Of a stretch of DNA of 61,260 nucleotides, positions 1-61,260 are shown in pieces (within the stretch, counting starts at the first letter, position 1; the number at the start of each line of letters is the position of its first letter). The notes under the pieces were generated by a model, which searched no databases, was not told where the DNA came from, and worked only from the letters and a program-made list of their open reading frames with translations. Origin of the DNA: a virus; the IMG/VR virus record IMGVR_UViG_3300035698_013754, positions 1 to 61,260 of that record; one strand, written 5' to 3'. The position numbers and the translations under genes are program-made.

Positions 1-169
1 ATTCCTCCTTTGTTATTCCGATCACGGTATATTCAGCACGAACCGTGGTGTGAGAGAACGGGGCATCCCCACCTTTCGATGGAAACAGTATGCACCCTTT
101 ACCTTCTTTTTTCAACGATTCCCACTTGTTGAATGCTTCTCCGAATGTAGAATATTTACGTTTGATCAT
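1..169 (-). CDS. Partial small early protein, C-terminus beyond window edge
   Basis: The gene starts at ATG 169 with a strong AAGGAGG site just upstream and runs leftward off the window, with 56 codons visible. It begins MIKRKYSTFGEAFNKW and I recognise no family. The last visible codons encode KEE and contain an AAAGGAGG sequence, probably the ribosome site of the next gene. If the window ends join, the next two bases make a TGA stop. It overlaps the preceding microprotein gene by 14 bases. Confidence 0.6.
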   Translation of the reverse strand, partial: MIKRKYSTFGEAFNKWESLKKEGKGCILFPSKGGDAPFSHTTVRAEYTVIGITKEE

Positions 170-323
170 GTTCCTCCTTTTTACCATTCGAGTCCGTTTC
201 TTTCATTCTCGACCCTCCAACTATCAAGAGAACAAAGAAGGCCAGCCACGGATGTCCGTTGGTTGCTAGAAAATAAGCAGCCGCAAATCCTCCGAGTACT
301 AGTAGTGCAAAAGCTATGTGCAT
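156..323 (-). CDS. Small membrane protein, about 55 aa
   Basis: A short reading frame with a hydrophobic start (HIAFALLVLGGFAAAYFL) and a second hydrophobic stretch (WLAFFVLLIVGG), followed by a charged tail. It looks like a two-span membrane protein with no recognised function. Three ATGs lie in a row at 329, 326 and 323; GGAGG is best spaced from the third, so 323 is chosen. It sits directly after the 337-555 gene and overlaps the next one. Confidence 0.6.
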   Translation of the reverse strand: MHIAFALLVLGGFAAAYFLATNGHPWLAFFVLLIVGGSRMKETDSNGKKEEHDQT

Positions 324-336
324 CATCATTCCTCCT

Positions 337-555
337 TTATCTTTTCAATTCCTTCCGGATTATTTCATTTACCTTCACGACAGGTTCAGGATAGGTAGGC
401 TGAATTATCTCTAACTCTTTCAACACAGTCTCGCATACCTTTTCCAACCTCTTGATTTTCTTGCGGAGATCGGAGAGTTTTTTCTGATCAGCAATAATCC
501 CTTCTTGACTCTCATCACTCAAATATTCCCAATCTTGTGCCGTTACCCCGCTCAT
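337..555 (-). CDS. Hypothetical protein, coiled-coil-like
   Basis: A 72-residue charged protein with a central lysine, leucine and glutamate-rich stretch likely to form a coiled coil. I do not recognise the family. Its ATG overlaps the stop of the ASCH-like gene (ATGA at 552-555) behind GAAAGGA, so it is probably translated by coupling with that gene. Confidence 0.6.
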   Translation of the reverse strand: MSGVTAQDWEYLSDESQEGIIADQKKLSDLRKKIKRLEKVCETVLKELEIIQPTYPEPVVKVNEIIRKELKR

Positions 556-1316
556 TGATCAATCCTTTCAAAATCAATCACCCATACCCAGGGGTTTACT
601 TCCCATCCGTAACCACGCTTTTTGTTGATCTCGTCCCATAAGGAAGCAAACATACTTTTCCGTAATTCCTTTTCGCAATCCTCCATGTTATCTGTACCGG
701 TTACTAACATAGCAATATTTCCACCAATCAATCCGGCTCCTGGAGTTCCTTCCCCCACGGCATCTTCATAGGTTATATCCTGCAGCCGTTCAACCCGCAT
801 TTTTGTTATTTCAAGGGAGATCCGGCTTGCCCACCGCGGCATGAATATGGACGGCCGCCAACGAGTAGGGGGTTCCCCATCCTCAAACACATAAAAATCT
901 CCCTCGGTTTTAAGACCTGCTTTTTCGCAATCGTCAGAACTATCCATATAGTATTGAAGATATTTATCTTCATCCATATACTCACTATCACCAGGTTCAT
1001 CAAGTTTTGCCCCATCAGCTTTGTATTGGAGGTAATATGGTTCTCCATCATGCCACCCATAAATGCGCCAGGCTTCTTTCACCCACAGATGATCATCCGT
1101 AAGCCCGTAAGGGCATCGGACATTGTGACTATCTGGATATAATCGCCAACTAGCCTTACCGACATCTCTTTGATCGCCAGTAGTTTCTAAAATCACCCCT
1201 TGCCATTCAAATCCTGCTGGCGGATGTGGCTTTACTATCCTTCTGGTCTGCGTCTTTCTACCATCAAGAATTGCTCGTACCATTTCAGCGTTAAATAAAA
1301 TCGGTTTCTCTTTCAT
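552..1316 (-). CDS. ASCH/PUA-like phage protein ('morphogenetic protein' family)
   Basis: 254 residues. The N-terminus has the pattern ILFNAEMVRAILDGRKTQTR, typical of a phage and prophage family often labelled morphogenetic protein and related to ASCH/PUA RNA-binding folds. The WASRISLEIT segment and the conserved C-terminal WVWVIDFER fit the same family. The biochemical role is unknown; RNA or modified-nucleotide binding is inferred from the fold only. It is flanked by ATGA overlaps with both neighbours, so it lies inside a leftward early operon. Confidence 0.7.
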   Translation of the reverse strand: MKEKPILFNAEMVRAILDGRKTQTRRIVKPHPPAGFEWQGVILETTGDQRDVGKASWRLYPDSHNVRCPYGLTDDHLWVKEAWRIYGWHDGEPYYLQYKADGAKLDEPGDSEYMDEDKYLQYYMDSSDDCEKAGLKTEGDFYVFEDGEPPTRWRPSIFMPRWASRISLEITKMRVERLQDITYEDAVGEGTPGAGLIGGNIAMLVTGTDNMEDCEKELRKSMFASLWDEINKKRGYGWEVNPWVWVIDFERIDQ

Positions 1317-1441
1317 TGATCCTCCGGCCAGTTTTGAGCAATGATAAGGGCAATGACAAGGACCCCAACTACGCAGTACAGGGCGTAAAGACCTAGCACT
1401 ATGCCGACAACCATTAGAATTGATTCAGATAGTTGGTTCAT
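1313..1441 (-). CDS. Single-span membrane microprotein, 42 aa
   Basis: A complete frame from ATG 1441 to TGA 1313, with a 25-residue hydrophobic core (MVVGIVLGLYALYCVVGVLV) and a short polar tail. It overlaps the end of the upstream gene by 17 bases and the start of the ASCH-like gene by an ATGA. GGAG precedes the ATG inside the upstream gene. No family is recognised. Confidence 0.6.
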   Translation of the reverse strand: MNQLSESILMVVGIVLGLYALYCVVGVLVIALIIAQNWPEDQ

Positions 1442-1931
1442 TTGGGTACTCCATATCTTTAGGGGTTCTAAAAACACCATCATTTGTGTTTATCATTCCT
1501 GACATTGCCCATTCCGTTTTTACAAAACCTTCTGCGCTTTCCCTATTCCACCCGCCATCCCCGCGACGTTGATCCCAATAATCGCCATTCTCTACTAGAT
1601 ATTCGACCAACTCTTCTTTTGTTTCAAATGGCGGTGTTACTGGGGTTCCTTCTGATACAGTTTCATAAACCTGTACCCATGTTGGTTCTTCTGTAAATAC
1701 TGGACGATAATATTCTTCCTTAGGTGCGGAGCCAGCATAGTCCCAATAAAAAGGACATTCTTCTTTATATTCTTTACATTCTATATGCGTTCCGTCAGCC
1801 CATGCGATACAATCAGCCAACCAAATGTTTGCTGCTGTTTCGTATTCTTCGTCCAACAAACATTGATATTGCCCATCGTCTTTCTTCGGGTGTTCCCAAT
1901 TCGGTGGTACTCGTCTTATTTCTCGTCCCAT
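1425..1931 (-). CDS. Conserved phage protein of unknown function
   Basis: 168 residues. The start is set at ATG 1931, behind GGAGGATCC, although the frame stays open further upstream. The N-terminus, GREIRRVPPNWEHPK, is a signature I know from many phage hypothetical proteins, followed by an acidic, aromatic-rich body containing ECPFYWDY. No catalytic motif is seen. It is the first gene of the leftward operon that runs from 1931 to the left edge, and lies 68 bases downstream of one copy of the GGATGAATGTCACT motif. Confidence 0.75.
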   Translation of the reverse strand: MGREIRRVPPNWEHPKKDDGQYQCLLDEEYETAANIWLADCIAWADGTHIECKEYKEECPFYWDYAGSAPKEEYYRPVFTEEPTWVQVYETVSEGTPVTPPFETKEELVEYLVENGDYWDQRRGDGGWNRESAEGFVKTEWAMSGMINTNDGVFRTPKDMEYPNEPTI

Positions 1932-1998
1932 GGATCCTCCTTCACTAATCTGAATAATATGTTCCCTATAAAGATAAACGATTTGAGCTAAAAATAGA

Positions 1999-2012
1999 AG
2001 TGACATTCATCC
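1999..2012 (-). promoter_or_regulatory. GGATGAATGTCACT motif, copy 1
   Basis: Read on the minus strand this is GGATGAATGTCACT, identical to copies at 9670-9683 (+) and 57311-57324 (-). It points toward the leftward gene starting at 1931. Match to the 57311 copy extends outward to 18 of 19 bases. A promoter-associated operator or activator site is inferred. Confidence 0.55.
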
Positions 2013-2049
2013 CTACTTTTTATTACACATTGGGGAGTATTCAATCTGG

Positions 2050-2078
2050 TTGTAAATCCCCTTTTTATGGATTATAAT
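2050..2078 (+). promoter_or_regulatory. Sigma70-type promoter for the 2117 gene
   Basis: TTGTAA at 2050-2055 and TATAAT at 2073-2078 with a 17-base spacer, just upstream of the rightward membrane genes. The -10 is perfect and the -35 matches TTGACA at 4 of 6. Confidence 0.6.
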
Positions 2079-2116
2079 AATCCTATATATTACTCACCTA
2101 GAAATTGGAGGAAGCT

Positions 2117-2416
2117 GTGGAAAATCAATTAGCAACACTTATCCTGGCGGCAACTGGTGCCGTGGTTCAATGGGCGTTCAAGAAATTCCCGATGTTCTCA
2201 ACCTGGTATCAACGGCAAACAAAGAAAGGCTTATGGGCTGTACTCTTCGTATTCCTTGTGTCTCTTGGCTATTTTGGGTTGGCCTGTACACCACTCGCTG
2301 CGAACCTGGGGATCAACCTTGCTTGCACGGTTGGCGGAGCTGTTGAACTCGGGTATGCGTTTGTGATCATCCTGATCAGTCAACAGACAACTTACGTTAT
2401 CTTCGGAAGCAAATAA
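2117..2416 (+). CDS. Membrane protein, possible holin
   Basis: 99 residues. The start is GTG 2117, placed five bases after GGAGG; an upstream in-frame TTG overlaps that ribosome site and is unlikely. Three hydrophobic segments are visible: LATLILAATGAVVQWAF, LWAVLFVFLVSLGYFGLA and YAFVIILISQQTTYVIF, separated by a basic loop (QRQTKKG). Size and topology fit a phage holin, but sequence alone does not prove it, and the endolysin gene lies 11 kb away. It has its own promoter and a terminator. Confidence 0.6.
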   Translation: MENQLATLILAATGAVVQWAFKKFPMFSTWYQRQTKKGLWAVLFVFLVSLGYFGLACTPLAANLGINLACTVGGAVELGYAFVIILISQQTTYVIFGSK

Positions 2417-2422
2417 ACTGTT

Positions 2423-2452
2423 GGGGGGGGTCTTCGGGTCCCTCCCTTTTTT
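2423..2452 (+). terminator. Intrinsic terminator built on an eight-G run
   Basis: Seven of the eight Gs at 2423-2430 can pair with CCCTCCC at 2440-2446 (one G-T pair), followed by six Ts. It closes the 2117 gene. The GGGGGGGGTCTTC arm recurs at 2827, 2896 and 8192 without the CCC partner. Confidence 0.6.
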
Positions 2453-2506
2453 AGTACATTGTTCGGGTATGTGCGTTCATAGTGCTGTTCATAGGAGAGT
2501 GGTAAC

Positions 2507-2818
2507 ATGGCAGAAGAAAGTGGGACTGACAACGCTGCAATCAAGAAATCGCTGGATGATTTCGTCGAATCTTATGAACTGGATATGCGGGGAGACAAAC
2601 ACTTGGACAATGGAAACAAAGGAATAATCGGTGAGATCCGGGATATCAAAGAACACTTAAGAGATTACCCGAGTCTCACTTTTATGTTCCATAAACGCCC
2701 GTTCAAATTAATCGGTGCAGTATTGGGAATATTCTTTGCCCTGTATGCGGTTGCTGAAGTTACCGCGTGCGGCACAGGGGTTCTTGATAAGTTAATCAAC
2801 TTATTCCCGGGACTCTAA
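2507..2818 (+). CDS. Single-span membrane protein, possible holin partner
   Basis: 103 residues. The N-terminal two thirds are acidic and helical, with a conserved-looking IIGEIRDIKEHL; one transmembrane segment (LIGAVLGIFFALYAVAEV) lies near the C-terminus. This layout resembles accessory holin or haemolysin-XhlA-like proteins, but no signature is decisive. AGGAG lies about nine bases before the ATG. It forms a pair with the 2117 membrane protein. Confidence 0.55.
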   Translation: MAEESGTDNAAIKKSLDDFVESYELDMRGDKHLDNGNKGIIGEIRDIKEHLRDYPSLTFMFHKRPFKLIGAVLGIFFALYAVAEVTACGTGVLDKLINLFPGL

Positions 2819-2824
2819 AAACCG

Positions 2825-2972
2825 TTGGGGGGGGTCTTGGGGGGGTCTTTCAAATTGATTATATAGTATGTGTGGATTGTGGGGGTTTGTGCGTTGGGGG
2901 GGGTCTTCAGGAAATTTTTTAGATTTGTGCGCCAGGCTTTGTGCCATTGTGCGCTTTTTTTTGTGCTATAAT
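2825..2972 (+). repeat. Composite G-run and TTGTGC element, copy 1
   Basis: A non-coding stretch with G8 (2827-2834), TCTT, G7 (2839-2845), G5 (2881-2885) and G8 (2896-2903), mixed with TTGTGC hexamers at 2887, 2925, 2939, 2947 and 2961. G8-TCTT-G7 satisfies the usual four-tract G-quadruplex pattern if each long run is split. The last TTGTGC abuts TATAAT at 2967-2972, a possible -10 for the 3022 gene without a good -35. A related element lies at 8181-8275. Confidence 0.6.
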
Positions 2973-3021
2973 GCGTATAAATTAACCACGAATAAAGGTT
3001 ACTTATGGAAGGTGGATCAAA

Positions 3022-3261
3022 ATGCCAAAATTACACAAGGATTTTCCAGCTCAACTCTCACTAGGGACCACCAAGAAGATGCACCAGGAACTTCAGGCTA
3101 TTGGCTATATGATGGGGATTGGTGGCCAATATGCCGGAGCTGTTAGGAATCTCCTGCAGGACGCAATCTACCGATACGTGTCGGAATTAGACCCCCGGAA
3201 GAAGTCTGAATATGATCAGATTCTAGCCAGTGTAAAATCAAGGGATATCATTAAAGAATAA
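3022..3261 (+). CDS. Small hypothetical protein, possible DNA-binding
   Basis: 79 residues starting at ATG 3022 behind GGAAGGTGG. The sequence is basic and helical (LGTTKKMHQELQAIG, then AGAVRNLLQDAIYRYV), compatible with a ribbon-helix-helix or similar regulator, but no clear family match is seen. It is the last rightward gene before a convergent hairpin and lies directly downstream of the G-run and TTGTGC element, which it might bind or be controlled by. Confidence 0.5.
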   Translation: MPKLHKDFPAQLSLGTTKKMHQELQAIGYMMGIGGQYAGAVRNLLQDAIYRYVSELDPRKKSEYDQILASVKSRDIIKE

Positions 3262-3262
3262 A

Positions 3263-3282
3263 CCCCTGCATTTCTGCAGGGG
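3263..3282. terminator. Convergent hairpin between opposing genes
   Basis: CCCCTGCA (3263-3270), a TTTC loop and TGCAGGGG (3275-3282), in the 38-base gap between the convergent genes ending at 3261 and 3300. The T-tracts are short on both strands, so it is a plausible bidirectional terminator. Confidence 0.6.
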
Positions 3283-3299
3283 TATTGATTTAGTAATAA

Positions 3300-3452
3300 T
3301 TAGAGAGCTTTCTTGATTTCACCTCTCAGTCGCTCAACTTCACCTGCCCAATATTTCAGCCCGTGAAAATCAACTGACGCTGATTCGTTATCGAGCAAAT
3401 AAAATACAGCTGCTTTAGCGTATTCCAACTTCTCAAACAATTCTTTATTCAT
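3300..3452 (-). CDS. Small hypothetical protein, 50 aa
   Basis: The start is ATG 3452, behind AAAGGAGATGAA; the frame is open further upstream but has no ribosome site there. The protein is mixed helical (LFEKLEYAKAAVFYLLDNE...) with a C-terminal WAGEVERLRGEI. No family is recognised. It is the last gene of the leftward block. Confidence 0.55.
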   Translation of the reverse strand: MNKELFEKLEYAKAAVFYLLDNESASVDFHGLKYWAGEVERLRGEIKKAL

Positions 3453-3462
3453 TTCATCTCCT

Positions 3463-3825
3463 TTATCGTGTACCATCACAATGTTTTGAATTCTCCATCT
3501 CAAAGCCTGCGCCCGTGCCGGTCCTATTCTTTTCAATAGCAACTTCCCGTTGTTCGGTCTGTGCATTGATCAGGGATACTCTTGACTTCAGGGCTTTAAT
3601 ATCAGCTTCAACCTTGCGTCCCCGGGCATCGTCCAGTCGGATCTGTTTTTGTTCCCGTGCCATTTTAAATAGTGATAATGTGTGCTTATCCTTATCAGCT
3701 ATATAACCCACTTCCGTTTCCATGTAGGAAGCTGTTACACCGATGGAAGCAATTATTATCCCAATAACCCCGCCGGCAATACAAACACCCACCACCAGGA
3801 TTAAAATGATAATTAGGATGGTCAT
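3463..3825 (-). CDS. Membrane-anchored coiled-coil protein
   Basis: 120 residues. One long N-terminal transmembrane stretch (TILIIILILVVGVCIAGGVI) is followed by a second hydrophobic patch and a charged helical tail with REQKQIRLDDARGRK, likely coiled coil. The ATG at 3825 lies one base after the TAA of the 26-residue microprotein gene, so translation is probably coupled. No family is recognised; spanin or Rz-like roles are possible but unsupported. Confidence 0.55.
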   Translation of the reverse strand: MTILIIILILVVGVCIAGGVIGIIIASIGVTASYMETEVGYIADKDKHTLSLFKMAREQKQIRLDDARGRKVEADIKALKSRVSLINAQTEQREVAIEKNRTGTGAGFEMENSKHCDGTR

Positions 3826-3826
3826 G

Positions 3827-3907
3827 TTATGCCAATCCAATCAGGATAAGAACAATAGCCTGGAGTAAACACAACCTACCGATAAAGTTAAACCATTCCT
3901 GTTTCAT
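3827..3907 (-). CDS. MKQEW-type membrane microprotein, copy 1 (26 aa)
   Basis: ATG 3907 lies behind AAGGAGATCGAA and the frame ends at TAA 3827. The peptide starts MKQEWFNFIGRLCL and ends in a hydrophobic segment of about 14 residues. A second copy at 5506-5586 matches at 19 of 26 residues. Its ATG overlaps the stop of the gene before it, and its stop touches the start of the gene after it. Function unknown. Confidence 0.65.
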   Translation of the reverse strand: MKQEWFNFIGRLCLLQAIVLILIGLA

Positions 3908-3993
3908 TTCGATCTCCTTTCTTCTAATCGGCCGATAAAATAACCAGCCGTGAATATTGCAGCCATGATTAACCAATCTGATAATGGGATCAT
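3904..3993 (-). CDS. Membrane microprotein, 29 aa
   Basis: The start ATG 3993 follows AAGGAGCGGGAA. One membrane span (WLIMAAIFTAGYFIG) is followed by a basic tail (RLEERRSK). It overlaps both neighbours by ATGA, which supports real translation in the operon. Confidence 0.55.
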   Translation of the reverse strand: MIPLSDWLIMAAIFTAGYFIGRLEERRSK

Positions 3994-4268
3994 TTCCCGC
4001 TCCTTTTCCAGTAGGCCACCGGATGTCTGCCGTCCCCGGTCTGTGAAATTTTCACTTCGTCCAGGTTCGGCAATGCTTCCGATGGAATGGGTAAAATGAT
4101 CCATGGGTTCTTTTCGTCAGGACCGACGAATATAACCAGGATCTCAAAGTCCGGGTCATCTTTTATTATGCTATCGATCAACCTGGTGGCTGCTTCCTGG
4201 GGGTTCTTTGTGGATGTTTCATAGGTAAGCAGGTCTTCCAATGTGTTGTATTGTCTCAATTTAGTCAT
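3990..4268 (-). CDS. Hypothetical protein, 92 aa
   Basis: ATG 4268 lies behind GGAAGGAGAAGA; the frame is open further upstream without a ribosome site. The sequence has a helical N-terminus, then a beta-rich stretch (FEILVIFVGPDEKNPWIILPIP). No family is recognised. It is coupled to the genes on both sides. Confidence 0.55.
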   Translation of the reverse strand: MTKLRQYNTLEDLLTYETSTKNPQEAATRLIDSIIKDDPDFEILVIFVGPDEKNPWIILPIPSEALPNLDEVKISQTGDGRHPVAYWKRSGK

Positions 4269-4401
4269 TCTTCTCCTTCCTGGATATGGTCCACTTAAAC
4301 AACTTTGCAACCTTCAGCCGCCGGTGCCAATATCCGTGAGCAAATTCGCAGTAAGTCGTCCAGCTCAAAAGCCGGTAGAATAGTGCTTTTATCTTTTTCA
4401 T
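4261..4401 (-). CDS. Small basic hypothetical protein, 46 aa
   Basis: ATG 4401 overlaps the stop of the clamp-like gene (TGATG) and the frame runs to TAA 4261, eight bases into the next gene. The peptide is strongly basic and aromatic (KKIKALFYRLLSW... and WHRRLKVAKLFKW). The GGAAGGAAGG upstream of the ATG supports translation. Function unknown. Confidence 0.5.
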   Translation of the reverse strand: MKKIKALFYRLLSWTTYCEFAHGYWHRRLKVAKLFKWTISRKEKND

Positions 4402-5345
4402 CAGTCCTTCCTTCCTTCGAATCCACTGAAGTCGATTGGCATTATGACCGCTTCCCGGAATCCGTCGGTCAATTGGATCGGGCTTTTTTCGTTCTTGAAT
4501 GATAACAGGACCTCACCTTTGAACCCTGAAAGGGCATCCAGTAGGAACTTTGGATTGATATAAAAGAACCCAGGGGATCCTGTCAGGCTGTAATCGTCTT
4601 CATATAGGTTGAATTCCGATTCGCCATTTTCTACCGATACGCTGCGGATCTCCACCCGTGAACCGTCCAGGTCAACCCGGAAGTTCATTTCATCCTTATC
4701 CAGCATAGACTTGGCACCCTTCACCATTTTAGTAAACTGCTTCACCGGGATCGTTGCAATGTTTTCGTATTTCTTCAGGGGGTCCAGTATGATCTTTATG
4801 GACCTTGGGAATTTATCGATCTGGTGATCTTCCAGGATGTGCAATCTAAATCCATCTGCAGCTATTCCACCATACGGCCGGGTTAATTCAGGGCGTGCCT
4901 GATCTTTACTAACTGCTTTCTTCAGCCAGGGGTCGATCTTCTCCACCTGGGTGGGGGTTCCGTTCTTCAGGATTACCACCTTCTCTTTGTGTGTTTCGTA
5001 TGTGCCATATTCCGGTTGTGCTTGCCAGGTCAATGTGTTTTTCGTGTTTCCATAGGACAGCACCAGGCCGGGGGGGGTAATTTCAGCGTGGATTATTTCA
5101 ACCTTCAACTTTGTGGCCAATGTGCATATGTCCTTTAGCACATAAGCGCGCACGCATAGGTTCGGGCGATCAGGGTCAATCTGCACATAATCCCCGGCAG
5201 GTTCTACCTGGTTATCTTTTCTCTTCCCGCGTGCATTCAAAGGTTTAACCGCTGCAACCATAGCAGCAGCTAGGAACTTGAACCCCTGGGGGGTCGTTTC
5301 CATAGGTAATAATATTTCTTTTATCTGATCTGTGTCTGTTTGCAT
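4401..5345 (-). CDS. DnaN-like DNA sliding clamp
   Basis: 314 residues, start ATG 5345 behind AAGGAGAAGCGC. The central GGIAADGFRLHI resembles the beta-clamp ATDGHRLA motif, and the C-terminal third (FFYINPKFLLDAL...EVLLSF...SPIQL...VIMPI) matches the third clamp domain and its C-terminal MP-M end. Bacterial clamps are about 366 residues, so this copy is shorter, with a reduced N-terminal domain. A clamp would tether the replicative polymerase, here presumably the host enzyme since no phage polymerase is seen. Other proposals are weaker; sequence identity is clearly remote. Confidence 0.6.
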   Translation of the reverse strand: MQTDTDQIKEILLPMETTPQGFKFLAAAMVAAVKPLNARGKRKDNQVEPAGDYVQIDPDRPNLCVRAYVLKDICTLATKLKVEIIHAEITPPGLVLSYGNTKNTLTWQAQPEYGTYETHKEKVVILKNGTPTQVEKIDPWLKKAVSKDQARPELTRPYGGIAADGFRLHILEDHQIDKFPRSIKIILDPLKKYENIATIPVKQFTKMVKGAKSMLDKDEMNFRVDLDGSRVEIRSVSVENGESEFNLYEDDYSLTGSPGFFYINPKFLLDALSGFKGEVLLSFKNEKSPIQLTDGFREAVIMPIDFSGFEGRKD

Positions 5346-5506
5346 GCGCTTCTCCTTAAACTATTCTGCAGGACATTCCCGCAGTGGATACACTTGAATT
5401 CCCCGGTGCAGGGCATTTTACCGAACCAGGCCCCGCCGGATCTGTGTGTACATTCTTCTTTGTGAAGTTTACCGCCCCAGGTGTATATTCTGATGTACTC
5501 CTTCAT
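5321..5506 (-). CDS. Small zinc-ribbon protein
   Basis: 61 residues from ATG 5506, which overlaps the TAA of the second MKQEW microprotein (TAATG). Candidate ligands are C19 and H20-region residues (HKEECTHR) and a CIHC pair near residue 44 (FKCIHCGNV). It overlaps the clamp-like gene start by 25 bases. A small metal-binding or nucleic-acid-binding role is inferred from the cysteines only. Confidence 0.55.
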   Translation of the reverse strand: MKEYIRIYTWGGKLHKEECTHRSGGAWFGKMPCTGEFKCIHCGNVLQNSLRRSACKQTQIR

Positions 5507-5586
5507 TATCTGATCCCAGCCAGGATAAAAATAATCGCCTGGATCAAACACAATCTACCAATAAAGTTACACCATTCCTGCTTCAT
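5506..5586 (-). CDS. MKQEW-type membrane microprotein, copy 2 (26 aa)
   Basis: ATG 5586 lies behind AAGGAGAAAATA, and TAA 5506 overlaps the next ATG. It starts MKQEWCNFIGRLCL, as in the 3827-3907 copy, with the same length and the same position before a coupled downstream gene. It is a duplicated, conserved single-span microprotein of unknown function. Confidence 0.65.
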   Translation of the reverse strand: MKQEWCNFIGRLCLIQAIIFILAGIR

Positions 5587-5627
5587 TATTTTCTCCTTAT
5601 CTTCCGGCTTTCATTATCCGGCTATTG

Positions 5628-5654
5628 GGGCAAGTGATCCTCAATCACCTGCCC
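5628..5654. terminator. Hairpin after the 5674 gene
   Basis: An 11-base-pair stem (GGGCAAGTGAT / ATCACCTGCCC, one G-T pair) with a five-base loop, in an 88-base non-coding gap. No U-tract follows on the minus strand, so it may pause or stabilise rather than terminate. Confidence 0.4.
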
Positions 5655-5673
5655 GGATAGCTGCACAATGAAC

Positions 5674-6174
5674 TTATACAGGATCTTTAGCGAACTCGAT
5701 CACTTTATTAAGTCGTTTTTCTTTTTCGTCTTCGGTCAAAGTATCCCAATCTTCCGGGACCTGAAGACCTGGAATTCCAGCCTTCAACATCCGGGCCTTC
5801 CAGTCGTTCTTTTCTTCCTGGGTATCTGCAAATAATTCACCCAGCCCGGCAACCACGGCAACCATACCGAACCGCTTATTGACCTCTTCCCGTTCAACTT
5901 TTTCCTGTGTCTTTATAAAGGTTCGGATGATATCCCGGTCGAGGTCACTGATACCGTGCGCATCATCTGCGATCTTGTTTAACAAGGACTCGAACTCGTA
6001 TGCTTCCCAGGTTCGGTTAGAATAGCATAATTTAGCCTTCGGGAAAGGTGATCCCAGCCCGTAAACTATCCCCTGGTGCCTGAAGCCGGACCTGGTGTTT
6101 TCAGCCCAGCATTCAATACTGATCTTATCTGATACTTCAAAATATTTCCGTGAATACTCTTTAGCGTATGCCAT
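5674..6174 (-). CDS. Hypothetical phage protein, 166 aa
   Basis: Start ATG 6174 with AAAGGA upstream. The N-terminal half is beta-rich and aromatic (SIECWAENTRSGFRHQGIVYG); the C-terminal half is helical and acidic with a repeated E-K pattern (TLTEDEKEKRLNKVIEF). No catalytic motif or family is recognised. It heads the sub-block containing the second microprotein and the clamp-like gene. Confidence 0.55.
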   Translation of the reverse strand: MAYAKEYSRKYFEVSDKISIECWAENTRSGFRHQGIVYGLGSPFPKAKLCYSNRTWEAYEFESLLNKIADDAHGISDLDRDIIRTFIKTQEKVEREEVNKRFGMVAVVAGLGELFADTQEEKNDWKARMLKAGIPGLQVPEDWDTLTEDEKEKRLNKVIEFAKDPV

Positions 6175-6226
6175 TATTTATTCCTTTACCCGGTACAATG
6201 CCCCGGGCAGGCTCAAAGGGTGGGGG

Positions 6227-6409
6227 TTATCTTTCGGTATATCCTGCAGCTCTCAAGCTGTTAATATATGCTTGCACCTTCTTCTTGTTCTTGAATATAG
6301 CAATGTCAAAGAAGGGGCTTCCGTCCGGGTGTGTTTGGATCCCGTCATGCTTACTAACTGTATATTTTGCATGACCTATGTTATCCATTGTATAGAATAC
6401 TTTTCCCAT
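6227..6409 (-). CDS. Hypothetical protein, 60 aa
   Basis: ATG 6409 overlaps the stop of the upstream zinc-ribbon gene (TAATG), with GGGAG in front. The protein has a pattern of short strands, PDGSPFFDIAIFKNKKKVQAYINSLRAAGY, ending in a helix. It looks like a small alpha/beta fold; no family is recognised. Confidence 0.55.
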   Translation of the reverse strand: MGKVFYTMDNIGHAKYTVSKHDGIQTHPDGSPFFDIAIFKNKKKVQAYINSLRAAGYTER

Positions 6410-6597
6410 TATTTTCTCCCGGCAAACTTTTTGTGGTTGTGTCTGCAGCACTTCCCGCAAACTCTCCCCAGGATCCACTCGAACCCCATATCCCGGCCGC
6501 ATTGTTTGCATAGGTGTATTTCATCCAATCCAATGGGGGGGGATATCTTCGGATCTTTTCTAATACTTGGTTGCGTGGTTGTGTGTGTTTGTGTCAT
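6409..6597 (-). CDS. Small double-CxxC zinc-ribbon protein
   Basis: 62 residues from ATG 6597 behind AAAGGAGCTTGAGAA. Two cysteine knuckles (CKQCGRDMG and CGKCCRHNH) about 18 residues apart make a classical zinc ribbon, with a basic C-terminus. The 5' end of the gene overlies a G8 run (6535-6542) and a TTGTG-rich stretch, a degenerate likeness of the elements at 2825 and 8181. Confidence 0.6.
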   Translation of the reverse strand: MTQTHTTTQPSIRKDPKISPPIGLDEIHLCKQCGRDMGFEWILGRVCGKCCRHNHKKFAGRK

Positions 6598-6610
6598 TTC
6601 TCAAGCTCCT

Positions 6611-6814
6611 TTAATATGTGCAGCCCGCGCCAATACGCAGCCTGGTGGAAACTGATAAATCGTATCGTTCTTCTGCAAGGATCGCAGCTTCTTCTGTATC
6701 ATAGGGGCCAACGGGGTTAAGGTTCAAGTCTGGATAATAATATCCCGGCTGGATGTTTGAGTAGTAATACCCGCTTATTATCTCTTCTTCTGATATATAA
6801 ATTACTGACGGCAT
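6611..6814 (-). CDS. Tyr-rich hypothetical protein, 67 aa
   Basis: ATG 6814 follows AAAGGATTACATT; upstream in-frame codons lack a ribosome site. The sequence contains SGYYYSNIQPGYYYPDLN and a helix DTEEAAILAEERYD. The GPYDTEEAA pattern recalls short phage proteins that combine a strand pair with one helix. Function unknown. Confidence 0.5.
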   Translation of the reverse strand: MPSVIYISEEEIISGYYYSNIQPGYYYPDLNLNPVGPYDTEEAAILAEERYDLSVSTRLRIGAGCTY

Positions 6815-6892
6815 AATGTAATCCTTTACTAATTTTGAACCAACTGCAGGATCCTGCAAGTTCTCCCAGGCTTCCAGGATCCTATAGATGAA

Positions 6893-7453
6893 TCAAGCTG
6901 CAATACTTCGAGCTTCCTCTATGCAGTTATCTATTCCAAAGTATCCCCAGCATGAACCCAAGTCTTCCCCGGCTTCGTCCTGGACCTGATACCCGTATAC
7001 ATCCCCGGTCAAGTATTGGTTATATGTTTCAACTTCAGATACAACCCATTTCTCCAGGTCTTCCCGGCGCGCCTTGGTGATCCGCTTCCATCCTTGCATT
7101 AATTCAACCTGATCCCGGGTAGTATATACAAAACCCACCTGGCCAGAATCCCAACTTGCATGTTGTGCGCGTCCTATGAATGACCGGGTGGAGATTGAAA
7201 TTCCACTGTGATCATATAGGTACAATGGAAGGATAATAACCGGGTCGTGATCTTCCCGGATCTGTGCTTCCAATTCATCCCAGGAGCTAAAATCTGCATG
7301 ATCATATTCGTGTTTATCCCCTAGGGTATAACGGTTATGGAAGCATGCCATAATAGAGTAATTATCCCATTCCCGGGGATCCCAGGGCTGATCATCCTGG
7401 AATATGTTGATAGTATTCTTATTCACTGTTATCGTTCGGATAGGATCTGTCAT
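6893..7453 (-). CDS. Conserved phage protein (LPLYLYDHSG family)
   Basis: 186 residues. The segments LGDKHEY, VIILPLYLYDHSGISIST, WDSGQVGFVY and YLTGDVYGYQV, with the C-terminal CWGYFG, are hallmarks of a protein very common in phage genomes and still without a known function. The order and length match that family. It is next to the GGWRTNTTK-type protein, a frequent partner in phages. The start at ATG 7453 follows a weak purine stretch. Confidence 0.75.
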   Translation of the reverse strand: MTDPIRTITVNKNTINIFQDDQPWDPREWDNYSIMACFHNRYTLGDKHEYDHADFSSWDELEAQIREDHDPVIILPLYLYDHSGISISTRSFIGRAQHASWDSGQVGFVYTTRDQVELMQGWKRITKARREDLEKWVVSEVETYNQYLTGDVYGYQVQDEAGEDLGSCWGYFGIDNCIEEARSIAA

Positions 7454-7458
7454 TTCAA

Positions 7459-7776
7459 TTAACTCCTCAATTCATTACTTGATAGGAATGGAACCGTTAC
7501 ATCATTTTGACGATCCCAAAGGAACCACGAAAAATCTTCCTGGTATACAGTGAACCGGGAAGGGATAAACTTGTTTAAGCGGTCTTTCGTGGTGTTCGTT
7601 CTCCATCCGCAATGGCGAGCTACTACCCGGTCATCCTGATAAAAGGTTACGATCTGATGACCGCGAAGGGTAATACCTACGGATCCGTCGCCATTATCCA
7701 CGGCCCGGGTGTTATTCCCTGCAGGACGATCCGTTTTCTTCCCCAGATAATCTTTGACTTCTTTATATGTGTTCAT
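7459..7776 (-). CDS. Conserved phage protein (CGWRTNTTKDRLN family)
   Basis: 105 residues from ATG 7776 behind AAGGAGAAAC. The pattern NNTRAV...GDGSVGITLRGHQIVTFYQDDRV...GWRTNTTKDRLNKF is a recognised phage-wide signature, often encoded near the LPLYLYDHSG protein as here. Its function is not established. A small beta-sandwich is plausible from the alternating strand pattern. Confidence 0.7.
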   Translation of the reverse strand: MNTYKEVKDYLGKKTDRPAGNNTRAVDNGDGSVGITLRGHQIVTFYQDDRVVARHCGWRTNTTKDRLNKFIPSRFTVYQEDFSWFLWDRQNDVTVPFLSSNELRS

Positions 7777-7784
7777 GTTTCTCC

Positions 7785-7946
7785 TTATACTATGTAGTCA
7801 ATCGTTCTGATACTAATGATCTCAACTGCCGCATAATTGTTTTTTAGTTCGGCAGTAACTTCTTCAGGGGTGTTGCAGGCGATAATCGCATATTGGATCT
7901 TGCCGTCTTTGTCTTTGTATATCGTGTCAAACTTTGTCTTCTTCAT
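7785..7946 (-). CDS. Small hypothetical protein, 53 aa
   Basis: ATG 7946 follows AGGAGAACAAAACAA and the frame ends at TAA 7785, nine bases before the next gene. The composition (FDTIYKDKDGKIQYAIIACNTPEEV) suggests a strand-turn-strand plus helix. It is the first gene of the leftward block 3300-7946, whose promoter should lie in 7950-8100. Confidence 0.55.
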   Translation of the reverse strand: MKKTKFDTIYKDKDGKIQYAIIACNTPEEVTAELKNNYAAVEIISIRTIDYIV

Positions 7947-7998
7947 TTGTTTTGTTCTCCTGTACCTATATTATCGATTATTCAACACATAAAAGCAC

Positions 7999-8012
7999 GT
8001 GGCATATGTCAC
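7999..8012. promoter_or_regulatory. Palindromic operator candidate
   Basis: GTGGCATATGTCAC is a near-perfect 14-base palindrome (one mismatched pair) about 50 bases upstream of the 7946 start. On the minus strand a TTGACA lies slightly further upstream, so this may be an operator within the promoter region of the leftward block. Confidence 0.35.
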
Positions 8013-8180
8013 ATATAAATATTACATTTGTCAAAATCGATCTCTCTCTGTGGGGTCTGGCAGGTGCCTGGACTACTTTCTCAATTAAGTTAATCAACTT
8101 TTTGTGCAATATTGCCCCTATTATGGCCTGGGGGGTGATCTAATACCTAATAATGGCTTTTAATCGTTTTTATTGTGTGT

Positions 8181-8275
8181 TTGTGCGTGCTGGGGGGGGT
8201 CCTGGGGGGTCTTCGGGGGGATGTTTGTTTGTGCCTTTGTGCTATTGTGCGGATTTGTGCATTGTGCGGTTGTGC
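8181..8275 (+). repeat. Composite G-run and TTGTGC element, copy 2
   Basis: G8 (8192-8199), TCCT, G6 (8204-8209), TCTTC, G6 (8215-8220) gives a strong G-quadruplex pattern. TTGTGC occurs at 8181, 8229, 8237, 8245, 8255, 8262 and 8270, so six copies are only 7-10 bases apart. The stretch 7947-8472 has no convincing gene. Architecture matches the element at 2825-2972. Confidence 0.65.
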
Positions 8276-8434
8276 TTCCTGGGAGCTGCAGGTCCAGCCG
8301 GATCCACGCGTCCAGGCTGTGCTAATCGGATAGTTTTGGTATGCTTTTGATAATGTATGTTATCGAAACCATACAGAGTAGAATAGAACATATGTGCTAA
8401 CTGGGTTATCATGATCATGTTGGTATCCTGGAAT

Positions 8435-8463
8435 AAAAAAAGATCCCGGCTGCTTAACCGGGA
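8435..8463 (-). terminator. Intrinsic terminator of the 9385-8473 leftward operon
   Basis: On the minus strand TCCCGG, an eight-base loop and CCGGGA are followed within two bases by seven Ts (8435-8441). It lies ten bases after the stop of the 8473-8652 gene. Confidence 0.8.
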
Positions 8464-8472
8464 CCTGATGAA

Positions 8473-8652
8473 TTACTTATGATTATCTGAATAATCGTAT
8501 ATCTCTCTAACTGGTATCATCGTTGCCCGGGATACTTCAATAATATCCCTATAATAATGTACCGGGTACTTATCACTCTTTGACGTTAGAATATACTTGC
8601 CGCTTGCCCATGTTACCTTGCAATAATCGTTTTCATATACTAATTGTGTCAT
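8473..8652 (-). CDS. Small hypothetical protein, 59 aa
   Basis: ATG 8652 follows GGCAGGTGTAAA and the frame ends at TAA 8473, just before an intrinsic terminator. The peptide MTQLVYENDYCKVTWASGKY is beta-rich, with a C-terminal polar tail. No family is recognised; it is the last gene of a four-gene leftward operon. Confidence 0.55.
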   Translation of the reverse strand: MTQLVYENDYCKVTWASGKYILTSKSDKYPVHYYRDIIEVSRATMIPVREIYDYSDNHK

Positions 8653-8663
8653 TTTACACCTGC

Positions 8664-8849
8664 CTATAATATCTCCTGAAAATATTTGTCATCGTATACA
8701 CTGATTAAGCGGGGATCGATTAAGCACTTGAAAGTAGGGGATAAGGGGACAAAATACCCTGCCTGATAATATCCCTCATATGTTTGGCCCGTGTGATGTG
8801 ATTTTATCTTTATAATCTTTACTGTGCATTTTGTTACATCTGTATTCAT
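8664..8849 (-). CDS. Small hypothetical protein, 61 aa
   Basis: ATG 8849 is preceded by AAAGGATAATAAA. The protein contains KIIKIKSHHTGQTYEGYYQAGY, suggesting a small beta-barrel or SH3-like strand order, and one cysteine pair too far apart for a zinc site. Function unknown. Confidence 0.5.
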   Translation of the reverse strand: MNTDVTKCTVKIIKIKSHHTGQTYEGYYQAGYFVPLSPTFKCLIDPRLISVYDDKYFQEIL

Positions 8850-8870
8850 TTTATTATCCTTTACTATGGG

Positions 8871-8889
8871 ATCCCGGACCTTCCGGGAT
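8871..8889. repeat. Intergenic hairpin between 8849 and 8889 genes
   Basis: ATCCCGGA and TCCGGGAT form an eight-base-pair stem with a three-base loop, ending on the stop codon of the upstream gene. No U-tract follows, so it may be an RNA stability or processing element. Confidence 0.35.
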
Positions 8890-9218
8890 TAAATAAAATC
8901 TATTCCTGCGTTCGTTTCAATCGTTACACTTTCCTGAGATAAGCTATCCTTCAATAGAGCTGCGATTGATTCTACTTGGTCCCGGGCTGCTATATCATCT
9001 ATATCGTGGTAACTCTTACATATGATGATATCTTCCCTTACCAGGTCCCCGGCTGCCGTGATATAAGATCCTTTGGTCTTATACTCTGTACATCCGCCAA
9101 AGATAGCGGATAGTTTACCTGCCACATCACCTGCTAGTCTATCCTGATATTCAGATGTTAATGGGATGTTTACTTCCCTGGTGCCTGGTATATATACTGC
9201 TATATATTTATTTAGCAC
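8889..9218 (-). CDS. Hypothetical phage/plasmid protein with FGG motif
   Basis: 109 residues, start GTG 9218 behind GGATGGTATCAG and overlapping the stop of the 9212-9385 gene. The core KLSAIFGGCTEYKTKGSYITAAGDLVREDIIICKSY resembles a family of short phage and plasmid proteins whose core pairs a FGGAT element with a G-L-V-x-E strand. No function is established. Confidence 0.6.
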   Translation of the reverse strand: MLNKYIAVYIPGTREVNIPLTSEYQDRLAGDVAGKLSAIFGGCTEYKTKGSYITAAGDLVREDIIICKSYHDIDDIAARDQVESIAALLKDSLSQESVTIETNAGIDFI

Positions 9219-9385
9219 CTGATACCATCCTTTACAGTTGATAATTCAGTTATACCCAGGTACCTATAACCCAGGTATCCTTTATTCTTCTGGAATAAAG
9301 ATATAGCTTCATGTTCACTAATAGCCCAAACGCGCCACTTGTGAACTGTAGGGCCAAACTTGCAAGTTATCTTATATAGCTTCAT
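9212..9385 (-). CDS. Small hypothetical protein, 57 aa
   Basis: ATG 9385 lies behind AGGAGAAGATAAC and the frame ends at TAA 9212, overlapping the next GTG. The strand-helix pattern YKITCKFGPTVHKWRVWAIS then EHEAISLFQKN suggests a small alpha/beta protein. It is the first gene of the operon, about 40 bases downstream of a near-consensus promoter. Confidence 0.6.
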   Translation of the reverse strand: MKLYKITCKFGPTVHKWRVWAISEHEAISLFQKNKGYLGYRYLGITELSTVKDGIRC

Positions 9386-9423
9386 GTTATCTTCTCCTGT
9401 ATATAAATAGAATGTATATACTT

Positions 9424-9451
9424 ATTATACTCATTACGATATACTTGTCAA
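9424..9451 (-). promoter_or_regulatory. Consensus sigma70 promoter, leftward
   Basis: On the minus strand TTGACA (9451-9446), a 16-base spacer and TATAAT (9429-9424). Both hexamers are perfect. It drives the 9385-8473 operon, which ends at the terminator at 8435-8463. Confidence 0.85.
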
Positions 9452-9464
9452 TAGGCAATATTCC

Positions 9465-9600
9465 AGGCTGCCGGGGGCCTGGACCCTGCCTGGTATCCTG
9501 GTATGATCGGGCTGCCTGCCTGCCTGGTATATCCTGCCTGCCTGCTACCAAACGGTTAACACTCACACACGCACACCCGCACATGCACTCAACCACTTAA
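9465..9600. repeat. CCTG-rich simple repeats in the divergent region
   Basis: The 333-base gap between the 9385 and 9719 starts holds the leftward promoter, repeated CCTGGTAT units, two runs of TGCC/CCTG repeats (about 9511-9544) and a CACACGCACACC stretch. I see no gene in it. The repeats could bind a regulator or be slippage products. Confidence 0.4.
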
Positions 9601-9669
9601 ATAATTCTGTAAAATAGCAATCTTGGTTTTTCTCCCCTTTAATTACATTATCTGTGGTACGGTGGAATG

Positions 9670-9712
9670 GGATGAATGTCACTATCCATGATCAGCAGAA
9701 ATAGTGTAATAT
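9670..9712 (+). promoter_or_regulatory. GGATGAATGTCACT motif copy 2 and -10 element
   Basis: GGATGAATGTCACT occupies 9670-9683 on the plus strand. A -10-like TAATAT at 9707-9712 lies six bases before the ATG at 9719. There is no good -35, so the motif may replace it as an activator site. Confidence 0.5.
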
Positions 9713-9718
9713 GCTTAT

Positions 9719-10849
9719 ATGATAATAAACGGAAACGCTTTGAACATCCCTTTGCGGGATAAGTCTGTCCAGATGTGCGTGACAAGTCCTCCGTATTACG
9801 GATTGAGAGATTACGGTACTGCCAAGTGGGAAGGTGGGGATGCTGATTGTGACCATCTAGCTCCTCCAGGTGGAGGACATGGTGACAAATCGCCTATTGG
9901 AAGCGGAGCTCGAGACATAGAGATTATGAGTAACCAGCATTATCGTAATACTTGTAAGAAATGCGGTGCTGTTCGTATTGACGATCAAATCGGTCTAGAA
10001 GAATCTCCTGAGCAGTATGTAGAGAAGTTGGTGCAGGTTTTTAGGGAAGTGAAACGGGTGCTGAAAGATGACGGCGTGCTGTGGCTGAACTTGGGAGATT
10101 CCTATGCCAGTTCTCCGGCAGGAAATAAAACTCCATCCGGTTTTCAGCAAAAATCTAAAGCGGGTCAAACTGGTGCATTAGCGCAGTTTAGTGAAACAGC
10201 AACAAAAAAGAATTTCGGAGAGTGCAAGCCAAAGGATTTATTAGGAATCCCCTGGATGGTAGCGTTTGCCCTTCGTGCTGATGGGTGGTATTTGAGATCG
10301 GACATAATATGGCACAAGCCGAATCCTATGCCTGAATCTGTGCGGGACAGACCAACTAAAAGCCATGAGCATATCTTCTTATTGAGCAAGTCGCAACGGT
10401 ACTTCTACGATGCTGATGCGATTAGAGAGTCGCTTGCAAAATCAACACTAAACGACATACGCATAGACTGTATGTCTAGTAGACCAAACAAAAAAGCACA
10501 CGAGTTGGTGAAAAATGGAACACACGGTTCGGGAGGCATTGGAGACCCAACCAAAAGACGTTCAGAATTAATCAATCTGGCGGGTCGAAACAAGCGTGAT
10601 GTATGGACAGTAACAACGAAGCCGTACAAGGGCGCACATTTCGCAACATTCCCGCCGGACCTGATTGAACCGTGTATATTGGCTGGAAGTGCTATTGGCG
10701 ATATCGTAATAGATCCATTTTCAGGAAGTGGAACAGCCTGCCAAGTCGCTATCAAACATAATAGGGAATGTGTCGGGATTGACCTGAGTTGGGAATATAT
10801 CGAGCTGACAAAGAAACGGTTGGGAGCTGTACAGGCGGTGCTGATATGA
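9719..10849 (+). CDS. DNA methyltransferase, N4-cytosine or N6-adenine type
   Basis: 376 residues. The catalytic TSPPYYGLRDYG (residues 23-34, S/D-PPY motif) comes first and the SAM-binding DPFSGSGTA motif near residue 340 comes last, the beta-class order of amino-methyltransferases. A CKKCG pair near residue 80 lies in the variable region. It would methylate the exocyclic amino group of A or C in DNA and could shield the phage from host restriction; no cognate nuclease is nearby. No ribosome site precedes the ATG, and the -10 element lies six bases upstream, so translation may be leaderless. Confidence 0.85.
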   Translation: MIINGNALNIPLRDKSVQMCVTSPPYYGLRDYGTAKWEGGDADCDHLAPPGGGHGDKSPIGSGARDIEIMSNQHYRNTCKKCGAVRIDDQIGLEESPEQYVEKLVQVFREVKRVLKDDGVLWLNLGDSYASSPAGNKTPSGFQQKSKAGQTGALAQFSETATKKNFGECKPKDLLGIPWMVAFALRADGWYLRSDIIWHKPNPMPESVRDRPTKSHEHIFLLSKSQRYFYDADAIRESLAKSTLNDIRIDCMSSRPNKKAHELVKNGTHGSGGIGDPTKRRSELINLAGRNKRDVWTVTTKPYKGAHFATFPPDLIEPCILAGSAIGDIVIDPFSGSGTACQVAIKHNRECVGIDLSWEYIELTKKRLGAVQAVLI

Positions 10850-11328
10850 AACCGTCTATAGAAATGGCCAAGAAAGGTGAAATAATTCAAGCGTCTGCTT
10901 ATTCGACGGTGATAAGGGGATCGGATGGGTGGATTTATAAAGTTAGTACGGACCCTTTATTTACCTGGGTTGAGTTTACTATGCTGGGTAAGATGCTTGA
11001 ATCGATCTATGTTCCTGTTGCTATGAGATTGAGCAGTAATGTTCTGGCTGTTGAGGACCTTGGAGATAAAGAAGAAAGTTGGGGTAAGGTAACGGATAAG
11101 GCGGAATTTGTGGCACATGGGGAGAAGATACTTGCGGCGTTGAAAGAAGCTGGAATAAGACATGGGGATCTGACGAAACACAATATTATCGTTCGTGATA
11201 ATATTCCGATGGTGATTGATTTTGCGGAGAGCAAATTGTGGGATGATCCTGCTTTGGACAAAAGACCTGGTGGAGATTCTGTGTGGCTTCGTGCTGCGCT
11301 TTTGGAGATTGCTGATGGAATCGCTTAA
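10846..11328 (+). CDS. Small protein-kinase-fold protein
   Basis: 160 residues from ATG 10846, overlapping the methylase stop by ATGA. A glycine-poor N-lobe has IYKVST (candidate ATP lysine). The C-lobe has the kinase catalytic loop HGDLTKHN (Asp and Asn in place) and VIDFAES in the DFG position. At 160 residues it is close to the minimal RIO/Bud32-like core and lacks most of the C-lobe. It could phosphorylate a protein or small molecule; the substrate is unknown. It follows the methylase and precedes an acetyltransferase. Confidence 0.7.
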   Translation: MKPSIEMAKKGEIIQASAYSTVIRGSDGWIYKVSTDPLFTWVEFTMLGKMLESIYVPVAMRLSSNVLAVEDLGDKEESWGKVTDKAEFVAHGEKILAALKEAGIRHGDLTKHNIIVRDNIPMVIDFAESKLWDDPALDKRPGGDSVWLRAALLEIADGIA

Positions 11329-11746
11329 CAAACTGAATGAACGTGGGATTATTCTTGGTGATTGGGATTCTAGAAAGGTGAGCGATTTACCGCCTAGCTG
11401 GTTTTTGACGCGTCAAGTAGATATGCTGGACTTCCGTGGGGACTTACAGATCCGGAGTAATGTTGATATTGCGTTTGGTCGGCATGTTCGGATCATTACA
11501 GCTAGTCATAGTTTTTCGGGTGGTGGGTGTGGTCCTATGGAGCTGAAGAAATGTTGGATCGACCCGGGCGTATTTGTAGGAAGTTACGCTATATTGTACA
11601 ATTGTGTACTGGAACATAATTCGTTGGTTGCAGTTGGTAGTGTTGTAAGCAGCATGGTTGTTCCTGCTTATTGTGAGGTGGAAGGCAATCCTGCCAGGAT
11701 AGTTCGCAAATACGATACTGAAAGGAAAAGGTGGATAAGAGTATGA
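11315..11746 (+). CDS. Left-handed beta-helix acetyltransferase
   Basis: 143 residues. The start at ATG 11315 follows GGAG and overlaps the kinase gene by 14 bases. The C-terminal half carries hexapeptide-like turns (VDIAFGRHVRI, VFVGSYAILYNCVLEHNSLVAVGSVV) and the conserved ending EGNPARIVRK, typical of LacA/WbbJ/NodL-type acyltransferases. It is shorter than most (about 180-200). O-acetylation of a sugar is likely, perhaps related to the surface-glycan theme of the later cassette. Confidence 0.75.
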   Translation: MESLNKLNERGIILGDWDSRKVSDLPPSWFLTRQVDMLDFRGDLQIRSNVDIAFGRHVRIITASHSFSGGGCGPMELKKCWIDPGVFVGSYAILYNCVLEHNSLVAVGSVVSSMVVPAYCEVEGNPARIVRKYDTERKRWIRV

Positions 11747-12033
11747 CTACTGAAGATGGTTTGGATGAAGAAGACAAGGATGATGAAGAATTACATTCTT
11801 GTGGAGATATGAATCCGGATAAGAAAGGTGACGCTCTTAGAGAAATGCTCAATTCGCACGATTTGCTTGTCAATGACGAGTTGACCGCTTCGACGCTTAC
11901 TGTGGCCGGAATAGTTGCGACTTACCATGAGGGTTTGCTGCAGTCAAATATGGATCCTGATGATGCCCTTACACTTACGATTGCCTTCCAGAGCCATATG
12001 CAGGATTATGGTTCGCAGGGAGAGGTTGAATGA
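11743..12033 (+). CDS. Acidic hypothetical protein, 96 aa
   Basis: The start ATG 11743 overlaps the acetyltransferase stop by ATGA; an in-frame GTG 12 bases earlier is an alternative. The N-terminus is very acidic (EDGLDEEDKDDEE) and the rest helical, with DPDDALTLTIAFQSHMQDYG. No family is recognised. Confidence 0.55.
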   Translation: MTTEDGLDEEDKDDEELHSCGDMNPDKKGDALREMLNSHDLLVNDELTASTLTVAGIVATYHEGLLQSNMDPDDALTLTIAFQSHMQDYGSQGEVE

Positions 12034-12161
12034 AAAAACTCTTATGCTTACCCGCTCTACTTGTTATATATGTGTGGCAGTTTATGTGGTGGCAGTATTA
12101 CGAAGTTCCGGTACTATTGGATCAGATTAGAAAGGATGAGACAGATGATAAAACCGAGTAA
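12030..12161 (+). CDS. Single-span membrane microprotein, 43 aa
   Basis: ATG 12030 overlaps the upstream stop (ATGA) behind GGGAGAGG. One hydrophobic span (LLCLPALLVIYVWQFMWW) is followed by an acidic tail. It overlaps the next gene by 17 bases. A lysis or envelope role is possible because the endolysin lies in the same operon. Confidence 0.55.
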   Translation: MKKLLCLPALLVIYVWQFMWWQYYEVPVLLDQIRKDETDDKTE

Positions 12162-12339
12162 GATGTGGGCTATTTATAGTAACATGCACGATTTCTTTTA
12201 TACAGGAACGTGTCTGACTAGAAGTGAAATTATCAAACTACACACAACTCAATTAGGGAAAAGTTGGGATTATTGCAGAAAGAAAGGGGATCGTGCAATT
12301 AAGGTTGAGGTTCGAGCAACCAGGTTGGACAACCAATGA
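12145..12339 (+). CDS. Hypothetical protein, 64 aa
   Basis: The start is set at ATG 12145, eight bases after AAAGG. The protein is aromatic and basic (YSNMHDFFYTGTCLTRSEIIKLH, then LGKSWDYCRKKGDRAI). The LTRSEIIKLHTTQLGKSW region could be a helix-turn-helix, but this is weak. Confidence 0.5.
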   Translation: MIKPSKMWAIYSNMHDFFYTGTCLTRSEIIKLHTTQLGKSWDYCRKKGDRAIKVEVRATRLDNQ

Positions 12340-12449
12340 TCTACATAGACCCTGGACTGACGATTATCAAAGCGCAGGTCACCGTATCTGTGATGGGGCT
12401 GGTTGGACTTTTATTTCTATTGAAAAGGATGAGACGATGGATGAACTGA
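12336..12449 (+). CDS. Single-span membrane microprotein, 37 aa
   Basis: ATG 12336 overlaps the upstream TGA. The core VTVSVMGLVGLLFLLKRMRR is one membrane span followed by arginines, typical of small phage membrane peptides encoded near lysis genes. Its 3' end overlaps the next gene by 13 bases and carries that gene's ribosome site. Confidence 0.5.
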   Translation: MIYIDPGLTIIKAQVTVSVMGLVGLLFLLKRMRRWMN

Positions 12450-12913
12450 GCAAAGCAGAACGGGCAGCACTTAGTAGATTTGGCAAAGCAGAACTGGAGA
12501 TACACGAAGAGTTTGAGATTGGGCGTGAAACGAGCGCATTGGATGAATACGTCCAGAGAATGAATAGGTTGGTAAAAGAGCGTACCCTTTTCTGCCCTGA
12601 CGAAGATTGGTGGGAAGAAGTAAAGGTAGAACTAGCCGACCTCAAAGAGCAGTTGATTGAAGAATCAAGAGGTAGGAAGTTTTGGCATGATTGTGCAGAA
12701 GGACACAAAACCGAAATATTACTACTCGTGGATGAAAAGAAGAAAGCCAACGAAGATTCTGAGGTTGGGTGGAAGTATGCTCGCCATGAAGGTGATTGTA
12801 GAATGGTTGCACCACTCACTGTGTTGAATGGGTTATCAAGGAAATGTACCTGCGGATATACAGAATTAGAGAAAGCCCACAAAGAAAGGATAAATCATGC
12901 TAATATGCCCTAG
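12437..12913 (+). CDS. Helical hypothetical protein with C-terminal cysteines
   Basis: 158 residues from ATG 12437 behind AAAGGATGAGACG. The first 110 residues are charged and helical (coiled-coil-like, DLKEQLIEESRGRKFW). The C-terminal part has H..C (HEGDC) and CTCGY, a possible zinc knuckle. Function unknown. Confidence 0.55.
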   Translation: MDELSKAERAALSRFGKAELEIHEEFEIGRETSALDEYVQRMNRLVKERTLFCPDEDWWEEVKVELADLKEQLIEESRGRKFWHDCAEGHKTEILLLVDEKKKANEDSEVGWKYARHEGDCRMVAPLTVLNGLSRKCTCGYTELEKAHKERINHANMP

Positions 12914-13271
12914 ATGTCACAAGACAGTAGAAGAACACGAAGCTGGTGCGTGTATGGATCGGTGGGTAGCTGAATGGATGGGGTGGGATTTAAGCACTAA
13001 CGAGGAGTGTTGGTGCTATGACGGTGAGTTGCTTATAGATGTTTGTGATTGGCAACCATCCACCGACCCCGCTTGTTCACGGATGGTTTGGAATAAGTTG
13101 AAAGCAGATGGGTGGAAATTGACGATATGGGATGATAAAAAGACAGAGGTTTGGATGGGAGCCGTAAAATACTTTACAGAAACTAGCCGCTCTAAACTCT
13201 ATGATGTAAAAACAACAGAATTAGATTTGGCAATATGCAGGGTAGCCCTAATGACAGGAGAATCAAAATGA
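12897..13271 (+). CDS. Phage ABA-sandwich-type protein with zinc knuckle
   Basis: 124 residues behind GAAAGGATAAATC. The N-terminus has CPRCHK, then LSTNEECWCYDG, and the C-terminal two thirds follow the pattern of the phage ABA sandwich domain: WQPSTDPACSRMVWNKLKADGW, a strand with W-M, and the final LDLAICRVALM. Proteins of this family are common phage accessory genes of unknown function. Confidence 0.65.
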   Translation: MLICPRCHKTVEEHEAGACMDRWVAEWMGWDLSTNEECWCYDGELLIDVCDWQPSTDPACSRMVWNKLKADGWKLTIWDDKKTEVWMGAVKYFTETSRSKLYDVKTTELDLAICRVALMTGESK

Positions 13272-13303
13272 CTAACTTTGTTTATATTGGGAGATGCAAA
13301 TGA
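13268..13303 (+). CDS. Possible 11-aa coupling peptide
   Basis: An ATG at 13268 overlaps the upstream stop by ATGA, runs for 11 codons, and ends in a TGA that overlaps the endolysin start at 13300 by ATGA. It contains the endolysin ribosome site (GGGAG). It may serve as a termination-reinitiation bridge rather than a functional peptide. Confidence 0.3.
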   Translation: MTNFVYIGRCK

Positions 13304-14139
13304 AACTAGTAATTGATGTTAGTTACTATCAGAGAAATTTATCAGACTATCAATGGGATTTACTTGCCACAGTTATTGACGGTGTGATTGTGCGCCTGTC
13401 TTATGGGCGGTCAGAAGATACTAGGGCAAAATATTTAATTGAAACAAAGATCAAGCCGAGAGGGATTCCTTATACCGGATACCATTGGTCAGATCCCACT
13501 AGCAATTTGAACGCACAGGCTGATTGGGTTCTGGAAATGATGGATAAGTTTCAAACCCCATCTATCTATCTGGACATGGAGCAGTATTGGCGTGATTGGG
13601 ATGCTTACATGGCGCAGGACTTGGCAAAGGCTTATGAAACGAGGTTCACAGATGAGCAACTATATTCTTTTTATTATCTATTTAGCAGGGCAGTTAGTTT
13701 AGGAACATTCTTGCCAGTAGATCATTATTGCGCGGATTGGTTCGTCAATAAGTATTCACCGACAATGCGCGGTTGGGTTGATTTGACCCCTAGTTATTGG
13801 GAAGCCAGGTACTTGCGTTATTACGATCCTGATATATTGGAACATTATTATTCTGTGAATGGTAAACCACTTCCAGACATTATATCAATTAAGGATATTG
13901 CAGATGATTCTATGCTTGACCATCCCCGCCAATTCGAGAGTTACATAGAGATCGAAGGGCTGAAAGAGAACATCGGCTACCATCTGGACTGGAACGTATT
14001 TCCTGACGAGGACTTTTACCGGATGTTCGGCATTGATCCTAACCCCGCTCCAGAGCCACACCCGCAAGAACTGGATAAGTGTCGTCACGGTCACAGCGGC
14101 GAATGGAGTCCAGGCGCTAATTACGAGGTGGAGAAATGA
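13300..14139 (+). CDS. GH25-type muramidase, candidate endolysin
   Basis: 279 residues, start ATG 13300 behind GGGAGATGCAA. The fold markers of glycoside hydrolase family 25 are present: DVSYYQ at residues 6-11, GVIVRLSYG, YTGYHWSDP, IYLDMEQYW (acid pair DxE near residue 93), and DHYCADWFV. These enzymes cut the MurNAc-GlcNAc bond of peptidoglycan. The usual arrangement of acidic residues is kept, though the sequence is divergent. No signal peptide is seen, so it would need a holin. A C39-like peptidase is encoded three genes later. Confidence 0.75.
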   Translation: MKLVIDVSYYQRNLSDYQWDLLATVIDGVIVRLSYGRSEDTRAKYLIETKIKPRGIPYTGYHWSDPTSNLNAQADWVLEMMDKFQTPSIYLDMEQYWRDWDAYMAQDLAKAYETRFTDEQLYSFYYLFSRAVSLGTFLPVDHYCADWFVNKYSPTMRGWVDLTPSYWEARYLRYYDPDILEHYYSVNGKPLPDIISIKDIADDSMLDHPRQFESYIEIEGLKENIGYHLDWNVFPDEDFYRMFGIDPNPAPEPHPQELDKCRHGHSGEWSPGANYEVEK

Positions 14140-14342
14140 GCGCATGGTTAGTGGTTGATGAGTATGAAGAAGATTGTGACATATATTGGATATTTGAGAA
14201 CAAGCCTAGACGGTCTCTTGGTCTTTGGGTTAATAAACATTCCTATAAAGGGGATTGTGTTCCGCTTCCTGAAGGTAGTATTGAATTATTACTCAAAGGC
14301 AGAAAACTTACATGGAAAGATGAACCTGTGGAGTTGAAATGA
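14136..14342 (+). CDS. Hypothetical protein, 68 aa
   Basis: Starts at ATG 14136, overlapping the endolysin stop, behind GAGGTGGAGAA. The sequence is strand-rich and aromatic (SAWLVVDEYEEDCDIYWIFENKP). It is a small phage protein of unknown role, coupled to the following methylase-like gene by ATGA. Confidence 0.55.
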   Translation: MSAWLVVDEYEEDCDIYWIFENKPRRSLGLWVNKHSYKGDCVPLPEGSIELLLKGRKLTWKDEPVELK

Positions 14343-14971
14343 AAGTATTGGTAGCTTGCGAATTTAGTGGAATCGTTAGGGAAGCGTTTACTAAACGAGG
14401 GCATGACGCTTGGAGTTGCGATATTCAACCCACTTTACAACCAGGCAACCATCACGAAGGCGATATATTTGATATTCTATATAACGATTGGGATTTGATG
14501 ATAGGACATCCCCCATGTACTTATATTACTTATACAGGAACCAGATGGTGGAATGATCCTGGCAGATGCGAGTTGAGGTTGGAAGCCCTAGATTTCTTTA
14601 GGAAATTATGGGAAGCCCCAATAGAAAAGATTTGCATTGAGAATCCCAGAGGTTGTGCAAGCCCAACGATTGCTAAATATTCACAAGTTATCAATCCATA
14701 TTTATTTGGAGATGAAGCATCAAAGCCTACTTGGTTATGGCTAAAGAACCTTCCACAACTCAGGCACTATGAAGCACCTACTTTATTTGGAGATAAAAAG
14801 ACGCATGTTGGAAAGGGTGAATTTGTATACCATGTAACCAAGAGTGGAAAAATAAAAGGTAATGCAAAGTGGTACACAGATGCTTTCAGGTTATCTCCGG
14901 AAGAAAGGGCTAACGTCAGAAGCCAAACATTCCCGGGAATTGCAGACGCTATGGCGGATCAATGGGGATGA
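14339..14971 (+). CDS. Cytosine-methyltransferase-like protein
   Basis: 210 residues. VLVACEFSGIVREAF forms the SAM-binding start, HPPCTYITYTG resembles the PPC catalytic loop of C5-cytosine methyltransferases, and CIENPRG matches the ENP motif. The order is that of phage proteins annotated as DNA cytosine methyltransferase; the target recognition domain is very short, so activity on DNA is uncertain. The substrate could be DNA or a nucleotide. It is translationally coupled to its upstream neighbour. Confidence 0.65.
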   Translation: MKVLVACEFSGIVREAFTKRGHDAWSCDIQPTLQPGNHHEGDIFDILYNDWDLMIGHPPCTYITYTGTRWWNDPGRCELRLEALDFFRKLWEAPIEKICIENPRGCASPTIAKYSQVINPYLFGDEASKPTWLWLKNLPQLRHYEAPTLFGDKKTHVGKGEFVYHVTKSGKIKGNAKWYTDAFRLSPEERANVRSQTFPGIADAMADQWG

Positions 14972-14983
14972 AAGGATAATAAA

Positions 14984-15532
14984 ATGATACTAAAAGTTCC
15001 ATATTACAGTCAAGTAGGATTCGGGGCAGACGAACATTTCAATGATTGCGGGCCGGCGTGCTGTTCGATGTGCCTTGCCTATGTCAAAGATATCTCAGTA
15101 AGTCCTAACGATTGGTATGATATTGACGGATGGGGTGCACCTGATACAGATGTGGGGACGTATGCGTGGCAGATGCGGAAAGCGTTAGCTGAGTTCGATG
15201 TGGATTCGTTTCAATCAGGGTATTTATTGGCACAGGAAGAACAGCCTATTATTTCTTTAGTTGATTATGGCGTTTTGTCAAGGGCTGGTTATACATGGGT
15301 TAAGGCTAGTTTTCTTCATTGGGTTGTAATAGTTGGTCGGGATGTTAATCATATCGTTATCCATGATCCATATTATCCAGAAGAACAAGGGGCGAATATA
15401 CGAGTTTCCTACGGTGTGTTTAATTCTGCTTTCAGGTGGTCAAACATAGCAGTTATAAAACCACCCTCAGATGAACGCCCAATAAGAAAGCCTGGTGATC
15501 GGCTAGGTAAACCTGAAAGGATGCAAAGGTAA
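14984..15532 (+). CDS. C39-like cysteine peptidase
   Basis: 182 residues behind GAAAGGATAATAAA. The N-terminal DCGPACCSM (Cys22) is the hallmark of C39/BtrH-like papain-fold proteases; HWVVIVGRD (near residue 112) and VIHDPYYP give the His and Asp. The basic C-terminal tail is unusual. It may cleave peptide cross-links in the cell wall, assisting the GH25 endolysin, or act on a protein substrate. It closes the early rightward operon. Confidence 0.7.
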   Translation: MILKVPYYSQVGFGADEHFNDCGPACCSMCLAYVKDISVSPNDWYDIDGWGAPDTDVGTYAWQMRKALAEFDVDSFQSGYLLAQEEQPIISLVDYGVLSRAGYTWVKASFLHWVVIVGRDVNHIVIHDPYYPEEQGANIRVSYGVFNSAFRWSNIAVIKPPSDERPIRKPGDRLGKPERMQR

Positions 15533-15769
15533 CATAAGGAAATCTATATGTTACTTAACGGGCAACTAATGTCCAGTTATCCCCATAAACAGGGTGTAAT
15601 GGGACAGATAATTCTTTTTGATATAGGATAATACGCATAAAGTGTCTATTATCGTGAATGAAAAGTGTAAAATGTATAGCGATAATAACTTGTACGAATG
15701 AATAACGCATACAGAATACACGAAATTCGTCACTAAATGGTAAAAAGTGACGATATACGAAAGGAGTAA
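15533..15769 (+). promoter_or_regulatory. 240-base intergenic control region of the packaging operon
   Basis: AT-rich with several weak -10-like hexamers; the best promoter-like pair is TTGTAC (15690-15695) with AGAATA (15713-15718), spacer 17. A perfect inverted repeat, TCGTCACT (15727-15734) and AGTGACGA (15746-15753), lies just before the AAAGGAG of the phosphoesterase gene. It contains AGTGAC, part of the GGATGAATGTCACT motif, so a related regulator could bind here. Confidence 0.45.
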
Positions 15770-15772
15770 ATG

Positions 15773-17152
15773 ATGGCTAATTCTGGTAAGTTTTGGACTG
15801 AAGATATCATTAAGAAGCTGATACAGGATTACAATGTTGCAACCGATAAAAGCGCAACGGAATTCTATACCAGGTGGGGAGAAGAAAATGATTGGACCCA
15901 TGATTCTGTTTCAGGCAGCATCAGGAGATTAGTAAAGGATGAACGCATAAAGAGAAGGGTTTTCTCTGAATTTGATCAACTCGAGGATCTCGAAGATGAT
16001 GAAGAGGTAACTTCAATTGATTACACAGATAATTCCCAAAACATCATTTGCTCAAGCCCTAGAATAAAGAGCCAGGAAGATGCGATCAAATATTTCAAGA
16101 TTGACCTTGACAAATGGAATATTGTGAAATTCAGAGTCAAATCGTCTGAAGGATATCGAAAGGACCGCAAGGTTGATTGGCATGTACGTGATGGGCATGT
16201 AACAATCGGGGATGTCGAAGATTCCGGAAAGATGCTTGTCGTTCAGCTTTACCACATTGAAATGCGGTTGGAAAGAAAGGTTCCAGAGATCAGGGCGAGA
16301 ACAGCAATTGAAGAGATGCTCAAAGATGCCAAGAAGCACACCCCCAAATACCCAAAGATAAACTATGCGAAATACAAAAAAGGAATTCTGTGTGAGATAT
16401 GTATTCCCGATGTCCATTTCGGAAGGCTTACCTGGGATGAAGAATCAGGTGAAAATTACGATGTGAAGATTGCCCAACAGTTGCTCAAAAAGGTTGTGAA
16501 TGAGTTGCTTGCAGCTTGTAAGAATTACGAGGTCAGCAGAATCCTTCTTCCAATAGGATCTGACTTCTTCAACGTCAATTCCAAAACTAACACAACGGTA
16601 GCTGGAACTCCGCAGCAGGAAGATACCAGGTGGCAAAAGACATTCGTTCTTGGACGTAAATTGCTTACCGATATCATCGATACCTGTTCGCAGATCGCAC
16701 CGGTAGATGTAGTTTCTATTCCTGGCAACCACGACGAAGAAAAAATGTTCTATATGGCAGATGGTCTTGAATGTTGGTATCACAGTAACCCTAATGTAAG
16801 CATTGACAATACCCCGAGAAGCAGGAAATACTATTTATACGGAAAGAACCTTATTGGAATAACCCATGGAGATATGAAGGTTGACAGATTACCGCTTAAA
16901 ATGTCACTTGAGGTTCCTGATTTATGGGCTAAATCAACTTACCGTGAATGGCATATTGGACATCTTCATACGAAAAAGGGTGCAAGATATGAAGAAGATG
17001 AGAGCTTGGGCGTAATGGTCAGAACACTTCGATCACTTGTTACGCATGATGCGTGGACGTTCAACAAAGGCTTTTCTTCGATCCGTGGAGCTGAATCGTT
17101 TCTATGGAAAAAAGACGGTGGCATACTTGCGCAATTCCAAGCAATGCCGTAG
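15773..17152 (+). CDS. Calcineurin-like phosphoesterase with N-terminal helical domain
   Basis: 459 residues; ATG 15773 is preferred over 15770 because its spacing from AAAGGAG is better. Metallophosphoesterase motifs occur in order: DVHFG (near 212), GSDFF (262), GNHDE (318), THGD (364) and GHLH (396), so both metal sites look complete. The first 60 residues resemble a helix-turn-helix (TEDIIKKLIQDYNVATDKS). Such genes are common beside phage terminases, with nuclease or phosphatase roles proposed for some members. The leading position suggests a role in packaging or nucleic acid processing. Confidence 0.8.
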   Translation: MANSGKFWTEDIIKKLIQDYNVATDKSATEFYTRWGEENDWTHDSVSGSIRRLVKDERIKRRVFSEFDQLEDLEDDEEVTSIDYTDNSQNIICSSPRIKSQEDAIKYFKIDLDKWNIVKFRVKSSEGYRKDRKVDWHVRDGHVTIGDVEDSGKMLVVQLYHIEMRLERKVPEIRARTAIEEMLKDAKKHTPKYPKINYAKYKKGILCEICIPDVHFGRLTWDEESGENYDVKIAQQLLKKVVNELLAACKNYEVSRILLPIGSDFFNVNSKTNTTVAGTPQQEDTRWQKTFVLGRKLLTDIIDTCSQIAPVDVVSIPGNHDEEKMFYMADGLECWYHSNPNVSIDNTPRSRKYYLYGKNLIGITHGDMKVDRLPLKMSLEVPDLWAKSTYREWHIGHLHTKKGARYEEDESLGVMVRTLRSLVTHDAWTFNKGFSSIRGAESFLWKKDGGILAQFQAMP

Positions 17153-17154
17153 AA

Positions 17155-17413
17155 TGTAGTTGTATCTCAAATCTCGCCAGACGAGTCAGTAGGATACATC
17201 AGGCAACGCCGATAAAATCATAGGCTTAACCTCTAGCGAGGGATGCGGCGACCCGGATGTGTAACCGGGACATTGCGGGTGGAAGGTCGGTATCTTATGA
17301 CCCCCATAAGGTCAAAAAACAGGGATCATCTCCCTGACCCGCTACAGTCCAAGAGAAGAGTGGGCGACGGCTCACGACAAGTACCCCCAATCACGCGAAG
17401 GGGGTATTTTGTT
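17155..17413 (+). ncRNA. Candidate structured non-coding RNA with terminator
   Basis: No convincing frame fills 17153-17454, but the plus strand is full of pairable segments: TGTATC/GATACA (17161/17193) enclosing CTCG/CGAG; CCTC/GAGG; CCCGG/CCGGG (17252/17265); GCGGGT/ACCCGC (17275/17337) extended by GGAC/GTCC (17268/17347); CTTATG/CATAAG; CAGGGA/TCCCTG; GTGGGC/GCTCAC; and a final terminator. The long GCGGGT helix encloses two hairpins, making a multibranch loop. It does not fit the group I intron, cobalamin or glmS patterns I compared. A phage-encoded structured RNA or a leader of the next gene is inferred. Confidence 0.55.
17382..17413 (+). terminator. Intrinsic terminator before the isomerase gene
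   Basis: TACCCCC (17382-17388) and GGGGGTA (17400-17406) form a seven-base-pair stem, followed by TTTTGTTT. It ends the structured RNA region. Confidence 0.8.
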
Positions 17414-17420
17414 TCACCCA

Positions 17421-17448
17421 TTGTGTTATATAAATTATGCTGTATAAT
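17421..17448 (+). promoter_or_regulatory. Promoter placed for leaderless translation
   Basis: TTGTGT (17421-17426), 16-base spacer, TATAAT (17443-17448). The ATG at 17455 follows after six bases, which is where transcription should start. Confidence 0.65.
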
Positions 17449-17454
17449 TGTGTT

Positions 17455-17997
17455 ATGAAAACACAGGATAAGTCGCGTGTGTACTTGGCGAAGGTTCTCG
17501 ATGCGCTCTATCATGTCGATTTTGCTGATATTGAAAAGGCAGTTGATATTCTGCGTAAAGCGCGCAAGAACAACAACAACGTCTGGATCGTAGGGAACGG
17601 TGGATCTGCTTCGAACGCTTCCCACTTGGCAAACGATCTTCTAAAAATGGCTGGTATAAAAGCATTTTCTGTTCCTGATATGACAGCGGCTACATTAGCT
17701 TACGGAAATGACAACGGGTGGAGATATATGTTCGTGGACACCATAAGTAAACTGTATCGTGATGGAGATGTGCTATTTGCCATTTCCTGCTCCGGAAATT
17801 CAGCCAACGTGATTGCTTGCACGCAGTTCATTGAAAGACCGGTAATCGTGCTTACCGGAAACGACAGGGAATGCAGGCTTGCAAAAGAAATGCCAGATGC
17901 GATTATCTATACTGAACATGATGATATAACCATCCAGGAATCGCTACATTCAGCAATAGGACATCTAATTGCGGTAATACTTAGAGATGAAGTGTAA
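17455..17997 (+). CDS. gmhA: GmhA-like SIS-domain phosphosugar isomerase
   Basis: 180 residues, near the 190 typical of sedoheptulose-7-phosphate isomerases. GNGGSASNASHLANDL (about 46-61) and AISCSGNSANVI are the SIS phosphosugar-binding signatures; the C-terminal QESLHSAIGHLIAVIL matches the GmhA helix carrying catalytic residues. It would convert sedoheptulose 7-phosphate to D-glycero-D-manno-heptose 7-phosphate, the substrate of the HddA-like kinase at 33210. The start is ATG 17455: no ribosome site is present and the -10 lies six bases away, so translation is probably leaderless. It sits apart from the sugar cassette, beside terminase. Confidence 0.75.
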   Translation: MKTQDKSRVYLAKVLDALYHVDFADIEKAVDILRKARKNNNNVWIVGNGGSASNASHLANDLLKMAGIKAFSVPDMTAATLAYGNDNGWRYMFVDTISKLYRDGDVLFAISCSGNSANVIACTQFIERPVIVLTGNDRECRLAKEMPDAIIYTEHDDITIQESLHSAIGHLIAVILRDEV

Positions 17998-18724
17998 AGG
18001 ATTTCTACACACCTGCAGGAAGTGCGGGAAGAGGTATGAAAGCTATGATAAAACAAACCCATGTGAGTGCGGTGAAGACAGGTCATGCGATAAGAGTGCG
18101 GTTCCAGGCTACAACTATTGCAGTTCGCATGGAGGACCTGCACCAAGCAGGAATTTCTACGGAAGAGGTAGACCAGTGACTACAGGTGCAGGCAGTTCGT
18201 TCCCACTTATGAGATTGGCAGCAAAGAATAATGAAATGAAAAAGGATGGCAGGATCCTTTCTAACCGTCATTCCATGGAAATAATACGTCGGCGTGTTGA
18301 TCAACTTATAGAAAGAGTTGACATGAACGATGCGCCTGACCGATTAAATCAATTGCATAAAATGTGGGAAAAGTATATTGGGATGGCAAGGGATGGAAGA
18401 AGTGCAGAAGCAATGATTGAAGCAACAAAGATCGACCTTATTTTCAAGGCTGCCCGAGAAGATTATGTCGTATGGGAACAAATGTTCCATGCTCTTGATC
18501 TCGACAGGAAAATGGTCGAAAGTGAAGTAAAGGTTGCAAAGGAAATTCATGCCATTCTAACAGCAGAGGATGCTTATGACCTGGTTGCGAAACTATTGGC
18601 AAGCGTTATACAGATCGTTGATGATCCAAACAAACTCAAGCAAATTCAATTTGAGTTCGTCCGTATTACTGGTGACACTCCCATTGGATCTGAACAGCCC
18701 ATTGATCTCGAGATATCCGAATGA
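17987..18724 (+). CDS. Putative terminase small subunit with zinc ribbon
   Basis: 245 residues, overlapping the isomerase gene end by 11 bases and the large terminase gene by ATGA. The N-terminus has HTCRKCGKRY, PCECGEDRSC and YCSSHGG, likely one or two zinc sites; the rest is helical with no clear helix-turn-helix. The small-terminase role is inferred from its position directly before the large subunit, not from sequence similarity. Confidence 0.5.
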   Translation: MKCKGFLHTCRKCGKRYESYDKTNPCECGEDRSCDKSAVPGYNYCSSHGGPAPSRNFYGRGRPVTTGAGSSFPLMRLAAKNNEMKKDGRILSNRHSMEIIRRRVDQLIERVDMNDAPDRLNQLHKMWEKYIGMARDGRSAEAMIEATKIDLIFKAAREDYVVWEQMFHALDLDRKMVESEVKVAKEIHAILTAEDAYDLVAKLLASVIQIVDDPNKLKQIQFEFVRITGDTPIGSEQPIDLEISE

Positions 18725-20235
18725 ATTTAGAAAAACTTATTACCGAAAAGATATCACAAGGGCTGAAAGAAGCGGCTGAAAACCTTGTTATACCTGACCC
18801 GGTTGATTGGATTGAAGAAGAGTTTCATATTCCAGAGACAAAACATGATCCTAAACTCCGTGGGCGTATTCAGCTCATGGATTATCAGCGTGATGTGATC
18901 AGAGAAGTATTCTCAAAAGATGAGAACGGCGATTTCAAATACTCTATCGTTGTGTGGTCTGATATCAAGAAGTCGGCCAAGTCAACGATATCTGCTGCTG
19001 TAAACATATACCGCGCACATCACATGGAATTTGGGGAATTCTATATCGTTGCGAATGATCTTAAACAGGCATACAGTCGAGTATTCCACTATGCCAAGAG
19101 AGCCATACAGCTAAACCCAAAGATGAAGGATAAGTACAGCATAGCAGGATATCGAATAACATCTCCAACAGGTTCTTATGTGGAAGCTATCCCAATCGAT
19201 CCATCCGGAGAAGCGGGTGGTAATGCTGACGGAATTACTTGGTCCGAGCTTTGGGGATCCAACGAAAAAGCAAAACAAGATATGTGGACCGAGCAAACTA
19301 TCCCACCTGCTAAATATGGTAAGGCTTTTCGTTGGGTAGAATCATACGCAGGCTTTTCGGAAGAATCAGACCTTCTTTATAGTCTTTATGAAATTGGCGT
19401 AAAGAATGGCAAGATGCTGTGGCCTGATAAATTGTACGAAGTAACAGAAGGAGAACCAACGCCACTTGAACTCTACGTAAATGAGAAGGCAGGAATGCTT
19501 TGCTTATGGAATACGCAACCTAGATGCCCGTGGCAGACAAAAAAATATTATGCTGCAGAAGAACAGATATTGCCCCCCAATCAGTTTCAAAGAATCCATA
19601 GAAACCAATGGGTTACATCATCTGAAACATTTGTACCTAGCTCCTGGATTTACGCGTGTAAGCGAACAGAGCAAGAATGGCCGAAGATAGACGTTGGGCA
19701 TCATCCGGTTATAATTGCTCTTGACGCGGCTACATCGAATGACAATTTCGCTGTGTACATGGCGTGCAGGCATCCTACCTTAAACGACGAAATACTCACA
19801 TTGTTTGCTAAGAAATGGGTTCCAAGTAAACATACTGGTAAAATAGATTTTGAAGGAACTGAAGAAAATCCAGGACCGGTATTAACATTACGGAGATTGA
19901 TAAAAGAGAACAATGTAATTCAGGTCTGTTTTGACCCCTACCAACTGTATTCTCTAACCCAACAATTAAAACAGGAAGGGTTGGCGTGGTTCAAATCATT
20001 CAATCAGGGAACAGATCGTTTGATAGCTGATAGCCAATTGAGAGATTTGATCAGAGATCGCCGTTTTTGGTATCGGAATGAACCGGATATGATAGAGCAT
20101 TTCTTAAACGCTAACGCAAAACTTGACGATCAGGATAGTAAGATAAGAATAGTAAAACGAGCAGATAGGTTGAAAATCGATCTAACTGTCGCAGCCAGTA
20201 TGGCATGTCACGAACTTTTAAGGCTGAACCTATGA
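18721..20235 (+). CDS. terL: Terminase large subunit
   Basis: 504 residues. The ATPase part has the adapted Walker A SDIKKSAKST (residues 80-89) and an acidic ITWSELW segment in the Walker B region. The RNase H-like nuclease part has IIALDAATSND, VCFDPYQ and the C-terminal KIDLTVAASMA, giving the expected acidic residues. It pumps DNA into the procapsid and cuts it. Its length is normal. The ATGA overlap with the HNH gene that follows fits the frequent terminase-HNH pairing of phages. Confidence 0.85.
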   Translation: MNLEKLITEKISQGLKEAAENLVIPDPVDWIEEEFHIPETKHDPKLRGRIQLMDYQRDVIREVFSKDENGDFKYSIVVWSDIKKSAKSTISAAVNIYRAHHMEFGEFYIVANDLKQAYSRVFHYAKRAIQLNPKMKDKYSIAGYRITSPTGSYVEAIPIDPSGEAGGNADGITWSELWGSNEKAKQDMWTEQTIPPAKYGKAFRWVESYAGFSEESDLLYSLYEIGVKNGKMLWPDKLYEVTEGEPTPLELYVNEKAGMLCLWNTQPRCPWQTKKYYAAEEQILPPNQFQRIHRNQWVTSSETFVPSSWIYACKRTEQEWPKIDVGHHPVIIALDAATSNDNFAVYMACRHPTLNDEILTLFAKKWVPSKHTGKIDFEGTEENPGPVLTLRRLIKENNVIQVCFDPYQLYSLTQQLKQEGLAWFKSFNQGTDRLIADSQLRDLIRDRRFWYRNEPDMIEHFLNANAKLDDQDSKIRIVKRADRLKIDLTVAASMACHELLRLNL

Positions 20236-20948
20236 AAACAAAGAGATGCACAAGGTGTAAAATTATAAAACCTATTGACTCGTTTTATAAAAACAATAAA
20301 TCAAAAGATGGAAAGTATTGTCAATGCAAACAATGCTGTAGTGAAAAATCGAAGGAAAAATATTATAGTGACGTTGGATCTGCTAGGGCTAAAATAAGAA
20401 AATATTATTATGCACATAGAGAAGAAAACGTAAAAAGAGTTATGGAATGGTCTAAAAAAAATCCTAAAAAACACAATGCTTATATCGATGCTTGGCATAA
20501 AAAACACAGAGAAAAAGGATTAAGGGCAAGCAAAAAATGGAGACAAAACAATAAGGATAAGGAAAGGGAAAAAACGAGAAGATGGCGTGCCGCAAATCCA
20601 GAAAAGGTAAGATTGCAGGTTGAAAACAGAAGAGCTAGAAAGCTCGGAGCTGGTCATGTTTCAAGTAAACAATGGAGAGAAGTTTTAGAAAAATATGGGG
20701 ATGTTTGCTTATGTTGTGGGAACGCCGATAAACCAGTTACAATGGATCATATTATTCCTCTTTCGGTAGGAGGAAAACACCACAAAGATAATTTACAACC
20801 ATTATGCTTGTCATGCAATAGTAGCAAGCATACCAAAACAATCGATTATAGACCAGGAGGAAGCAATGGCAAAACAGAACCACCCAAAACCACGTTTCAA
20901 AATAAGAGAAGCAACACCGAAGACCAGAAAGACCAAGAGGGGAATTGA
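20232..20948 (+). CDS. HNH endonuclease beside terminase
   Basis: 238 residues from ATG 20232, overlapping the terminase stop. The N-terminus is a zinc ribbon (CTRCKIIKPIDSFYKN...CQCKQCC), the middle is lysine-rich, and the C-terminal part holds the HNH core CLCCGNADKPVTMDHIIPLS then LQPLCLSCNSSK. Base composition is far more A-rich than in its neighbours and its 3' end overlaps the next gene by 83 bases in another frame, signs of a mobile free-standing nuclease. A packaging role is also known for HNH proteins next to terminases. Confidence 0.8.
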   Translation: MKTKRCTRCKIIKPIDSFYKNNKSKDGKYCQCKQCCSEKSKEKYYSDVGSARAKIRKYYYAHREENVKRVMEWSKKNPKKHNAYIDAWHKKHREKGLRASKKWRQNNKDKEREKTRRWRAANPEKVRLQVENRRARKLGAGHVSSKQWREVLEKYGDVCLCCGNADKPVTMDHIIPLSVGGKHHKDNLQPLCLSCNSSKHTKTIDYRPGGSNGKTEPPKTTFQNKRSNTEDQKDQEGN

Positions 20949-21351
20949 ACTCATGTGTCCGTTTTGCGTCCCAAGTCACCCGATAATTGCAGGTAAGGTC
21001 ACATCTTGCGGAACGACTATCCAGGTGAAAGCTGTCCAGAAAATGATCCCACAAAGAACTGCAGCACGCGAAGGAATCGTTTGTATGAAATGTGGCGAGA
21101 GTACAGGTGGAGCGATGGTGCAATGTATGAACGGATATGCCCACATTAAAGATTGCAAGCCCGGGACTGTTCTATTGTCAGAACCGCCTGTATTCAGCAA
21201 GAGTGCCAAACTTGTGTACAACCTTCCCGATGCGCTGCGGAAGATCGTTGAAAAAAGAACTGGTGCGGCAAAGGAAATAGCTGAAATTGGACCTGATGGA
21301 GAGGATAAGGGGAATGTACTCGGGTATACTTTCTATAAAACTAGCGTATAA
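20866..21351 (+). CDS. Zinc-finger hypothetical protein
   Basis: 161 residues starting at ATG 20866 behind AGGAGGAAGCA, inside the end of the HNH gene. Cysteine pairs CPFC (near 31) and CMKCGE (near 73) suggest a zinc ribbon; the N-terminus is basic. The C-terminus ends GYTFYKTSV. It sits between packaging and portal genes; function unknown. Confidence 0.6.
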   Translation: MAKQNHPKPRFKIREATPKTRKTKRGIELMCPFCVPSHPIIAGKVTSCGTTIQVKAVQKMIPQRTAAREGIVCMKCGESTGGAMVQCMNGYAHIKDCKPGTVLLSEPPVFSKSAKLVYNLPDALRKIVEKRTGAAKEIAEIGPDGEDKGNVLGYTFYKTSV

Positions 21352-21386
21352 TGTAAGAAGTCGAATTATAGATAGCGGAGGGTAAA

Positions 21387-21701
21387 ATGTCCGGAAAAGG
21401 GAAAGCAACTCAAGTGTATGAATATCCATTCAGGCCACACGAAAAATGGACTCACCAATCAGTTACGATTGGCGCAGACGCGTATTCTCCTGCATTACCG
21501 CCAGGAACGGAATGTATACTTGTTCAGGCAGTTGGAGATGAGGTCAGGATGACTCTTGATGGAACAGCTCCTACAGGCGCGGTTGGTTTCCGTTTGCTTT
21601 TAACGGATCCTCCAATTAGGATTGCCATCACAGACAAAACCAATCCACAGTTCTTTGGAGAAGGGGCTACATCTGCTCTTGAACTCTGCGCTGGAGAATA
21701 A
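21387..21701 (+). CDS. Putative small virion protein
   Basis: 104 residues behind GCGGAGGGTAAA. Mostly beta: VTIGADAYSPALPPGTECILVQAVGDEVRMTLDGTAPT, a pattern I associate with small phage structural or head-decoration proteins. A TATAAT (21347-21352) lies upstream without a good -35. No firm family. Confidence 0.5.
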   Translation: MSGKGKATQVYEYPFRPHEKWTHQSVTIGADAYSPALPPGTECILVQAVGDEVRMTLDGTAPTGAVGFRLLLTDPPIRIAITDKTNPQFFGEGATSALELCAGE

Positions 21702-21706
21702 ATAAT

Positions 21707-23179
21707 ATGGCCAGAACACCTTCACTAACTCCAGATAGCCAGTTTCCTATTAAAGCTATTGATGCCAGTAAGATCGAAAACCCTGATGTTAAATCATTAT
21801 CTGTTCCAGGTGGATCCCTGCTTACATGGGACATAGCTTCTGCTTCTGACACGATAATGAAGTGGGGATCAAATGTCAAACGAAGGGATGAGCAGTTGCG
21901 TAACTTCTGGCCTTCAGAATCGTTTCTTGCCGGTGCCGTTGCAAGCGTTTGTTTCAACAGATCGTCAATGGATTGGGAAATAAGGGGTTCTTCAGACAGG
22001 GTTTCACAAGCTATAACGGATATGCTGATGTCTGCTATTGCTGGGCCGGAAATAGGTTGGACTCCTTTCGAACTTCGTGGAACACAGGATTTATACTGTA
22101 CCGATAATGGTCGTTTTATTGAGTTGATCAGAGATCCTGGTATAGATGCAAATAGCAAGTTCAAGAATGAGAATGCTCCTGTTATTGGCGTTGCCCATCT
22201 TGATAGCAATCGATGCCAGAGAACTGGAGATCCTAAAATCCCTGTACTCTATAGAGACAGAAAAGAGAAAGTCCACAAAATGAAATGGTATGACATCATA
22301 CCGTTCTCTGAATTCCCATCCCCTATTGAGAAAATGAACGGTGTGGGAGTTTGTGCTGTAAGTCGGGTTTTGAGACTTGCGCAGATCATGCGGTCTATTG
22401 AAATCTATAAAGATGAAAAGATTTCAGGAAGACAGTTCAAGCAGATGCACATGGTATCTGGAGTTTCCAAAACAGATATTCAGGATACGATGGATCGAGG
22501 GCAGGAAGAAGCTGATAACCAGGGCGCATTGAAATGGATCATGCCTGCGATTATCGCATCTTTGGATCCTGAAAAACCTGTATCTGTTGCAACAATTGAA
22601 CTTGCTTCACTTCCGGATGGATTTAATTATGATGAAGAAATGCAATGGTACATCTCTGGATTGGCTTTAGCCTTTTCAGTCGACTACCAAGAGTTTGCTC
22701 CACTCCCGGGTGGAAACATTGGATCATCTTCACAGTCACAAGTGTTACATAGGAAAGCAACTGCCAAAGGACAGTCTACATTTATTCGTAGATATACCGA
22801 AGCATTAAAAATATACGGAGTTCTTCCTAGAGGTTACGAAATGGTCTACACCGATGTTGACGAACAGGAAGAACTTGAGAAACAGACCGTTCGCACAAAG
22901 GCTGTTGAAGAACATGCCGTTTCTGTTCGAAGTGGAATTGAAACTCCTAACGCTGCCAGACAGGATCTTGTTAAAAGAAATATTTACGATAAAACCATCA
23001 TTGATGCAATTGAAGAAGATTACGGCGAAGATATTGTCATTCCTAAACAGAACTTGGGAGATGGCGGTGGCAATACAGTTGGCGAAGATGCTGGAAGGCA
23101 GGATAAGGGAAAACAGAATTCGACCGTTGGTGGCAGACTTCGCAAGATGATAGGGAAGAAAGATGCTTCCGGATCGTAA
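21707..23179 (+). CDS. Portal protein
   Basis: 490 residues starting behind GGAGAATAAATAAT. Position after terminase, size, and the arrangement of a mixed N-terminal domain with WGSNVKRRDEQLRNFWPSESFLAGAVASV, a central helical region (SRVLRLAQIMRSIEIYKDEKISGRQFKQ) and a helical, disordered acidic-glycine C-terminus fit a portal. It would form the dodecameric DNA entry ring. No classical family motif is exact, so the call rests on pattern and position. Confidence 0.75.
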   Translation: MARTPSLTPDSQFPIKAIDASKIENPDVKSLSVPGGSLLTWDIASASDTIMKWGSNVKRRDEQLRNFWPSESFLAGAVASVCFNRSSMDWEIRGSSDRVSQAITDMLMSAIAGPEIGWTPFELRGTQDLYCTDNGRFIELIRDPGIDANSKFKNENAPVIGVAHLDSNRCQRTGDPKIPVLYRDRKEKVHKMKWYDIIPFSEFPSPIEKMNGVGVCAVSRVLRLAQIMRSIEIYKDEKISGRQFKQMHMVSGVSKTDIQDTMDRGQEEADNQGALKWIMPAIIASLDPEKPVSVATIELASLPDGFNYDEEMQWYISGLALAFSVDYQEFAPLPGGNIGSSSQSQVLHRKATAKGQSTFIRRYTEALKIYGVLPRGYEMVYTDVDEQEELEKQTVRTKAVEEHAVSVRSGIETPNAARQDLVKRNIYDKTIIDAIEEDYGEDIVIPKQNLGDGGGNTVGEDAGRQDKGKQNSTVGGRLRKMIGKKDASGS

Positions 23180-23597
23180 AATCCAGACTGACACTACCGA
23201 AAAACCAATAGCAGGTAAAGACCGAGCTTCTGATGGCGCGGTTAAATATGACGTTGATATTGCGGGATCTGGACTTCCTGATGGAATATCGACTGAAGCA
23301 GCGCAGAATCCTCCGGTAACAATTCCGACCGTCTATAACTTAACACTTACTGTCGCTGATACAGAATACAGTCAGGCTATCCCTGCCAATACCAGACAAT
23401 ACAGATTTCGCTGCAGAACATCATTTGCTGTTCGATTTGCTTATGAGACAGGGCATGTTGCTGTTCCAACTGAGCCGTACCTGACGCTTCCTTCTGATGG
23501 TGATTATGCGTCTGGTAATAATAATTTCACCGGAATGACATTGTTCTTTGCAAGTCCACAGGCGGGAGTTGTTGTTGAGCTGGAGTGCTTCACCTAA
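23163..23597 (+). CDS. Hypothetical virion protein, 144 aa
   Basis: Starts behind GGGAAGAAAG inside the portal gene end. The C-terminal two thirds are a beta-sandwich-like pattern (NLTLTVADTEYSQAIPANTRQYRFRCRTSFAVRFAYETG). The AIPANTRQYRFRCR segment resembles short phage proteins that pair with fibre genes. Its stop overlaps the next ATG (TAATG). Confidence 0.5.
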   Translation: MLPDRKIQTDTTEKPIAGKDRASDGAVKYDVDIAGSGLPDGISTEAAQNPPVTIPTVYNLTLTVADTEYSQAIPANTRQYRFRCRTSFAVRFAYETGHVAVPTEPYLTLPSDGDYASGNNNFTGMTLFFASPQAGVVVELECFT

Positions 23598-25042
23598 TGA
23601 AAGAAATCCGTGGCGGTGGCAGTTATCAACCCCTTGACGCGTTCCTAACATCTATTGCCTCGCTCGGAACTGCTGCTGACAGAATGATCTACACAACCGG
23701 TGTTGATACGGCTGCTGAAGCTGTTCTAACGGGTGCTGGTCGTGCTTTGCTTGACGATGCTAATGCGGCTGCGCAAAGAACTACTCTTGAACTTGTGTCT
23801 GGTGGTGCTGGTGACATCTGGGTAGAGAAAGCAGGGGATGATATGACAGGGGGGTTGGGAATTGGAATTGCACATACAGCTACTTCAGCACTAAAGATTG
23901 GCGGAGCTTGGTCGCCTGCTAACGGCGGTGGTGCTATGGAATTTATCCCAGCACTTACTGTAAATTATATTAATGCTTCTGGTATTTATGCAAAACCTAC
24001 AAGTCTATCAATGATAAATAGTTCTTATAAGGGGTTTTATTCACAACTCCCAACTATGACTATTTCTGGAACAGCGAGAATTTATGGGTTTTATTACGGC
24101 GGTGCTGGATATTCAGCAACGAAACCAGTCGAAGAGTTTGGTTTATATTTAAGCGCATCTATACGTGGTACTACTAATTATGGAATTTGGACTAATGGTG
24201 GTCTTAATAGATTCGGCGACCAGCTTCTTATTGATTTGGGTGCTGACAAGATAGGGTTGATAGTCCAAGCCCACTCTACCCAAAATGAGAATTTATTTGT
24301 AATAGAGGATGACGCTGGAGTTGATTATTTTGTAGTAGATAATGCAGGCAATGTCTTTTTGACAGGGAATCAATACTTGTCTTTCAGGGATTCAGCAATC
24401 GGAATTTACTCACAAGCAGACACATTCTTAGACCTGTACGCAGATGGGGCAGTAAGAATTGGTGATAGTGGTGCGGGTGCGCCTACCAATTACACCCAAT
24501 TTGCTGATGACGGCAGAATAACGCTTGCGGGAACAGCAAGATACTGGATTGGATTTGAGTTAGATAATACCGGATTCAAAGAACCATCTTCCCAATCTGC
24601 TACGTTGGTTAATCGAGGATTAGGAACGGCTTATGCGTATGCGGATGGTAGCGCAGAACATATCCACGCAACAAAGAGAATAACTGGAAGATGGGAAGAT
24701 ACAGAAGTCCTTGAAGTTGTCTTGGTTTGGGAATCTCCAGCAACATCAAAAAATTGCTATTGGGATGTTAAATACCAACTTAAAGCACTGAACGAAGATA
24801 TGAGTGACGTAGCATCCACTTCTTGTGCTGAACACTTAAAAGGAAGTTCTGCTACCGCTAATGGATTAGTTCATTCAACCTTTACAATTCCAACCGCTGC
24901 TTTTGATGCTGGAGATAAGATAATAAGTTTACAAGTATATAGGTTAGGTGCTGAAGTAACAGATACATTAAGCGCAATCGCATACTTACACAAAATGATC
25001 GTAAGAGGAATCGCAGATAATTTAGGTGGAGTAGTAACGTAG
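23597..25042 (+). CDS. Fibre-like protein encoded between portal and capsid genes
   Basis: 481 residues. The first 60 residues, with YQPLDAFLTSIASLGTAAD and ALLDDANAAAQRTTLELV, match the repeat that begins many tail or head fibre shafts. The middle is repetitive and beta-rich (GTARIYGFYYGGAGY, TNYGIWTNGG, GNVFLTGNQYLSFRDS), and the C-terminus looks like a receptor-binding head. Its position before the capsid genes, not with the tail genes, suggests a head fibre. Its host-binding role is inferred. Confidence 0.65.
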   Translation: MKEIRGGGSYQPLDAFLTSIASLGTAADRMIYTTGVDTAAEAVLTGAGRALLDDANAAAQRTTLELVSGGAGDIWVEKAGDDMTGGLGIGIAHTATSALKIGGAWSPANGGGAMEFIPALTVNYINASGIYAKPTSLSMINSSYKGFYSQLPTMTISGTARIYGFYYGGAGYSATKPVEEFGLYLSASIRGTTNYGIWTNGGLNRFGDQLLIDLGADKIGLIVQAHSTQNENLFVIEDDAGVDYFVVDNAGNVFLTGNQYLSFRDSAIGIYSQADTFLDLYADGAVRIGDSGAGAPTNYTQFADDGRITLAGTARYWIGFELDNTGFKEPSSQSATLVNRGLGTAYAYADGSAEHIHATKRITGRWEDTEVLEVVLVWESPATSKNCYWDVKYQLKALNEDMSDVASTSCAEHLKGSSATANGLVHSTFTIPTAAFDAGDKIISLQVYRLGAEVTDTLSAIAYLHKMIVRGIADNLGGVVT

Positions 25043-25077
25043 TTTTATTCAATTTAGTAAAAGGAAGTGAGGAAGCA

Positions 25078-25428
25078 ATGAAAATCGATTTGAACAAACC
25101 AGTAATGAAGTACAATGGGGAACCGCTAATGGTCGATGGAGAAAAGGAAGTCGATGGAGAAAAGGTAAAGGAAGAAGCAACATTCTTCAAAGTTGTTGAA
25201 AGAGTAATAGACCTTACCACCATCGACGAAAAACAGATTGCCAAAGATAAGGTAACTGCGTTCAAGATTGGACTTAAACTTTACGGAAAGAGCAAGGGAG
25301 TTGTTACCCTAACAACGGAGCAGATTGCATATCTAAAAGGGCGAATGGAAATATTCTCCACACCAATGGTATATGGTCGTTTCCTTGAATTGATTGGTGA
25401 TTTGGAAAATGAAGTAGAACCCGAATAA
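25078..25428 (+). CDS. Hypothetical protein, 116 aa
   Basis: ATG 25078 follows GTGAGGAAGCA. The N-terminal part has MKYNGEPLMVDGEKEVDGEKVK, a strand-turn pattern; the rest is helical with TTIDEKQIAKDKVTAFKIGLKLY. It resembles small head-module proteins paired with gp10-like genes, but no family is certain. Confidence 0.5.
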   Translation: MKIDLNKPVMKYNGEPLMVDGEKEVDGEKVKEEATFFKVVERVIDLTTIDEKQIAKDKVTAFKIGLKLYGKSKGVVTLTTEQIAYLKGRMEIFSTPMVYGRFLELIGDLENEVEPE

Positions 25429-25429
25429 T

Positions 25430-25978
25430 ATGGATATCCGAGTAGCTTATTACGCTCCAGAATCATTATTACAGGATAAGGCAGTTCGTGACAGTATTTC
25501 CAACGTCATGAACAAAAAGAGCGCGCCTGAAGTAATAAAGCTATTTAAGAGAACCACTTATGGTTGGTCGAACAAACCATTGTGGGGAAAGAAGTTGGAA
25601 CGTAAGAGTAGTTATATCGCAATATCCATATTCTCAAAGGGAGTTCATTCTAATCAATATGCGATAGTGAACGCAGGATCCCCGCGACACGATATATTAC
25701 CTAGAAAATCCACGTTTCTTCAATTCAGGATTGGTTATACTGCGGCAACAAAACCGAGAATATTAGGCAGTAAAAAGAAACAGAGATTCGGGAAACAAGT
25801 CCAGGCTGAAGCAGTTGATCATCCAGGGTTTGAAGCAAGAGAGTTCGATAAAACAGTTGCAGACAAATATGAACCCATGTTCATTGATGATATGAACGAA
25901 GCTATTGCTATCGCTGCAGGAAATCAGGCTTCCAAGAATCTTCAGGAGTTCCACGCCTTCCTATCTTCCCTGCAATAA
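25430..25978 (+). CDS. HK97 gp10-like head-tail joining protein
   Basis: 182 residues. The segments YAIVNAGSPRHDI, RIGYTAATKPRILG and EAVDHPGFEAREFDKTV follow the strand-turn order and HPG-x-x-x-R-x-F motif of HK97 gp10-like proteins, which usually join head and tail. It starts two bases after the upstream stop with no strong ribosome site, so coupling is likely. The location before the protease and capsid genes is unusual; in most siphoviruses this gene lies after the connectors. Confidence 0.55.
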   Translation: MDIRVAYYAPESLLQDKAVRDSISNVMNKKSAPEVIKLFKRTTYGWSNKPLWGKKLERKSSYIAISIFSKGVHSNQYAIVNAGSPRHDILPRKSTFLQFRIGYTAATKPRILGSKKKQRFGKQVQAEAVDHPGFEAREFDKTVADKYEPMFIDDMNEAIAIAAGNQASKNLQEFHAFLSSLQ

Positions 25979-26006
25979 GGTATAGTCCAAATGTTCTAAT
26001 TCGTGC

Positions 26007-26012
26007 TATAAT
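26007..26012 (+). promoter_or_regulatory. -10 element before the protease-scaffold gene
   Basis: TATAAT 17 bases before the ATG at 26029, with only a poor -35. A possible booster promoter for the capsid genes. Confidence 0.35.
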
Positions 26013-26028
26013 CACAAAAGAGGTCAAG

Positions 26029-27753
26029 ATGAATAAACAGCAAAAAAAGGAAAAATCAAGAGCAACTCGTCTGGCACAGACAGCCAGACAAGAGCAAAAA
26101 AGACTTGCGATTGAAAAAGCGCAGGACGAGCTTGATATTCAAGATGAACTTGATCTGGAAGATGGCGAGGTTGAAGTTGCAAAAGAGGTTGAGAAAGCCT
26201 ATTATGGCAACTATAATGCCAAGTCTTTTTCCGAACTCGATGCTGTAATAGATGCCGAACAAAAGGCTGTAAAGGTAAACGAAACATCCTTTATGGTTCG
26301 GGACCTTGTTCAAAATATCATATGGGATCCCAACTTCAGCCTGGAAGAAAAAACAACTGCGATTAAGGGGGTTGCAGACGAATTTGGATCCAGAGTACGA
26401 ACCATTGTGGATAGCCCGATGCAGAAAGATGCTGAAGGGGACATCGAAGCCCTAGCAATAGAAGCTACCCTGGCGCGGGATAAGCGCGATATGAGCTTTG
26501 TTGAGGGCATCCAAGATGTTTTCACGAAGGCAACTCTAACATCGGCGGCTGAAGAAAAGTTATCTGACGAGCAGTTTGCTTTTGTGGTTGAGAAGGACGG
26601 TGAGAAGATACGCAAATATCCAATTCACGACAAGGCTCATGTGCGTAAGGCTTTTGCAGATGTAGCGAATGTAATCAAGCAAGGCGACAAAGAGGAAGAA
26701 GCAATGTCTGCCTTATTCAACATCAAAGTTGCTGCGAAAGAAATGGGTATTGGCGTGAACATGGAGAAACATGCTAACGCTGTTGTTATTGAGAAAGATA
26801 ACAATGGCGATTGGCGTGCTGTCGGATGGGTTACGAACAACTTCATTGATAAGGACAAAGATATTATCTGTGAAGATGCCCACAAGGAATATGTTGAGTG
26901 GGTTAATAAGAACAAAGATATGATGCCTGCTTCAATGAGTTGGCACACTCCTTTGTCTGTTCGCGAGAATCCGGTTGACTACGTTGATTACATGAATGGC
27001 TTCCTGGTAACAAGTGTCAAGCTGACCGAGAAAGAAGCCAAGGGTTTACTTAAAACAAAAAAGACGTATAATCTAGGAATGTCGCATGGATCATTTGTTC
27101 TAAGTAGGGACGTAAATGATCCGCGCATTATCACAAAATATCGTATGTATGAAGTATCGGACTTGCCAGTGGAGAAAGCGGCCAATCCGTTTACTACTTT
27201 CGATACCATTAGCAAGGAGGTTGAAATGGACCAAAAGGCAAAGAAAGACTATCTCGCTCAAATTTTGGGCGAAGAGAAGGCTGCAGCCTTTATCGACAAA
27301 ACCGAGGAAGCGCAGAAAGCGTTGCGTGCAGCCGGTATCGAAGAAAAAGATAAAGTCGATGAAGTTCCTGAAGGGTCAGAAAAAACAACTGAAAAGGTCG
27401 CCAAAGAAGATACACCGGAACCAGGTGAATATAAAGAGTTGTTTGAACGGCTCTCGAAGGATTTTGATATGCCTGGACTGAGCGAGTTTGTTGAAAAGGC
27501 ACAGGCAGCCCTTGAAAGGGTCCCTGTTCTCGAAGAACTCGTCAAGGAACTTTCTACCGACCAGGAAGACCAGTTGGTTGAAAAGATCAGACCATCTATT
27601 TCAAAACGATTTAAGTGGTCACAGGCATCAGAGAGTGAAGACAATATCCTCAAGGATGGCGAAGACGAAGACGAAGACTTGAAGAAAGCGGTTCCAGAAG
27701 CCAATTGGGTTTCAGATGCAACTGGAACAACTCCTGTAGTACAAGAAGATTAA
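26029..27753 (+). CDS. Prohead protease fused to scaffold-like regions
   Basis: 574 residues behind GAGGTCAAG. The N-terminus is charged coiled coil. Residues about 180-240 carry the phage motif KYPIHDKAHVRKAFADV. The centre (GWVTNNFIDKDKD...MSWHTPLSV...GFLVTSVKL...YNLGMSHGSFV, about 265-365) matches XkdF-type prohead proteases, with His in WHT and Ser in SHGS as likely catalytic residues. The C-terminal 150 acidic helical residues look like scaffold. It would guide capsid assembly and mature it by cleavage. Confidence 0.7.
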   Translation: MNKQQKKEKSRATRLAQTARQEQKRLAIEKAQDELDIQDELDLEDGEVEVAKEVEKAYYGNYNAKSFSELDAVIDAEQKAVKVNETSFMVRDLVQNIIWDPNFSLEEKTTAIKGVADEFGSRVRTIVDSPMQKDAEGDIEALAIEATLARDKRDMSFVEGIQDVFTKATLTSAAEEKLSDEQFAFVVEKDGEKIRKYPIHDKAHVRKAFADVANVIKQGDKEEEAMSALFNIKVAAKEMGIGVNMEKHANAVVIEKDNNGDWRAVGWVTNNFIDKDKDIICEDAHKEYVEWVNKNKDMMPASMSWHTPLSVRENPVDYVDYMNGFLVTSVKLTEKEAKGLLKTKKTYNLGMSHGSFVLSRDVNDPRIITKYRMYEVSDLPVEKAANPFTTFDTISKEVEMDQKAKKDYLAQILGEEKAAAFIDKTEEAQKALRAAGIEEKDKVDEVPEGSEKTTEKVAKEDTPEPGEYKELFERLSKDFDMPGLSEFVEKAQAALERVPVLEELVKELSTDQEDQLVEKIRPSISKRFKWSQASESEDNILKDGEDEDEDLKKAVPEANWVSDATGTTPVVQED

Positions 27754-27763
27754 GGAGGTTATT

Positions 27764-29287
27764 ATGAACAAGAATTTTGACAAAGGCACCGTTGATCCCA
27801 TGCAAGTTATGACAGCTCTTGCTGATTTGATCAACAAAGCGGGTGCAAGTAATATCCATAAAGATCAGACCGCAGGTGCGCCTATCGGCCCCTACGTACA
27901 TGGTCCTGGTGGGCTATTTGGTGTGCGTGGTCTTGAGAGAGATGTTATTTCAACCCACACCCAAATAACCGGATCTTTGGGCGAAATGATCCCGATCCAA
28001 GGATCCAAAGACACTATGCCATTATTTCCGTACATCACTGGCTTCTTACGCAGTGATCAACACGAAAAAGATGGTGTCTGTGACGATCCGCCTGAAGCAG
28101 CCAACTTCAAGACCTGTATCCAAACGACTGTTTTCGGTCGTAAGGAATTTAAGACACGACAGGTTGAGGTAAACCGCATCGGGCAGAAACTCAATCGTGG
28201 AGAATTCACTGATCTTAACATCCAGAACGGTCCATTGGTCAACGGAATGGGTGGGCTTATGCAGGATTTCTACGGACTTTCCAACCAACAGGGTATTTTG
28301 GCTGGACGAGAAATGGTTGCCAGGATGACCGAAGTCGGCGTAGCATTCCAGAGATGGTATTGCCCTAGCGTGTACACCGGAAATCCCGATAACAACGCTG
28401 CAGGTGGCGGATACAAGGAATTCCCCGGACTTGATCTTCTGATCGGCACCAACAAGATCGACGCTGTTGCCGGAACTGCTTGTCCGTCCCTGTACTCCGA
28501 TGTGAAGAGTTTCTCATATCGTGAGGTTGACGACGCGAATGATCCTGACCTGGTGAAGACCATCACAACCATAATGCGGATTCTTAACAGGAAAGCAGCC
28601 CAACAGAACTTGGCTCCTGCAGACATCCGTATGGTTATGCGAGAACCTTTGTTCTATGCCATTACTGAAATCTGGCCATGCCGATACAACACTTATCGCT
28701 GCGATGTGATCGATGGTGATAATATTGATCCTGTTCCTAATCTCGACGCTGCTGCAATGGTTAGAATGCGCGATGAGTTACGAGCTGGACAATACCTGTT
28801 GGTAGACGGCCGAAAGGTTCCTGTCATTCTGGACGACTGCATCCCTGAAGATAATTATGCTGACAACGCAGCCATTCCTATTGGTGGATTCGCTTCAGAC
28901 ATCTACTTCGTGCCTTTCAGCGCACGAAACGGAACTATCAAAACGCTGTATTGGGAATATTATGACTACAGCCAGGATGTGCTTCCTGATATGGAAGTTT
29001 TGAAAGCATCCAGCTTCTTCTGGTCTGATGGTGGATCCTTCCTGTGGAGCGTGAAATCTCCGGACAACTGGTGTATCGAAGCCATCGCAAAGACCGAGCC
29101 ACGACTGATTCTGCGTACTCCGCAGTTGGCTGGCCGACTGACCGATGTTGCTTACGTACCGTTACAACACACCGATGATCCTCTGCCTTCACAAGACTAT
29201 CATGTGAATGGAGGAATTAGCACCGGATATCCTTCACCGAGTCCATTTGCTGAATGGAACAAAGACGGACCTGGCGTCCCCGCATAA
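27764..29287 (+). CDS. Major capsid protein
   Basis: 507 residues behind a perfect AAGGAGG. It follows the protease-scaffold and is itself followed by a terminator, the normal place for the major capsid gene. The acidic E-loop-like region (about 40-130) and the C-terminal mixed alpha/beta part (DIRMVMREPLFYAITEIWP, PVILDDCIPEDN) are consistent with an HK97 fold. It is rather large for this class, leaving room for an inserted domain. Assignment rests mainly on position and pattern. Confidence 0.75.
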   Translation: MNKNFDKGTVDPMQVMTALADLINKAGASNIHKDQTAGAPIGPYVHGPGGLFGVRGLERDVISTHTQITGSLGEMIPIQGSKDTMPLFPYITGFLRSDQHEKDGVCDDPPEAANFKTCIQTTVFGRKEFKTRQVEVNRIGQKLNRGEFTDLNIQNGPLVNGMGGLMQDFYGLSNQQGILAGREMVARMTEVGVAFQRWYCPSVYTGNPDNNAAGGGYKEFPGLDLLIGTNKIDAVAGTACPSLYSDVKSFSYREVDDANDPDLVKTITTIMRILNRKAAQQNLAPADIRMVMREPLFYAITEIWPCRYNTYRCDVIDGDNIDPVPNLDAAAMVRMRDELRAGQYLLVDGRKVPVILDDCIPEDNYADNAAIPIGGFASDIYFVPFSARNGTIKTLYWEYYDYSQDVLPDMEVLKASSFFWSDGGSFLWSVKSPDNWCIEAIAKTEPRLILRTPQLAGRLTDVAYVPLQHTDDPLPSQDYHVNGGISTGYPSPSPFAEWNKDGPGVPA

Positions 29288-29305
29288 CATAACCTTAATT
29301 AGACT

Positions 29306-29330
29306 GAGTACCCCTTTCGGGGTACTCTTT
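29306..29330 (+). terminator. Terminator after the capsid gene
   Basis: GAGTACCCC and GGGGTACTC form a nine-base-pair stem with a TTTC loop, followed by TTTAT. It separates the capsid operon from the sugar cassette. Confidence 0.75.
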
Positions 29331-29346
29331 ATGTTACATTCATCAC

Positions 29347-29376
29347 TTTACAATTTTAGGTAATTGCCTGTATAAT
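29347..29376 (+). promoter_or_regulatory. Promoter of the sugar cassette
   Basis: TTTACA (29347-29352) and TATAAT (29371-29376), 18-base spacer. A weaker form of the GGATGAATGTCACT motif (11 of 14, reverse orientation) lies directly upstream at 29332-29345. Confidence 0.65.
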
Positions 29377-29448
29377 AGAGTGTAGAAATAGATACGCATG
29401 ATCAGCGTATTGAACACGATGCTTCCTCGCCTTTCTACACTCTATTAT
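29372..29448. repeat. Perfect 17-base inverted repeat enclosing a hairpin
   Basis: ATAATAGAGTGTAGAAA (29372-29388) is the exact reverse complement of 29432-29448. Inside, ATACGC/GCGTAT (29392/29405) forms a smaller hairpin. The left arm contains most of the -10 hexamer. No T-tract follows, so it is not an ordinary terminator. Confidence 0.75.
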
Positions 29449-29474
29449 GCAGACGGAAGCAACAAAGGAAGCAG

Positions 29475-29948
29475 ATGAAAACAATCCCACTAACTAAAGG
29501 AAAATCCACTATAGTTGATAACGATATGTTTAAGTATCTAAATCAATGGAAATGGTGTTTAATGAGTAGTGGAAATGGTTACGCGGCAACTAAATATAAT
29601 AAAAAGATAATTACAATGCACAGATTATTAATCCATGCTCCAAAAGGAATGGAGGTTGACCACATTAATGGTAATGGACTAGACAATCGAATATGCAATT
29701 TAAGAATCTGCACGCGATCTCAAAATCAAATTAATAAAGGTTTGCAAAAAAATAATACAACTGGGTATAAAGGTGTTTCGTTTATAAAAAAACATAGAAA
29801 ATATAGAGCGACAATAAGGATAAACGGAAAAAGTATGTACCTTGGTGAGTTCGAAAGTGCTAAAGGGGCAGCATTTGCTTATGATAATAAAGCGAAAGAA
29901 CTATTCGGAAATTTCGCCAAACTTAATTTTGTGGAGGAACCATGTTAG
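29475..29948 (+). CDS. HNH-AP2 homing endonuclease
   Basis: 157 residues behind AAAGGAAGCAG. The N-terminal HNH part has MHRLLIHAPKGMEVDHINGNGLDNRICNLR and a CTRSQNQ pair; the C-terminal part, GYKGVSF...YRATIRINGKSMYLGEFESAKGAAFAYDNKA, is an AP2 DNA-binding domain. This is the standard layout of free-standing homing endonucleases in phages. It is A-rich compared with its neighbours. It stands at the left border of the sugar cassette and overlaps its first gene by seven bases. Confidence 0.85.
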   Translation: MKTIPLTKGKSTIVDNDMFKYLNQWKWCLMSSGNGYAATKYNKKIITMHRLLIHAPKGMEVDHINGNGLDNRICNLRICTRSQNQINKGLQKNNTTGYKGVSFIKKHRKYRATIRINGKSMYLGEFESAKGAAFAYDNKAKELFGNFAKLNFVEEPC

Positions 29949-30865
29949 AAGGAAGCATACTTATTACAGGGGGAGCTGGATATCTTGGCAAAGCCATTAT
30001 AAAGAAAGCAACTGAAGAAAAGTGGAGTTGTAATATCACGATCTATTCGACTGATCCGGTGAAACATATCAAGATCAGGAACGAATTCCCTCACGTAAAC
30101 TCAATCATTGGTGATATCAGAGAGAACGTAACTCTCTATAATGCGATGTCTGGAATGGACATCGTTATTCATGCTGCTGCGGTGAAACATATTGACATAA
30201 GTGAATACAACAGCATTGATACTTTCGATATCAATGTTAATGGATCTCTCAATGTTCTGGATTGTGCAACCCAACTCGGGATCTCAAAAGTTATCGGAAT
30301 CAGTACGGACAAAGCGTGTAATGCTGCCAACGCTTATGGAGCATCTAAATATGCTATGGAAAAATTTTACCAGGAATACTCAAGGATGGGATTCAAAACA
30401 ACCTATCATCTTGTCAGATACGGAAATGTGATTGACAGCACAGCCAGCGTTCTTTCTAAATGGAAACAACTGAATGATGCAGGAAAACCGATCAAGATAA
30501 CTAATCCTGCAATGACAAGATTCTGGTTATCCCCGAGCCAGGCTGTCCGATACATTTCGGAAGCGTTAGAAATGGAGAGTGGTCATATTTATGTTCCTAA
30601 ACTACCGTCACTTTCAATTGGCAAACTTGCTGATTATGCTATTGGTGATTGTGAAAAAGAATCAATGCCGATTAGACCTGGTGAGAAGATGCACGAAATG
30701 CTTATTACTAAAGATGAAGTTGACTTTGTGGAAGTTTTAGCAGGATTCTTCAACTTAAGTCCATCTACAGAACCGAGAATGTATGATGGAAAAGTATTTC
30801 CGTATACATCGTGTAGATCACGAACGCTAACAAGAGAAGAACTGTGGGAGCTGTTGAATGACTAA
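29942..30865 (+). CDS. NDP-N-acetylhexosamine 4,6-dehydratase-like enzyme (PseB/CapD family)
   Basis: 307 residues behind GTGGAGGAACC. The Rossmann motif TGGAGYLG (9-16), ISTDKACNAANAYGASK with the YxxxK pair, and RPGEKMHEMLI near the C-terminus mark the UDP-GlcNAc dehydratase branch of extended SDR enzymes. It would make a 4-keto-6-deoxy nucleotide sugar, the usual substrate for a DegT-type enzyme such as that at 35756. The protein lacks the membrane part of CapD, like PseB and FlaA1 short forms. Confidence 0.75.
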   Translation: MLEGSILITGGAGYLGKAIIKKATEEKWSCNITIYSTDPVKHIKIRNEFPHVNSIIGDIRENVTLYNAMSGMDIVIHAAAVKHIDISEYNSIDTFDINVNGSLNVLDCATQLGISKVIGISTDKACNAANAYGASKYAMEKFYQEYSRMGFKTTYHLVRYGNVIDSTASVLSKWKQLNDAGKPIKITNPAMTRFWLSPSQAVRYISEALEMESGHIYVPKLPSLSIGKLADYAIGDCEKESMPIRPGEKMHEMLITKDEVDFVEVLAGFFNLSPSTEPRMYDGKVFPYTSCRSRTLTREELWELLND

Positions 30866-31106
30866 ATTAAATGTTCCTATGGTTTTGCCTATTGTAAAGG
30901 AATTCTGCAAGAAACACCTTGCTGGCGGTACACTACATATTGTCCTTTCAGATCAGAATATAGACGATAGCAATCTTGAGTTTTGCATGGAATATGCGAT
31001 TAAGAATGACGATATGGAAGGATACGCTATAGCGTGTATTCTTTATGCAATGAGCCGGACGCAGAGACTTAAAATAACTAATTTGTGTTGGAGTTCAAAT
31101 GACTAA
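30858..31106 (+). CDS. Hypothetical protein, 82 aa
   Basis: ATG 30858 lies inside the end of the dehydratase gene. The sequence HIVLSDQNIDDSNLEFCMEYAIKNDDMEGYAIACILYAMSRTQRLKI is helical and resembles a short phage and environmental protein of unknown function seen with an MSRTQR end. It overlaps the next gene by eight bases. Confidence 0.55.
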   Translation: MTKLNVPMVLPIVKEFCKKHLAGGTLHIVLSDQNIDDSNLEFCMEYAIKNDDMEGYAIACILYAMSRTQRLKITNLCWSSND

Positions 31107-31287
31107 AAAGGAGAAATGTGTGCTTTGTGGACTTGAGAAAGAAGTGACTATATGGACTGGTGGCCCAGACCCAATACCAATAATTGACGGAACTTGTTGC
31201 CAAGATTGTTCTGATTTATGGCACAACCGGCTCAAGGTAGATATCAAAAGGCATGCAGTGGAAATTTACGGGGGAGAAAATGACTGA
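31099..31287 (+). CDS. Small zinc-ribbon protein, 62 aa
   Basis: CVLCGLEKEV and CCQDCSDLWH, 25 residues apart, form a zinc ribbon. It is coupled at both ends by overlaps (eight bases with each neighbour). A possible accessory to the glycosyltransferases, but nothing proves this. Confidence 0.6.
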   Translation: MTKKEKCVLCGLEKEVTIWTGGPDPIPIIDGTCCQDCSDLWHNRLKVDIKRHAVEIYGGEND

Positions 31288-31963
31288 TCTGCCCTTCTTG
31301 TCCATCTGCCTTGTAACCTATAAACGAACAGAAGAAGCAATCCGGACTATTCGGGGAATTGGCAATAACTTAGATTACCCTGAAGCTAATTTCGGATGGT
31401 TTATCAATGACGACGGATCTCCACCGGAACACATGGAAGCTATCAGGGAAGAACTGTCAAAATACGGACACAGGATCATGTGGGTTAACACAGAACGGTT
31501 TGGCGGTGGGACCTACAATGCTGGTAAGGGATGGAATGCCTGTATGGGAAATGGTTATCAGAACAGCGATTATGTCTTGTGGTTGGAAGACGATTGGGTT
31601 CTGGAAGAGAAGTTGGACATCAAACGGCATATCCAGTTATTGAGCGAACGTGAAGATGTTGGTATTATTACCTATCGTGGGTTGACTGAAGGAAGTGATT
31701 TGACTGTTACAACCCATGGTGGATTCCATTACCTCATGTTCGAGCGTACTTCTAATATGGCTTATAGTGGGAATCCGCATTTACGACATGCTCGGTTTAT
31801 TCGTAAGTACGGTAAATTTACTGAAGACCATAACCCTGGAGATATGGAGATTAATTACGATAACCGATTCAGGCACAGAACGGGTCCTAATATCTGGCGA
31901 CCTGCCGATATCAACCCGTGGGGTGCGTTTGGACATATCGGGAAAGAGAAAACTTTTAAGTGA
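31280..31963 (+). CDS. GT2-family glycosyltransferase
   Basis: 227 residues; the start is ATG 31280 behind GGGGGAGAAA. The GT-A fold signature begins LSICLVTYKRTEEAIRTI, followed by FINDDGSPPE and the DxD-like LEDDWVL that binds the nucleotide-sugar metal. The C-terminal half is aromatic and histidine-rich. It would transfer a sugar made by the cassette; the acceptor is unknown. Confidence 0.75.
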   Translation: MTDLPFLSICLVTYKRTEEAIRTIRGIGNNLDYPEANFGWFINDDGSPPEHMEAIREELSKYGHRIMWVNTERFGGGTYNAGKGWNACMGNGYQNSDYVLWLEDDWVLEEKLDIKRHIQLLSEREDVGIITYRGLTEGSDLTVTTHGGFHYLMFERTSNMAYSGNPHLRHARFIRKYGKFTEDHNPGDMEINYDNRFRHRTGPNIWRPADINPWGAFGHIGKEKTFK

Positions 31964-31974
31964 AAGGTTTATAA

Positions 31975-32304
31975 TTGAATAAGCAAGAGTTCCTGGAAAT
32001 ATACCAAGTATGCGAATGTTGCGATTTCAATAGATCGGAGCAGATTCATCATTGCATATTTGGGCAAAGGAAGAGTGAACCTGTAGCAGTAAAGCGATGG
32101 TTGAACAATATCATTAATTGGCAGGCTACATGCGGTGATTGTAATGTAACGACAAGGCAGGCGAATCATTATCTCAACAAGGTGAAGCATATCGAAAAGA
32201 GAATGGCTGAAGGATACGATGTGTTTGAATGGTTGAATCAAGCACCTGATAAATGGCAAACGATAGCTGAGTTCAAGCAATTATTAAGGATTGCTAAAGG
32301 ATAG
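31975..32304 (+). CDS. HNH-like nuclease, 109 aa
   Basis: Start TTG 31975, seven bases after AAAGG. CECCDFNRSEQIHHCIFG and TCGDCNVTTRQA give a C-x2-C, IHH and C-x2-C-N arrangement of HNH nucleases, compact and probably a mobile intergenic gene. The C-terminal helix is basic. It stands between two cassette genes. Confidence 0.65.
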   Translation: MNKQEFLEIYQVCECCDFNRSEQIHHCIFGQRKSEPVAVKRWLNNIINWQATCGDCNVTTRQANHYLNKVKHIEKRMAEGYDVFEWLNQAPDKWQTIAEFKQLLRIAKG

Positions 32305-32308
32305 AGAT

Positions 32309-32626
32309 ATGGATGGATCGAATAGAATTTTTGAGTTTTTTTATCCAGAAAATGATGTTGGCGGTTATCATTTTATTTCAATTATTGTTTGGGAAACCAA
32401 CCTGGATAGACATGACAAGGTAACGGGTTGGAATATAATGCCAACTCGTATCTTGGAAGGCAGGTTTGTCGTGAATGGAAATTTGAAACATTTTGTTCTT
32501 GAGTGTGCAAGTGACGATAGCCACAATAGTTGGGCTGGCATACTTGAATATGCAGAAAGGCTAAAAGAGGGATGGATGAAAGCATTCCCTATTGCTGAAA
32601 AATTAATGAGAGAGAACCATAAATGA
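32309..32626 (+). CDS. Hypothetical protein, 105 aa
   Basis: ATG 32309 follows AAAGGATAGAGAT. The sequence (IFEFFYPENDVGGYHFISIIVWETNLDRHDKVTGWNI) is beta-rich and then helical. No family is recognised. It is coupled by ATGA to the methyltransferase gene. Confidence 0.5.
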   Translation: MDGSNRIFEFFYPENDVGGYHFISIIVWETNLDRHDKVTGWNIMPTRILEGRFVVNGNLKHFVLECASDDSHNSWAGILEYAERLKEGWMKAFPIAEKLMRENHK

Positions 32627-33213
32627 CAACATACGACGGTGAATCTAAAGATAACTGGATGAGAGGATTAGTTTCAATGGACAGGTGGAACATAAAGCAC
32701 ATGCTTGCCATGCTTGCTTTATTCTGGCCGGTTGAATCGATGCTTGACATTGGCTGTGGTGACGGAATTATGCTGCATACTGCCAGGAAACTTGGAGTAG
32801 AAGCGTTCGGAGTTGATCAATTAGTTGACGACACTTGGCCTGATTACTTCTATCATAAGAACCTGGTTGATTACTTTGAACTGCCGAAACAGGTTGATCT
32901 GGTGATGTCGATTGAAGTCGCAGAACACATCCATGAGAGCGCACATGCTACCTTGTGTGATACGCTTTGTAATAACCTTAAAGAAGGAACGAACAAGTTT
33001 CTTATCTTTTCTGCTGCACGACCTGGGCAGAATGGAACTGGACATATTGCCTGTCGCCCTGCGATGTATTGGGGTGAAGAATTCACCAGGCGTGGATTGG
33101 TTGCGAATGATATGATGACAATGAACCTTGCGTTGCTGTGGAATAGGATAAGGTCCCCTTTGAATTATTTTTATGACAACCTTATGGTCTTTCATAAAGG
33201 TGGCACAGAATGA
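32623..33213 (+). CDS. Class I SAM methyltransferase
   Basis: 196 residues. MLDIGCGDGIML is SAM motif I and VMSIEVAEHI is motif II/III of small-molecule methyltransferases. The overall pattern resembles methyltransferases in surface-polysaccharide clusters, so a sugar or glycan hydroxyl or carboxyl is a likely target. Overlaps its neighbours by ATGA. Confidence 0.75.
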   Translation: MTTYDGESKDNWMRGLVSMDRWNIKHMLAMLALFWPVESMLDIGCGDGIMLHTARKLGVEAFGVDQLVDDTWPDYFYHKNLVDYFELPKQVDLVMSIEVAEHIHESAHATLCDTLCNNLKEGTNKFLIFSAARPGQNGTGHIACRPAMYWGEEFTRRGLVANDMMTMNLALLWNRIRSPLNYFYDNLMVFHKGGTE

Positions 33214-34187
33214 TTTTAGTTAAAGCACCCTTACGCATATCCCTTGTTGGTGGAGCGACGGACGTACCCGAGTTCTATAAGAAGTTTGGTGGAGCTGTCG
33301 TCAGCTTTTCTATCGACAAGCATATCTACGTACTGATCAATAAGAAGTTTGACCATGGAGTACGGGTAAGCTATTCTGTCACAGAAAACGTGGATGAACC
33401 GGAACAACTGAAGCATGATATTGTCCGTGAAGCATTGAAATTGACTAATACTAGATCGCTTGAAATAGTTTCTGTTGCCGATATTCCAGGAAGCGGGAGT
33501 GGATTGGGGTCCTCAAGCACCTTCTCTGTTGCTATTACTATGGGAATCCGTGCATATCAAGGGAAAACACTTAACCGTCACCCCGGGGTATTCGCTGAAA
33601 CAGCTTACCATATTGAAAGGGATCTGTGTGAGCATCCGGTTGGAAAGCAGGATCACTATGCTTCAGCTTATGGTGGGATAAACTTCTTTGAATTCCAGAA
33701 GGATGATAAGGTCATTACAGTTCCTATCAGACTTACCGATAAGAAATTGCATGAAATGGAAGATCACTTTATGCTGTTCTGGTTGGGCAAGACAAGAGAT
33801 GCAAACAAGATATTGAGAACGCAGGCAAGGAACTTCTCTAACGAAGATACCGTTTGGTTGGGAAATAGGATGAAAGATAATGCCTATAATCTTGCGGAAC
33901 GCCTTCAGAATAACAATATTGATGGAATTGGCGATTACCTGCATAATAATTGGTTGCTGAAGAGACAACTTGCTGAAGGAATAAGCAATAGAAGGATAGA
34001 CAATATCTATGGCAAGGCTATCCAGGCTGGCGCATCAGGCGGGAAGTTGTCGGGTGCCGGTGGATCTGGATTCCTTTTCTTCTATGCTGATCCTGATAAA
34101 CACAAGGATATCGAGAAAGCTGTTGACCTTCGCAGAGTTGATGTGAAGGTTTCAAAGAAAGGTGCAAGCGTGATATGCCATGAGTGA
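33210..34187 (+). CDS. hddA: HddA-like heptose-7-phosphate kinase (GHMP family)
   Basis: 325 residues, the expected length. GHMP motifs: APLRISLVGGATDVPEF at the start, PGSGSGLGSSSTFSV (93-107) as the phosphate-binding loop, and GASGGKLSGAGGSGFLFFY near the end. This pattern is that of D-glycero-alpha-D-manno-heptose-7-phosphate kinases. With the GmhA-like isomerase it would give heptose 1,7-bisphosphate; the matching phosphatase (GmhB) and guanylyltransferase (HddC) are not seen here and may come from the host. Confidence 0.8.
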   Translation: MILVKAPLRISLVGGATDVPEFYKKFGGAVVSFSIDKHIYVLINKKFDHGVRVSYSVTENVDEPEQLKHDIVREALKLTNTRSLEIVSVADIPGSGSGLGSSSTFSVAITMGIRAYQGKTLNRHPGVFAETAYHIERDLCEHPVGKQDHYASAYGGINFFEFQKDDKVITVPIRLTDKKLHEMEDHFMLFWLGKTRDANKILRTQARNFSNEDTVWLGNRMKDNAYNLAERLQNNNIDGIGDYLHNNWLLKRQLAEGISNRRIDNIYGKAIQAGASGGKLSGAGGSGFLFFYADPDKHKDIEKAVDLRRVDVKVSKKGASVICHE

Positions 34188-34947
34188 TTACAGAGTAATC
34201 GTTTCAACGTGCGATAAATACATTGACCATATGCGCCCGTTCATTCACCAATTTATGAAGTATTGGGGAAACGGACAACAGGTATTAGTTGCTGGATTCA
34301 CTTCCCCTGAATTCTCAATGCCCAAAAACTTCAGGTTTCACAGCATTGGAAAAATGAGAGACTATCCGCTCAACAAGTGGTCTGATTCGATCATAGACTT
34401 ACTCAATTATGTGGTAGATGATGTCTTTGTGTTTATGCTTGAGGATTACTGGATAACTGATCATGTGGATAAAGAGGGTGTGCAGCTTCTTGTGGATTAT
34501 GCTAGAAGCAACCCTGATATCGTCAGAATCGATTTGACAATTGATAGATACAATACTATGAAATTCCACCCTGAATTCGCTGGAAAATATGATTATGAAG
34601 GTGGAAAATTAGGACATCTTGACCTTGTGAACTCAAAAAACGGTGCGCCTTATTCTCTATCTGTGATCGCTTCAATATTCAACAAATATAATTTCCTGAA
34701 GGTTCTCGAGAAAGGTTGGGATCCGTGGGAAGTTGAGATGAAGGGAAGTTACAATGTTTCGCTGAAGGGATCAATGCGGGTGATTGGAACAGAAGGTTCT
34801 GTAGTTCCGCATTGTGTCGGAATTAGAACGCATCCTGAAGATAAGTCTGGTGGTAAATTGTGGAGAGAATGTGGATTTTTCAAACCTGAAGATCGTGAAC
34901 GTATGCAGGAACTCGGTATTTTAGGTGAAACGGGATATTTCGAATGA
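34180..34947 (+). CDS. Glycosyltransferase-like protein (LEDYW type)
   Basis: 255 residues. YRVIVSTCDKYIDHMRPFIHQFMKYW forms a Rossmann-like start, KWSDSIIDLLNYVVDDVFVFMLEDYWI carries an EDY in place of DxD, and GAPYSLSVIASIFNKYNFLKVL follows. I know this type from capsule clusters. The donor and acceptor are unknown. Overlaps the kinase gene by eight bases. Confidence 0.6.
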   Translation: MSDYRVIVSTCDKYIDHMRPFIHQFMKYWGNGQQVLVAGFTSPEFSMPKNFRFHSIGKMRDYPLNKWSDSIIDLLNYVVDDVFVFMLEDYWITDHVDKEGVQLLVDYARSNPDIVRIDLTIDRYNTMKFHPEFAGKYDYEGGKLGHLDLVNSKNGAPYSLSVIASIFNKYNFLKVLEKGWDPWEVEMKGSYNVSLKGSMRVIGTEGSVVPHCVGIRTHPEDKSGGKLWRECGFFKPEDRERMQELGILGETGYFE

Positions 34948-35759
34948 GTTGGTCTAAAGGTATTGCAGAATGGACAGAAGGTGATACGGCTTATGTATCC
35001 GTTGCCTTTTCATGGAAACTTCCAGAAGCATACCAAAGATGTGTGTGGTATCAACAGCAAGGATATAAGGTTAAGGCGGGAGGGCCAGGAACTTTCGCAA
35101 ACAAAAAGTATCTTCAAGGCGTTGCAAAACTTGGCGGATCGACCGAAGCGGTTATACACCACAATCCCGATGCTACCTTCGCGAGCAGAGGTTGTCCAGT
35201 TGGATGTTCGTTTTGTATAGTTCCCGCGATGGAAGGAAAAGAATTTACCTTGATTCCTGATTTCACCCCTAGACCAATTTTGTGTGATAGTAATTTGTCG
35301 GCACTTCCGGACGAATATCAAGATCACATTATAGAAAGATATAGAAAATTTGACATCAAGTTGGAAGGAGCCATTAGCGGGTTTGAACCAAAAACATTTA
35401 CAGAAGATACTTTTGCAAGATGGAAAGATTTCTATAAGGGCTATTGGCGGTTTGGGTATGATGAATCTGAAGAAGAAGAAGATGTTCACAGAATGATACA
35501 GATCATAAAAGATATATCATCTTCGAGAAAAAGAGTATATGTTCTTATTGGGAACGAACCCTTTGAGGATTGTTATAGGCGGATTATGCAAGTTATCGAA
35601 TGGAAATGTGAACCTTTTGTTCAACCAATGCTTGCGCTAAACACACTAACTAAAACGCCTATTGTCAGATACGATTGGACAGAAAAAAAATTAAAAGATT
35701 TAGCGAGATGGGCAAATAGGTGGATCTGGAGAACTGTAAAGTTCGAGGACTATAAATGA
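34944..35759 (+). CDS. Radical SAM protein in a sugar cassette
   Basis: 271 residues. The CPVGCSFC motif (C84, C88, C91) is the CX3CX2C cluster site of radical SAM enzymes. The first 80 residues (AFSWKLPEAYQRCVWYQQQGYKVKAGGPGTF) resemble a shortened B12-binding-like N-domain of B12-radical SAM proteins, without a visible DxHxxG cobalamin motif. It could methylate, epimerise or dehydrate a sugar or a peptide; substrate unknown. Function in a phage needs an anaerobic or well-protected host cell. Overlaps both neighbours by ATGA. Confidence 0.7.
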   Translation: MSWSKGIAEWTEGDTAYVSVAFSWKLPEAYQRCVWYQQQGYKVKAGGPGTFANKKYLQGVAKLGGSTEAVIHHNPDATFASRGCPVGCSFCIVPAMEGKEFTLIPDFTPRPILCDSNLSALPDEYQDHIIERYRKFDIKLEGAISGFEPKTFTEDTFARWKDFYKGYWRFGYDESEEEEDVHRMIQIIKDISSSRKRVYVLIGNEPFEDCYRRIMQVIEWKCEPFVQPMLALNTLTKTPIVRYDWTEKKLKDLARWANRWIWRTVKFEDYK

Positions 35760-36940
35760 AACGAATAGGCGTAGGAACATTCAAGACAACTGAAAAGGTC
35801 AGGGATCTCATAAGTGCTGTGCTGGACAGTAACAGATTGAGTTACGGACCTTACTCAAGGGAACTCGAAAAACGCTTTGCAGAAATACATCAATGCAAGT
35901 TTGCCGTTCTATCCAACAGTGGAACATCGAGCCTTCAGGTTGCTTTACAGGCGTTGAAAGAACTGCGTGGATGGGAAGATGGAGATGAAGTTCTTATCCC
36001 TGCAGTTACCTTTGTGGCAACAGCTAATATTGTTTTATGGAACAGAATGGTTCCCGTGCCCGTGGATGTTGACCTTACCTATTATGAAATGAGTCCACGC
36101 CATCTATTTATGAAACATGAGAAATACATTACCAAGAGAACCAGGGCTATGATCCCGGTTCATTTATTCGGCCATCCATGCGATATGTCTTATCTGAAAC
36201 CGATAGCCAAAGAATACAATCTCGAGATCATCGAGGATTCATGTGAGAGCATGTTCGTTGATTGTTCTGGAAAGATGGTTGGTTCGTGGGGATCTGTAGG
36301 ATGCTTTTCCACATATGTTGCCCATTTACTGACGACCGGAGTTGGTGGAATTGCAACTACGAATGATCCAGAACTTGCTGTCAAAATGAGATCACTTATC
36401 AATCATGGTAGAGATGGAATCTATATTTCAAAGGATGATGACAAGGGCTTGAGCGATAAGGAGCTGAAAGAAGTTATCTCCAGACGATTCAACTTTACAG
36501 ATATCGGTCATTCATTTAGGATAACCGAGTTGGAAGCAGCAATCGGGCTTGCCCAACTGGACGATTATGAGGATATGCTTGGTCAAAGGAGAAAGAATGC
36601 TGAAACATTAACAGTTAACTTGAAAGGGTTGAGTAATAAGTTGAATCTTCCTAGAAAGAGATTCGATGCCCAACACGCCTGGATGATGTACCCTATCATG
36701 GTGTTTGGTGACGAGAAGAAGGAACTGACAGAGTTTCTTGAGTTGAATGAAATAGAAACAAGAGATATGCTTCCTTTGATCAACCAACCGTGCTATGAGG
36801 GAATGTGGGATCCAGATGACTATCCAAATGCGCAGAAAGTCGATAAGTGTGGTTTCTATGTTGGTTGCCACCAGGGATTGACGAAAGGTGATATGCTGCG
36901 CGTTGCCAACACAATAAGGAGGTTTTACATTGAAAGATAA
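35756..36940 (+). CDS. DegT-family enzyme with histidine at the PLP lysine position
   Basis: 394 residues, normal for DegT/DnrJ/EryC1 proteins. Conserved blocks are present: VLSNSGTSSLQVAL, PAVTFVATANIV, MIPVHLFGHPCDM and IIEDSCES. The usual FSFHP-x-K-x-ITTGEGG loop reads GCFSTYVAHLLTTGVGG, so the Schiff-base lysine is His190. The dehydratases ColD and E1 (RfbH/DdhC) also have His here and remove the C3 hydroxyl of 4-keto-6-deoxy sugars. A 3-dehydratase role is therefore inferred rather than aminotransfer. The cassette dehydratase at 29942 could supply its substrate. Confidence 0.75.
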   Translation: MKRIGVGTFKTTEKVRDLISAVLDSNRLSYGPYSRELEKRFAEIHQCKFAVLSNSGTSSLQVALQALKELRGWEDGDEVLIPAVTFVATANIVLWNRMVPVPVDVDLTYYEMSPRHLFMKHEKYITKRTRAMIPVHLFGHPCDMSYLKPIAKEYNLEIIEDSCESMFVDCSGKMVGSWGSVGCFSTYVAHLLTTGVGGIATTNDPELAVKMRSLINHGRDGIYISKDDDKGLSDKELKEVISRRFNFTDIGHSFRITELEAAIGLAQLDDYEDMLGQRRKNAETLTVNLKGLSNKLNLPRKRFDAQHAWMMYPIMVFGDEKKELTEFLELNEIETRDMLPLINQPCYEGMWDPDDYPNAQKVDKCGFYVGCHQGLTKGDMLRVANTIRRFYIER

Positions 36941-37595
36941 ATCTTATTTTGAGAATTCGGAAGATTCAGGCCAGTTCTTTCCGTTCTTTTGCGAGAAACA
37001 CCCAGGGCACATGAAGGGTGTTTGTGGATTATGTTTTGCAGAAAGGATGAGTGGGCGAAAACAAATGAAAAAGATATTATTTATGGACGACAGAACGAAA
37101 AGGATTCAGGCTGCATTGGAAAGATATTCTATTGGTAACGGATATCTATTGACCATTGTGACAAACGCAAAGGAATGCCTGCGCTATTTGAGCAAGTACG
37201 ATTGGGATATCGTATCTCTTGACCACGACATGAACGGCATTGACTTTCAGGATCCAGATGATAAGGATTCTGGAATGGAAGTTGTGCGCTATATTGCCAA
37301 AACAGGATGGCCTTACGAACAAAGAAAAATGCCCGAATTCTGGATCCATTCATCGAACCTGTTCGCTGCGAACCTTATGATCGATTGGCTTCGCAAAGGT
37401 GGATTGAGCGCATATTGGAAGAAATTTGATTATGATGAAGTCCATGAAAAGGTTAGTATCCCTGTACCGCCCGATACTTGGAAAGCTGGATGGTTCGGAA
37501 CTTGCATTTCGTGCCACAAAAGAGCTTGGCTTGATATACACGGTGAGCGTTGCCACAACTGCGATACAAGGGAGAGAGTTCAATGCGCACAATAA
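36930..37595 (+). CDS. cREC-type receiver domain between zinc ribbons
   Basis: 221 residues, start TTG 36930 behind AAGGAGG. The centre (residues about 47-165), ILFMDDRTKRIQAALER, VSLDHDMNG, DSGMEVVRYI and WIHSSNLFAANLMI, matches the cyclic-phosphate-processing receiver domain (cREC), which has phosphoacceptor-like Asp residues plus HS-N. An N-terminal zinc site (CEKHPGHMKGVCGLC) and a C-terminal one (CISCHKR...CHNC) flank it. Its role in the cassette is unknown; cREC proteins are linked to nucleotide and RNA-end signalling. Confidence 0.65.
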   Translation: MKDKSYFENSEDSGQFFPFFCEKHPGHMKGVCGLCFAERMSGRKQMKKILFMDDRTKRIQAALERYSIGNGYLLTIVTNAKECLRYLSKYDWDIVSLDHDMNGIDFQDPDDKDSGMEVVRYIAKTGWPYEQRKMPEFWIHSSNLFAANLMIDWLRKGGLSAYWKKFDYDEVHEKVSIPVPPDTWKAGWFGTCISCHKRAWLDIHGERCHNCDTRERVQCAQ

Positions 37596-38509
37596 TTACA
37601 GGCGGCAGCGGATTTATTGCGTCCCATGTCTTAGAACTAATGCTGAGTTCAACGAACAGCAACAATATACTGGTTATCGATAACTTTTCTACAGGGAAAC
37701 TTGAGAACATCAGTAAGATGTTGGAAGATCATCCGAAGAACCTGGCTTTTCAGGAAGGCGATATAAACGATCTTTCCTTTATGATCAGGACATTCGCTGA
37801 ATTCAAACCTGATAGTGTCATTCACCTTGCAGCACAGGCGGCCATATCAACTGCATGGAAGAACCCGAACTACGATAACCAGGTGAATGTGATTGGTTCT
37901 TTGAATGTCATTCTTGCATCAAAAAAAGTGGGAGTTGAAAAGATCGTATTTTCATCTACTTCCGCAGTATACAAGGAAACAAAAGCACGGTTGAATGAGA
38001 GAAGTCTGGTTGAACCAAGCAACCCTTATGGGATATCGAAACTGGCTGCTGAGTTGTATTTCAAATCCATGTTCCCAAATACAACTATCCTGCGGTTCGG
38101 CAATGTTTATGGTGAGCGTCAGGTGCCTATTGGGGAAAACCAACTCATTCCTAGAATGATTCGTCATTTCAAATATGGCGATACATTCTATATTCATGGA
38201 GATGGAAAACAGGAACGTGACTTCGTTTATGCAGGTGACGTTGCACAGGCTGTGGTCAATTCAATGTATAACAAGCCTGGAACTTACAATATTGCATCCG
38301 GAACATCGTTTTCAGTCAACGATATTGCAGATATAATGGAAGATATCTTCGATGTTCGTGGCTATAAATGGGATCATACCGGTACAAACGATCTACGCAA
38401 GAGCGTTAAGATGAATGTTTCCAGAGCAAAATCCGAACTTTCGTGGAAACCCTGCGTCCCTATACGTACAGGAATCATAAAAGTTGCAAATTGGTGGAAC
38501 AATAAATGA
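37583..38509 (+). CDS. NAD-dependent nucleotide-sugar epimerase/dehydratase
   Basis: 308 residues from ATG 37583, behind GGGAGAGAGTTCA. The extended SDR signature TGGSGFIASHV (6-16), VFSSTSAVY and YGISK (catalytic Tyr and Lys), LRFGNVYG and the C-terminal substrate part with DFVYAGDVA are all present, as in GalE and WbpP-like epimerases. Substrate specificity cannot be read from the sequence. Confidence 0.8.
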   Translation: MRTIITGGSGFIASHVLELMLSSTNSNNILVIDNFSTGKLENISKMLEDHPKNLAFQEGDINDLSFMIRTFAEFKPDSVIHLAAQAAISTAWKNPNYDNQVNVIGSLNVILASKKVGVEKIVFSSTSAVYKETKARLNERSLVEPSNPYGISKLAAELYFKSMFPNTTILRFGNVYGERQVPIGENQLIPRMIRHFKYGDTFYIHGDGKQERDFVYAGDVAQAVVNSMYNKPGTYNIASGTSFSVNDIADIMEDIFDVRGYKWDHTGTNDLRKSVKMNVSRAKSELSWKPCVPIRTGIIKVANWWNNK

Positions 38510-39141
38510 ATGGTGTGCGCTACGCCGATTGCCATCCTAATAGAAAATATCACTGTAGGGGATTGTGCAAGCAATGTTACGGAAAGCAATACGCCGAATC
38601 GCACAAAGAAGAACTAAAAGAATATTATCACCAAAAATATTTGGAAAAACGGGATGATGTAATTGAGAGAACTAAAAAATACGCAAAAAGATTTCCTGAG
38701 AAATTCAATGCGTGGAGCAGGGGTTATTGTAAAAGGAACCCACTTAAGAATGCCTTAAGACATAAAATATATAATACGAACAACAAAGAAAAAGTAGAGA
38801 AACGTGCAAAAAAGTATCGACTAAAAAATAAAGATAGAATAGCCAAGAGAGGTCACGATAACTATATGAGCAATCCAAGAAAAGCAAGGGCAAAAAGGCT
38901 GAAAAAGTATGGGTTAACAATTGAAGACTTTGAGAATATGCTTGAATCTCAAGGCGGGTTATGTGCTATCTGTGGAAAAGACAATAATGGAAAAACATTT
39001 CATGTTGACCACAACCACGACACGGGAAAGGTAAGGCAATTACTGTGCAATGCTTGTAATATTGGACTAAGAAGTCTTCAAGACGATATAGAAATAGTAG
39101 AGAAAGCATTAAATTATTTGAGGAAGCACAACCATGATTAA
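38506..39141 (+). CDS. Recombination-endonuclease-VII-like HNH nuclease
   Basis: 211 residues. The lysine-rich, A-rich N-terminal half is followed by the compact core GGLCAICGKDNNGKTFHVDHNHDTGKVRQLLCNACNIGL, a zinc-bound beta-beta-alpha-metal motif as in endonuclease VII. Base use is unlike its neighbours. It probably moves as a free-standing homing endonuclease and sits before the large glycosyltransferase gene, which it overlaps by eight bases. Confidence 0.8.
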   Translation: MNGVRYADCHPNRKYHCRGLCKQCYGKQYAESHKEELKEYYHQKYLEKRDDVIERTKKYAKRFPEKFNAWSRGYCKRNPLKNALRHKIYNTNNKEKVEKRAKKYRLKNKDRIAKRGHDNYMSNPRKARAKRLKKYGLTIEDFENMLESQGGLCAICGKDNNGKTFHVDHNHDTGKVRQLLCNACNIGLRSLQDDIEIVEKALNYLRKHNHD

Positions 39142-41953
39142 AGTTTTCGTAAGCCCTTCTTATTACGGTACTGCGCCAGATCGGGGGAACGGAGGTATTA
39201 AACGCGTTAGCGAAGCGATGCTTAAACATCTACCTACATTTGGTATCGAAGTAGTACACAAACCAGATCAGGCTCATATTATCGCTAACCACGGTGGGAT
39301 GCAAACGCAATCTCCAGGCGTTCCTCTTGTAAACATAAACCACGGCCTTTATTGGAGTCGGCAACCTTGGGGCGCAGGATTCATTGATGTAAATAAGACG
39401 GTAATCGATTCGATGAAGATGTCAATTGCCCACACAGCTCCTTCAGAATGGGTTAATGTCGCCATTAGAAGGGGTGGTCTGTTTTTTCCAACCACCGTTA
39501 ATCATGGTGTAGATTATGAAGACTTCTCTAAAAGCAAAGAGCCTGGAAACTTTGTTCTATATAATAAATTTCGATCCGACTTCGTGAGCGACGAAAAAGA
39601 TATGCAAAGAGTTGCTAATCTGATGCCTAAAACAGATTTTGTTAGCACACTTGGGGTTGAAGCTCGAAACGTCAAACTGGTTGGAACTATGCCTTATGCG
39701 GATATGAAGCAACTTGTCTCAAAGGCTGGAGTTTATCTATCAACCGCAAGAGAGACTTTCGGTATCGGGACTTTAGAAGCAATGGCCTGTGGCGTTCCTG
39801 TGGCCGGATTTAACTGGGGAGGGAACTGTTCCATAATCAAGCAGGGTTACACAGGATATCTTGCTCAACCTGGTGATTACAAGGCTTTGGCTGAATGTAT
39901 TAAAATGTGCTTTGCGGATAGGGAAACTCTCTCAAAGAACTGCATGTCGGATGTTGAAAATAACTGGACATGGGAACCACGGATAGAACAGTATGCTGAA
40001 ATCTTTAAGAGAGTTTATGCTGATCATTATGAGAATAACAGGCCGAAGGTTAGTGTCATTATTACAGCTTATAAACTTGACAGATTTCTTTCGAAGTGTT
40101 TGGAAAGCGTATCGAAACAGACATTCAATGACTTTGAGTGCCTTGTTATTGACGATGCTCTGATGGATTCTACCAAGAAGATCGTTGCTGCATATAGAAA
40201 GAAAGACAAGAGAATCAAGTATAAAAGACCACCTAATAATCTTGGTTTATCTGGAGCAAGGAACTTTGGATTGACACAGGCTAAAGGGCAATATATTCGT
40301 CACCTGGATGCTGATGATTGGCTGGACAGGCAGGCTTTGGGAATTGAAGTAAACGCTCTTGACAAAGATCCTTCTATCCATGTTGTTTACGGACATCTTG
40401 AAGTTGTGAATGAAGATGGATCTAGAAATAAGAATAAATCAGGCAAAGTAATTCGATCAGGATGGCCTTCCGAGAAGTTCGATTGGTTTGCACAGATGTC
40501 ACATATGAACCAACTCCCTTCATGTTCTATGGCCAGAAGGGAAGTTTACGAGAAATCAGGCGGTTATAGAATCCGTGTGGATAGGAATGAGGATGCAGAC
40601 TTCTGGTGCAGAGTATCTTCGTTAGGTTTCAATATCCAGAAGGTTACTGAAAAAGTGCTGTACTACCATCGCCAGCGTGAATCCAGTAAAGGTGCTGTCG
40701 AGTGGAAAGAAAAAGGTGGAGAAATAGATTGGACTGCATTCTTCCCGTGGAGAATAGGACCGAAAGATCATAGAGATGCTGTAAGGAAGTTGAAAGCAAA
40801 GAGTAGTCATCCTGCCCCGCATCTTGTTCCATTCAGCGCACAAGGAAAGTCCAGGTCAATACGTCATTGGTATGTGCATGATTACCAATATCCTGTTGTC
40901 AGTATCATTGTTACCTGCGGTCCAGGACATGAGAAATATCTTGTCGATGCCCTGGATAGTATTCAGGCACAGTCATATCCTGATTGGGAATGTATCGTAG
41001 TTAATGATACTGGTAAGAAATGGGATAAAGACATCATGGGTGCGCCGTGGGCTAAAGTCATTAATACCAATGGTAATAAGGGTGCTTCATTTGCTAGAAA
41101 TGCAGGCTTGCCGTACATATCACATGGTAGTAGTTTTGTTGTGTGGCTGGATGCAGATGATATCTGGCTTCCGTGGTTCCTTGACAGAATGGTTGCTTAT
41201 GGTGAATTGAACAATGGAGTGATCTTCTCTGATCTTATCAAGGACGATGGAGATAAACTTGAGAAGTATGAGTATCCAGAGTTCGATCAAACAATAGTTG
41301 CAAAGTCTATGAGATATCCTGGATCATCTGTATTGATTCCACGGCATATTGTAAATGCCATGTGGGATTTTCAGAAATGTTGGGATCTTGATATTCCCGG
41401 TATGGAAGATTGGGATTTTCAGATTGCAATTCACCATCTTGGGTTTTGCGCTTATCGTATTGATGAACCTCTATTTGTATATCGATTGATGACATCTACC
41501 AAAAGAGAGACTGATTATGCTAGAATAGAGGATATACGTGCTTACATTGATAAAAAATGGCACGGATATAGAACAGGAGAAAAAGAGATGGCATGTGGAT
41601 GTGGTGGAAAAAAGAAATCAACAAGTAAACCTGCAAGCACGATGAGTTCATCTGGCAATTTCAGTAAACTGTCTGCGAGTGCGGAAGATATTCCTGAAAC
41701 ACGGATGGTAGCTGTTCAATATGTTGGTCCTAAGAAAGAACCATTCTCGATTAAATCGAAAGTTGATCGTCAGGTACTTTATAGATTTGCCAACGATCAT
41801 ATCCATTCTGTCAGGAATGTATTCAGGGGAGATATTGATTTCCTACTTTCATTCAGTGACAATCTTGGTAATCCTACTTACAGGGTTATTGGGAGTGATC
41901 GTAGCATGGACGGCCAGAATCCTGCAAATGCTCTCGGGCAGGCTGTGCAATGA
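39134..41953 (+). CDS. Three-module glycosyltransferase (GT4-GT2-GT2) with C-terminal extension
   Basis: 939 residues. Residues 1-300 form a GT4 module (STARETFGIGTLEAMACGVPVAGF with the E-x7-E motif). A GT2 module begins near 305 (VSVIITAYKLDRFLSKCLES, with DADDW near 390). A second GT2 module begins near 586 (VVSIIVTCGPGHEKYLVDAL, with DADDIW near 672). The last 121 residues, from MACGCGGKKKS at 819, look like a separate small phage protein with its own ribosome site. The enzyme would build an oligosaccharide from several donors. Acceptor unknown. Confidence 0.8.
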   Translation: MIKVFVSPSYYGTAPDRGNGGIKRVSEAMLKHLPTFGIEVVHKPDQAHIIANHGGMQTQSPGVPLVNINHGLYWSRQPWGAGFIDVNKTVIDSMKMSIAHTAPSEWVNVAIRRGGLFFPTTVNHGVDYEDFSKSKEPGNFVLYNKFRSDFVSDEKDMQRVANLMPKTDFVSTLGVEARNVKLVGTMPYADMKQLVSKAGVYLSTARETFGIGTLEAMACGVPVAGFNWGGNCSIIKQGYTGYLAQPGDYKALAECIKMCFADRETLSKNCMSDVENNWTWEPRIEQYAEIFKRVYADHYENNRPKVSVIITAYKLDRFLSKCLESVSKQTFNDFECLVIDDALMDSTKKIVAAYRKKDKRIKYKRPPNNLGLSGARNFGLTQAKGQYIRHLDADDWLDRQALGIEVNALDKDPSIHVVYGHLEVVNEDGSRNKNKSGKVIRSGWPSEKFDWFAQMSHMNQLPSCSMARREVYEKSGGYRIRVDRNEDADFWCRVSSLGFNIQKVTEKVLYYHRQRESSKGAVEWKEKGGEIDWTAFFPWRIGPKDHRDAVRKLKAKSSHPAPHLVPFSAQGKSRSIRHWYVHDYQYPVVSIIVTCGPGHEKYLVDALDSIQAQSYPDWECIVVNDTGKKWDKDIMGAPWAKVINTNGNKGASFARNAGLPYISHGSSFVVWLDADDIWLPWFLDRMVAYGELNNGVIFSDLIKDDGDKLEKYEYPEFDQTIVAKSMRYPGSSVLIPRHIVNAMWDFQKCWDLDIPGMEDWDFQIAIHHLGFCAYRIDEPLFVYRLMTSTKRETDYARIEDIRAYIDKKWHGYRTGEKEMACGCGGKKKSTSKPASTMSSSGNFSKLSASAEDIPETRMVAVQYVGPKKEPFSIKSKVDRQVLYRFANDHIHSVRNVFRGDIDFLLSFSDNLGNPTYRVIGSDRSMDGQNPANALGQAVQ
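41588..41953 (+). CDS. Possible separate 121-aa protein inside the GT frame
   Basis: An in-frame ATG at 41588 follows AGGAGAAAAAGAG. The product would begin MACGCGGKKK, then a linker rich in Ser, and a beta-rich end (VAVQYVGPKKEPFSIKSKV, VLYRFANDHIHSV). It resembles small phage head-module proteins that start with GCGC. Either it is made alone or it is a domain of the fused glycosyltransferase. Confidence 0.45.
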   Translation: MACGCGGKKKSTSKPASTMSSSGNFSKLSASAEDIPETRMVAVQYVGPKKEPFSIKSKVDRQVLYRFANDHIHSVRNVFRGDIDFLLSFSDNLGNPTYRVIGSDRSMDGQNPANALGQAVQ

Positions 41954-42264
41954 CACTTATATCTTTTATGATATATGCTCTTGCCACATGGCGAATTTCA
42001 TCTTTGTTGGTAGAAGAAGCTGGACCCTTTAGAATGTTTGTTAAGATAAGGGAGCTGACCGGAATCCGACACGATTCGGATGATCTGCCTGGAGAAATCC
42101 CCTGCAATTTCTTTGCTGGGCTTTTAAGTTGTGTGTGGTGCGCAAGTGTCTGGATCGGGATTATGTGGTGTTTGATCTCTTTTCTTTCTTTCGGGCTTTA
42201 TCTTGCGATTCCTTTTGCCCTTTCGACTGCAGCGATTCTTTTGAATAATTGCCTGGACAGTTAG
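41950..42264 (+). CDS. DUF1360-like membrane protein
   Basis: 104 residues. Two or three hydrophobic segments and the signature LATWRISSLLVEEAGPF followed by LLSCVWCASVWIGI identify a family of small phage and Bacillus proteins (DUF1360-like). Function unknown. It overlaps the previous stop by ATGA. Its last 104 bases overlap a leftward gene. Confidence 0.7.
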   Translation: MTLISFMIYALATWRISSLLVEEAGPFRMFVKIRELTGIRHDSDDLPGEIPCNFFAGLLSCVWCASVWIGIMWCLISFLSFGLYLAIPFALSTAAILLNNCLDS

Positions 42265-42334
42265 CACAATCCCGTTCTTTGAATTCGTTCCACTCTGATA
42301 GAAGACACATTTGGTTACAATTTTCGCTGTTCAT
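42161..42334 (-). CDS. Leftward zinc-binding microprotein, 57 aa
   Basis: ATG 42334 follows directly after the stop of the upstream leftward gene (TAA then ATG), with GAGATAA in front. CNQMC and CANCP form a possible zinc site; the C-terminal half is very lysine-rich. It overlaps the 3' end of the rightward DUF1360-like gene by 104 bases. Function unknown; it forms a moron with the gene before it. Confidence 0.5.
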   Translation of the reverse strand: MNSENCNQMCLLSEWNEFKERDCANCPGNYSKESLQSKGQKESQDKARKKEKRSNTT

Positions 42335-42553
42335 TTATCTCGATAGTGTGTAATGTTGGCTTTTGTCAATTTCAATAATTCTATGAACTTCCAATCCATT
42401 GAGTCCAGATATTACAGTCTCTCCAGAATGTTTTCTGCACATGGGGTAAAAATCAAAATCGTCTAAATCAGGATTGAACCATAAAAAATATACTGCAGGT
42501 TCAAGGCAATTGTTCAGACAGCAAGTTGCTAATCGGTCTTTTTTATGTTTCAT
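42335..42553 (-). CDS. Leftward zinc-knuckle protein, 72 aa (moron)
   Basis: ATG 42553 follows AGAGGAAAAATT. Ligands CCLNNC and CRKHSG make a plausible zinc site about 28 residues apart, with WFNPDLDDFDFYPM between them. It is on the strand opposite all its neighbours and has a promoter-like sequence, marks of an independently expressed accessory gene. Confidence 0.65.
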   Translation of the reverse strand: MKHKKDRLATCCLNNCLEPAVYFLWFNPDLDDFDFYPMCRKHSGETVISGLNGLEVHRIIEIDKSQHYTLSR

Positions 42554-42571
42554 AATTTTTCCTCTACAAAA

Positions 42572-42600
42572 AGTATATCATTTTATAGAATCGACCGTAA
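42572..42600 (-). promoter_or_regulatory. Promoter of the leftward moron
   Basis: On the minus strand TTACGG (42600-42595), 17-base spacer and TATACT (42577-42572). The -35 is weak. A TGACA-AA-TGTCA palindrome (42602-42613) lies between it and the divergent rightward -10. Confidence 0.5.
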
Positions 42601-42634
42601 GTGACAAATGTCATGTCTTAAAGGAAAAATGTCG

Positions 42635-42640
42635 TATAAT
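42635..42640 (+). promoter_or_regulatory. -10 element of the connector-tail operon
   Basis: TATAAT six bases before the ATG at 42647, without a good -35. Same -10 to ATG distance as at 17443 and 9707. Confidence 0.5.
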
Positions 42641-42646
42641 AGGGCT

Positions 42647-42919
42647 ATGAGTGAACTGCCTATTTCCTGTAAGTCGTGTGGAAAAGATAGTATGGTGGAC
42701 ATGGAAGCACTCGATAAAAAGCCTGTCGATAAGATCGCATCGGCACTCGGGTTTCATTGTTCTCATTGTGGTGCGTGGGTTACTGTTCACTACACCACCG
42801 CATCTTTAGAACTTGCAAAAGAGAAACTTATGCACAGGTCAACCACATCAGCGAAATTTCTTTACCACTTCAGTAGAGTAATGAAGAAAGCTGAAGGTAT
42901 TCAGGAGAGATATGGCTAG
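42647..42919 (+). CDS. Zinc-ribbon protein, about 90 aa
   Basis: CKSCGKDS (near residue 9) and CSHCGAW (near 40) form a zinc ribbon, followed by a helical, basic C-terminus. If ATG 42647 is the start, it lies six bases after TATAAT and translation is leaderless. An in-frame ATG at 42629 has AAAGGA three bases upstream, an alternative start. The first gene after the moron; function unknown. Confidence 0.6.
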   Translation: MSELPISCKSCGKDSMVDMEALDKKPVDKIASALGFHCSHCGAWVTVHYTTASLELAKEKLMHRSTTSAKFLYHFSRVMKKAEGIQERYG

Positions 42920-44138
42920 AGCAGATACTAAAACTTGGTTAAGCCTTGACGAATGGGCAAAGATCATCGGTATGAATCCACTTCACTTTAATGGTCTTTC
43001 AAGCACTTTGTTCGGTGCGAACGCATGTGGATCTGTTTGGTTTCAATATGCCTGGCAGCATTCAGATAGGGTTGGAAGAGAAGAGGTTGCCCAGGCAATC
43101 TATGAAGCAGAACAGGATATCGCAAAGATAGTTGGTTATAATCTTGTTCCTGATTGGACAATCGAAGAGAGATCAGTTGCTACAAGACCTCTGCTTCCTG
43201 AAATGTATAGTGGATCGGGGAGAAATTCACGTGGTCTATTCAAGTCTATCGAATTGAACAAAGGGCATGTTATCAGCGGCGGAGTGATGGCTTCAGCATC
43301 CCTTCCCGGTGGGCTTGGAGCTGCTGTTGTAAGAACTGACCCTAATTTAGATGGATATTCAGAATTATGTACGGTCGAAGTTGCTACAACTCTAACGGAC
43401 GAGAATCAAATCCATGTTTATTTTGAAGGAAAAGGCGGGGCAAGTGAATGGGAAATAAGACCTATTACAGTTTCTTTGTCTGGAGCTTTAGCCACAATCA
43501 CCTTCAATTCTTGGCAAATAGTTGATCCTACAAAACTTGACACATTCGAATCTGCAGCGGTAGATGGAGATGTTGGTACTAACTACGAAACAACCGTTGA
43601 TGTTTACCGGGTTTATAACGATCCTGCAACACAAGTACAGTTCATGTGGGAGAATGAGAATTGTGCAGACTGCTGCAGTTCATGTGTAGCCTGCGAATTT
43701 GGAACACAAGCTGGTTGTTTCAAACTAAGGAACGCAAGATTAGGACTTGCGGTTCCTTCACCTGCATCGTGGGATTCAGATGAAGAAGAATTTACTTCAT
43801 CTTATTGGTCTGCATGTAGAGGTCCTGATCAAGTAAGATTCTGGTATTATTCAGGGTATCAGGATAAATCAATATCAAGGTATAATGTATCCATGTCGCC
43901 CTACTGGAAACATGCAGTAGCATACTATGCGGCATCGAAAATGGATAGACCTGTGTGTGGATGTAGCAATGTCAATCAGTTCATTGAACATTGGAGAAAA
44001 GATTCTGCATTCCAGGGTGAAGCAGGCGGGTTCCAAGTAACTCCGGAGCAGATGGGCAATCAACTTGGAACGTCAATGGGAGCTTTGTATGCTTACAAGG
44101 CAATACATAAACCTGGTGTTAGAATAATAAAAGGTTAG
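42912..44138 (+). CDS. Putative head-tail connector or adaptor protein
   Basis: 408 residues. The N-terminal helical segment REEVAQAIYEAEQDIAKIVGYNLVPDW resembles head-completion adaptor proteins, which are normally about 100-150 residues. A beta-rich insertion (residues about 100-260) and a cysteine cluster, CADCCSSCVACEFGTQAGC, follow. The position between capsid and tail tube genes supports a connector role. The cysteine cluster may bind metal or form disulfides. Confidence 0.55.
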   Translation: MARADTKTWLSLDEWAKIIGMNPLHFNGLSSTLFGANACGSVWFQYAWQHSDRVGREEVAQAIYEAEQDIAKIVGYNLVPDWTIEERSVATRPLLPEMYSGSGRNSRGLFKSIELNKGHVISGGVMASASLPGGLGAAVVRTDPNLDGYSELCTVEVATTLTDENQIHVYFEGKGGASEWEIRPITVSLSGALATITFNSWQIVDPTKLDTFESAAVDGDVGTNYETTVDVYRVYNDPATQVQFMWENENCADCCSSCVACEFGTQAGCFKLRNARLGLAVPSPASWDSDEEEFTSSYWSACRGPDQVRFWYYSGYQDKSISRYNVSMSPYWKHAVAYYAASKMDRPVCGCSNVNQFIEHWRKDSAFQGEAGGFQVTPEQMGNQLGTSMGALYAYKAIHKPGVRIIKG

Positions 44139-44139
44139 C

Positions 44140-44424
44140 ATGGAAGAAATCATACACACGGACGAAAAAGGAAGAAAGTACAACGCGTGGAAGGATAGTG
44201 ATGATAATATAATCCCTATAGGACCACCAGAAGGATTGGTAGATGGACTTAATTTACCAGAACCATTCGCAACCAATTTGCATAACGCCCTTCACACCAG
44301 AGGACTTTTCAATTATAGGGCTGTTTCGAAAAAATCTAGTTTGTTACAAAGTGCTTTGCAAGAAGCCTTGTCTATTGATGTACAACGCTTGAACGAAGCA
44401 TATTTTCTATATGAGCAAGAATAG
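44140..44424 (+). CDS. Hypothetical protein, 94 aa
   Basis: Begins one base after the previous stop, with AAAAGGTTAGC in front. A short strand-rich start is followed by helices (EPFATNLHNALHTRGLFNYRAV, SSLLQSALQEALSID). It may be a head or tail completion protein by position; no family is recognised. Confidence 0.5.
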   Translation: MEEIIHTDEKGRKYNAWKDSDDNIIPIGPPEGLVDGLNLPEPFATNLHNALHTRGLFNYRAVSKKSSLLQSALQEALSIDVQRLNEAYFLYEQE

Positions 44425-44439
44425 TTTTAGGAGGTAATA

Positions 44440-45942
44440 ATGAGCGAACCAACTGCTTTGACCTCTCTCAACCAGAGAGTATGGTACGTTGAAGGCGGAG
44501 TGCATCCATCAAGATCGCCGGAAAGTTTTGGTCTTGGAAAATTCTCTGCAGATCCCAGCCATTCAATTGGCGAGGATACCAAGATAACTGCGCCAGATCC
44601 GAATAATTTTGGCGGAGATATCCAGGTAGGGACTGTTCCTGGTAGTGATGATAGAGCTACCCTTTCTGTTGGATCGAGATACACTTCACAGGAAGCCATT
44701 CTGATGCGATGGAAGAACCGAAGATGCCGTGTAGACATCTACGCGCTTACTGGTAGGTGTGGAAACCCGCAGGACTTCTCTGACGGTGGGGAAAAATGGG
44801 TATACTTCCCTGATGGGCAGATATCATCCCACAGCTTCGAGAATTTCGGTGGATTCGGTAAAGATGAGAACAACCCGACCAATGACTCTGTTGACATGAC
44901 CGCAGAGGATTATTGGGAATTCTTGAGAATGGGACAGGACCAGGTTGCCAAAGCCGAAACCGTGCGAGAGGTTTACACGGTGGATGTCTATACAGGCGAC
45001 ATATGTGAAGATTGTCCTGATCCGTGCGATAGGATTCTTGCGAGTATGGCTGGAGCGTCTGCTACCCCGGGAACACAACCACTGCTTCTGTATTCAGATG
45101 ATGCTGGTGAAACATGGACTACACAGACGATTACTTCCATGTTCTCGAATGAAGTCGTTGCTGACGGTGCGATAATTGGTGGGGATATGGTTTATATCTC
45201 CAATACATCGAACTCAATGCACTACACTAAACTCGAAGATGTGTTCGTCGATGATAATACCTGGCTTGAAACCACAACTGGATTCGTTGCTGCAAAAGCA
45301 CCTAACGCAATTACAAGTGCTGATGTACGCCATAACTGGATATGTGGTGACGGTGGATATATCTACTTTGTGAAGAACCACAAGATCAAAGCCGAAGTAC
45401 AGGATCCTGGCGTTGCAACTACGCAGAACTTGAATGCCATCCATGCTTATGACGAGAACAACGTCCTGACAGTCGGGGAATCCAATGCTGTGGTTTACAC
45501 AGATAACGGTGGAACTACATGGAAAACTGTTACTGGACCTGCTGTTGGCGTGGCTCTTGGAGCCTGCTGGATGTGGGATGCAGACACCTGGCTTATTGGT
45601 GAAGGCGCAGGCGGAAACGGTAAGTTGTGGTTGACTTCCAACGCTGGATATACATGGTCGGAGGTTGGTCTTCCTGCAACATATACCAGAATCTACAAGA
45701 TCGAGTTCATCTCCGAAGCTGAAGGCTATCTGGCAGTTAATGATGGATCAAAGGGATACATACTTCGAACCATAACCGCTGGTAACGAGTGGGAAGTCAT
45801 GCCGCAGGGAAAGAAAGCTGTTGCAATTGGCAACTCATACTTGACCGATGTTGCTGCTTGTTCGAAATATGCAAACACAGCATTTGCGTCTGGATTGGCT
45901 ACAGACTTAACCGCAGGGATCATATTGAAGATGTCTGCGTAA
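44440..45942 (+). CDS. Tail tube protein with Asp-box beta-propeller domain
   Basis: 500 residues behind a perfect AGGAGGTAATA. The N-terminal 190 residues, beta-rich with one helix, sit where the major tail protein is encoded. The C-terminal 300 residues hold BNR/Asp-box repeats: SDDAGETWTT, TDNGGTTWKT, TSNAGYTWSE and ITAGNEWEV, as in sialidase and Ycf48-like propellers. A CEDCPDPC motif joins the two parts. Decorated tubes usually carry Ig-like domains, so a propeller is unusual. It may bind host-surface glycans. Confidence 0.7.
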   Translation: MSEPTALTSLNQRVWYVEGGVHPSRSPESFGLGKFSADPSHSIGEDTKITAPDPNNFGGDIQVGTVPGSDDRATLSVGSRYTSQEAILMRWKNRRCRVDIYALTGRCGNPQDFSDGGEKWVYFPDGQISSHSFENFGGFGKDENNPTNDSVDMTAEDYWEFLRMGQDQVAKAETVREVYTVDVYTGDICEDCPDPCDRILASMAGASATPGTQPLLLYSDDAGETWTTQTITSMFSNEVVADGAIIGGDMVYISNTSNSMHYTKLEDVFVDDNTWLETTTGFVAAKAPNAITSADVRHNWICGDGGYIYFVKNHKIKAEVQDPGVATTQNLNAIHAYDENNVLTVGESNAVVYTDNGGTTWKTVTGPAVGVALGACWMWDADTWLIGEGAGGNGKLWLTSNAGYTWSEVGLPATYTRIYKIEFISEAEGYLAVNDGSKGYILRTITAGNEWEVMPQGKKAVAIGNSYLTDVAACSKYANTAFASGLATDLTAGIILKMSA

Positions 45943-45970
45943 TATTCAAAACAATAGGAAGTGAGGAAGC

Positions 45971-46519
45971 ATGAGCGAAGAATTGAAAACAGCATCCGCA
46001 ATAGAGGATGTGAAAAAAGGTGCGCAGGATCCTGGTCTAATCAAACTGTCAACTGGCGTGGTCCTGCGTGCCAAGAAAGCTAACCCGGCCATCTTGCTTG
46101 AAGTGATGACCATGTTCCCAAGGCCGAAGGTTCCGGTGTATTACAACAAGCAATTCAATAGAGATATTGAAAATCCGGATGATCCAGATTATATCGACCG
46201 TGTGGAAACTTACAGTCGGAAAAGTAGCTCGCGTACTCTCGATGCACTTATCGTTCTTGGTACTGAATTGAAAAGTACCCCGAAAGGTGTTAATAAGTGT
46301 AATGAAGATGAGTGGATAGGTATCTGTAAAACGCTTCATATAGATATGGATCTCGAGAATGAAACCTGGCGTTACATGATGTGGGTGAAGTTAGTCGCTG
46401 CGCCCGAAGATGATGACCTTAAGCTCATACAGGAGGCAGTAGGCAGGCTATCTGGCATCTCCGAAAAAGATGTCGAAGCAGCCGAGCGGTTTCCTGGGAG
46501 TGACAGTAAACCAGGATAA
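45971..46519 (+). CDS. Tail assembly chaperone, first frame
   Basis: 182 residues behind AGGAAGTGAGGAAGC. The position between tail tube and tape measure and the pattern LSTGVVLRAKKANPAILLEVM identify the gpG-like chaperone. Its end overlaps the next frame by 50 bases in a different reading frame, the classic layout for programmed frameshifting. Confidence 0.75.
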   Translation: MSEELKTASAIEDVKKGAQDPGLIKLSTGVVLRAKKANPAILLEVMTMFPRPKVPVYYNKQFNRDIENPDDPDYIDRVETYSRKSSSRTLDALIVLGTELKSTPKGVNKCNEDEWIGICKTLHIDMDLENETWRYMMWVKLVAAPEDDDLKLIQEAVGRLSGISEKDVEAAERFPGSDSKPG

Positions 46520-46778
46520 CAGTGAGAAGAGTGTTACTGAAGTAGAGTTGGAACATGGACTTACCACTGGAATCACTCTCAAGAAATTAGGAGTTGACCT
46601 TGTTCCATTGTATGAGGAACATTCTACGAGGGTAGCGTATAAGTATACAATGGCTGAATGGGACGAGCTACCTTCTTTTGAAAAAGCGATTATGGTTGCT
46701 ACCAGACGCATAGAACGCTCATGCGATAACATTCAGGCAGAAGCCAGTATCAAAGAGAGTAAACGGATGAAGAGGTGA
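46470..46778 (+). CDS. Tail assembly chaperone, second frame (frameshift product)
   Basis: The frame is open from 46443 and lies at +1 (equal to -2) relative to the first chaperone. The ATG at 46470 has no ribosome site, so it is probably made by frameshift; GAA-AAA-GAT at 46463-46471 is a candidate slip site (either +1 past G or -2 on the A run). The product would be a gpGT-like fusion that helps the tape measure fold. C-terminal helices are ERSCDNIQAEASIKESKRMKR-like and basic. Confidence 0.65.
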   Translation: MSKQPSGFLGVTVNQDNSEKSVTEVELEHGLTTGITLKKLGVDLVPLYEEHSTRVAYKYTMAEWDELPSFEKAIMVATRRIERSCDNIQAEASIKESKRMKR

Positions 46779-46779
46779 A

Positions 46780-49485
46780 ATGGTAGCTCCCGCAATAGCA
46801 TCTAAAGTTGGAGTTGAATTATTTGTTGGTGGCTTGTCCAGCTTCAAAAGCAAGATGGGGCAGGCTGCCAGCATCCTTGGTATGCTGAAGCCGAAAGCAA
46901 CCCTCATTGAGGGGGCTTTTAAGGGTCTTGGTAACACCATATCCGGTTTTGCAAGCGGAGCTGTAAGAACACTTCAATATGCTTTAGGAGATTTAATCTC
47001 AAGTGCTATTCAGGGGGTTATTACGCAACTTAAGGAGATGGGTACAGCCATCATTGAGAGTGGTGACGAGTTCCAAAGACTTAACATAAGGTTGAATAGG
47101 TTCAACTTAAATAATTTGACTGATTCTGGAATGGACTACAACGCAGCAATCACTGAATCCATAAAGCTCACTAAAGATCAGATCATGTGGACGATGAATC
47201 TCGGTGGTTTGACTCCATACGCTTCTTCAGATATTGCAAATGTTTTTTCATTAGCAAGGTCATACGGTTTTGTTGCCGATGAAGCACAAGAATTGACTGA
47301 AAGTATTCTTGACTTCAGCGCAGGTATGGGACTTGGCAATGACCAGATCGAGAGAATCGTTGTCAACTTTGGACAGATGATGCAGCAGGGCAAGATCACT
47401 GGAACGGAACTTCGGGATCTTGGCCGTGGCTCATTAGTTCCTGTCAACAGAGTCCTTGCCAGGGTTGCTGAAAATTTAGGTATAACAAAAGACGGACTGA
47501 ATGACCTTCGAAAAGCTGGTGAAACTGATCCAAAGTGGTTTGTTGAAGCCTTCAACCAGATTGTTGCGGAAGATTTTGAAGGTGCTTCTAAAAACATGCT
47601 GAAGGTTATGACCGCTTCTATTCAAAACATAAAAGACCTAGTTGTAGATGGTCTTTCAGCTTTTACAACATTGCCTGTATTTGAAACTATCGCAGGTAAA
47701 TTTAATAGTATAGCAGATGGTTTTTACGAAATAATTGGCGGCAAAGAGACACTCCGTAAAGATTTCATTGCAAATCTGGAAAAACTTGGTGAATCCATAT
47801 CCAGGATAGTTGAAAAGATACTGGAGTTGGGTGGTGGAGGTCAAGGCATTGCCGATACCATTATTGCTGGTTTAGGATCCCTTGCAGATTGGGTCGAAGC
47901 CAACGAAGATAATATTGTAGCTTTTATTGAAGGATTAGTTGCAGACCTTAAATGGTTGGGGCAGACCATAAGAGATGTTGTTGTTCCGTGGATTCAAGAT
48001 AAATTGATACCTACGTTAGAAAGGTTTGGTAAATGGTTCAAAGAAAATGAAGATGTAATAATGCCGATAATAATAGCAATCGTTCTGGCATTTCTAGCAT
48101 GGGAATTAAGTATGATTGCATGGCGCATAGCAATTACGGTTGCAATACATGTTGTTTTAGGTGCATTAACCTTTGCCGCCAGTGTTATCCTGTTTCTTTG
48201 GACAGTTATACAAGTGGCTACACTAACTTTTGTATTATATGTTGAAGGAAAATTACTGGACCTTGCAAATTTTGTAAAAAGTTTATTTACCAGTGGGGAT
48301 TGGGAAACGTCTGGAGAAGGAGCAATTCACGGACTACAGCGTGGACTAGATAGTGCTGCGCCAAGCCTATACGATTCAGTATATGACATTGGGGATAATA
48401 CGCTGGGAACATGGAATGGCTTTTGGGGCATGGACTCTCCATCGAAAGTGATGGAGAACTCAGGTGTTAATCTCATGCAGGGTGTAATAAACGGGTTGGC
48501 TAGTTCAGCCCAAAGTGTTTACAATACAATAATTAATATTGCTAATGAAGCAATAAGGCTGTGGAACTCTATATTTGATACGCATTCCCCATCAAAGGTA
48601 ATGGAAACGTCTGGAGAAAACATAATGGATGGACTTTCCAGAGGTTTGCAAGAAGGTGGTAAAAGAGCTATAAAAATATCGAAAGATACAGCAGAAACGA
48701 TTAAGAATACCCTGGGAGCTGGCGGCGGAGCAGGAACGAATCCGTTTGGTAATGCAACTGCAGGGTCAAATACATTTCTAGGTCCGGAAGGCGATCTTAT
48801 GCGTGAAACAAAGAAGATGGTAAAGTCACCAGCCGAATGTCCTCCATGCCCGGACAACGCTATTGCAGAGCGCATTTCAAGCGGAGTTTCGTCTGGTATG
48901 AGTAGTGCCGTTGCAAGTATAGGGAAGGTTTCTTCAGCTAGTATTTCTTCCATTGAGGCAGGCGTTGCATCTATTGAAGGCATTTCTGAATTATCCAGAA
49001 CATCTATTGAAAAACATCACACAAGGAATATGAAGGGAATTACAAAGGTAGCTGAAGATGCTTCTTTCAATATAATGAGAATGAGCAGAGATAACCATGA
49101 GAAAATACTTACCTATAACGTAGGTGCGCTTGGTGAAGTTAAAACACTTGGCAAAAACGCTACAGGGGCTATGTCCAGAATAAGCCGAGATGCTCATGAG
49201 AAAATACTATTAAATAGCAGAACCTCTATTGGAGAAGTTGTGCGTGTCGGTGATGCGGCAATTCTAGGCATTGCTGATATATCCAAATCTTCCAGAGTCG
49301 CGCTAGAAACAGCAAGGGGTCAAACACCTGGAACTCAGATGCAAACATCTCCAACAACCGTTTTTGTTAGCCCTGTAGCAAACAAGGTGATTCCACCCTC
49401 AAATAATAATGTTACTATAAACAATAAATACCCAACACAGAAAATATTATTCGATGACGAACAGGGTCTATATGCAATATCGTAG
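46780..49485 (+). CDS. Tape measure protein
   Basis: 901 residues behind GAGGTGAA. The tape measure domain is recognisable by GKITGTELRDLGRGSLVPVNRVLARVAENLGIT near residue 210. A long hydrophobic block (about 425-490) and PSKVMENSGVNLM-type repeats (with a second PSKVMETSGENIM) are typical. The C-terminal third has alpha-helical repeats with SIGKVSSASISSIEAG patterns. At about 1.5 angstroms per residue the tail would be near 135 nm. Confidence 0.85.
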   Translation: MVAPAIASKVGVELFVGGLSSFKSKMGQAASILGMLKPKATLIEGAFKGLGNTISGFASGAVRTLQYALGDLISSAIQGVITQLKEMGTAIIESGDEFQRLNIRLNRFNLNNLTDSGMDYNAAITESIKLTKDQIMWTMNLGGLTPYASSDIANVFSLARSYGFVADEAQELTESILDFSAGMGLGNDQIERIVVNFGQMMQQGKITGTELRDLGRGSLVPVNRVLARVAENLGITKDGLNDLRKAGETDPKWFVEAFNQIVAEDFEGASKNMLKVMTASIQNIKDLVVDGLSAFTTLPVFETIAGKFNSIADGFYEIIGGKETLRKDFIANLEKLGESISRIVEKILELGGGGQGIADTIIAGLGSLADWVEANEDNIVAFIEGLVADLKWLGQTIRDVVVPWIQDKLIPTLERFGKWFKENEDVIMPIIIAIVLAFLAWELSMIAWRIAITVAIHVVLGALTFAASVILFLWTVIQVATLTFVLYVEGKLLDLANFVKSLFTSGDWETSGEGAIHGLQRGLDSAAPSLYDSVYDIGDNTLGTWNGFWGMDSPSKVMENSGVNLMQGVINGLASSAQSVYNTIINIANEAIRLWNSIFDTHSPSKVMETSGENIMDGLSRGLQEGGKRAIKISKDTAETIKNTLGAGGGAGTNPFGNATAGSNTFLGPEGDLMRETKKMVKSPAECPPCPDNAIAERISSGVSSGMSSAVASIGKVSSASISSIEAGVASIEGISELSRTSIEKHHTRNMKGITKVAEDASFNIMRMSRDNHEKILTYNVGALGEVKTLGKNATGAMSRISRDAHEKILLNSRTSIGEVVRVGDAAILGIADISKSSRVALETARGQTPGTQMQTSPTTVFVSPVANKVIPPSNNNVTINNKYPTQKILFDDEQGLYAIS

Positions 49486-49492
49486 GTAAAAA

Positions 49493-52039
49493 ATGGCTGA
49501 TCTGAAAATTCTTGTTCCTGAAGGAACGACAAACTACATCGAAAACCCGTCCATGCGTTTTGCTACAACTGATTGGAACGCTGTTGGATCAACGCTTACG
49601 AGGGTTTTGGATTATGCGCGCTTCGGAATAGCATCCTTGAAGATCATAACCGCTGGTGCAGCATTGAACGAGGGTGCTTATTACCGTGTGAACGACTTAT
49701 CCGGAATAAACGATGCTGTCGTTGCAAGCGTGTACGTCCGTGGTACTGGAAAAATTCAGGTTCGCCTAATAGATAACCCTACTGGAGAAGAATGGAAGTC
49801 AAGTTCCGTAATGCTTCGGGACGATCTATGGCAAAGAGTAAGTGTGGTCGGGCGTAGTACCGGAACAAACGATATGCGCCTGTACATTGAAACAGCAGAT
49901 GATACCGCAAAAGCAGTAACGATGTATGTGGATGCCGCACAGATGGAAATAGGAGGATATCTCACAACCTATTGTGATGGGAATCAGCCTGGGTGCCGTT
50001 GGAATGGTGTGTGGGATGCAAGCACATCTACAAGAAGTGCATACACCAGAGCGGGTGGCCGGTGGGTCACTATGTCTGGAAAGGGAAGAGATTTAGAAGA
50101 CATTTATATGACCGTTTCAACCGGAATGGGCGTTGCTTCCGTATACAATAACAGGCAATCTTATTCTCATTCTCCTGGTGGATTCCTTGACAATGTGAAG
50201 ATTAATGAACGCTCTATTTCCATGAATTTCCATGTAAAGAACAAGAGTATACCCAGGACTGTAAGACAAGTAAATTCACTTAAGAACCTTCACAAATTAA
50301 GACAGACACTTATCGATGTTATCAAGCCTGATAAAACAGGTGGTAACGAGCCGTTTTGGATCGAATACAAGGATGGTGATAAACCTCTCTATTTACAAGC
50401 TCATTACAATGGTGGGCTTGAAGGTGATTGGGATGTGCGCAATAAGTATGTGATGTCATTCCAAGTTCTATTCATTGCTCCGTCACCACTTATGATCGAG
50501 GATGATCAAGATAACTACAAGATAGACTTTAGCGACTCGAACTATTTCAAAGGAGTTGCTGGAAGAATAGATGGAGAATGGAGTGACTTGAACGGTGGGA
50601 TGTGGTATTCCACTGGAATTTACGATGGATTGATCCGGCAATTCGCTTTAGGACCTAAAGGCGAAGTCTATGCAGCCGGAAGATTCAATGTTGTCAACGA
50701 CAAGGCTGGTGCATTAAACCAGAGTGCGCCTGCTTGCAGCGCAGCCAGGTGGACTGGGGAACAGTGGGAATCGTTCGATGTTTCCATTACTCCAGCCGAC
50801 GCTATAGTTTACGCAATTGCCGTAGCTCCGAATGGCGATGTTTATGTTGGCGGATCATTTACTAACATAGGGATTGTTGCGGCAGCAGGCATTGCAAAAT
50901 ATGATCCAAATACAGAGGTTGTTTCTGCCCTTGGAGCTGGTGTCACTGGAGGGAATGTTTTAGCCATACGGGTTGCTCCTAACGGTGATGTTTATGCAGG
51001 CGGATCATTCACATCTGCAGGTGGGAATGCTGCTAACTATATTGCAAGGTGGGATGGTTCGAGTTGGCAGGAAGTTGGCGCACAGGTTGGACTGAATCAA
51101 GCTGTGTATGATCTTGAAATCACCAAAGACGGAAAAACAATCTATGTAGGTGGAGATTTTACTGACGAGAACAATGATCCAGGCACACTTACTGAATATG
51201 TGTGTCAGTATGATGTTGCGTCAAATGTGTTTTCTGCTCTTGGGTTGGGATTCGACAGCTCAGTTTACAGAGCGAAACTATCTGATGCTGGTGAGTTGTA
51301 TGTTGCTGGTGCTTTCACGCTCTGCGGTACACAATCAATGAAATACATCGCAAAGTGGAATGGATCTATGTTCGTTCCAATGGGAGCTAACGACCGAACC
51401 ACAGGAGTTAGGGATATGAGCATCAATAAGGATGGGGATATTCTTATTTGCTGGAATGACAACGAACTTGGACCAACACAGAATAATACCGGTGCAGAGA
51501 TATGGAACGGATCAGCATTTACCTATGTCGACGTACAACCAAAAACCGATACAGCTTCATCTATAGCATTGATATACGCCTGTATCTACGACGCTAAAGG
51601 AGATATATTCTTCGGGGGAGAACACTTTGGTTTTGCTACCGGTGATGCAGTAACAGCCTATTACTCAACTTATTCTGCGATAACTTATATTGAGAATGAG
51701 GGATCTGCAGAAGTCAGCCCTAAGATTTACATAAAGGGAGAGGGACGGTTGAGATATATCGAGAACCAAAGTACAAAGAAGAAGATATTGTTTAATCTTG
51801 ATATTCTTGAAGGCGAAGAAGTATTTATTGATTTCGGCGCAGGTAAATTCTATTCAACTACTCGCGGAGACCTATTCTATTCACTTGAACAAGGGTCAGA
51901 TTTCCGTGGATTTACGCTGATACCTGGTGAAAATAAAATCGCAACATTCATAAGCAATGATGTTGGTGCTATGATGTATATGTACTTCACACCTACCCAC
52001 TGGAGTTCTGACGCAACCCAACATGGCGAGAGTTTATAA
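49493..52039 (+). CDS. Distal tail protein with propeller-like insertion
   Basis: 848 residues. Residues 1-190 look like a carbohydrate-binding beta-sandwich (ENPSMRFATTDWN, YVDAAQMEIGGYLTTY). Then comes a Dit-like core (SISMNFHVKNKS, LHKLRQTLIDVIKP, FQVLFIAPSP). The middle (about 375-740) has repeats of the form APNGDVYVGGSFT and KYIAKWNGS, a beta-propeller. The C-terminal strands (ITYIENEGSAEVSPKIYIKGEG, LIPGENKIATF) complete the tail domain. It forms the hub base and probably binds host surface sugars. Confidence 0.7.
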   Translation: MADLKILVPEGTTNYIENPSMRFATTDWNAVGSTLTRVLDYARFGIASLKIITAGAALNEGAYYRVNDLSGINDAVVASVYVRGTGKIQVRLIDNPTGEEWKSSSVMLRDDLWQRVSVVGRSTGTNDMRLYIETADDTAKAVTMYVDAAQMEIGGYLTTYCDGNQPGCRWNGVWDASTSTRSAYTRAGGRWVTMSGKGRDLEDIYMTVSTGMGVASVYNNRQSYSHSPGGFLDNVKINERSISMNFHVKNKSIPRTVRQVNSLKNLHKLRQTLIDVIKPDKTGGNEPFWIEYKDGDKPLYLQAHYNGGLEGDWDVRNKYVMSFQVLFIAPSPLMIEDDQDNYKIDFSDSNYFKGVAGRIDGEWSDLNGGMWYSTGIYDGLIRQFALGPKGEVYAAGRFNVVNDKAGALNQSAPACSAARWTGEQWESFDVSITPADAIVYAIAVAPNGDVYVGGSFTNIGIVAAAGIAKYDPNTEVVSALGAGVTGGNVLAIRVAPNGDVYAGGSFTSAGGNAANYIARWDGSSWQEVGAQVGLNQAVYDLEITKDGKTIYVGGDFTDENNDPGTLTEYVCQYDVASNVFSALGLGFDSSVYRAKLSDAGELYVAGAFTLCGTQSMKYIAKWNGSMFVPMGANDRTTGVRDMSINKDGDILICWNDNELGPTQNNTGAEIWNGSAFTYVDVQPKTDTASSIALIYACIYDAKGDIFFGGEHFGFATGDAVTAYYSTYSAITYIENEGSAEVSPKIYIKGEGRLRYIENQSTKKKILFNLDILEGEEVFIDFGAGKFYSTTRGDLFYSLEQGSDFRGFTLIPGENKIATFISNDVGAMMYMYFTPTHWSSDATQHGESL

Positions 52040-53253
52040 TGGGTGCGACGTATGAAATTTGGTTAACAGACGATGGTGGAAGAAAACTATTCCCTTTAGA
52101 TAAGTACGCCAACTTCTCCTACTCCAGATCAACTTCCTACTTAGGAACATTGCAAATACAGTTCACTTTTAAGGAGTGGAATGAAATGGTTACACCTTTC
52201 TTCCGTCCTGATTGGCGAATTGATATATGGCGTTCTCCTGCTTATGGATATCGGATGCGCAGGGAAGAAACCTATTTATTACGAAAGCCTGAAGTGAACA
52301 CACGTGATGAAGATGGCGTTGATATGATCATGCTTCGTGGGCGTAATGGAATGGATCTTCTGAATAGGCGTTATGTCATTCAGTACGACGATACAGCCTA
52401 TACAACGAAAACAGATTATATCGATGATATGATGAAGGCCGTTGTTCGTGAACAGATGCTTTATGGGAGCTGTCTGGACATCGATGGTGTTGTTGATAAT
52501 GACAGGGCATTGCCGCAGGGTGAGTTTACTGTACAGGAAGATGCTTCTTTAGGACCCGAAATAAAAAAAACATTCCCAGATATGAATGTGTTGGATCTCA
52601 TGAAGGAATTGCAGCAGTTATCTGTATCAAAGAACTATAAGGATTCCGATAACAAAAAGATATTTTTTGGTATCGTTCCTGTTGAGCTGGACGGAACACT
52701 TACCACGCTTGATGAACCTTCTGCCAGGACAGGGTTTCAATTCCAGACATTCGCAGATAGACGCGGAAGAGATCGTACAGATGGCGTTGAATTCTCTGTT
52801 GATAATGGGAACCTGAAAGCACCTATGTATGTTGACAATCACCTTGAAGAAAGAAATGCTGTGGTGGTGAAAGGAACTGGGACAGGAATTGACAGGGCTT
52901 CATACGAACTTGAGAATTTGAACCTGATCAGCAGGTCAAGATGGAATCGATGTGAAATTGTTAGAAACGCATCTTTGGATGACGATGATGAAGCAATGAA
53001 AGCTGAAGCCAATGTAGCCCTTGGTGAAGGAAGACCTATTATTGCTATTGATTGTGCATTTTTGAACTCACCAGGAAGTGAGAATACCCCACAAAGCCTG
53101 TATGGGATTGATTGGGATCTCGGTGATACACTTCCTGTGAATTATGCAGGCAAGCAATTCGAAGTAGATGTATTTAATGTTTATGTTTCAGTGAACGATA
53201 AAGGAGTTGAAAACATAAGCGGAAGGAGTGAGCAATTTGGTGATGCCGAATAG
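52039..53253 (+). CDS. Tail hub protein (gp37-like)
   Basis: 404 residues overlapping the Dit stop by one base. The opening YEIWLTDDGGRKLFPLDKYANFSYSRS and the body with LRGRNGMDLLNRRYV, NVLDLMKELQQLS and RNAVVVKGTGTG match the siphovirus gp37-like family that forms the tail tip hub. The length is normal. It is preceded by Dit and followed by a fibre-type gene. Confidence 0.7.
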   Translation: MGATYEIWLTDDGGRKLFPLDKYANFSYSRSTSYLGTLQIQFTFKEWNEMVTPFFRPDWRIDIWRSPAYGYRMRREETYLLRKPEVNTRDEDGVDMIMLRGRNGMDLLNRRYVIQYDDTAYTTKTDYIDDMMKAVVREQMLYGSCLDIDGVVDNDRALPQGEFTVQEDASLGPEIKKTFPDMNVLDLMKELQQLSVSKNYKDSDNKKIFFGIVPVELDGTLTTLDEPSARTGFQFQTFADRRGRDRTDGVEFSVDNGNLKAPMYVDNHLEERNAVVVKGTGTGIDRASYELENLNLISRSRWNRCEIVRNASLDDDDEAMKAEANVALGEGRPIIAIDCAFLNSPGSENTPQSLYGIDWDLGDTLPVNYAGKQFEVDVFNVYVSVNDKGVENISGRSEQFGDAE

Positions 53254-53821
53254 AAGTTTGGGTGAACTATCCAAAAAACTTCATAAAATAGAAACAAATA
53301 TCAGGCGACTTGAATCGTTGATCCAGAAACCGTCTTTTGGTGTTGGCACAACATTCCCAACTAATCCAGCGACTAACTCTGCTTACTACAGAACTGATTT
53401 GGGATATATATTCTATTATACTGGCGCAGAATGGAGGTCAGAAGAACAGCATTTCGGCGGGACTTTATTATGTAGCGTTGGCGACACAAATAATATCGCA
53501 CAAGCTATGAATATATATGATGCGGATTATGCGGTCAGTTGGATTAGTCTCCGTACTCTCCCCGCCAGTCCCAATGATGACACTGACTATTTTACTGTTT
53601 TTGTAATATCTCAAAATTTAACCAGAGCTTCTGATACAGTTCACTACAGTTTCGACGCTAAAGACGACGCAGATGATGATTGGACAGCCAGAGATGTAGC
53701 CCCAACAATTGCTGATCCTGGTACAAATTTTCATCACTTAGCGGTGGGGGTTGATATAAACAATTCCCCTGGAGATTTAATTATTCACTTCGACATTTTT
53801 TATTACTGGATCGCCACATAA
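53237..53821 (+). CDS. Tail tip or fibre protein
   Basis: Candidate starts are GTG 53228, TTG 53237 and ATG 53243; AAGGAG is best spaced for TTG 53237. The N-terminal coiled coil (LSKKLHKIETNIRRLESLI) is followed by GTTFPTNPATNSAYYRTDLGYIFYYTGAEW, a motif frequent in phage tip proteins, then a beta-rich C-terminus. It is the last rightward gene. Confidence 0.6.
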   Translation: MVMPNRSLGELSKKLHKIETNIRRLESLIQKPSFGVGTTFPTNPATNSAYYRTDLGYIFYYTGAEWRSEEQHFGGTLLCSVGDTNNIAQAMNIYDADYAVSWISLRTLPASPNDDTDYFTVFVISQNLTRASDTVHYSFDAKDDADDDWTARDVAPTIADPGTNFHHLAVGVDINNSPGDLIIHFDIFYYWIAT

Positions 53822-53829
53822 TCAAAAAA

Positions 53830-53941
53830 CGCTATGTTTTAGCGAATATTAGACAAAATTGATACCTGAGTACCATATATACCATTACTCTTCAGTCCAT
53901 TGGTGTCCACAGAAAAGAAAAACCCACCTGTATGGTGGGTT
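53830..53941. terminator. Convergent terminator region
   Basis: AACCCACC (53921-53928) and GGTGGGTT (53934-53941) form an eight-base-pair hairpin. On the minus strand it is followed by TTTTTCTTTTC, a strong terminator for the replication operon; on the plus strand the T-tract is short. A smaller CGCTA/TAGCG hairpin lies at 53830-53844. The 164-base gap holds no gene. Confidence 0.7.
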
Positions 53942-53985
53942 CTCTATTCGTTATGATGGATTATTACGGTTTTATTTACCTCCTT

Positions 53986-54363
53986 TTATTTTTCAACAAC
54001 TTTTTGGAATTTGACCGACGGCTTTCCGGTCTTCTTGAATTCTTCAATTTCTGGATGAGATTCGGCATACTTTTTCATTGCAACCATATCCCAACCATCA
54101 CGCCCTTTCGAGTACACCGCCATCAGATGATTTCCTCTGAAAGTCTCTCCGAGATCCAAAACTGCGTTCTTGATTTGATTAGTAAGCAACTTGACTTTTT
54201 CAACCATCTCCGGGGAAGTTGCAAATTCTTCCTCAATCTCCCTTATCTCCTGTACTATTAGCGGAGTCATTACCGAATCAATCATGGCCTGTTTCTGTTC
54301 CATGCGCTTTGATTCCTGCTCACGATATCCATGTAGCATGTCCAGCATATCTTTTAGATCCAT
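53986..54363 (-). CDS. Conserved phage protein of unknown function
   Basis: 125 residues behind AAAGGAGCGTGGT. The centre, LDLGETFRGNHLMAVYSKGRDGWDM, and the C-terminal HPEIEEFKKTGKPSVKF are a known conserved pattern in phage recombination clusters. An N-terminal coiled coil precedes it. It may bind DNA or help recombination, as neighbours suggest, but its role is not established. Confidence 0.65.
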   Translation of the reverse strand: MDLKDMLDMLHGYREQESKRMEQKQAMIDSVMTPLIVQEIREIEEEFATSPEMVEKVKLLTNQIKNAVLDLGETFRGNHLMAVYSKGRDGWDMVAMKKYAESHPEIEEFKKTGKPSVKFQKVVEK

Positions 54364-54375
54364 ACCACGCTCCTT

Positions 54376-54717
54376 TTACCGTAACCTACTTATGATGTCC
54401 AGAATAGCGTAGTATTGCGGGTTGAACAACATCTTTATCGCAGGTATTAACACAAATGGAGCGATTATAAGTGCTAGTGACCCAAACACAACCAATGTAA
54501 TTTGACCCACTTCTGCGTTCATATCATAATTATCGTCAGGGTTGATTTTCTTTGCATAAGAAATTGCAAATACTCCACCCGCAATAAGGATTGCAACTCC
54601 AACCAAATAACCAAACGCATCAACGTAAACTTGCCTGAAGAGAATCTCCCATAAAACGGGTGCCGTGCTTTCGATCATATCAATCAGTTGTTGTAAAACA
54701 TTTCCAATCGTATCCAT
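54376..54717 (-). CDS. Membrane protein, 113 aa
   Basis: Two clear spans (FGYLVGVAILIAGGVFAISY and LVVFGSLALIIAPFVLIPAI) follow a helical N-terminus. AAGGAGGAATAA lies before the ATG. It lies within the replication operon; a holin-like or envelope role is possible but no family is recognised. Confidence 0.6.
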   Translation of the reverse strand: MDTIGNVLQQLIDMIESTAPVLWEILFRQVYVDAFGYLVGVAILIAGGVFAISYAKKINPDDNYDMNAEVGQITLVVFGSLALIIAPFVLIPAIKMLFNPQYYAILDIISRLR

Positions 54718-55989
54718 TTATTCCTCCTTCTTGATTAATTCTTCCTGACCCATCGAACGCAGGGCTTCGGAGTGACCCGAATTGATCTCTTTGATAGAGT
54801 CTTCGGATGGTGCCTGGCTAAAGTCTGCGATGCCCATTATCTTCAGCAGGCATTTGACATGAACAGGTTGCATCTTCTTGGTTGAAGATTCTCCGATAAG
54901 CCACTTGCAGAACTCGTATCGCTTGGTCTTCTTTCCGTTGAAGATGGTGTCGATTGCTGAAGCAAGAACCTTGCGATCCCTGGCTTCTATAACAATTTCC
55001 GCTTTCTGCATCTTGTAATTCGCCGTCATTACAACAACCATGTTCTCGAAATGTTCCTTGAAGTTGACAGGATCGTATGGTCTGGTGATTGGTTCGTTGG
55101 CAATAGGCGGTTCTTCTGGTTCAAGTTCCTGGGCAGGTTCAGGGACAACTTCCTGGACAGGTTCTTGGTCAATAAAGACTTCATCTTCTTCAACATCCAC
55201 AGCTTCAGCATCGATCAGTTCTGGAAGGGCTTCTTGTGCCATGACATCCAATGCACGACTACCCCATCCACCTGAAACTTCGATATGAACCATCCAGCTC
55301 TCTCCGCGTGACAACTTTCCACCTATATTGCGGGTGATCTCTTCAGGCTGCCGTGTCAGAACCATAGGTATTCCCGTGATATCCTTGCTTGCCAATCGTG
55401 CAAAATGATCGATTGCTGCTAACTCCCTGGAAATTGCCGCGATATCCTTTATACTTCCTGCACGGAATTCAAGGAATCCCACACGAATATGCGATATTTC
55501 AGGAACAACCACATTCAGTCTGCCGGTAGGTTCTAACATCACATTGACATTTTGATCCTTCGCATTCTTGTAAGAATAGATTGGAGCATCGATGTCAATC
55601 GGTTTCTCGATGAAATCTAAGCCTTCCTGCCCAACAGGTCTACCGTTCCTTACCAGGACAACTCCATCGTCGTGCCTGCGGTAGAAGATCCAGTAATCGC
55701 CTGCATCCGTGGATCCTGCCATGGCGATCATTCCGCCTTTTGAATAGCACTCGTAGTTTGCATCCCACACTTCTGAAACTGTGGGGAACGCAAGGCGGAT
55801 GTTGATAGCCGTCGGCTTTTCTCCATATGCTTTGCGGAATTCTTCTTCACATTCAGGTTGATTCTTGAATGTCACTCGAAAATAATCGAGGTCTTTCGGG
55901 TAGCCTGTCTTCGGATCTTTGATCCCTTTACGGATATGTCCCAACCTTAAAAATGCTTTTGGTACGTTTGTTAATCCATTGATCGGCAT
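54718..55989 (-). CDS. Phage recombination-associated protein (RDF/metal-binding-like family)
   Basis: 423 residues behind AAGGAGGTAAC. The N-terminus, FLRLGHIRKGI...GYPKDLDYFRVTFKN, then AYGEKPTAINIRLAFPTVSEVWDANYECY, matches phage proteins annotated as recombination directionality factor-like or metal-binding, often placed beside ssDNA-binding or nuclease genes. The middle has a proline-glutamate linker (about 280-300), followed by a helical C-terminal domain. The exact activity is not established. Confidence 0.6.
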   Translation of the reverse strand: MPINGLTNVPKAFLRLGHIRKGIKDPKTGYPKDLDYFRVTFKNQPECEEEFRKAYGEKPTAINIRLAFPTVSEVWDANYECYSKGGMIAMAGSTDAGDYWIFYRRHDDGVVLVRNGRPVGQEGLDFIEKPIDIDAPIYSYKNAKDQNVNVMLEPTGRLNVVVPEISHIRVGFLEFRAGSIKDIAAISRELAAIDHFARLASKDITGIPMVLTRQPEEITRNIGGKLSRGESWMVHIEVSGGWGSRALDVMAQEALPELIDAEAVDVEEDEVFIDQEPVQEVVPEPAQELEPEEPPIANEPITRPYDPVNFKEHFENMVVVMTANYKMQKAEIVIEARDRKVLASAIDTIFNGKKTKRYEFCKWLIGESSTKKMQPVHVKCLLKIMGIADFSQAPSEDSIKEINSGHSEALRSMGQEELIKKEE

Positions 55990-55998
55990 GTTACCTCC

Positions 55999-56364
55999 TT
56001 AGTAACCTAAATCTTTTTGTACTCTTGCAACCGTTTTATCGTCTGGTTCCGGTGGGATCAATTCTCCCCACAAATCAGGTAGGTTGCGTATAACCTGATA
56101 GAACTGTTTTGAAGCACGTTCGTTATCGATTTCTACTGTAGAGTTTCTAATCCTGCCAATGAACTCAACATTACCGTGTTTTGGACACTTGATATAACAT
56201 TTGTTCTCACCTATGACTTGGAGGACTATAAGATTGCGATTGCATATTGAGCAGACATAGTTTTCAATCACTTCATTGATCTCGCAAGGATCAAATCCTT
56301 CCGATAAATTTAAGTCGTGTAATGCAGCAGAATCTTTAGTGACGTTGAAAACTTGATTAGTCAT
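55999..56364 (-). CDS. Zinc-ribbon hypothetical protein, 121 aa
   Basis: CSICNRN and CYIKCPKHG, about 20 residues apart, form a zinc ribbon in the middle of the protein. The start overlaps the upstream stop by ATGA and has only a weak ribosome site, so coupling is likely. Function unknown; location in the replication operon suggests nucleic acid binding. Confidence 0.6.
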   Translation of the reverse strand: MTNQVFNVTKDSAALHDLNLSEGFDPCEINEVIENYVCSICNRNLIVLQVIGENKCYIKCPKHGNVEFIGRIRNSTVEIDNERASKQFYQVIRNLPDLWGELIPPEPDDKTVARVQKDLGY

Positions 56365-56678
56365 ATTTTCTTATAGCCCCGGTTCACCCGCATTTCCATA
56401 GGAGATTCGTATCCATCGGCATTCATTGGATCATGCTCAAGAAGGAGGATACGTTCCGATACGATTCGGATTATTTCAGAATAGCTTGTGTTTTCAGGGA
56501 CGGTTCGATCATACCAACGCTCCCATCCATCCGGGTCCAGTTCACGCAGTTTGGCAATGGCTTCCTGTGAAATCTTTTTACCCAACGCCTTACCCTGTTC
56601 GACTAGGATATCTTGCTGTTCCTGCAATCGTTCTTGTGCGGTCATGTAGTCCCAAGGAGCTGTTCTGGTTTTACTCAT
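56361..56678 (-). CDS. Hypothetical protein, 105 aa
   Basis: ATG 56678 behind AAAGGAGATAA overlaps the upstream stop by ATGA. Helical and charged (QERLQEQQDILVEQGKALGKKI), with WERWYDRTVPENTSYSEIIRIVSERI. No family recognised. Confidence 0.55.
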   Translation of the reverse strand: MSKTRTAPWDYMTAQERLQEQQDILVEQGKALGKKISQEAIAKLRELDPDGWERWYDRTVPENTSYSEIIRIVSERILLLEHDPMNADGYESPMEMRVNRGYKKI

Positions 56679-57262
56679 TTATCTCCTTTCACATTATTCC
56701 CGATCCAATTGAATGTATTAGAGAATATTTCTCTACCTTCTTTCGGAAGATCAGGGCATTTGAGGGCATTGGCAAGTTTCTTCTGAACCTGTTCTGCGTA
56801 GTCCATCCAATCACGTACCTTACCGTATCTTTCTCTAACATGCTTGTCTATCTCACGGCTTGAAAGCGCACCTTCTTGCAGGTAGACATCTCGAAGGATG
56901 TCGAATGTTTCTTCCAAAGAAAGGTTGTAGCGATGTCGAGCATCATACAATGCCCGGAAGTGTGAATAATAAACTCTTGGCATTTCCTTTGTCATCCTGG
57001 TAGCTTTTCTATACCTGATCTTGGAACAGAATTCGATGAACATCACATAGGCATGAGCCATGTTCTCGATAGTATCAGGAGAAACACTCATTTCATCTGC
57101 AAGGCCAATTGTGCCACCCCGGGAGTATGTCCCGACCACTTTCGCACACCATCTGGCTGCTTCCCACCGTCCAGCGTCCGAATTCTTATAGGCATCACAG
57201 GCTTTTTTATAGATCACCTGCAGACGAAGTTCTTCACGTTTTGTCATAGGAATAAAATTCAT
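56675..57262 (-). CDS. Putative DNA-binding regulator, 195 aa
   Basis: ATG 57262 follows GGAGAG. A candidate helix-turn-helix, IGLADEMSVSPDTIENMAHAYVMF, lies near residue 55; the rest is helical and basic. It starts 48 bases downstream of a GGATGAATGTCACT copy, so it may be the first gene of a regulated sub-operon. Its role (replication or regulation) is inferred only. Confidence 0.55.
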   Translation of the reverse strand: MNFIPMTKREELRLQVIYKKACDAYKNSDAGRWEAARWCAKVVGTYSRGGTIGLADEMSVSPDTIENMAHAYVMFIEFCSKIRYRKATRMTKEMPRVYYSHFRALYDARHRYNLSLEETFDILRDVYLQEGALSSREIDKHVRERYGKVRDWMDYAEQVQKKLANALKCPDLPKEGREIFSNTFNWIGNNVKGDK

Positions 57263-57310
57263 GAGTGTCTCTCCATAACATAATAATAATTGGTGTCTTC
57301 AAGGATGACA

Positions 57311-57324
57311 AGTGACATTCATCC
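57311..57324 (-). promoter_or_regulatory. GGATGAATGTCACT motif, copy 3
   Basis: On the minus strand GGATGAATGTCACT, pointing to the 57262 gene. It lies within a larger inverted repeat, AAGGATG (57301-57307) and CATCCTT (57320-57326). TATTAT-like -10 sequences lie about 20 bases downstream. Confidence 0.55.
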
Positions 57325-57331
57325 TTACTTT

Positions 57332-58645
57332 TCAATCATTTCTATACCAAAGCTCTTGCTTTGGTTCTGGTTTCTTTTCATCCGACTTCTCCTTGACCAC
57401 ATTCTCAAAACGAAGCCCACGTTTCAAAAGGTTTATCACACCAGACACTTCATCAGCATCCCTTCCTTTGAGCGGGATCAGCTTGACATTATCTTCTTCC
57501 CTTGCCATGGTGTACATCCAATCCGCATCATATCCGATCTCAGCAGGACCCGAAACATCCTGGATATCTGCGATGGCCTTTTCGATCCCAGCCTTATTCA
57601 ATGATTGGATGCTTATTCCACTCACATTGGCTTCCCTGCAGATAGCACGGAATCTTCTCGAGCGCAGTTTAGCCCTCTCGTTATCATCTTTTCCATCGGA
57701 GTCAGCGAACAGGTTCATGTAGTCAACCAGGACAAGTTCTATAGGATACTTGGCACGTAGATTGGCCAGATCCGCACGCATATGGGATGTGGTCATCATT
57801 GGATTGTCGCTTATGTGTAGGTAAGGCGTATCCAGCTTTTCGATTGCTTTAGTGTACCTGGCGTGATCACCATCTGTGAAGCGTCCTGTTTTCAGTTTGC
57901 GCGGGGACGGTCCCCCAAGCATAAAGATAGCTCGGTAGAGTAACCTCTTTGTGTCCATTTCCATTTCGTAAATAGCAACATGGCGATGGAGTTCGATGGA
58001 GATATGTAACCCGACCTGTAATAGTAGGGTTGTCTTTCCGACCTGCGGAGGACCGACAAGCAAAGTGGTTTCCTGCGGATGCAAGCCACCTGTGCTTCTG
58101 TCCCAATCGATGATATCTGTTGGAATTCCCCAAACGTCTGCTGGGTTCTTGATTCGTTCTTCAACTTCTCCATCTATCTCCTTTAGAGCTGCAAAAGGAA
58201 TTTGTGCGCCACCTTCTACTGGTTTTGTTTTGATCAGTCGATCAAGTATACCTGCGATGTCTTTATCATCGGATTCATCGTATCCAAACACAGCCAGGTC
58301 ATTCGCTATGGTGAGATACCTTCTATCAGTTGCCTTCTTAACAACCAACGCAGCATATGCCTTCACGTTCGCACTTGAAGGTACCTGGTTCATCAGCGCA
58401 GTCAGATAGGCAGGACCGCCAATTTCTTCCAGATTCCCTTCCTTCTCCAGATCGTTTGTTATGGTCAGGAAATCGATAGGGGTATTGCTTTCTTGAAGAC
58501 GTTGAAAGGATTCCCAAATGAAACGATGTCTGTGGATGTAGAATTGATCAGCCTGCAATCCCAGCTCTCTCATGCACTCCGGATCAATTATTACACTGCC
58601 CACAACTGCTTCTTCTGCTTCCCGATTGTGCGGTATGTTTTCCAT
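57332..58645 (-). CDS. dnaB: DnaB-type replicative helicase
   Basis: 437 residues. The N-terminal domain (EAEEAVVGSVIIDPECM) and the RecA-like C-domain with GPPQVGKTT (Walker A, about 198-206), ELVLVDYMNL (Walker B) and a final PLKGRDADEVSG region match DnaB. It unwinds DNA at the fork. The start is ATG 58645; a GTG three bases earlier is possible. With the DnaD-type initiator it forms the replication core. Relative to the usual 450-470 residues, it is slightly short. Confidence 0.85.
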   Translation of the reverse strand: MENIPHNREAEEAVVGSVIIDPECMRELGLQADQFYIHRHRFIWESFQRLQESNTPIDFLTITNDLEKEGNLEEIGGPAYLTALMNQVPSSANVKAYAALVVKKATDRRYLTIANDLAVFGYDESDDKDIAGILDRLIKTKPVEGGAQIPFAALKEIDGEVEERIKNPADVWGIPTDIIDWDRSTGGLHPQETTLLVGPPQVGKTTLLLQVGLHISIELHRHVAIYEMEMDTKRLLYRAIFMLGGPSPRKLKTGRFTDGDHARYTKAIEKLDTPYLHISDNPMMTTSHMRADLANLRAKYPIELVLVDYMNLFADSDGKDDNERAKLRSRRFRAICREANVSGISIQSLNKAGIEKAIADIQDVSGPAEIGYDADWMYTMAREEDNVKLIPLKGRDADEVSGVINLLKRGLRFENVVKEKSDEKKPEPKQELWYRND

Positions 58646-58657
58646 CACCTAACCGCT

Positions 58658-58987
58658 TTATCGTTCACTGAATACCCTGCTTTTTTCTTCTGCAGATAAT
58701 GGCTTGCTCCGATCCCGGTACCTTTTATTTCTAGCAGTATTCTTGTCATACCTCTTATCGAAGTAATTCACCCTTGGGAGAACAATATTTTGGCCATACA
58801 ACAGATAAAGAAACATCACTACCGAAGATGCCATCTGCACCCCCATCCCCTTGACTTTTCCTGCAATAATCACTCTTTGCTCTTCGACTACTTCCCGGAC
58901 TTCTTCCGGTTGTGTTGCCAACCAATCATTTAATACATCACTGATACCCTTTTCATCCTTAAAATCGGGTGATACATTTGCGCTCAT
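58658..58987 (-). CDS. Hypothetical protein, 109 aa
   Basis: ATG 58987 follows AAAGGAGGATTA and overlaps the upstream stop. The first half is acidic and helical; the middle has a hydrophobic helix MASSVVMFLYLLYG and the C-terminus is strongly basic. No family is recognised. Confidence 0.55.
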   Translation of the reverse strand: MSANVSPDFKDEKGISDVLNDWLATQPEEVREVVEEQRVIIAGKVKGMGVQMASSVVMFLYLLYGQNIVLPRVNYFDKRYDKNTARNKRYRDRSKPLSAEEKSRVFSER

Positions 58988-59217
58988 TAATCCTCCTTTA
59001 TCCTCTTACCAGGAACAGCACGGATCTGTTTGCTGTGGATTTCCACATAACCATGTTTCTTCAACCATTGAACATGTGTCCAGATGGATGTCTTTGACTT
59101 CACGCCAACTGCTACTGATATTTCATCCAGGGTCATATTGAACCCTGTCTTGTGCTGAAATTCGATCATAGCCTGGTAAACCTTTTTCTTGAAACTAACA
59201 TCAACTGTCCTTGACAT
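58987..59217 (-). CDS. LexA-type winged-helix DNA-binding protein
   Basis: 76 residues. YQAMIEFQHKTGFNMTLDEISVAVGVKSKTSIWTHVQWLKKHGYVEI follows the LexA N-terminal domain pattern (recognition helix around SKTSIWTHV). The self-cleaving peptidase domain is absent. It may be a regulator or a replication accessory protein. Start behind GGAGGAAGAAG. Confidence 0.7.
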   Translation of the reverse strand: MSRTVDVSFKKKVYQAMIEFQHKTGFNMTLDEISVAVGVKSKTSIWTHVQWLKKHGYVEIHSKQIRAVPGKRIKED

Positions 59218-59458
59218 CTTCTTCCTCCTTTTTTGGGGGTTCTTCGCACTTGATCAATATTTTATCTTCGTACTTCCACGCTTCTTTGGGTTGTGCGCCA
59301 TCTCTCTTGGCAGACTTTTCCATTGCATCTTCCACGGTGAACCACGGATTTATCGTGTATTCTCTTGTCGTAACACCCTTCGGAATACCGTTTATAAAAC
59401 CAATAAGAGTTTCAAAGGTGTGGATCGTCATTCCTTTGAATTTCATCAATTCTCCCAT
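59201..59458 (-). CDS. Hypothetical protein, 85 aa
   Basis: ATG 59458 follows AAAGGAGGATTG; the frame is open further upstream but without a ribosome site. The protein has a helix start (FKGMTIHTFETLIGFI), a NPWFTVEDAMEKSAK segment, and an acidic-lysine tail that overlaps the next gene by 17 bases. Function unknown. Confidence 0.55.
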   Translation of the reverse strand: MGELMKFKGMTIHTFETLIGFINGIPKGVTTREYTINPWFTVEDAMEKSAKRDGAQPKEAWKYEDKILIKCEEPPKKEEEDVKDS

Positions 59459-59471
59459 CAATCCTCCTTTT

Positions 59472-59885
59472 TCAATATCCAATAACTTCGATTCTTCCGG
59501 TTTTCCCGGTTGATCGTTCATCCAAAATCCTCTTATGTTCTGCCTTATAGTGTTTGGCGATCTCTTTGAGTTCTCTCTTATTCTGTTTAGCAAGAGTAAT
59601 GTTACGGGTTTTTTCTACCAGTACATCATAAGCTGATTGCCCCTTCAGCTCTAAGTAAAATTCGTGGAACTCAACCTTATGTTCGTCCATGTGCCGATGG
59701 CATCCCATACACATACAAAATAAATTGATTGGATCAGTTCTAACAGCCTGGCTATCCCTGCCCTCATAATGGCAGCAGTTCAATCCCCTACGTCCCCTGT
59801 AATCTGTTTTACATCGTTCACAGATATTATCAGCCCCTTCCCTGATACAACGAGATACCCATGCGTCCGCGCTAGTTATTTTCAT
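59472..59885 (-). CDS. NinG/HNH-like recombination nuclease
   Basis: 137 residues behind GGAGGATCAGAA. CERCKTDYRGRRGLNCCHYEGRDSQ then NLFCMCMGCHRHMDEHKVEF give the CxxC, CCH and CH arrangement of NinG/Rap and HNH phage recombination proteins. Overlaps the initiator stop by ATGA. Its position in the replication operon fits a recombination role, unlike the homing-type HNH genes. Confidence 0.7.
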   Translation of the reverse strand: MKITSADAWVSRCIREGADNICERCKTDYRGRRGLNCCHYEGRDSQAVRTDPINLFCMCMGCHRHMDEHKVEFHEFYLELKGQSAYDVLVEKTRNITLAKQNKRELKEIAKHYKAEHKRILDERSTGKTGRIEVIGY

Positions 59886-60574
59886 TTCTGATCCTCCAGA
59901 ACTTCCGATACATCTCGGATTCCCCTCTTGGCCAGTTCTCTTTCTATCTCGGATTGCTTGTCAGCCGGGTTGGATGATTTAGACTTGCCACGCTTCTCCC
60001 AATTGAGCAGGATCTTATCGATGTATGCCCAAGATCGGGCATTGTGAACGACAGCTTCGTTGATCGCATCCAATATCCACTGGTTTGGATAGTTATCAAT
60101 TGCATCCAACATCTTATCCCTGATGATTGATGTTAGTAATCCTATGTTGTTCTCATAAAGTCTAAAAGCAGATTTGTCACCATCAGTAGATGACGGTTTA
60201 ATGACGGTTAATGATGATTCGGGTGACACAGCTATGTCACCCCTTTCTGTCGTGGTTGTCACCCCTTTTTCACCCCCCATGTCACCCCCCACATCTAGGG
60301 GTGACAAAATGGCACCCCCTTCATGCGGGATACGCCATTTGTTAGTACCTTTGGGACCTTGACCGTCAGGTATAAGATAGCCCTTCTCTTCTAGTATCCT
60401 GGTTATCCTCTGGACTGATCTTTCACTGTAGCCGGTCTTTTCAGCAACCGTTGAAACTGCAGGGAATATTGAAAATCCATTATGGTCTGCATGATCCGCA
60501 TAAGCCAACATGACAAGTTTCTCATCTTTATCTACTTTCAGATCCCAAACCATACCAGACATTTTGACGCTCAT
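59882..60574 (-). CDS. Replication initiator with winged helix and DnaD-like domain
   Basis: 230 residues from ATG 60574, behind AAAGGAAGTGAA. The N-terminal part (KLVMLAYADHADHNGFSIFPAVSTVAEKTGYSERSVQRITRILEEKGYL) is a phage O-like winged helix; the C-terminal part (FRLYENNIGLLTSIIRDKMLDAIDNYP...INEAVVHNARSWAYIDKILLNWEKRG) is a DnaD/DnaB_2 domain used to load helicase. A low-complexity linker between them is encoded by an array of GTCACCCC repeats, a likely origin. It would bind the origin and recruit the DnaB helicase. Confidence 0.8.
   Translation of the reverse strand: MSVKMSGMVWDLKVDKDEKLVMLAYADHADHNGFSIFPAVSTVAEKTGYSERSVQRITRILEEKGYLIPDGQGPKGTNKWRIPHEGGAILSPLDVGGDMGGEKGVTTTTERGDIAVSPESSLTVIKPSSTDGDKSAFRLYENNIGLLTSIIRDKMLDAIDNYPNQWILDAINEAVVHNARSWAYIDKILLNWEKRGKSKSSNPADKQSEIERELAKRGIRDVSEVLEDQK
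60221..60306. repeat. Iteron-like GTCACCCC array inside the initiator gene
   Basis: TGTCACCCC occurs exactly at 60235, 60257 and 60280, spaced 22 and 23 bases. A variant (TTTCACCCC) lies at 60269. The inverted form occurs at 60298-60306 (GGGGTGACA) and 60221-60228 (GGGTGACA). ATGACGGTT is tandemly repeated next to it (60191-60209). Lambda-type origins have iterons in the same place within the initiator gene. Confidence 0.65.
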
Positions 60575-60596
60575 TTCACTTCCTTTAGGAACAAAC

Positions 60597-60690
60597 AACC
60601 CCGCTCAAACCGTTACCGGAATCTGTCGAAGGATGCAAGTTTGGCTCAAGCGGGGTTATTTGTCGGTAACAAAAACTTGCCACCTTCGAC
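60597..60690. repeat. Three mutually interleaved inverted repeats in the initiator leader
   Basis: A: AACCCCGCT (60597-60605) with AGCGGGGTT (60649-60657). B: GTTACCG (60612-60618) with CGGTAAC (60664-60670). C: GTCGAAGG..GCAAGTTT (60625-60642) with AAACTTGC..CCTTCGAC (60673-60690). The order is A, B, C, A', B', C', so every pair crosses the others. The whole lies between the -10 at 60698 and the initiator ribosome site. Confidence 0.8.
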
Positions 60691-60697
60691 GGAATTC

Positions 60698-60703
60698 ATT
60701 ATA
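60698..60703 (-). promoter_or_regulatory. -10 element of the replication operon
   Basis: TATAAT on the minus strand; the -35 is weak. Transcripts starting near 60691 would begin exactly at the interleaved-repeat leader. Confidence 0.5.
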
Positions 60704-60706
60704 ACA

Positions 60707-61150
60707 CTATCTATTGATCTGCACGCTCACCCGGCACAAATTTAAGATTTCGTTCTCATGCCCTTCCACCATCACATAGTATTTATCGTGGACAGCTTCG
60801 ATTGGCCAGATTGCAGATTGGACCAACCCGAGTTCGAATATTTCATCAGGATGGACATTTCCACCGACTGCATAGAGTCTCAAATTCATAGGTCTATCCA
60901 GGTTTATAGTAAGTAATGCGCCGTTGAATTTCTTGTCAATAACGATGGTAGCGGAATCCTCAAGATGAACGCCATATCCAGGGGCAATGTATCCCCAATA
61001 ACATGAAGTCCATCCGTCAGATAGTACGATTGGGTGATCATTCTGCAGGCGCATTGTTTTTGGGATGAATGGGTGGATCACACTGTTTATCGTAAAGAGC
61101 GAAATAACAACCAATAAAACTGACAGAACTATCAAAATATTTGTGTTCAT
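60707..61150 (-). CDS. Membrane-anchored or secreted protein, 147 aa
   Basis: ATG 61150 behind AAGGAGGAAAA. The N-terminus (ILIVLSVLLVVISLFTINSVI) is one membrane span or signal anchor. The rest is a beta-rich outer domain (GWTSCYWGYIAPGYGVHLEDSATIVIDKK...). No family is recognised. An envelope-associated accessory role, such as superinfection exclusion, is possible but unproven. Confidence 0.55.
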   Translation of the reverse strand: MNTNILIVLSVLLVVISLFTINSVIHPFIPKTMRLQNDHPIVLSDGWTSCYWGYIAPGYGVHLEDSATIVIDKKFNGALLTINLDRPMNLRLYAVGGNVHPDEIFELGLVQSAIWPIEAVHDKYYVMVEGHENEILNLCRVSVQINR

Positions 61151-61260
61151 TTTTCCTCCTTCTGAATTTGAGCTTTCTTGATAAATCTTGCCAATCTTTT
61201 CTTCCCGTACAATCTTTTGGCAAGGCAGATCCCGAACCCTATAATGGGATCGAACAGATC
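61147..61260 (-). CDS. Partial small protein, N-terminus beyond window edge
   Basis: The last 37 codons of a leftward gene, ending in a TGA that overlaps the next ATG. The visible part has one hydrophobic patch (DLFDPIIGFGICLAKRLYG) and a basic tail. If the window ends join, the AAAGGAGG at the left edge would lie just before it, but no standard start codon follows in frame. Confidence 0.5.
   Translation of the reverse strand, partial: DLFDPIIGFGICLAKRLYGKKRLARFIKKAQIQKEEK

Follow-up and report, generated by a model that had tools for sequence, protein, structure and literature searches.

The leader of the replication operon in the uncultivated phage analyzed here is probably an RNA switch that turns the start of phage DNA replication on or off. 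This conclusion rests on a set of competing interleaved hairpins, the last of which is terminator-like, and on the occurrence of the same layout, with other letters, in at least two other phages. The sequence under study, called the window throughout, is a single IMG/VR virus record of 61,260 bases (IMGVR_UViG_3300035698_013754). An RNA switch at this place had been suggested by the first-pass annotation, and the suggestion is now well supported by strand-specific G-U pairing, an ordered change of the fold with transcript length, and recurrence. Our hypothesis is that this block of the leader RNA acts as a transcription attenuator, in which a helix A, probably locked by a helix B, is the antiterminator and a helix C is the terminator, and we consider the chances of this more specific interpretation to be about even. 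If the switch operates in this way, the start of replication in these uncultivated phages is decided by a race between folds of a 100-nt leader RNA.

The replication operon is located on the minus strand and contains, in this order, the genes for the initiator, a NinG/Rap-like protein, a small LexA-like DNA-binding protein, and a DnaB-like helicase. The first gene past the leader (59882–60574, minus strand) encodes a DnaD/HTH_36 replication initiator of 230 aa, which matched Pfam HTH_36 (3e-11), Pfam DnaB_2 (4e-11), and PHROG 186, DnaD-like helicase loader. Its C-terminal domain resembles DnaD-like proteins of Chloroflexota, and the host of the phage probably belongs to this phylum because the best group-naming genome matches of the domain are nearly all from Chloroflexota. 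Between the two domains, the gene contains GTGTCACCCC-type repeats in direct and inverted orientation (60221–60324), which are probably a lambda-like origin with iterons; repeats are present at a comparable place within the initiator genes of the loci L136, L154, L155, and L167. The phage genome encodes the LexA-like DNA-binding protein and a recombination-directionality-factor-like protein, which would be expected of a temperate phage. It also carries a tRNA-Met (CAT) gene (17274–17345).

The upstream gene stops at 60707 and the initiator ATG begins at 60574, and the 132 nt that separate them hold the interleaved block. The upstream gene (60707–61150, minus strand) has a strong ribosome site and encodes 147 aa with an N-terminal membrane segment that is apparent by eye; searches of Pfam and PHROG gave no match for it. 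A promoter-like box, TG-T-TATAAT (60698–60706, minus strand), was assigned by its match to the consensus of an extended -10 element and has no good -35 element. From the position of this box (TATAAT at 60703–60698), the expected transcription start was computed to be at about 60691. The Shine-Dalgarno-like site of the initiator, AAAGGAAG, is found at 60579–60586 on the minus strand. The block indeed extends, as originally described, from the expected start below the TATAAT to just before this ribosome site.

Three inverted repeats are present on the minus strand in the order A-B-C-A'-B'-C' between the TG-T-TATAAT box and the DnaD-type initiator, confirming their initial description. The spacing is nearly nil; almost all of the 101 bases are used, and six bases separate A' from B'. 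The 5' arm of A (GTCGAAGG, TG, GCAAGTTT; 60673–60690) is where the transcript is expected to begin and pairs with A' (AAACTTGC, AT, CCTTCGAC; 60625–60642) via 8+8 pairs that flank a 2x2 mismatch. The complementary arms B (TTGTTACCG, with the Watson-Crick core GTTACCG; 60664–60672) and B' (CGGTAACGG; 60610–60618) form seven Watson-Crick pairs (60670–60664 / 60618–60612), or nine when G-U pairs are counted. The arms of the third repeat are C (GACAAATAACCCCGCTTGAGCC; 60643–60664) and C' (GGTTTGAGCGGGGTTGTTTGTT; 60590–60611). Helix C turned out to be stronger than the 16 bases first noted, as the minus-strand RNA forms 22 contiguous pairs, 17 Watson-Crick and 5 G-U, and no other contiguous RNA helix in the window is as long. 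In addition, parts of A and B build a local hairpin, D (GGTGGCAA-GTTT-TTGTTACC; 60665–60684, with the stems 60684–60677 / 60672–60665), which had escaped the first description.

When the 120 nt were shuffled 20,000 times with dinucleotides preserved, the observed triple of Watson-Crick helices was never reached, and five shuffles contained any interleaved triple of helices of at least 7 bp; a second test with 10,000 shuffles likewise gave no match to the triple. Across both strands of the 61 kb window, the block was the top interleaved triple. Another triple, at 42461–42590, has A/T-rich helices and was taken as chance. On the opposite strand of the block, the longest contiguous helix comprises only 10 pairs versus 22 on the transcribed strand. 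That C, with its 5 G-U pairs, is intact only on the transcribed strand suggests that the complementarity is kept up at the level of RNA. The inverted repeats sit at a promoter and phage regulators are encoded nearby, so an operator, an origin, or a recombination site in the DNA might be considered in place of an RNA element. This is highly improbable, as the origin-like iterons are located within the initiator gene instead, the 22-bp helix is kept intact by G-U pairs on one strand only, and additional copies of the A, B, and C arms do not occur beyond chance elsewhere in the window.

The leader folded in silico with -47.6 kcal/mol, versus -31.0 kcal/mol for shuffles (z -4.5). When folded separately, the energies were -21.2 for A, -7.7 for B, -33.3 for C, -8.8 for D, and -42.1 kcal/mol for C and D together. 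The order of folding was predicted from minimum-energy folds of the growing transcript, beginning at the expected start at about 60691, with energies that ignore pseudoknots. D was the first structure to appear, at about 30 nt. A:A' was predicted at 65–70 nt, once A' was complete, with about -23 kcal/mol (-23.3), and from about 95 nt it was replaced by C:C' together with the returning D, which reached -46 kcal/mol when C' was complete. A therefore precedes C in these prefix folds, and the leader has an earlier helix that competes with the terminator-like one, as in an attenuator. The first-pass annotation had also proposed that each pairing excludes, or forms a pseudoknot with, the others. Mutual exclusion is expected for B and C because they share bases and have no spacers. 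It does not hold strictly for the remaining combinations, as A and a shortened C could form an H-type pseudoknot, and the upper part of A and B could form another one, with a two-base loop across the 7-bp helix B.

The 5' arm of C is A-rich and then GC-rich, and the 3' arm is GC-rich and then U-rich, directly before the ribosome site. The GC core GCGGGG of C' is followed by TTGTTTGTT (60590–60598, minus strand; 7 T of 9). T accounts for six of the first 8 nt of this tract, a density that is reached by 1.2% of the 8-mers in the window. With a GC-rich hairpin and a U-rich tract upstream of the gene, C looks like an intrinsic terminator, though its loop of 31 nt is unusually long. The length of the loop, which exceeds the usual range, speaks against termination at C; a standard terminator scan did not call C, because it allowed only loops of 3–8 nt. 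The terminator-like character of the last helix was not part of the first description, and it gives the layout a simple meaning, namely, antiterminator versus terminator.

An attenuator of this kind could operate as follows. In the nascent RNA, the small hairpin D would form first and then A:A', the loop of which would hold B and the 5' arm of C. B' could pair with B in this loop as it emerges, and the resulting H-type pseudoknot would lock hairpin A. In the locked state, the 5' arm of C would be kept in the loop, the polymerase would pass, and the antiterminated transcript would switch the initiator on. Should A/B be weak or disrupted, or form too slowly, C' would pair with C over 22 bp at the moment when the RNA polymerase is at the U-rich tract, and the transcript would end ahead of the initiator gene. 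The amount of initiator would then be set by the choice between A/B and C, presumably under the influence of some signal such as a protein, an RNA acting in trans, or the ribosome. Both central steps, i.e., termination at C and the locking of A by B, are what we infer from the layout of the leader.

Alternative folds might also influence translation or RNA stability, and not termination, for example, if RNase III or another nuclease acts on the long helices C or A, or if the folds control standby access to the ribosome site. RNase III needs a helix of about 22 bp, and C is a 22-bp helix that ends 3 nt before the AAAGGAAG site. The site itself can be covered by a small hairpin, UUCC-UAAA-GGAA, and the same phage has a second structured leader (29366–29475, plus strand), the loop of which is complementary to the ribosome site of that leader. 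In that leader, TG-TATAAT lies within a 21-pair inverted repeat, an inner hairpin is also present, and the loop TGCTTCCT is complementary to the ribosome site AGGAAGCA (29466–29473) of the next ORF as well as to a decoy, GGAAGCA, at 29455–29461; it is possibly a ribosome-site pseudoknot switch. At the replication leader, however, the predicted access of the ribosome site changed only moderately between the free fold and a fold with C' blocked, and no arm is complementary to the site over its length. Post-transcriptional control would also leave unexplained the U-rich ends of C, which are present in the window and in two of the leaders from other phages described below (L141 and L190). We therefore regard it as rather unlikely.

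Scans with single proteins (initiator, DnaB helicase, terminase) did not yield relatives, but an alignment of the N-terminal domain of the initiator (A4) led to 80 initiator loci in IMG/VR, 70 of which were nonredundant. The search upstream of related initiators that the first-pass annotation had suggested was successful: two further phage lineages, L141/L142 and L148, show the A-B-C-A'-B'-C' order within 170 nt upstream of the initiator, with arms that differ in letters from those in the window. L142 is identical to L141 over the locus. The helices A/B/C comprise 7/8/16 pairs in L141/L142, which has an additional outer helix of 11 pairs ending with GGCGTTTTTG, and 13/7/15 pairs in L148. L148 has a promoter-like TTGACG-17-TATAAT, and its A begins about 8 nt past the -10 box, near the expected start, as in the window. 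Neither the L141 triple nor the L148 triple was matched by any of 10,000 shuffles. In their best-aligned parts, the initiators share only 31–39% identity.

The arms cannot be aligned between phages, and a nucleotide alignment of L141 and L148 was not meaningful; covariation is therefore argued from the layout and not from alignment columns. These leaders share the layout but not the letters, so further cases can be sought through their architecture and not through sequence similarity. The C arms of L141 (1391–1468) and L148 (1391–1458) have TCTGTC(A/T)GGGGCG in common, in the 5' arm of one and in the 3' arm of the other, and exact matches occur nowhere else in the two contigs.

A simpler version was found in L190–L192, where the loop of an A+B hairpin (17+8 bp) contains the 5' arm of C, and TTTTTTATTTT comes after C, giving the clear pattern of an intrinsic terminator immediately before the initiator. 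Helix C of L190 leans in the same direction as that of the window, with 19 contiguous pairs, 7 of them G-U, on the sense strand; on the antisense strand of this leader the longest helix has 16 pairs and the next 8. In L138, by reading of the sequence, a 17-bp helix shares a strand with the terminator-like AAACCCCACAGGGGCGGTTTTTTG. On the basis of the leaders of L141/L142, L148, L190–L192, and L138, choices of the antiterminator/terminator type appear to precede phage initiators in several lineages, the window representing the interleaved form. Two features of these leaders are at odds with attenuation as a common mechanism. The first 8 nt of the terminator tract contain six T in the window and in L141 and seven in L190, but only three in L148, the U-tract of which is weak. 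Furthermore, the default state is not uniform, because the minimum-energy fold of L190 retains A and the folds of the other leaders retain C.

Three leaders contain an ORF: in the window, it starts with GTG at 60683, has 32 codons, and stops at about 60587; in L148, the ATG at about 1382 is preceded by AGGAGG and followed by an ORF of 31 codons in total; and in L141, 38 codons begin with the ATG at about 1388 and end with a stop that overlaps the initiator start. Coupling to translation is thus another possible input, although the ORFs may be due to chance. In L148, a tiny ORF (1480–1506; ATG GAA CCT TGG TTG CTA CGT TGA) overlaps the TTG with which the initiator starts, and translational coupling is possible there.

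The nearest relative of the initiator, that of L123 (46% over 214 residues), and most of the 70 nonredundant relatives have no such leader upstream, because the initiator closely follows another gene and is not the first in its operon. The element therefore tracks the promoter-proximal position and not membership in the initiator family; no close relatives were found in which the initiator opens an operon. When 629 kb of fetched locus sequence were scanned, the high-scoring interleaved triples outside iterons and repeat families were those of L141/L142, L148, and L077; other high scores were mostly due to origin iterons or repeat families. The L077 triple (525–627; 13/6/8 bp) lies on a Thermoflexaceae chromosome contig, away from the start of the matched gene. 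Exact DNA patterns of the leader were not found in IMG/VR, and blastn of the leader against phage records yielded nothing or chance-level matches only. None of 21 initiator-like genes in Chloroflexota genomes had an interleaved triple upstream, and a covariance model built from the single leader sequence found no homologue in 301 Chloroflexota genomes. Over 68 viral initiator loci, the only match of this model outside the window was L133, with an E value of 0.43, which is chance level.

A sensor function would be another way to use the same elements. A and B could form an aptamer, with C as the expression platform, and the ligand could be a metabolite or a phage protein such as the initiator. 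This would follow the usual logic of riboswitches, and the two-base loop across the 7-bp helix B, as derived from the coordinates, would suit an H-type pseudoknot. Nevertheless, no conserved aptamer letters were seen among the three leaders, the leader had no match in Rfam, and nothing in the window reached a gathering score, making a ligand- or protein-sensing pseudoknot very unlikely.

The leader might also produce its own regulator, similarly to the immunity RNAs of phages P4 and P1/P7. A short terminated leader or a processed piece of it would expose A' and B' in the loop of C. By pairing in trans with A and B of the next transcript, these arms would keep A:A' from forming there and cause termination, and the lysogen would thereby block an incoming phage from replicating. 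In the C fold, exactly A' and B' are exposed in the loop (60642–60612), the loop of C holds both arms in all four leaders (window, L141, L148, and L190), and target sites are present in the same leader, as A and B at its 5' end are complementary to them. The LexA-like and recombination-directionality-factor-like genes are in line with a temperate phage, and P4 provides the precedent of a CI RNA that acts on replication genes (PMC4825925). On the other hand, the A-B/A'-B' order implies that the two pairings are not collinear in trans, and the C4 family of Rfam gave no match. We regard such an immunity RNA as unlikely. Doubtful to a somewhat greater degree is the combination of both ideas, i.e., an undescribed class of phage leader RNAs in several lineages, in which an interleaved A+B pseudoknot antiterminator is opposed by the long-loop terminator C, the terminated RNA shows A'/B' and serves as its own immunity RNA in trans, and replication is controlled from a single strand without a protein repressor or an opposing promoter.

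Several known systems share features with the attenuator that we favor. The strand order of the leader is the same as in ABCABC ("pseudotrefoil") pseudoknots, which occur in 51 sequences of a survey (PMC3390330), and therefore, the topology as such is not new. In contrast to these pseudoknots, the length and close spacing of the helices in the leader appear to preclude their simultaneous formation, and they are probably alternatives. The HK022 putRNA consists of two adjacent hairpins at the start of the phage early transcript (PMC9378689); D and C in the minimum-energy fold resemble it in the coarse two-hairpin arrangement, but C is a 22-bp hairpin with a long loop. With classic antiterminator/terminator attenuators and terminating riboswitches, the leader has in common an early alternative helix and a late GC hairpin with a U-rich end. 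It differs from classic attenuators in the interleaving of antiterminator and terminator, which have almost no strand in common, and in the 31-nt loop of the terminator, which consists of the antiterminator's own 3' arms. A keyword search of the open-access literature did not reveal any phage replication gene preceded by an antiterminator and a terminator interleaved in this way.

Among phages, the CI RNA of P4 is processed from the leader transcript and pairs with complementary leader sites, leading to premature termination of the replication genes (PMC4825925). P4 with its CI RNA and seqA-seqC immunity and P1/P7 with the C4 RNA likewise have a phage leader whose internally complementary sequences are able to switch off a replication operon (PMC4825925; C4, PMC5320573). 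The leader described here differs in length and order, and its action in trans is a prediction. The closest plasmid systems are the Rep attenuators of pIP501 (repR) and pT181 (repC). In pIP501, attenuation is controlled by an antisense RNA from an opposing promoter, and the leader region is 329 bp long (PMC4981023), compared with about 100 nt here. Control by a counter-transcript had been one of the options of the first-pass annotation, but a consensus scan of the plus strand detected no promoter-like site leading into the block, and antisense control of the pIP501 or pT181 type is therefore not supported. If the switch acts as proposed, it resembles that of some plasmids, but its interleaved layout dispenses with an RNA from the opposite strand, and it would add a new class to the RNA control of lysogeny and replication.
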